NCBI GenBank assembly: GCA_024223125.1
Contig: JAAEOP010000306.1
Span: forward strand, 1-19,842
From: Chloroflexota bacterium
Lineage (GTDB): Bacteria; Chloroflexota; Anaerolineae; Promineifilales; Promineifilaceae
DNA: 19,842 nt
Direction of reading: 5' to 3'
Part shown: piece by piece, positions 1-19,842 of the stretch
Layout of the letters: each line of letters starts with the position of its first letter
Position numbering within the stretch: position 1 is the stretch's first letter
Notes under the pieces: generated by a model
What the model was told of the DNA's origin: nothing
Seen by the model: the letters and a program-made list of their open reading frames with translations, nothing else
Databases searched by the model: none
Translations under genes and position numbers: made by a program

Positions 1-77
1 CCCTCTCTGGCTCCATTTCGATTGCCGTCAGCTTGGTATCTGGTCGCCAGGACAACCGTTAACCTGTACGCTGCTGA

Positions 78-197
78 CGATTGCGACGGCCGTGCAGCGG
101 GAGCATTAACGACAACATCACCGACCGCGGCTTTACCGGCCACCACGAGAACCGGGATATTGGGCTGACGTATTGGAACCTCTCTATATTTCTATAA
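78..197 (+). pseudogene. RHS/YD-repeat core-like C-terminal remnant
   Basis: A short open frame with no start codon, preceded by an in-frame stop at 75-77, ends at TAA 195-197. From about 111 it reads DNITDRGFTGHHENRDIGL and then TYWN. This resembles the end of the RHS repeat-associated core, which in intact proteins typically reads TDxGFTGQ...GLxYxNARYY. The 'NARYY' block and everything after it is missing, and the frame upstream is broken. I read it as a decayed fragment of an RHS/YD-repeat protein. RHS proteins are large secreted or surface polymorphic-toxin scaffolds. The match is short, so chance similarity cannot be excluded. Confidence 0.4.
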
Positions 198-199
198 AC

Positions 200-227
200 T
201 TGCAAACTGACGTACTAAGCGTATGAT
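200..227 (+). promoter_or_regulatory. candidate sigma70-type promoter of arcC
   Basis: TTGCAA (200-205), a 16-nt spacer and TATGAT (222-227) resemble -35 and -10 boxes. They would start transcription near 234, about 40 nt before the arcC start codon. It is the best-spaced pair I could find upstream of the gene, but the -35 box matches the consensus at only four of six positions. Confidence 0.35.
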
Positions 228-231
228 TCTG

Positions 232-262
232 TTTTTCAGATATCTATATTTATTCTGAAAAA
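232..262 (+). promoter_or_regulatory. inverted repeat just upstream of the arcC ribosome binding site
   Basis: TTTTTCAGA (232-240) and TCTGAAAAA (254-262) are perfect 9-bp arms separated by 13 nt. The right arm ends one base before GGAGG (264-268). The element starts at the predicted transcription start. It could be an operator or a 5'-UTR hairpin next to the Shine-Dalgarno site. It does not match an ArgR box as I know it. Confidence 0.4.
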
Positions 263-272
263 TGGAGGTACT

Positions 273-1229
273 ATGTCCCGAACTGCATTGGTTGCCGTTG
301 GTGGCAACTCCCTCATTACCGACAAACACAACCCTGACGTACCCCATCAATGGGACGCTGTACGCCAAACATGCCAACATCTAGCCGACTTGGTAGAGGC
401 TGGCTGGCGGTTAATCATTACCCACGGTAACGGGCCGCAAGTGGGTTATATTTTGCGGCGCAACGAATTGGCGGCCAGTGAAGTGCATACCACCCCACTC
501 GACCTCATCGTGGCCGATACCCAGGGGTCAATTGGTTACATGTTGCAACAAGCGCTGCGTAATGAACTGTACAGCCGCGGTATGCGCCGCCCCGTCGTTT
601 CTGTAGTGACGCAGGTGTTAGTCAAGAAAGACGATCCCGCTTTTCAAGATCCTAACAAACCGATTGGCAGTTTTATGGCTGAAGACCAGGCGCGACAATT
701 TGAAGCTGAAGGATGGCGGGTGATGGAAGATGCCGGCCGTGGTTGGCGGCGGGTCGTTGCCTCTCCGCAACCACTGCGTATTATTGAAGAAGACGGTATT
801 AGCCGGCTGCTGCAATCAGGTTCGATTGTGATTGCCGTTGGCGGCGGTGGCATTCCTGTAGTACACAACCGGCGCGGCGAACTGCGGGAACTTGGCGGCG
901 TATATGCAGTTATAGACAAAGACCGGGCCAGCGCCATTTTAGCCCGGCAGTTACAGGTAGACTTATTTCTCATTTCGACCAGTGTGGAACAGGTAGCCAT
1001 TCACTTTAACACACCGCAGCAGCAAAACTTAGGCCGGGTTACGCCTGCTGAACTGCACCAATATTTGGACGAAGGTCACTTTGCACCGGGTAGTATGCAA
1101 CCTAAAGTAGAAGCTGTCCTGACTTATATGGAACATGACGGCAAGGCGGCGCTTGTTACTAATCCCGGAAATATTGCCCGCGCCCTAAACCGGGAAACGG
1201 GCACCTGGGTGGAGATGGCGTCGTTATAA
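273..1229 (+). CDS. arcC: carbamate kinase
   Basis: Carbamate kinase (about 318 aa, the usual family length) interconverts ATP plus carbamate with ADP plus carbamoyl phosphate. In catabolic pathways (arginine/agmatine, purine/allantoin) it makes ATP from carbamoyl phosphate. The amino-acid-kinase fold is clear: VAVGGNSL near residue 8, HGNGPQVG near 50, DPNKPIGSF near 127, AVGGGGIPV near 188, VIDKDRASAILA near 214 and the C-terminal FAPGSMQPKVEA. The start is ATG 273 with GGAGG at 264-268 only 4 nt upstream. No arginine deiminase or ornithine/oxamate carbamoyltransferase is present in the window. The neighbouring BMP-type nucleoside importer makes purine catabolism one possible context, but that is inference. 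A membrane protein gene follows after 14 nt, so the two are probably co-transcribed. Confidence 0.94.
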   Translation: MSRTALVAVGGNSLITDKHNPDVPHQWDAVRQTCQHLADLVEAGWRLIITHGNGPQVGYILRRNELAASEVHTTPLDLIVADTQGSIGYMLQQALRNELYSRGMRRPVVSVVTQVLVKKDDPAFQDPNKPIGSFMAEDQARQFEAEGWRVMEDAGRGWRRVVASPQPLRIIEEDGISRLLQSGSIVIAVGGGGIPVVHNRRGELRELGGVYAVIDKDRASAILARQLQVDLFLISTSVEQVAIHFNTPQQQNLGRVTPAELHQYLDEGHFAPGSMQPKVEAVLTYMEHDGKAALVTNPGNIARALNRETGTWVEMASL

Positions 1230-1243
1230 AGCCAAAATTGTTA

Positions 1244-2497
1244 ATGAATTCTATATTCGGATTATTCAATTTATTTGCCCTCTTATATGTTTTTCGCGGC
1301 GCTCAGATTGTGCTGCGTATTGGGCGCGAATGGTCGCAGCTGAAACAAGAACCTCTGACCCGCAACAAGAAAAAACTAGCTGATCAGGCTTCTTTTTTTG
1401 TGGCTGTGCCGCCCAGTGTGTTGGTGCATGAATTTTTTCATGCGTCGGCTACCTGGCTGGTTGGCGGCCGAATTGTAGATTTTGGATATGGTGTCTTTTG
1501 GGGCTACGTAGTTCCTGTAGGTAATTTTTCCCCAACGGAAAAATGGTTTATTGCCATTGCCGGTACATTGGGCAGTTTGCTTTTTGGCACGGCCGTTTAC
1601 CTTCTCCTGCGCCACAACCAATCCAGCAGTTTTCGCTTTTTTGGTCTGCGAGCCTTTCGCTTCCAACTCCATTTTGCACTTATTTATTATCCACTTTTTA
1701 CTGTGTTTGTACCCACGATTGGCGATTGGCGCGTTATTTATGATTTTGATTCGACGCCGGTGTTGAGTTCCTTAACGGCCGTCGCCCACATTGCCGCCCT
1801 CATCCTCTTTTACCAGGCTGACCGGCGCGGTTGGTTTGAGATGGCTGGCTTTGAAACGACGGCCGAACAAAAACAATTTGCTGAATTAACGAGACAGGCC
1901 AAAGCAGCCCCTCATGACGGCCGCTTAACCATGCTGACCATTGACGGCTTGCGGCGCGGCGGGGCTGACCACAAGGCAACGACCCGCTTAAAAACATACC
2001 TGGACCAAAACCCGGATGATGCGGCCGGCTATGCGCTGTTGGCCGCTTTACAGACAGGCAAAAACAACCACATTTCCAGCCAGGCAAAAGAAAATGCCGA
2101 AAAGGCGCTGGCGTTGGGCGTTACCGATGTCCGGCACAAAGCGATGGCTTACCGCATCCTGGGTGAATATGCTCTGGAGCGGAATCGGATTCAGACAGCG
2201 CTAGATCAGTTCAGCCAGGCCATTGCTGCCATTTCCAGGAACCTTGCGAATGAACCGCTACAGGTAGACAGGCAGCGTTATCTGGCTGACTTGTACCAAC
2301 GACGCAGTATGGCTTACCGTCGCCAGAACAATTTTGATCTGGCTTACCAGGATGTAGAAAAAGCATTGGCCCTGGCGAAAACGATAGACGACCAGAATCG
2401 AGCTAACTTTTTTACTCAGGAGTTAACCCTTATCCAACAACATGCAGGACGGCCGTTGGGTAAAACTGTTGAGTTCATGTCTGATGAAAGCGGCTAA
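1244..2497 (+). CDS. integral membrane HExxH metalloprotease-like protein with C-terminal TPR region
   Basis: I do not recognise a named family with certainty. The N-terminal half (about residues 1-200) has four or five hydrophobic segments and the motif VLVHEFFHA. HEFFH at about residues 62-66 is a zinc-metallopeptidase HExxH signature preceded by a hydrophobic stretch, and VVPVGNFSPTEKW follows. This arrangement is reminiscent of M50-like membrane proteases. The C-terminal half (about 230-410) is soluble and helical with TPR-like repeats (AGYALLAALQTG..., AMAYRILGEYALE, YQRRSMAYRRQNNFDLAYQDVEKALAL). ATG 1244 is preferred to TTG 1238. Neither start has a clear Shine-Dalgarno, which fits translational coupling to arcC, 14 nt upstream. 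Possible roles are intramembrane proteolysis or membrane protein scaffolding; the substrate is unknown. Confidence 0.75.
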   Translation: MNSIFGLFNLFALLYVFRGAQIVLRIGREWSQLKQEPLTRNKKKLADQASFFVAVPPSVLVHEFFHASATWLVGGRIVDFGYGVFWGYVVPVGNFSPTEKWFIAIAGTLGSLLFGTAVYLLLRHNQSSSFRFFGLRAFRFQLHFALIYYPLFTVFVPTIGDWRVIYDFDSTPVLSSLTAVAHIAALILFYQADRRGWFEMAGFETTAEQKQFAELTRQAKAAPHDGRLTMLTIDGLRRGGADHKATTRLKTYLDQNPDDAAGYALLAALQTGKNNHISSQAKENAEKALALGVTDVRHKAMAYRILGEYALERNRIQTALDQFSQAIAAISRNLANEPLQVDRQRYLADLYQRRSMAYRRQNNFDLAYQDVEKALALAKTIDDQNRANFFTQELTLIQQHAGRPLGKTVEFMSDESG

Positions 2498-2500
2498 CGG

Positions 2501-2556
2501 AGATTGGTTCAATCCTTCGGCACTCTCAGGACATGCCTTAAAGATTGAACCAATCT
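2501..2556. repeat. 14-bp inverted repeat with CTTCGG/CTCAGG-type loop
   Basis: AGATTGGTTCAATC (2501-2514) is the exact reverse complement of 2543-2556. The 28-nt loop contains CTTCGGCACTCTCAGGACA. This core recurs in variant form at 17603-17629 and 17672-17700, so it belongs to an interspersed repeat family. It lies 3 nt after the stop codon of the HExxH protein gene and could act as a terminator, but no T-tract follows. Confidence 0.6.
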
Positions 2557-2591
2557 GGAAAACTAATTTCACCCGAAAAATCTTGGCAGGG

Positions 2592-2618
2592 TTGCATATA
2601 GTCAAAGTCAGGTAAAAT
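2592..2618 (+). promoter_or_regulatory. weak candidate promoter for the nucleoside importer operon
   Basis: TTGCAT (2592-2597) and TAAAAT (2613-2618) are separated by only 15 nt, which is short for a sigma70 promoter. They sit in the 251-nt gap before the lipoprotein gene. It is the best pair seen there, but weakly supported. Confidence 0.25.
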
Positions 2619-2656
2619 AGGCAAAATGGAACCGTTGTGATCATGTTCTTAACTTT

Positions 2657-2667
2657 AGGAGGTGATC
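2657..2667 (+). promoter_or_regulatory. orphan Shine-Dalgarno-like sequence
   Basis: AGGAGGTGATC is an 11-nt perfect complement to the canonical 3' end of bacterial 16S rRNA. No ATG, GTG or TTG lies at usable spacing downstream, and the nearest frame meets TAG within a few codons. It lies about 80 nt before the lipoprotein gene, which has its own GAGGAG (2733-2738). It may be a remnant of a leader peptide or a ribosome standby or stabilising site; chance is also possible. Confidence 0.35.
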
Positions 2668-2748
2668 GATATCGAGTAGACTGCTTTATCCACATTAACA
2701 ACCCCTATTAAAAGATAAAAGAAGTAACAGTTGAGGAGAATACAAACC

Positions 2749-3993
2749 ATGAAGAACAAAACACTTATAAAGCTGTTTTTGTTAACGTTAATATTTTCAT
2801 TGTTATTGGTTGCTTGCAGTGGCGGCGGCGAAGAAGCGGCCGAAGGCGCAGCCAACTGTAAAGCCGAAACCGAATCCGAATCCGAAGGCAGCTATCAGAT
2901 TCCGGCGGCCATAGATGGCTGTCACAATGTTGCTTTCGTTTACGTTGGTCCTCATGATGACGGTGGTTGGACGCAGGCGCATGATGTCGGCCGTCAATAT
3001 GTAGAAGATAATGTAGCCGATGCTCACACCGCTTACGTAGAAATCGTAGCTGAAGGAGCTGACGCCGAACAAGTCATCCGTTCTCTGGCCCGTAAAGGGT
3101 TCGACACCATCTTTACTACCTCCTTCGGTTACATGGATGCCTCTGAAATCGTCGCCGAGGAATTCCCCGATGTAGATATTGTTCACATCAGTGGCTTCAA
3201 AACTAATGAAGACAACTTTGGCAACCTGATGGGAGCGATGGAAGATATGAAATATTTGGCCGGCATGTTGGCCGGTTCCCGCGCTAAAACAGATGGCAAT
3301 CCTAAACTGGGCTACATCGCCACCTTCCCCATTCCCGAAGAACTACGGTTGGGGAATGCGTTTGCTTTGGGCGCCCAGCAAACTTGCCCTGAATGTACCG
3401 TTGATGTTCGTTGGATATTCACCTGGCATGATCCCATCTTAGAAAAAGAAGCGGCTTCTTCTCTGTTTGATGGTGGGGCACAGGTGGTGATGACCGGCGC
3501 CGACACCCCGGCCCCGGCCGAAGCCGCTCCCGATGGCAAATGGGGTATTACCTATGATTACAAAGACAACTGCACCATTGACAAATGTCTGACTTCTATG
3601 TATTGGAATTGGGGCCCAGTTTATGCCAAGATTGTGGAAGAATCCAAAGCTGGTGAATGGGTTGGCGGCTGGGATTATTTTGACGCTGACACCGGCGCTA
3701 TGGGGCTGCTAGGCTTTATGGAAGGCGAAACTCGCCAACCTGGTGTGGAAGGGATTCCGGCCGAAGATATCAAACTCATAGAAGATACTCTGGCGTCTAT
3801 GCTGGCCGGCGACTTCACTCGTTTTGATGTTTTCAAAGGCCCCCTTACCGATAATCAAGGTAATGAGATTCTGGCCGAAGGCGAGTCGCTGGATCAGTTA
3901 GACCTGGAGGGCTTCGCCCAGTTTGGCAGCGATTGTACAATTTGTATGTATTGGTGGAATGAGAATATTACGGCCGAGTTGCCGGAACTTTAG
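2749..3993 (+). CDS. BMP-family (PnrA/BmpA-like) substrate-binding lipoprotein of a nucleoside-type ABC importer
   Basis: This is the extracytoplasmic substrate-binding component of the ABC importer encoded by the next three genes. It is 414 aa from ATG 2749, with GAGGAG at 2733-2738 (10-nt spacing). An upstream in-frame TTG at 2731 overlaps that site and is unlikely. The N-terminus is a lipoprotein signal: basic MKNK, a hydrophobic core, then lipobox LLVAC with the lipidated Cys at residue 23, followed by a Gly/Glu-rich linker. The BMP-domain hallmarks are AFVYVGPHDDGGWTQAHDVG, then IFTTSFGYMD, NFGNLMGAMEDMKYLAGMLAG, GYIATFPIPEELRLGNAFALG and GITYDYKDNC. Family members bind purine nucleosides (PnrA) or related ligands; the ligand here is not decidable from sequence. 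Six cysteines outside the signal peptide suggest disulfides. Confidence 0.93.
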   Translation: MKNKTLIKLFLLTLIFSLLLVACSGGGEEAAEGAANCKAETESESEGSYQIPAAIDGCHNVAFVYVGPHDDGGWTQAHDVGRQYVEDNVADAHTAYVEIVAEGADAEQVIRSLARKGFDTIFTTSFGYMDASEIVAEEFPDVDIVHISGFKTNEDNFGNLMGAMEDMKYLAGMLAGSRAKTDGNPKLGYIATFPIPEELRLGNAFALGAQQTCPECTVDVRWIFTWHDPILEKEAASSLFDGGAQVVMTGADTPAPAEAAPDGKWGITYDYKDNCTIDKCLTSMYWNWGPVYAKIVEESKAGEWVGGWDYFDADTGAMGLLGFMEGETRQPGVEGIPAEDIKLIEDTLASMLAGDFTRFDVFKGPLTDNQGNEILAEGESLDQLDLEGFAQFGSDCTICMYWWNENITAELPEL

Positions 3994-4013
3994 ATGTTAA
4001 GAAAAATATTTGG

Positions 4014-4070
4014 GGTTCGTAGTAACGACTTTAGTCGTGCAGCGTACCGCTAAAGCGATTACTACAAACC
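4014..4070. repeat. palindromic intergenic element, copy 1
   Basis: GGTTCGTAGTAA (4014-4025) pairs, with one mismatch, with TTACTACAAACC (4059-4070). Inner short palindromes (ACGACTTTAGTCGT; CGCTAAAGCG) lie between them. A second diverged copy is at 5713-5766 with the same ends. It lies between the lipoprotein and ATPase genes of one operon and looks like a small non-autonomous mobile or REP-like element. Confidence 0.6.
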
Positions 4071-4102
4071 AAAACATTATCTGAATGTCTATTGATTAGT
4101 TT

Positions 4103-4186
4103 TCAGTAATCAGTTTTCAGTGTTCAGTTTTCAGTGCGCCGTGTGCTGGAAACTGATTACTGAACACAGTACACTGAAAACTGGCT
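4103..4186. repeat. inverted array of heptamers (5 x TCAGTNN, spacer, 5 x ACTGANN-like)
   Basis: Five tandem 7-nt units of form TCAGTNN fill 4103-4137. After a 14-nt spacer, five units of the reverse-complement type (ACTGATT, ACTGAAC, ACAGTAC, ACTGAAA, ACTGGCT) fill 4152-4186. The array can fold into one long hairpin. It ends 6 nt before the GAGG of the ATPase gene. Shorter copies occur at 11512-11561 and 13894-13945, also at gene junctions inside an operon. Confidence 0.75.
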
Positions 4187-4203
4187 ACTAAAGAGGAAAC
4201 CCT

Positions 4204-5721
4204 ATGTCAGATACACCGTTAGCTGTTGAAATGGAAAATGTTACCGTTCGTTTCCCTGGCGTATTGGCCAATGATCAAGTTAACTTGACATTGAAATCGG
4301 GGGAGATTCACGCCTTGTTGGGGGAGAATGGAGCCGGTAAAAGCACGTTAATGAACGTGTTGGCCGGTCTATATAAACCCACGGAAGGGTCGGTTAAGAT
4401 TCATGGGGAGCCGGTCAGCTTTAATTCGCCTAAAGAGTCCATTGCCGTCGGAATTGGTATGGTTCACCAACATTTTATGCTGGTTCCTACCCAGTCGGTA
4501 ACTGAAAATATTTTGCTGGGATTGAACAAACCCCGCTTCCACCTGAATTTGAAGCAGTATGATGAAGAAATTTTGGCGCTGGAAGAACAGTTTGGCTTGC
4601 AAGTAGACCCAACGGCCAAAATCTGGCAGCTTTCGGTGGGTGAACAGCAGCGGGTAGAAATTTTGAAGACGCTGTACCGGGGGGCCGATATTTTGATTAT
4701 GGATGAACCGACGGCCGTCCTCGCCCCCGCCGAAATTGATGATTTGATGAACACGATGCGTTCTATGGTCGCACAGGGCAAATCTATCATTTTTATCAGC
4801 CATAAACTGCATGAGGTAACGGCCGTCGCTGACCGCATCACTGTTTTACGCAAAGGCAAAGTAACGGCCGAGGGACACAGCATTGAAGGTCTGACCAAAG
4901 ACAAACTGGCCCAATTGATGGTCGGCCGTGATGTTGTCTTTTCTGTCCACCGCAAACCACAAGAAGCAGGCGATGTGGTGTTGGCGGTAGACAATGTTCG
5001 CGCCGAAAATAACAAGGGCGTCACAGCCTTGCGCGACATCTCTTTAGAAGTTCGCAGCGGAGAAATTTTGGGTCTGGCCGGGGTAGCTGGCAATGGGCAA
5101 AGTGAATTGGCAGAGGTGATTACGGGGTTACGGCCGTGTACCGGCTCCATTCAGGTTAACGGCCAGGAAGTGGCCAACCGGCCACCCATCCAAGCCATTC
5201 GCAACGGCGTGTCGCACGTACCCGAAGATCGCACCAAAGTGGGTAGCGCTCCCAACCTGAGCATTACAGAAAACAGTATCATGAAAAGCTATCGTCAGGA
5301 ACCCATCGGTAGCGGTTGGTCTATCAACTACCCACTGGCACAGGAAAATGCCGTTGAATTAAAAGATGCGTATGACATCCTGGCCCCCAATGTAGAGACA
5401 ATGGCACGTAAACTCTCTGGCGGTAATTTGCAAAAGGTAATTCTGGCGCGGGAAATTTCGGCCGAACCACAATTGATGATTGCTGTCCAACCGACACGCG
5501 GTTTGGATGTGGGGGCTATTGAATCTATTCAAACTTTATTGTTGGCGCAGCGGGAAGCGGGCACGGCCGTGTTGCTTGTTTCTGAAGAATTGGAAGAGCT
5601 GTTTGCCCTCAGTGACCGTATCGCCGTTATTTCCGAAGGCAAAATCATGGGCATCATCAGCGCCGACAAAGCCGACATCAACCAAATCGGCATCATGATG
5701 ACCGGTGGTGATGGTTCGTAG
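4204..5721 (+). CDS. double ABC ATPase of the BMP-type nucleoside importer
   Basis: This is the cytoplasmic ATP-hydrolysing subunit, 505 aa, with two fused nucleotide-binding domains as in sugar/nucleoside importers of the RbsA/NupO type. Domain 1 has Walker A GENGAGKST (about residues 40-48), the Q-loop region VHQHFMLVP, signature LSVGEQQR and Walker B ILIMDEPTA. Domain 2 has a degenerate Walker A region (AGVAGNGQSE), an intact signature LSGGNLQK and the Walker B variant LMIAVQPTRGLDVG, where the catalytic Glu is Gln. Asymmetric sites of this kind are usual in this subfamily. ATG 4204 has GAGG at 4193-4196. The last codons and TAG stop lie inside a palindromic repeat (5713-5766), so the C-terminus was probably reset by that insertion. 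Confidence 0.94.
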   Translation: MSDTPLAVEMENVTVRFPGVLANDQVNLTLKSGEIHALLGENGAGKSTLMNVLAGLYKPTEGSVKIHGEPVSFNSPKESIAVGIGMVHQHFMLVPTQSVTENILLGLNKPRFHLNLKQYDEEILALEEQFGLQVDPTAKIWQLSVGEQQRVEILKTLYRGADILIMDEPTAVLAPAEIDDLMNTMRSMVAQGKSIIFISHKLHEVTAVADRITVLRKGKVTAEGHSIEGLTKDKLAQLMVGRDVVFSVHRKPQEAGDVVLAVDNVRAENNKGVTALRDISLEVRSGEILGLAGVAGNGQSELAEVITGLRPCTGSIQVNGQEVANRPPIQAIRNGVSHVPEDRTKVGSAPNLSITENSIMKSYRQEPIGSGWSINYPLAQENAVELKDAYDILAPNVETMARKLSGGNLQKVILAREISAEPQLMIAVQPTRGLDVGAIESIQTLLLAQREAGTAVLLVSEELEELFALSDRIAVISEGKIMGIISADKADINQIGIMMTGGDGS

Positions 5722-5766
5722 TGCGGGCTTCAGCCCGTTTTCGCACTAAAGTGCGTACTACAAACC
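5713..5766. repeat. palindromic intergenic element, copy 2 (overlaps ATPase stop codon)
   Basis: It has the same ends as the copy at 4014-4070: GGTTCGTAGT at the left and ACTACAAACC at the right. Internally it holds hairpin CGGGC-TTCA-GCCCG (5724-5737) followed by TTTT, and hairpin CGCAC-TAAA-GTGCG (5742-5755). The first hairpin resembles a weak intrinsic terminator inside the operon and could attenuate permease expression. The left end supplies the TAG stop of the ATPase gene. Confidence 0.6.
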
Positions 5767-5787
5767 TAAGTATAAGGAGGAAAACGT

Positions 5788-6918
5788 ATGGCAACAACCT
5801 CAGCCGATGGGGGAAAACAGAAGTTTCATTCCCCCATCTCCCTATCCATAGAAAAACGTGTAGAAGATGTGCCTCGCTGGGCGCCGGCCGCTACTTCCAT
5901 CTTCTCCATCGTTATCGCCTTTCTTATAGCCGGCATCATCCTCAAATTCATTGGTGGACAGCCCCTGGTTGTGATGCGCTTCTTCTTCGACGCCACCTTT
6001 GGCAGTTGGGCTGTCATCTCTGACACAATGGTTAAAGCAACCCCTCTGATTCTAGTGGGATTGGGCAGCGTGGTAGCCTTCAAGATGAAGCTGTGGAACA
6101 TCGGTGGCGAAGGGCAATTTTACATGGGCGCTTTTTTCGCCTCTCTAGTCGTATTAATCCCTCTGGTCAGCGAAGATACGCCGCGAGTGATTGTCATAAG
6201 CCTGATGATATTTTTTAGTATTATCGGGGGTGCATTTTGGGGATTCATTCCTGGTTTTCTCAAAGCCAGATTTGCGGTCAATGAAATTATCACCACCCTC
6301 ATGCTCAACTACATAGCTGTATTGTGGAATAACTTTTGGATATTCAATTCCTGGAGCGACGCCGGTTTTCAGATGACGCCCATGTTTATCAAAAGTGCCT
6401 GGCTGCCCCGTCTGACCGATTATGCGCGTCAGTTTGGCGGCTTGTCGGGGATGACGCTGCATTTGGGGATATTGTTTGGGGTGGTTGCGGCCGTTTTTGT
6501 CTGGTGGGTTTTAGGGCGCAGTAAATGGGGTTACGAAATCAAACTCATTGGCGACAATCCCGACGCGGCCCGGTATGCAGGCATCAACATCCGGCGCAAC
6601 ATTGTTTTGGTGATGATGTTTTCCGGGGCGCTGGCTGGTCTGGCCGGTATGTCAGAAATCACCGGTGTTGTGCATCGTTTGCAAGAACGTATTTCGCCCG
6701 GATACGGTTTTACCGGCATCATTATTGCCTGGCTGGCTAAACTAAACCCCATCGCCGTTATTCCCGTTTCCATTCTGTTTGGCGCTTTAATTGTGGCCGG
6801 ACGGGAAATTCAACCATCGGGGTTGGCCAGTCTATTGCAAGGGATTGTGTTGTTTATGGTCATTAGTAGTGAATTTTTTCTACGTTACAAAGTTCGTTTA
6901 CAAAGGAGCGCCGCATGA
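5788..6918 (+). CDS. inner-membrane permease 1 of the BMP-type nucleoside importer
   Basis: A 376-aa polytopic membrane protein of the branched-chain/simple-sugar permease superfamily (the NupP/YufP-like half of BMP transporters). Visible features are a cytoplasmic N-terminus with SIEKRVEDVPRWAPAA, about eight to ten hydrophobic segments, and family blocks FKMKLWNIGGEGQFYMGAF, FAVNEIITTLMLNYIA and IGDNPDAARYAGINIRR. The last, a cytoplasmic loop, likely contacts the ATPase. ATG 5788 follows AAGGAGG (5774-5780) by 7 nt. The stop overlaps the next gene by 4 nt (ATGA), so the two permeases are translationally coupled and presumably form a heterodimer. Confidence 0.93.
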   Translation: MATTSADGGKQKFHSPISLSIEKRVEDVPRWAPAATSIFSIVIAFLIAGIILKFIGGQPLVVMRFFFDATFGSWAVISDTMVKATPLILVGLGSVVAFKMKLWNIGGEGQFYMGAFFASLVVLIPLVSEDTPRVIVISLMIFFSIIGGAFWGFIPGFLKARFAVNEIITTLMLNYIAVLWNNFWIFNSWSDAGFQMTPMFIKSAWLPRLTDYARQFGGLSGMTLHLGILFGVVAAVFVWWVLGRSKWGYEIKLIGDNPDAARYAGINIRRNIVLVMMFSGALAGLAGMSEITGVVHRLQERISPGYGFTGIIIAWLAKLNPIAVIPVSILFGALIVAGREIQPSGLASLLQGIVLFMVISSEFFLRYKVRLQRSAA

Positions 6919-7880
6919 ATCCCATCATCATTTTGCACGCCGGGTTGGCTACAGGCACAATATTATTGTTCGCGGCTATCGGTGAAATCTTATCTGAGCG
7001 TTCTGGTATCTTAAACCTGGGGGTAGAGGGGATGATGCTGATAGGAGCGATGGCCGGTTTCAGCACGTCGTTGGCGACGAACAACGTCTGGTTGGGGTTG
7101 GCTGTGGCTATGATTGCGGGTGGTACTTTGAGTCTAGCGCACGGTCTGGTCACCATCCATTTGCAGGCAGATCAGGTAGTCAGCGGCCTCTCATTGACGT
7201 TTCTGGGCACAGGATTAGCGCTTGTGTTAGGCGAGGGCTTAACCGGACAAAATCCACCGCTTGTACCTGACTTTAGCATCCCTGTATTGTCCAATATTCC
7301 TTTTGTGGGGCCAGTCTTATTTACTGACCACAGCTTGTTAACCTACATTGGCTACCTGTTGATTCCGGCGGTATGGTATTATATTTACCGTACCCGGCCG
7401 GGTATGCACTTGCGGGCAGTCGGGGAAAAACCGGAAGCGGCCGATACGATGGGTGTCAATGTGTATGGGCTGCGCTATTTGTATGTATTTGTGGGTGGCT
7501 GCCTGGCCGGATTAGCCGGAGCGACGATCAGTCTTTCCGTTTCGCCGGGCTGGTACAGCACCCAAACAACATCGGGGCAGGGCTGGATTGCTATTGGTCT
7601 GGTCATCTTTGCCCAATGGGACCCGCTGCGGGCCGCATTTGGCGCCTATTTGTTTGGGGCGCTGCGGCGGGGGATTTTGGATTTGCAAGGCCCGGCCGTT
7701 ATTCTTGGTTTAACAAATCCACTATTCATCAACTCAAACTACGGCTTCTTTTTGCAGATGACGCCGTATATCCTGACGATCCTGGCTCTGATCATTGGCT
7801 CACGGGCGGCAATTCGGAACCGGCTGGGGGCGCCGGCCGCGTTGGGGGTTCCTTACATTCGTGGTGAGCGCGGACTATAG
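6915..7880 (+). CDS. inner-membrane permease 2 of the BMP-type nucleoside importer
   Basis: A 321-aa polytopic permease, partner of the preceding one (NupQ/YufQ-like). Family blocks are AAIGEILSERSGILNLGVEGMM near residue 20, HLQADQVVSGLSLTFLGTGLA, MHLRAVGEKPEAADTMGVNV (the ATPase-coupling loop) and SPGWYSTQTTSGQGWIAIGLVIFAQW. ATG 6915 overlaps the upstream stop (6916-6918), with AAAGGAG at 6902-6908. It ends the transporter operon. No clear terminator follows before the hicA remnant 39 nt downstream. Confidence 0.93.
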   Translation: MNPIIILHAGLATGTILLFAAIGEILSERSGILNLGVEGMMLIGAMAGFSTSLATNNVWLGLAVAMIAGGTLSLAHGLVTIHLQADQVVSGLSLTFLGTGLALVLGEGLTGQNPPLVPDFSIPVLSNIPFVGPVLFTDHSLLTYIGYLLIPAVWYYIYRTRPGMHLRAVGEKPEAADTMGVNVYGLRYLYVFVGGCLAGLAGATISLSVSPGWYSTQTTSGQGWIAIGLVIFAQWDPLRAAFGAYLFGALRRGILDLQGPAVILGLTNPLFINSNYGFFLQMTPYILTILALIIGSRAAIRNRLGAPAALGVPYIRGERGL

Positions 7881-7919
7881 CTTGAATCGGATAATGAGGC
7901 ATGTTAGTATTCAAATTAA

Positions 7920-8180
7920 ATGGGAAAGTATGATAAGCTGTTACGAAAAATCCTGCATGGAAGGGCAGATGCAAATATCGCCTTTCAGGATTTATGCCGG
8001 TTACTTCATCGATTAGGTTTTGAAGAACGGGTTCGGGGGAGTCACCATGTATTTAGGAAAGCCGACATTGAAGAGAAAATCAATCTATAAAAGGATGGTA
8101 ACAAAGCAAAATCATATCAAGTACGTCAAGTGAGAGCCGTCATCTTAAAATATAAGTTGGGAGATAGTGATGAATTATAA
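7920..8180 (+). pseudogene. hicA: HicA-type mRNA interferase toxin, interrupted by an in-frame TAA
   Basis: From ATG 7920 the frame reads MGKYDKLLRKILHGRADAN, then a GFEERVRGSHHVF block. This is the HicA double-stranded-RNA-binding-like fold with its catalytic His in GSHH. At 8088-8090 a TAA interrupts the frame where relatives have a residue (CAA to TAA would explain it). In the same frame KDGNKAKSYQVRQVRAVIL and KYKLGDSDEL continue to TAA 8178-8180, which is the normal HicA C-terminus. The upstream product is 56 aa and lacks the last strand and helix, so it is probably inactive. No good Shine-Dalgarno is seen. The intact hicB overlaps the end of the frame, as in typical hicAB operons. Confidence 0.82.
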
Positions 8181-8385
8181 ATATGAGATCATTATATATT
8201 GGAGTAATGAGGATCAAGTTTTCATTGCCGAGGTGCCTGAATTAGCCGGTTGCATGGCACATGGAGACCTTCCAGAAATGGCATTAACCAATGCGAAAGA
8301 GGCAATAGATTTGTGGCTTGATACAGCTCGGAAGTTTAACGATCCAATCCCTGAACCAAAGGGACGCCGTTTGATTCTTGCTTGA
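8170..8385 (+). CDS. hicB: HicB-type antitoxin
   Basis: A 71-aa protein that would neutralise HicA. It has the HicB partial RNase-H-like fold: YEIIIYWSNEDQVFIAEVPEL, then AGCMAHGDLPEMALTNAKEA and IDLWLDTARKFNDPIPEPKG. There is no appended DNA-binding domain, so this is the short HicB form. ATG 8170 is preferred over GTG 8167, because GGGAG at 8159-8163 then lies 6 nt upstream. It overlaps the last codons of the hicA frame. The antitoxin is intact although the toxin gene is interrupted. Confidence 0.85.
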   Translation: MNYKYEIIIYWSNEDQVFIAEVPELAGCMAHGDLPEMALTNAKEAIDLWLDTARKFNDPIPEPKGRRLILA

Positions 8386-8414
8386 TTAAGCATGAAATTA
8401 TTTTGATCCTAATG

Positions 8415-8465
8415 TATCGTGGTTTTTGGTTGGAATTTCTGACTTGCAAACCACGATATTTTTTT
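8415..8465 (+). terminator. intrinsic terminator after hicB
   Basis: TATCGTGGTTT (8415-8425) and AAACCACGATA (8448-8458) are perfect 11-bp arms with a 22-nt loop, followed directly by seven T (8459-8465). The T-tract ends only 10 nt before the next start codon, so the phosphatase gene needs read-through or a promoter inside this element. Confidence 0.7.
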
Positions 8466-8475
8466 GGAAATTATT

Positions 8476-9120
8476 ATGTCTAAAGTTTGGTTTATCCGAC
8501 ATGGGGAAAGTGTATCTAACGCTAATTTACCGACAACCCATCCGGCCGATTCAGCCCTGACACCGCGTGGTCATCGGGAGGCGGTGTTTGTGGCCCAGGC
8601 GTTTACAAAGCCTCCAGATTTGATTGTGGTTTCACCCTATATTCGGGCGCTTGAAACGGCCGTGCCCACCCAAAAACGCTTCCCCAAAGTTCCTGTACAG
8701 AAATGGAATGTGTACGAATACACCTATCTGCACCCGGAACGGTATAACGGCACCACCGGTCATGACCGGGGACCGTTGGCTCAGGCATATTGGCAGCGCA
8801 GCAATCCGTTTGAGAAGGAAATGGGGGAAGGGGAATCTTTCGCGGAACTATTGAAGCGAGTGAAGGCTGCCAAAGAAAAACTGGAGCAACAACCTAATGA
8901 ATTTATTGCCGTATTCAGCCACGGTCTTTTTTTACGGGCTTTGTTGTGGACTTTGATTATCGGCCGTTCCGAACCAACCGCAGAAATGATGAACCGGTAT
9001 AAAAACTTTGCCTGGGGTGTATGGTTGCCCAATGGGGCGATTTGGGAAGTAAATTTTGTTGGCAACGGCCGTGTTCATTTCACCGGTTTTAACATATCCC
9101 ACCTGCCTGCTAATGGTTGA
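8476..9120 (+). CDS. histidine phosphatase (phosphoglycerate mutase-like) family protein
   Basis: A 214-aa member of the histidine phosphatase superfamily. The catalytic motif is VWFIRHGES, with the phospho-accepting His at residue 9. Arginine-containing blocks SALTPRGHREA and VVSPYIRALETA follow, then an acidic E in GEGESFAEL and the second active-site His in AVFSHGLFLRAL. Members act on sugar phosphates, cofactors or phosphoproteins; the substrate is not predictable here. ATG 8476 is chosen because the residue before the motif is then MSKVW. Only a weak GGAAA precedes it, and the start lies just after the hicB terminator T-tract. It appears to be a single-gene unit. Confidence 0.88.
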   Translation: MSKVWFIRHGESVSNANLPTTHPADSALTPRGHREAVFVAQAFTKPPDLIVVSPYIRALETAVPTQKRFPKVPVQKWNVYEYTYLHPERYNGTTGHDRGPLAQAYWQRSNPFEKEMGEGESFAELLKRVKAAKEKLEQQPNEFIAVFSHGLFLRALLWTLIIGRSEPTAEMMNRYKNFAWGVWLPNGAIWEVNFVGNGRVHFTGFNISHLPANG

Positions 9121-9140
9121 GATTAAAATAGAATACCCAG

Positions 9141-9169
9141 TTGCTACCCCTATTCCCCTATGATACAAT
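9141..9169 (+). promoter_or_regulatory. candidate rex promoter
   Basis: TTGCTA (9141-9146), a 17-nt spacer and TACAAT (9164-9169) form a well-spaced sigma70-like promoter about 70 nt before the transcribed rex start codon. Its -10 box abuts the Rex operator candidate that begins at 9169. Confidence 0.45.
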
Positions 9170-9186
9170 TGTGAAAACTTCCACGA
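9169..9186 (+). promoter_or_regulatory. candidate Rex operator (autoregulation)
   Basis: TTGTGAAAACTTCCACGA matches the known Rex consensus TTGTGAA-N4-TTCACAA at 12 of 14 specified positions. It starts at the last base of the candidate -10 box and covers the expected transcription start, so bound Rex would block its own promoter. Confidence 0.5.
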
Positions 9187-9247
9187 ATAAAACCGCACCA
9201 TAATCGGCACATTATTATCAGAGCGCGAAACAAGGGAACTACCCATT

Positions 9248-9865
9248 GTGACTAACGAAATTCCAGACATCGTCATCAGCCGCTTACCCGTATACTTGCG
9301 TGAGCTGACCCGTTTGGCCGAAGAAGAAGGCAAAGTCAACACTTCCTCGCACGAGTTAGGCCAGAGATTGGGCATTAGCTCGGCCCAAATTCGTAAAGAC
9401 CTCTCCCATTTTGGCGAATTTGGCAAACAAGGTACAGGCTACCATATCAACTTTCTCATTGACCAACTGCGGGAAATTCTCAAATTAACCGGGGAATGGG
9501 AAGTTGCTCTGGTTGGATCAGGTTTTCTAGGTCATGCTCTGGTTAACTATCAGGGATTTGAACATCGAGGATTTCATATTTCTTGGGTATTTGACAATGA
9601 TCCCGCCAAAATCGGTGAAGAAATGAACAACCTGGTTGTGCAAGATGTCACCAATCTGGAACAAATCATCACAGATAACAGTATTAAAGTAGCCATTTTG
9701 GTTGTTCCCGCCAACGTCGCCCAAAAAATTACAGACCGGCTGGTAAGCGTTGGCATATGTGCCATATTAAGTTATGCGCCCATTCATCTTAATGTACCCG
9801 AAGGCGTTCAGGTGAGCTACAGCGACCCTGTCGTGCAAATGCAAAAAATGACTTACTATCTATAA
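9248..9865 (+). CDS. rex: redox-sensing transcriptional repressor Rex
   Basis: Rex (205 aa, typical length) is a homodimeric repressor that leaves DNA when NADH binds, derepressing respiratory and fermentative genes. Residues 1-85 form the winged helix, with VISRLPVYLRELTRLAEEEG, then SAQIRKDLSHFGEFGKQGTGY as the recognition and wing region. Residues 86-205 form the Rossmann NAD(H) domain with LVGSGFLGHAL (a GxGxxG variant), WVFDNDPAKIG and AILVVPANVAQ. They end in the helix SDPVVQMQKMTYYL used for domain swapping. The start is GTG 9248 with AGGGA at 9233-9237. It converges with mreB across a repeat-rich 139-nt spacer. Rex-like sites occur upstream of rex itself and upstream of the atp operon. 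Confidence 0.96.
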   Translation: MTNEIPDIVISRLPVYLRELTRLAEEEGKVNTSSHELGQRLGISSAQIRKDLSHFGEFGKQGTGYHINFLIDQLREILKLTGEWEVALVGSGFLGHALVNYQGFEHRGFHISWVFDNDPAKIGEEMNNLVVQDVTNLEQIITDNSIKVAILVVPANVAQKITDRLVSVGICAILSYAPIHLNVPEGVQVSYSDPVVQMQKMTYYL

Positions 9866-9876
9866 AAGTAACCATT

Positions 9877-9943
9877 CAGGTGCCCGGTACTTCATTACCA
9901 AGTCTACTGGAGTAGCACACTCGTTTTAAGTGCCGGGCACCTG
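9877..9943. repeat. inverted repeat CAGGTGCCCGG...CCGGGCACCTG between rex and mreB
   Basis: CAGGTGCCCGGTACT (9877-9891) pairs with AGTGCCGGGCACCTG (9929-9943) with a single G-T pair and a 37-nt loop. It starts 11 nt after the rex stop and can serve as a transcription terminator for the convergent genes. The form resembles intergenic repeat elements rather than a gene-specific terminator. Confidence 0.6.
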
Positions 9944-9965
9944 GGGGGATTGAATCATTTATTAG

Positions 9966-9998
9966 AGACCTGCAAGGTTTCAAAAACTTCGCAGGTCT
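9966..9998. repeat. palindromic repeat AGACCTGC...GCAGGTCT
   Basis: AGACCTGC (9966-9973) and GCAGGTCT (9991-9998) form a stem that extends inward with mismatches around GGTTTCAAAAACT. It lies 6 nt from the mreB stop codon and may terminate the atp-mreB transcript. Together with 9877-9943 it fills almost the whole rex-mreB spacer. Confidence 0.6.
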
Positions 9999-10004
9999 GA
10001 ACGG

Positions 10005-11024
10005 TTACAAATCAGGAATACTCCGCTGCAAAATTGGCAGTTCTGCTAAAGCCTTACCGGCCCCCAACGCTGTGGCCGCAATAGGATTGTCTGCCAGATA
10101 GGCCGGCACACCTGTTTCGCGGGTCAGTAGGGTATCAACTTCACGCAGCAATGCACCGCCGCCAGCCAGAGCCATACCGCGATCAATGATATCGGAAGAT
10201 AGTTCTGGAGGGGTGTTTGCCAATACTGTCCGCACCACATTCACAATCGCTTGCAACGGTTCAGAGATGGCTTCAACCACTTCGCTGGCGTTGATGGTTA
10301 TTGTTTTGGGTAGACCGGCCACTTGATCACGACCCTGCACGGACATACTCAACTGCTCATCTAATTCCATTGCCGCACCAATTTTAATTTTGATCGCTTC
10401 GGCCGTCGGTTCCCCAATCACCAAGTTATACTTTTTACGAATATAGCTGATGATGGCCTCATCTAAATGGACGCCACCGACGCGCACAGATTCGGCGCAG
10501 ACGATGCCGTTCATTGCCACCACGGCCGCTTCTGTAGACCCACCGCCCAAATCCACTATCAGATTGCCGGTGGGTGTGCCAATGGGCAAACCAGCTCCAA
10601 TTGCGGCCGCTAATGGTTCGGCTACCAAATGAACAGGGTCCCGCGCCCCGGCCGCTAACGCCGCCTCACGAATAGCGCGGCGTTCCACGCTAGTAATACC
10701 GTATGGGTGGGTAATCATCACTTCTGGTTTACGAAAACGCAGCCCCCCAGACACTTTACCAATGAAATATTCTAGCATCCCCTGGGTGACAAAATAATCG
10801 GCAATCACCCCGTCCCGCAACGGCCGCATCACTTCAATTTGTTCTGGGGTACGGCCGTACATCTCCTTGGCCGCTCGTCCCACTTCCACAATCGTCGTCT
10901 TCTCGCCGTCTTCGCTAATAGCCACGACCGACGGTTCCTGCAAGACAATTCCCTTGCCCTGCACATGAACCAGCACATTCACCGTCCCCAGGTCAATGGC
11001 AACATGGGATGTAAAAAGGGCCAC
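10005..11024 (-). CDS. mreB: MreB-like bacterial actin, rod-shape determination
   Basis: A 339-aa MreB/Mbl-family actin homologue that polymerises beneath the membrane and guides peptidoglycan synthesis. The actin-fold motifs are [11 protein letters not shown] (phosphate 1, residues 9-19), [55 protein letters not shown] (phosphate 2), [13 protein letters not shown] and [15 protein letters not shown] (adenosine motif). The start is GTG 11024, two bases after the atpC stop. The nearest Shine-Dalgarno-like GAGG lies 13 nt upstream inside atpC, so translation is probably coupled to atpC. No mreC/mreD follows. Its place as the last gene of an ATP synthase operon links envelope growth to energy supply at the transcriptional level. 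Confidence 0.9.
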
Positions 11025-11026
11025 AG

Positions 11027-11503
11027 CTAATTGTTGTCCTCATCACGCGGAGGTGGCTGGCCCATGCCCGACGCCAAATCACGACGACGACGGCCGGCCC
11101 GTTTACGGCCCACATCCAGGCGTATCTGCGCCCGCATAAGCGACGCTTGAATCTGAGCGTATTTGTCAGGGTCGTCCTTCACCCCTTCACTCATCGCTTT
11201 TTCGGCCCGTGTCCGCGCTCGTTCCGCTCGTTCAAGATCAATTTCCAGAGCTTGTTCAGCCGAATCTGCCAACACAATCACATGGTCGGGCTGCACTTCC
11301 GCATAGCCGCCACCGATAGCATAAAACTGCTCGTTACCGGCCGCGTCGCGCACAACAACCTCGCCAAAAGCCAGAGTTGTTAATAAAGGGGAATGGTTCG
11401 GCAAAATACCCATGCGGCCTTCCGTGCCCGGCAAACTCACCCGCTGCGCTTCGCCGCTAAAAACTGTCCGTTCTTGAGTTACGATATTGCATGTAAATGA
11501 CAT
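11027..11503 (-). CDS. atpC: ATP synthase F1 epsilon subunit
   Basis: Epsilon subunit of the F1 central stalk, coupling gamma rotation to the c-ring and able to inhibit hydrolysis through its C-terminal helices. The N-terminal beta-sandwich is evident ([60 protein letters not shown]). The two-helix domain (about residues 85-130) follows. The protein is 158 aa, about 20 residues longer than usual, ending in a basic-then-acidic tail ([13 protein letters not shown]...PRDEDNN). ATG 11503 follows a purine-rich GGAAAAAAGA next to a heptamer repeat. The upstream gene is atpD (57-nt gap) and the downstream gene is mreB (2-nt gap). Confidence 0.94.
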
Positions 11504-11511
11504 TCTTTTTT

Positions 11512-11560
11512 CCAGTTTTCAGTTTTCAGTGTGCCTGCTAACTAAACACTGATTACTGTC

Positions 11561-11561
<1 letters not shown>
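11512..11561. repeat. TCAGTNN/ACTNANN heptamer element between atpD and atpC
   Basis: Units CCAGTTT, TCAGTTT and TCAGTGT (11512-11532) face ACTAAAC, ACTGATT and ACTGTCT (11541-11561) in inverted orientation. The element touches the atpD stop codon and ends 8 nt from the atpC start. It is a shorter copy of the array at 4103-4186. Confidence 0.7.
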
Positions 11562-13877
<2,316 letters not shown>

Positions 13878-13893
13878 GTTTCACTCCGTCTTT

Positions 13894-13945
13894 TCAGTGA
13901 TCAGTTTTCAGTAAAAACCCACACACTGTACACTGATTACTGGCT
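13894..13945. repeat. TCAGTNN/ACTGNNN heptamer element between atpA and atpG
   Basis: Units TCAGTGA, TCAGTTT and TCAGTAA (13894-13914), a 10-nt spacer, then ACTGTAC, ACTGATT and ACTGGCT (13925-13945). Read on the minus strand, the repeat contributes the final Gln codon and the TAA stop of atpA (13937-13939). Its other end lies next to the GGAG of atpG. Confidence 0.7.
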
Positions 13946-15604
13946 CCAACTGGCGTTAAAATCTTCAACTGCCTGCTTTAATCCATCCTGAACCTCATCC
14001 GTCCAGGCGCCGCTTTCCAGAATTGGCTGCCCTACGTTGGGATGGGCTGTATCCATAAATCGTAGGAAATCTTGCTGCCAGCGAGCAATATCACTCACAG
14101 GTATGTTGTCCAGATAACCACGCCCGCCAGCATAAATCAACATAACTTGGTGATCCAGGCGGAACGGGCTGTACTGCGGTTGTTTGAGCAGTTCCATCAG
14201 CCGTTCACCGCGATTTAGCTGTCGTTGGGTAGCCGGGTCTAGATCGGAACCAAATTGGGCGAATGCGGCCAGTTCCCGGTATTGTGACAGGTCAGATTTC
14301 AAACCGCCAGATACTTTACTCATGGCCTTTTTCTGAGCCGAGCTACCGACGCGAGATACAGAAAGACCGGCGTTAATAGCTGGTCGCTGACCAGCATTGA
14401 ACAGGTCCGTTTCCAGAAAAATCTGACCGTCAGTAATGGAAATAACGTTGGTGGGGATATAGGCCGAAACGTCACCCAGTAAGGTTTCGATAATCGGTAA
14501 AGCGGTCAGAGAACCGCCTGTGCCGGGCACTTTGACGGCTTCATATTTATCAGGATCGTCCAGCGCTTCCAGACCTTGTTCCAATATTTCTTCTTCCAGA
14601 TTGCCAAAGTAAACTTTTCCATCAACGCCTTTGGTATCTGCGGTTACTTCGGTTCCTTTTTCGACAATAACCCAATCATCACGCAGACGAACGGCGCGTT
14701 CTAGCAAGGTGCTGTGCAGGGAGAAGATATCGCCAGGGTAGGCTTCACGGCCGGGAGGACGACGCAAAATCAAGGACATCTGCCGGTAAGCCCAGGCATG
14801 TTTGGAGAGGTCGTCGTAAATAACGAGTGCGTCCCGACCTTGTTCCATAAATTCTTCGCCAATGGTACAACCAGTATAAGGAGCAAAGTATTGCATCGGC
14901 GCTGGATCGGCCGCGCCGGCCACGACGACAACGGTATAATCCATCGCCCCATTCTTTTCCAATGTATCTACAACTTGAGCCACCTGACCGACACGTTGAC
15001 CAATGGCGACGTAAATACAGATCATATCGCCGCCCTTTTGGTTGATAATTGTATCCAAACAGATAGCGGTTTTACCCGTTTGGCGGTCGCCAATAATCAA
15101 TTCACGCTGACCGCGCCCAATGGGGAACATAGCGTCGATAGAGACGATGCCGGTTTGGACTGGCGTATCAACACCTTTACGTTCGATGACGCCGGGAGCA
15201 GTCCGTTGGATGGGGCGCACACTCGATGTTGTAATAGGGCCTTTACCATCTAAGGGATTGCCAAGCGGGTCTACCACACGGCCGACCATGCCATCGCCAA
15301 CGGGTATAGAAGCGACCTGTCCGGTAGCGCGTACCTCGTCACCTTCTTCAATGTCGGCATATTCGCCCATGATGACGACACCGACACTGCCGGGTTGCAA
15401 GTCGAGCGCTAAACCGGCGGCGCCGTTGCTAAATTGAACCAGTTCCATTGACTTGACATCCGCCAAACCGGCAACTAAAGCGACGCCATCGTACACGGCC
15501 GAAACCGTACCAACACTGCGGGCTTCAATAATATAATCGAAACCTTCAATCTGTTTCAGCAGCGAATCAGTAATATTCTTAAAATCTGGGGCAAGGGTTG
15601 CCAT
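13937..15604 (-). CDS. atpA: ATP synthase F1 alpha subunit
   Basis: Non-catalytic nucleotide-binding alpha subunit, 555 aa (the E. coli protein is 513). P-loop GDRQTGKT at residues 172-179, [45 protein letters not shown], and [15 protein letters not shown] block [14 protein letters not shown]. About 40 residues are inserted near 315-360, between LLERAVRL and [12 protein letters not shown], containing [23 protein letters not shown] 15604 has AAGGAGG 7 nt upstream. The frame extends upstream without family similarity. It is the first gene of atpA-atpG-atpD-atpC-mreB. The delta subunit and all Fo genes are absent from the immediate neighbourhood. Confidence 0.97.
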
Positions 15605-15809
15605 CCACCAACCTCCTTGAAATGTTCTTACAGCGCACTGTTCAGCTAAACATCCTTTCAAATAAGCTGATGTCAGAGATAAACATGTACACTTTTGAGA
15701 ATTCTAATGTGAGTTATGTTAATTTTACGTTCTTCCCTCAGCGCCAGGGTGGCGTGGGTTGTTGCTAACATGCAAAAAGTAGCTGCCAACTACGGCCGAC
15801 AGCGGAGAA

Positions 15810-15839
15810 AATATACCCCACCTACCTTCATTTGTCCAA
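15810..15839 (-). promoter_or_regulatory. candidate promoter of the atpAGDC-mreB operon
   Basis: On the minus strand TTGGAC (15839-15834), an 18-nt spacer and TATATT (15815-15810) make a good sigma70-like promoter. Transcription would start near 15803, giving a leader of about 200 nt before atpA. I see no gene or recognised riboswitch in that leader (15605-15800). The -35 box lies inside the Rex-like operator at 15832-15849. Confidence 0.5.
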
Positions 15840-15849
15840 CAATTCACAA
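15832..15849 (-). promoter_or_regulatory. candidate Rex operator over the atp promoter
   Basis: TTGTCCAACAATTCACAA (+ strand) matches TTGTGAA-N4-TTCACAA at 12 of 14 positions. One half-site, TTCACAA, is perfect, and the palindrome extends one base on each side. It overlaps the -35 box of the candidate atp promoter, the position expected for a repressor site. Confidence 0.5.
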
Positions 15850-15863
15850 ATGAACAGGTAACG

Positions 15864-17555
15864 TTAATAGTTGCGGTATTTGAATTCGCCGTTCACGATT
15901 GTGCCGTCAATTGTAATGTCCAGCAGTTCATCGTGGGGTGTGGTGAAAAGGTCGCGGCTGGTGAGGGTGATGTCGGCCAATTTGCCGGGGACGATGGAGC
16001 CAAGTTGGGCTTGTGTGCCGCCCGTGAGCGCAGCCGCCATCGTAAAAGCGTGAACTGTCTCCTGCATCGTCAATTTTTGGGACGGATACCAGCCGTCTGC
16101 GCCAGGCTCGCCATTGGCGCGGCGACGGGTAACGGCCGCATGAATACCAGGCAACGGGTCAATCTTCTCAATCGGCGCATCGGAACCGAAGACAAGCAAT
16201 GCACCGCTGTCTAACATGGTGCGCCACGCATAGCTGTATTGGGCGCGGTCTCCCCAATGCGCTTCAGCCATTTCCATATCAGACGTGGCGTGGGTGGGCT
16301 GCATGGAGGCGATGACATTGAGTTGTCCCAAACGGTTGAGGTCGTCGGGGTGGAGGATTTGAACGTGTTCGATGCGATGGCGCAATTGCGGATTGCGGAT
16401 TGCGGATTGCGGATTGTGCCGCTGTTCCTGGGCACGGACGGCTTCGTAGACATCTAATACGTCGTGGTTGGCGCGGTCGCCGATGGCGTGGATGGTGACG
16501 CTGAAACCGGCGGCGCTGGCGGCTCTAGCTTTTTCTATCATTTCTTCTTTGTCGGTGACGACGATACCGGTGTTGTTTGGTTCGCCTTCGTAGGGGGATA
16601 GCATGGCGGCCGTGCGCGGCCCCAAAGCGCCGTCGGCAAAAATTTTGATACCGCCAATGCGTAACCAATCATCGCCAAAGCCGGAGCGCAGACCGACGCC
16701 GAGGGCGTGTTCTAGCCGGTAGACAGGCACGTTTTTAAGGAAGCGCAAGCCCAGTTCTCCTTGTTCTTTGAGCATTTGCAGAGCCAGGAAGCAATCACGG
16801 CCGTCAAAATCATGAATACCCGTTAAACCTGCCTGCCAACAAACTTGTTGCGCCGCTTTCATCGCGTCTGCAATTTGGACTGGAGTGGGTTTGGGGATGT
16901 GACGGCCGACAAGGTCAAGCGCATCTTCAAAGAGGATGCCAGTCGGATTACCGTCGGCGTCTCGTTGAATCTGACCGCCGGGTGGGTCGGGCGTGGCAGC
17001 GTCTATACCGGCAATTTTCAGGGCGCGGCTGTTGACCCAGGCGGCGTGGCCTGATTTGTCTGGCAGGTAGGCGGGCATGTGGGGAACGACTTTGTCCAGG
17101 TCGGCGGCTGTGGGGAAGGCGTGGGTGGGCCAGTCGGCGGTACGCCAGCCACGGCCGCGGAGCCAGCCGTTCGTGTTCCGTGTTCCGTGTTCCGTGTTCC
17201 GTGTTCCGTGTTCCGTGTTCCGTGTTCCGTGTTCCGTGTTCCGTGTTCCGTATTCCGCAATTTGTTGTTGGATACGGGAGAGGGCTTCGTCCAGGGATTT
17301 TGTGCCGTCGAGGTTGACTTGTTGCAGGCCGAGGGAGAACCATTGGAAGTGGACGTGGGCGTCTACGAGGCCGGGGATGAGGCCGCGGCCGTGACAATCT
17401 ATCCATTCCCCACCGTTCCCCAATAAGGTTTTCATCTCATCATCATTGCCGACGGCGAGGATACGGTTGTGGCGGATGGCGACGGCCGTAGCGGTGGGTT
17501 GGGCGGGGTTCATGGTGTGGATACGGCCGTTGGTGAGTACAAGTGTGGCAGACAT
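15864..17555 (-). CDS. YtcJ-like metal-dependent amidohydrolase (amidohydrolase_3 family)
   Basis: A 563-aa cytoplasmic metal-dependent hydrolase of the YtcJ/NfdA type. It has an N-terminal beta-sandwich (LVLTNGRIHTM), the metal ligands in GLVDAHVHF (residues 62-70), KIFADGALGPRTAAML (the active-site Lys region), VTIHAIGDRAN, HRIEHVQIL and the catalytic Asp in LVFGSDAPIEKIDPLPGIHAA. The substrate is unknown; the family acts on amides and N-formyl compounds. ATG 17555 follows AGGAG by 8 nt. An upstream in-frame extension is only repeat sequence and is rejected. Two heptanucleotide repeats lie inside the frame: four EHGTRNT-like heptapeptides at residues 101-128, and NPQSAIRNPQ before the HRIEH metal motif. 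Both keep the frame, but function could be affected. Confidence 0.88.
   Translation of the reverse strand: MSATLVLTNGRIHTMNPAQPTATAVAIRHNRILAVGNDDEMKTLLGNGGEWIDCHGRGLIPGLVDAHVHFQWFSLGLQQVNLDGTKSLDEALSRIQQQIAEYGTRNTEHGTRNTEHGTRNTEHGTRNTNGWLRGRGWRTADWPTHAFPTAADLDKVVPHMPAYLPDKSGHAAWVNSRALKIAGIDAATPDPPGGQIQRDADGNPTGILFEDALDLVGRHIPKPTPVQIADAMKAAQQVCWQAGLTGIHDFDGRDCFLALQMLKEQGELGLRFLKNVPVYRLEHALGVGLRSGFGDDWLRIGGIKIFADGALGPRTAAMLSPYEGEPNNTGIVVTDKEEMIEKARAASAAGFSVTIHAIGDRANHDVLDVYEAVRAQEQRHNPQSAIRNPQLRHRIEHVQILHPDDLNRLGQLNVIASMQPTHATSDMEMAEAHWGDRAQYSYAWRTMLDSGALLVFGSDAPIEKIDPLPGIHAAVTRRRANGEPGADGWYPSQKLTMQETVHAFTMAAALTGGTQAQLGSIVPGKLADITLTSRDLFTTPHDELLDITIDGTIVNGEFKYRNY
16386..16413. repeat. 4 x TTGCGGA heptanucleotide tandem repeat inside the amidohydrolase gene
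   Basis: Four perfect 7-bp units TTGCGGA, plus a partial fifth. On the coding strand the unit gives the segment NPQSAIRNPQ shortly before the metal-binding HRIEH motif. The unit sequence differs from that of the repeat at 17173-17256, but the period is the same. Confidence 0.85.
17173..17256. repeat. 12 x GTGTTCC heptanucleotide tandem repeat inside the amidohydrolase gene
   Basis: Eleven perfect units and one variant (GTATTCC), 84 bp. Since 21 nt encodes 7 residues, the coding strand reads EYGTRNT followed by three EHGTRNT heptapeptides in frame. The insertion sits between the helix SLDEALSRIQQQIA and NGWLRGRGW, probably a surface loop. Confidence 0.9.
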
Positions 17556-17591
17556 AAATTTCACTCCTAAATAGGTAATCGGTGTATGGCC

Positions 17592-17720
17592 TGTCATTTT
17601 GACCCCTTCGGCGCTACTCAGGACAGGCTGGAGCGAGAAATCTTTACGCTTATCGGGAAAAAGATTCCTCACCCCCTTCGGTTTTGCTCAGGGCAGGCTC
17701 TCCGGGGATTCGGAATGACA
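17592..17720. repeat. composite interspersed element with two CTTCGG...CTCAGG cores
   Basis: The gap between the amidohydrolase start and the RT gene is filled by TGTCATTTT (17592-17600), core copy CCCCTTCGGCGCTACTCAGG with ACAGGCT (17603-17629), a second core CCCCTTCGGTTTTGCTCAGG with GCAGGCT (17673-17699), and GGAATGACA (17712-17720). The two ends are imperfect inverted repeats. The core also occurs at 2514-2534. No gene is seen here. The rest of the gap (17721-17791) is AT-rich and may hold the RT promoter. Confidence 0.6.
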
Positions 17721-17791
17721 TGAGACCTTATAACATTTGCTAACACGAATGGTATTATAACACGGTTTATTTCAAGATGAGGCCATGACGA

Positions 17792-18841
17792 TTGGTAAAT
17801 AACCTGGGAGATTGGGACAACTTGTTGCTTGCGTATCGCCTTGCCAGTAAAGGGAAACGAGGCAAACCGGATGTGGCCGCGTTTGAGCATCATCTGGAAG
17901 ATAATCTGTGGCAGTTGGCGCAGGAACTGCAACAACAAACATACCGACCCGGTGCGTATCACAGCTTTTTCATTCACGACCCAAAGCGCCGCCTGATTAG
18001 CGCCGCACCGTTTCGGGACCGGGTGGTGCATCATGCGCTGTGTAATTTGATCGAACCGCCGTTTGAGCGCAGCTTTATCGCCGACAGTTACGCCAACCGT
18101 CTGGGCAAAGGGACACACGCGGCGCGTATTCGCTGCCAACAGTTTGCACGCCGCTTTCGTTATGTGTTGCCATGTGATGCCCGTCAATTTTTCCCCAGCG
18201 TAGATCATGCCATTCTGCGGCGCTTGTTGGCGCGCAAGATTGACGACGGGCGGTTGTTGTGGATGATTGAGTTGATTTTGGATGGCGGCAAAGCGGTGTT
18301 GAAAGCGGAATATGAGATGGTGTATTTTCCAGAAGATGATCTTTTTGCTGTGAACCGACCGCGCGGTCTGCCCATTGGCAACCTGACCAGCCAGTTTTGG
18401 GCCAATGTGTACCTGAATCCGTTTGACCATTTTGTGAAACGTCAATTGGGTTGCCAAGGATATGTGCGTTATGTGGATGATTTTTTGTTGTTTGCCGATG
18501 AAAAGGAGACGCTGTGGGCATGGAAAGAGGCGATTGTGACCCGACTGGCAGATTTACGGTTGACCATTCATCCTGGCGCGCAGCCGCGACCAGTGACAGA
18601 AGGGATTCCCTTTTTGGGCTTTCACATTTTTCCAAATCGGGTGCGGTTGAAGCAGCGTAATGGGATGCAGTATCAGCGCAAATTTCGGCAGATGTTGGCC
18701 CAATATGCAGATGGGGAGATTGAGCTAGACGAGGTAACGGCTTCGGTGCGCGGTTGGGTCAATCATGCGCGTTGGGGAAATACGGTGGGGTTGCGGAAGG
18801 GGATTCTGACGGCGAGATTGGTTCAAGCTCCCAAATCTTAG
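17792..18841 (+). CDS. DGR-type reverse transcriptase
   Basis: A reverse transcriptase of a diversity-generating retroelement, 349 aa. It copies the TR transcript with errors at adenines so that cDNA can replace VR. Motifs in order: NLLLAYRLASKGKRG at the N-terminus, RPGAYHSFFIHDPKRRLIS, PFRDRVVHHAL (73-83), LPCDARQFFPSVDH with catalytic Asp129, the DGR-diagnostic GLPIGNLTSQ (192-201, SQ in place of the usual QG), catalytic YVRYVDDFLLF (Asp229/230), and GIPFLGFHIFP with the thumb after it. The start is TTG 17792 with GAGG at 17779-17782; an ATG at 17785 leads to a 5-codon dead end. It is convergent with TR, avd and the target gene, so it must use its own promoter. Confidence 0.95.
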   Translation: MVNNLGDWDNLLLAYRLASKGKRGKPDVAAFEHHLEDNLWQLAQELQQQTYRPGAYHSFFIHDPKRRLISAAPFRDRVVHHALCNLIEPPFERSFIADSYANRLGKGTHAARIRCQQFARRFRYVLPCDARQFFPSVDHAILRRLLARKIDDGRLLWMIELILDGGKAVLKAEYEMVYFPEDDLFAVNRPRGLPIGNLTSQFWANVYLNPFDHFVKRQLGCQGYVRYVDDFLLFADEKETLWAWKEAIVTRLADLRLTIHPGAQPRPVTEGIPFLGFHIFPNRVRLKQRNGMQYQRKFRQMLAQYADGEIELDEVTASVRGWVNHARWGNTVGLRKGILTARLVQAPKS

Positions 18842-18843
18842 AT

Positions 18844-18879
18844 GGCCGCGCCGCAGGGACGAACCGAGGCGACGCGGCC
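18844..18879. terminator. GC-rich stem-loop after the RT gene
   Basis: GGCCGCGCCGC (18844-18854) and GCGACGCGGCC (18869-18879) form an 11-bp stem with a 14-nt loop. On the plus strand one pair is a C-A mismatch and GTTGTTATTT follows. On the minus strand that pair becomes a permitted G-U. It could terminate RT transcription or form the 3' end of the minus-strand TR RNA. Confidence 0.5.
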
Positions 18880-18953
18880 GTTGTTATTTGCCCGGCCCGC
18901 ATGACAGAATCATGACAGGCGCGGCCAGGACAAAACCCCGCCATTTCTCTCGC

Positions 18954-18980
18954 CGCGGCGCGGAAGACGTATCCGCCGCG
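18954..18980. other. GC-rich hairpin immediately downstream of TR (minus strand)
   Basis: CGCGGCGCGGA (18954-18964) pairs with TCCGCCGCG (18972-18980), leaving a 2-nt bulge and a 7-nt loop. In minus-strand RNA it lies about 24 nt after the end of TR homology. It may be part of the structured TR RNA that supports cDNA priming, or an ordinary terminator stem without a T-tract. Confidence 0.45.
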
Positions 18981-19003
18981 CATTTCTGGCCGGGACACCC
19001 GTT

Positions 19004-19095
19004 TGAGAAGTGTGGACACCACCACCCGCACACCGTTGTTGTCGTTGAAGTTGTTGTGCGGATTGTTCCTGTTGCGCGCGGAACACCGGTGTCTG
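19004..19095 (-). repeat. DGR template repeat (TR)
   Basis: This region is homologous to 19713-19804. Read on the minus strand, it is rich in AAC/AAT codons in the frame that matches VR: CSARNRNNPHNNFNDNNGV and then RVVVST. Over 19004-19092, 15 of 24 adenines (minus strand) differ in VR, against 2 of 65 other bases. A 17-bp block (19014-19030) is identical in both repeats. TR lies between avd and the RT gene, 24 nt downstream of a long stem-loop. It is not itself a protein gene; it serves as the RNA template for mutagenic cDNA synthesis. Confidence 0.93.
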
Positions 19096-19119
19096 GGTTT
19101 TGCCCCACTGCCAATAAGC

Positions 19120-19158
19120 AGTTGTCAAACATCAAACCGAACTTAATGCCTGACAACT
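19120..19158 (-). ncRNA. stem-loop in the TR RNA leader, between avd and TR
   Basis: Arms 19146-19158 and 19120-19132 enclose a 13-nt loop. As minus-strand RNA, AGUUGUCAGGCAU pairs with AUGUUUGACAACU over 13 consecutive positions, two of them G-U. On the plus strand those two positions would be A-C mismatches, so the fold favours minus-strand RNA, the same orientation as TR. It starts 17 nt after the avd stop codon. A structured RNA segment upstream of TR is plausible, but no named family is recognised. Confidence 0.6.
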
Positions 19159-19175
19159 GTGTACCGGCTTCTGAA

Positions 19176-19520
19176 CTAGCGCACTGTTTTTAGCCAGCCA
19201 CCCAACAAGCGCCCAATTTCGCTGACCATACCGGCGGCGTGGCGGTATTGACCGGGCGATATCCATTGCCAGCGTTCGGCTAGACGGAGGTAGAGCCGCA
19301 CTCTGGCTAACGCTTCGTCGGCTTCGTTTAGTTTGGCGCGACGGGCGCTGCCACGCCGCAGATTAGCTTCTTCCAGTCGTTCGCGCAAGTCGAAGGCGGC
19401 GTTTAGCAGGCGTTGGGTGGCGGTGTGCCGGTGGGCGCGGGGAAAGTTGTTGCTGAGAGGCAGCAGCCAGGTAAGCAGATCAAAGGTTTTGCTGAAAATG
19501 GGCATTTCTTGTCGGGTCAT
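19176..19520 (-). CDS. avd: DGR accessory protein Avd (four-helix bundle)
   Basis: Avd forms a pentameric basic four-helix bundle that binds the RT and the TR RNA in studied DGRs. The product is 114 aa from ATG 19520, with GGAG 6 nt upstream; ATG 19523 (3-nt spacing) and TTG 19550 are less likely. Characteristic blocks are IFSKTFDLLTWLLPLSNNFPR with AHRHTATQRLLNAAFDL (helices 1-2), ADEALARVRLYLRLAERW (helix 3) and the C-terminal ISPGQYRHAAGMVSEIGRLL with GGWLKTVR (helix 4). Arg/Lys-rich surfaces suit RNA binding. It is co-directional with the target gene and TR and probably transcribed with TR. Confidence 0.9.
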   Translation of the reverse strand: MTRQEMPIFSKTFDLLTWLLPLSNNFPRAHRHTATQRLLNAAFDLRERLEEANLRRGSARRAKLNEADEALARVRLYLRLAERWQWISPGQYRHAAGMVSEIGRLLGGWLKTVR

Positions 19521-19540
19521 CATCGTCTCCGGATTGATTA

Positions 19541-19572
19541 GAGTTGCCAACTTTCTAAAAAGTTGGCAACTC
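19541..19572. other. perfect 14-bp hairpin upstream of avd
   Basis: GAGTTGCCAACTTT (19541-19554), loop CTAA and AAAGTTGGCAACTC (19559-19572). No T-tract follows on either strand within the expected distance, although AT-rich sequence lies at 19578-19592. It sits 11-12 nt upstream of the avd Shine-Dalgarno, so it may affect avd translation or act as a DNA cruciform. Confidence 0.65.
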
Positions 19573-19598
19573 TTGACTAACCAAAAAATTTTGCGATC

Positions 19599-19633
19599 CG
19601 CGCCTGCGGCGCGTTGGGGGAGGTGTCCCCCAA
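19599..19633. other. two adjacent GC-rich hairpins between target gene and avd
   Basis: CGCGCC-TGC-GGCGCG (19599-19613) directly abuts TTGGGGGA-GGTG-TCCCCCAA (19614-19633, 8-bp stem with 4-nt loop). In the minus direction they precede an A/T-rich run (19581-19592), so a terminator role for the target gene is possible. An 8-bp stem with a 4-nt loop also resembles the cruciform that stimulates retrohoming downstream of VR in the Bordetella phage DGR, though the distance here is greater. Confidence 0.5.
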
Positions 19634-19652
19634 ACCCCCTCAGAGGGCAGAG

Positions 19653-19669
19653 AGGTTGCTTTGCAACCT
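19653..19669. other. 7-bp hairpin 44 nt downstream of VR
   Basis: AGGTTGC-TTT-GCAACCT. On the minus strand it lies 30 nt after the target-gene stop codon and 44 nt after the end of VR homology. It may be a terminator stem or a retrohoming-enhancing cruciform. The gap between it and the stop contains TTCAGAG-type heptamers (19674-19697). Confidence 0.5.
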
Positions 19670-19698
19670 TTAGATCAGAGATTCAGAGTTCAGAGCGT

Positions 19699-19842
19699 TC
19701 AGCGGCCAGCGGTGAGAAATGGGGACACCACCACCCGCATACCGTAGGCGTCGTAGAAGATGGCGTGCGGAGAGTCCCAGTAGCGCGCGGAACACCGGGG
19801 GGAGTCATTCCAGTATGCGCCACCGCGTAAAACAATATCAGC
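19699..19842 (-). CDS. DGR target protein, C-terminal 47 residues (formylglycine-generating-enzyme / C-type-lectin-like fold), partial
   Basis: The gene enters from the right edge; only the C-terminus is visible. It reads ADIVLRGGAYWNDSPRCSAR, then YWDSPHAIFYDAYGM and RVVVSPFLTAGR, and stops with TGA at 19701-19699. The pattern RGGxxW...RCSAR...GxRVV is the end of the FGE-sulfatase/SUMF1 domain, the C-type-lectin-like scaffold used by many DGR variable proteins. The nine residues that differ from the TR-encoded sequence (N/R to Y, W, D, S, A, I, Y, A, Y) would form the ligand-binding surface. Cellular location and ligand cannot be judged without the N-terminus. Confidence 0.9.
   Translation of the reverse strand, partial: ADIVLRGGAYWNDSPRCSARYWDSPHAIFYDAYGMRVVVSPFLTAGR
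19713..19804 (-). repeat. DGR variable repeat (VR)
   Basis: It is homologous to TR at a constant offset of 709 nt and lies at the 3' end of the target gene, ending 11 nt before the stop codon. The differences from TR concentrate at TR adenines. The identical block 19723-19739 at its 3' end (minus strand) corresponds in position to the initiation-of-mutagenic-homology site. Next to that block the repeats differ slightly (19719, 19722, 19740), as IMH and IMH* do in other DGRs. Confidence 0.93.

Follow-up and report, generated by a model that had tools for sequence, protein, structure and literature searches.

An Inverted Diversity-Generating Retroelement in a Chloroflexota Bacterium, Its Predicted Structured Template RNA and a Phased Repeat 3′ of the Variable Repeat

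Introduction

Several described diversity-generating retroelements (DGRs) resemble the locus considered here. In that of Bordetella phage BPP-1 (mtd-avd-TR-brt), all parts lie on one strand, the template repeat (TR) measures 134 nt and is followed by a spacer (Sp) of 144 nt by record coordinates, and the variable repeat (VR) is followed immediately by a hairpin, with no phased repeat; the target site of this type is described, in the part of the source available, as a GC-rich hairpin with a GRNA loop situated 4–34 bp after the VR (PMC3240598). Inverted layouts are also on record, again in sources available in part: Group 4 of the DiGReF survey comprises three “inverted” DGRs of one reverse transcriptase (RT) group, from Shewanella, Vibrio and Photobacterium, with the TR, VR and target on the strand opposite the RT (PMC3521204), and the RT of cassette G5 is inverted as well (PMC6642488). 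NACHT/STAND-CLec DGR targets of multicellular bacteria, assigned to clade 5D, are described in the available part of PMC10907252, with hosts that include filamentous chloroflexi.

The window, by which we mean the whole 19,842-nt stretch of DNA that was analysed, holds a DGR that shares with BPP-1 an RT homologue, Avd, a TR followed by Sp, and adenine-specific change in the VR. It differs from BPP-1 in its TR of 86 nt, its Sp of 162 nt, its probably FGE-like target, its inverted RT and a phased repeat that lies directly 3′ of the VR. The RT lies opposite the TR, VR and target, as in Group 4 (PMC3521204), and is inverted as in cassette G5 (PMC6642488); inverted DGRs having already been published, the window is a further case of a known kind of layout. 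With clade 5D the likeness is one of targets (NACHT plus FGE in the relatives of the window), and the inverted RT, the Sp covariation and the post-VR phased repeat find no mention in the part of PMC10907252 available to us.

The Cassette and Its Parts

An initial annotation had proposed a DGR at 17792–19842, and every part that it named, from the RT to the C-terminus of the target, was found where it had been placed. The DGR identity of this segment is confirmed by the best structure match of the RT, by an Avd above curated cut-offs and by adenine-specific TR/VR change. The annotation did not state that the RT lies opposite the other parts, which are arranged as follows.

17792–18841, plus strand: DGR reverse transcriptase, 349 aa, TTG start (open reading frame; BPP-1 bRT best match; RVT_1 54.8 bits)
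19004–19089, minus strand: template repeat TR, adenine-rich core 19033–19076 (TR/VR alignment)
19176–19550, minus strand: Avd, 124 aa from TTG, alternative ATG start at 19523 (NCBIfam, Pfam)
19699–19842, minus strand: target gene, 3′ part only, 47 codons and stop of a CLec/FGE-like tail, truncated at the window edge (open reading frame; relatives)
19713–19798, minus strand: variable repeat VR (TR/VR alignment)

The motifs LPIGNLTSQ and YVDD are diagnostic for DGR RTs, and the RT reading frame carries both, as the annotation had read them (IGNLTSQ and YVDD). Among PDB sequences the best match is BPP-1 bRT (8ub7_A, E 1.9e-46), followed by a group II intron RT at E 1.5e-17. The distance between these values led us to reject an RT from a retron, a group II intron or a defence system, and the outcome that the annotation had named as contrary evidence, an RT that groups with either of the first two, was not seen in this comparison of solved-structure sequences; retron, DRT and group II models scored far under their cut-offs. 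In the profile check that it had proposed, Avd exceeded both cut-offs (NCBIfam DivGenRetAVD 92.5 bits against 80; Pfam bAvd 71 against 40), and no NCBIfam model was over its cut-off for the RT. PADLOC returns 58 RT-type families for this RT, as expected of any RT. A phage origin was rejected, since phage RTs among the matches listed (15 of 163) are at most 37% identical; the exact pattern of Sp helix P3, described below, had no match in viral_contigs, which also counts against it. We treat the element as cell-encoded, and its nearest relatives point to an Anaerolineae-like Chloroflexota bacterium as the probable host. The region has 4 promoter-like sites where 1.5 are expected, so that the one upstream of the RT (17730–17758, 9 of 12 letters) barely exceeds chance. 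The remaining open reading frames of the window look housekeeping-like, judged by eye from their translations.

The TR and VR are 83% identical over 86 nt, and 13 of their 15 mismatches fall at TR adenines, which make up 22 of the 86 positions (hypergeometric P 5e-8, with no correction for the search by which the pair was identified); the other two lie off adenines. In the four relatives L001–L004, mismatches at TR adenines number 15/16, 14/15, 6/6 and 11/12. The VR ends 11 nt upstream of the target stop codon. Although the 46 residues of the tail that were searched reached no family in Pfam or NCBIfam, they align with the C-terminal ends of the longer FGE targets of L001–L004, in keeping with the FGE/C-lectin-like end, bearing the VR and cut by the window edge, that had been read from the sequence. 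Those targets measure about 920–985 aa from stop to stop (that of L004 is cut by the contig end), and NACHT and FGE domains are present in all five targets scanned (L001, L003, L004, L044 and L045). Because L001, L003 and L004 are among the closest relatives, the target class can be narrowed: the window target, of which 47 aa are at hand, is probably a NACHT-FGE protein.

An Inverted RT Clade

The RT runs against the other parts of the cassette in the window and in L001–L004, and RT and TR lie on opposite strands in 6 of the 44 loci having both (these five and L169). The five inverted RTs form one clade (99/94 and 100/92), and the relatives among which it sits carry RT and TR on the same strand. 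Because the clade nests among DGRs of ordinary layout, the inversion seems to have moved the RT only, leaving the TR-Sp RNA whole; and because these same-strand relatives are Chloroflexota, the inversion is probably separate from that of Group 4 (PMC3521204, available in part), as judged from a tree of the window RT and its relatives.

A Predicted Structured Template RNA

Between the TR and the RT lies the spacer, whose predicted elements are these.

18842–19003, minus strand: spacer Sp of the putative template RNA, 162 nt, from the TR 3′ end to the RT stop codon (alignment)
18844–18879, minus strand: helix P3, stem of 11 bp with 2 further inner bp, loop GGTTCGTCC conserved (covariation)
18880–18889, minus strand: conserved leader AAATAACAAC ahead of P3 (alignment)
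18891–18929, minus strand: helix P2, CCTGGC/GCCGGG arms, variable loop, weakly supported (arms set by eye)
18958–18981, minus strand: helix P1, 6 bp (covariation; arms set by eye)

The Sp aligns across inverted and same-strand relatives, and P1 and P3 covary strongly across flipped and ordinary loci alike. P3 lies two bases away from the stop codon of the RT, and of its 11 stem pairs 10 show double change (0 of 500 shuffles); P1 is 98.9% paired in 15 sequences, with double change in all six pairs (0 of 1000 shuffles); P2 is 88% paired in 18 sequences, with double change in two of six pairs, and fails in L001. Taken alone, the window Sp is no more stably folded than its shuffled versions (z −1.07); it is from covariation that the roughly 160 nt after the TR are predicted to be a conserved structured RNA. 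Rfam returned a single sub-threshold match (CcsR1, 17.1 bits against 65.3). A main role for P3 as terminator of the RT transcript was rejected: a terminator scan found none, and the leader is also kept in same-strand relatives.

A Phased Repeat 3′ of the VR

Two further features lie beyond the VR.

19673–19711, minus strand: phased CTGR/CTCTGA repeat, five units by eye, immediately 3′ of the VR, in overlap with the stop codon of the target
19654–19668, minus strand: inverted repeat GGTTGC-AAA-GCAACC beyond the array, its loop AAA and not the GRNA of phage DGRs

A hairpin of the BPP-1 type was not seen in the window: the inverted repeat starts 44 nt after the VR, within an 81-nt stretch whose fold z-score is −0.65, and a further one (8 bp, loop CACC) lies about 79 nt after the VR. 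The phased repeat of about 8 nt follows 57 of 73 VRs and none of 51 TRs, and in held-out viral contigs 27 of 49 VRs and none of 49 TRs. Its units are CTCTGA in Chloroflexota, AATCTG in viral contigs and CCCTTTA in cyanobacteria, with a step of 7–8 nt and about four to seven units. Used alone as a query in whole genomes, it led to FGE target genes at 25 of 32 sites, and at 13 of the 20 sites beyond known VRs. We found no mention of it in the literature searched.

Given these contrasts between VR and TR flanks, the repeat may mark the recipient. Avd is a pentamer, and one may speculate that it reads the repeat units, whose number varies (24 of 49 viral flanks have four in a chain, and BPP-1 has no such repeat); pairing of the repeat with the Sp RNA was dropped after a by-eye look, not being seen in cyanobacteria. 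Our wider proposal, which is tentative and which we hold at somewhat less than an even chance, is that the array is an undescribed, widespread DGR cis signal marking recipient DNA between the VR and the known hairpin, and that, together with a movable folded TR-Sp template, it would allow RT genes to flip, move or be absent and template-target modules to diversify in trans.

Loci without an RT and Alternative Readings

A search with one Sp helix yielded four loci (L100–L103) with TR, VR and Sp RNA and without a nearby RT or Avd. The chance that these are fossils, which lost a cis RT, as opposed to targets diversified in trans, is a little under even. In favour of fossils, L171 is plainly a recent orphan, with RT remnants only and no RVT_1 across its genome at E 1e-5; two of the four genomes (G009 and G032) hold only DGR-RT remnants and no Avd above cut-off; and for nanoarchaeal partial DGRs both fossil status and remote diversification are left open in the available part of PMC4372165. 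Against fossils stands the finding that HMM searches of open reading frames of at least 40 aa, RT tblastn and Avd tblastn (seven queries) detected remnants of neither RT nor Avd at these four loci; the single RT tblastn match, in L102, is a separate AbiP2-type RT (630 bits). Spacing from VR to TR is alike in the four (145–174 nt), and all have in common a GGGACGGCCG box that is preceded, at a distance of 29 nt, by TATAAT or TACAAT (L100–L102; counted by eye in L103). At non-A sites, moreover, each VR agrees more closely with its own TR (66/67, 63/64, 64/64 and 65/66) than with the other TRs, and therefore homing continued after these TRs diverged. The AbiP2-type RT beside L102 is not supported as the enzyme of these modules: G009 is without an RVT_1 match, and no RT of that type was seen by eye in the open reading frame lists of L100, L101 and L103.

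That the phased repeat is only a fail-safe run of stop codons in all frames is unlikely. Frames with stops do average 2.19 versus 0.95 shuffled in 21 hand-chosen Chloroflexota flanks and 2.16 versus 1.66 in 49 viral flanks, neither value being reached in 200 shuffles, but in ten cyanobacterial flanks, whose units are of the CCCTTTA type, the phase of about 8 nt persists (identity 0.553 at lag 8) and frames with stops are not clearly more numerous than in shuffles (1.00 versus 0.73, a value reached by 30 of 200); stops per 45 nt are 1.40 there versus 0.83 (3 of 200). It is more improbable still, to the point that we give it little weight, that the window cassette is a decaying, inactive DGR whose RT was cut off from its operon by the inversion. 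Broken RTs do occur among relatives, as a fragment in L099, which has the flipped layout, and as the remnants in L171, and decay of DGR RTs through transposons and MITEs is described in the available part of PMC10907252. The window RT, however, is full length with its motifs present, the RT frames of L001–L004 are open at 73–77% identity to it, which suggests lasting purifying selection, and TR/VR differences lie mostly at adenines in the window and each of these four.

Proposed Working and Implications

Overall, we hold with considerable confidence that the cassette is best explained as a cell-encoded DGR with an inverted RT, a TR plus folded Sp as template RNA, a VR that is overwritten and a target that is probably NACHT-FGE. 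We infer that it is transcribed and active. The target-Avd-TR-Sp strand would be transcribed to give the template RNA, TR plus folded Sp, while the RT would be made from its own convergent gene and join Avd and this RNA; the TR would then be copied with errors at adenines, and the cDNA would overwrite the VR at the 3′ end of the target, diversifying the tip of what is probably a NACHT-FGE protein and likely a defence sensor.

The inverted clade is further evidence that the RT need not share a transcript with the template RNA, a point already made in the available part of PMC3521204. RT-first surveys, of which that study is an example, would overlook modules without an RT, and the Sp RNA model and the phased repeat offer RT-independent handles for finding them. 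Present after the VR and not after the TR in Chloroflexota, cyanobacteria and viral contigs, the repeat also offers a direct object for mutation in asking how DGRs other than that of BPP-1 tell VR from TR.

The Window Cassette and Its Inverted Layout

The initial annotation read the window as holding a diversity-generating retroelement (DGR) with a reverse transcriptase (RT), an accessory protein (Avd), a template repeat (TR) and a target bearing the variable repeat (VR), and this reading is borne out: 13 of the 15 TR/VR mismatches fall on TR adenines (22 adenines in 86 nt; P 5e-8), the Avd exceeds curated cut-offs, and BPP-1 bRT is the solved structure nearest to the RT. The assignment is firm, and the parts are arranged as follows.

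17792–18841, plus strand: RT
19004–19089, minus strand: TR, 86 nt with 22 adenines
19176–19550, minus strand: Avd
19673–19711, minus strand: phased repeat CGCTGGCCGCTGAACGCTCTGAACTCTGAATCTCTGATC, directly 3′ of the VR and followed by an inverted repeat
19699–19842, minus strand: last 47 codons of the target gene
19713–19798, minus strand: VR

The RT faces the TR, Avd and target on the opposed strand, and the window holds a real DGR of inverted layout. One scan of genome_contigs yielded seven relatives, the closest four of which (L001–L004) share its order and opposed strands, with RT identities of 73–77% and with 15/16, 14/15, 6/6 and 11/12 TR/VR mismatches at TR adenines; in 22 of the 56 genomes searched from the relatives' order, the RT match reaches E 1e-80 or better. 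Two RT trees, one with 41 rows and one with 54, were given a midpoint root that serves the drawing alone; both group the five inverted cassettes in a single clade (99/94 and 100/92, respectively) nested among cassettes that carry RT and TR on one strand. The two strands are opposed in 6 of the 44 loci having both elements, and in none of 49 non-redundant viral VRs. The sixth opposed locus, L169, lies outside the inverted RT clade, and a second inversion is therefore likely. In this locus (3472–7227 of its contig in genome G730), the RT is on the plus strand, the Avd, TR and VR are on the minus strand, and the VR sits between the hairpin and the RT. Inverted DGRs are already in print (PMC3521204, section 15; cassette G5 of PMC6642488).

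Other arrangements were also seen. Four loci of another RT clade (L055, L056, L061 and L062) have the Avd, not the RT, reversed relative to TR and VR. L059 (G040:C96, 17770–18638) is sister to the inverted clade; there, a partial minus-strand RT match faces a plus-strand target with an FGE domain and the phased repeat, and neither TR nor Avd was found. In the window, a perfect 15-bp inverted repeat with a 4-nt loop (19540–19573) lies between target stop and Avd, and L001 carries a different palindrome at four places in and around its cassette, one of them in the spacer that follows the TR. A TTCCGTG-type tandem repeat at 17180–17255, likely slippage-prone, encodes repeated NTEHGTR within an amidohydrolase-like ORF (15864–17672, minus strand).

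A Conserved, Probable Template RNA

The spacer directly after the TR (Sp) can be aligned over five inverted and six same-strand loci. Its helix P3 shows both-side changes in 10 of 11 stem pairs, and P3 with its inner helix has 97.7% of cells paired, a value reached by none of 500 shuffles. In P1, whose arms were set by eye, all six pairs show both-side change and 98.9% of cells are paired across 15 sequences; P2 is weak (2/6 pairs, 88% paired, 18 sequences) and fails in L001. Folding of the window Sp as a single sequence was not significant (z −1.07), and Rfam held no above-threshold match for the fold. Since the stretch and its P1 and P3 helices are conserved across both layouts, the inversion seems to have taken the RT and left the TR–Sp RNA whole, as a model with a separate RNA predicts. 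The principle is known, as the BPP-1 Sp has already been described as folded, recruiting bRT–Avd and priming cDNA (PMC12875486).

A search model of P3 (R1), built from 10 rows and run with stricter filters at the cost of weak matches, gave 19 hits in 13 of the order's 56 genomes and 28 hits, 19 of which were new, in 24 of 396 genomes from the class; in a phylum sample of 400, one genome matched (G001). The 38 distinct hits comprise 25 at RT-bearing loci (contig ends truncate the RT in three cases), two at TR/VR pairs with RT remnants only (L099, L171), four at TR/VR pairs with neither RT nor Avd (L100–L103) and seven remnants or unclassified (L104, L105, L157, L158, L163, L167, L168), among which L105 has RT pieces and no TR. 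Ten hits are sequences that built the model; 21 of the other 28 adjoin a TR/VR pair or an RT that is more than a fragment. Visual inspection of L158 (~4600–4890, G661) shows a VR-like end of a target continuing directly into an Sp that has both P1 and P3; no TR is seen, the arrangement to be expected if VR–TR recombination had deleted the intervening segment.

TR–VR Modules without RT

The four modules L100, L101, L102 and L103 come from genomes G009, G022, G032 and G004, respectively. Their mismatches fall at TR adenines in 16/17, 10/11, 13/13 and 12/13 cases (P 2e-7 to 2e-13), VR and TR are 145–174 nt apart, and the non-A sites of each VR fit its own TR more closely than they fit the other three. 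Apart from an AbiP2-type RT beside L102, the 4.7–12 kb examined per locus showed no remnant of RT or Avd. That defence RT (8080–9603 in G032; PADLOC 630 bits) is directly upstream of the L102 target. In L101 and L103 the contig ends close by, about 470 and 690 nt past the hairpin. The L100 and L102 targets are SAP + FGE, and that of L103 is an 806-aa protein that we take to be CHAT-like.

Other DGR RTs are present in G004 and G022; G009 shows a remnant of a DGR RT, with RVT_1 giving no hit at 1e-5, and in G032 the DGR-RT remnants are degraded and RVT_1 has three hits, among them the AbiP2-type RT. From this distribution of genes, it is plausible that the modules are served in trans. Orphaning also happens, as shown by L171 (5893–7033 of a 4.67-Mb contig, G643:C1), a recently orphaned DGR with Avd, TR, VR, hairpin and RT remnants only: all 22 TR/VR mismatches are at adenines, and its genome has no RVT_1 hit at 1e-5. 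Earlier work had reported RT-lacking partial DGRs from Nanoarchaeota (PMC4372165, section 6) and the loss of RT (PMC10907252).

A Phased Repeat 3′ of the VR

In 505,784 bases from 50 loci picked for holding VRs, runs of at least four YTCTGR units occur 26 times; 25 of these lie immediately 3′ of a catalogued VR, and the other (L042) ends an FGE ORF not previously catalogued. With tokens CTG, CTTT or CTCT at steps of 6–11 nt, picked after most flanks had been viewed, chains of four or more follow 57 of 73 VRs versus 0 of 51 TRs and about 1.7% of shuffles. Self-identity of VR flanks peaks at lag 7 in Chloroflexota (0.437) and lag 8 in cyanobacteria (0.553), and is flat after the TR. A held-out viral set came from the 80 top-ranked of 594 viral_contigs loci. 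Twelve of the 80 lack a TR/VR pair, and 49 VRs were left once near-duplicates and flanks under 50 nt were removed: 27 have four or more units (shuffles 0.08%), a count lowered by a few flanks that start inside the VR (e.g., L197, L208, L240), and no TR flank of 49 has three or more. Judged by eye, the typical viral arrangement is often a set of four AATCTG-like units followed by a GRNA-loop hairpin. Counting against generality, 12 of the 73 VR flanks have two or fewer units, including those of BPP-1, ANMV-1, YPCBV-1, Prosthecochloris, Ideonella and, in Chloroflexota, L053 (one of two), L055, L056, L061 and L062.

Genome-wide, the pattern CTCTGRN{1,3}CTCTGRN{1,3}CTCTGR gave 55 overlapping matches in 18 of 56 genomes (about 299 Mb), at 32 distinct sites. 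At 25 of these (18/21 + 7/11), the repeat marks the end of an ORF matching an FGE model that was built here from our own targets; two of the ORFs score low (42.7 and 23.9 bits). Twelve sites are VRs already used; 13 of the other 20 end an FGE ORF, and seven do not (L276, L277, L290, L307–L310; four are one string in G055). The reversed pattern is absent from 44 of the 56 genomes, including 11 of the 18 in which the pattern itself matched, but it is frequent in several (e.g., 79 and 54 in G047) and exceeds the pattern in total, so the argument rests on ORF adjacency rather than on counts. Tandem stop codons explain the repeat in part, although they fit its cyanobacterial form poorly. A hairpin 4–34 bp after the VR has been described (PMC3240598); no mention of the phased repeat was found in the accessible portions of PMC7517822, PMC10907252, PMC8144416, PMC6199706, PMC3521204 and PMC5006420, and as the subscription literature is mostly uncovered, it may be in print.

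Overall, the inverted layout itself was already known from earlier DGRs, and the window adds a real further case; of broader value are the template RNA, the modules without RT and the phased repeat.
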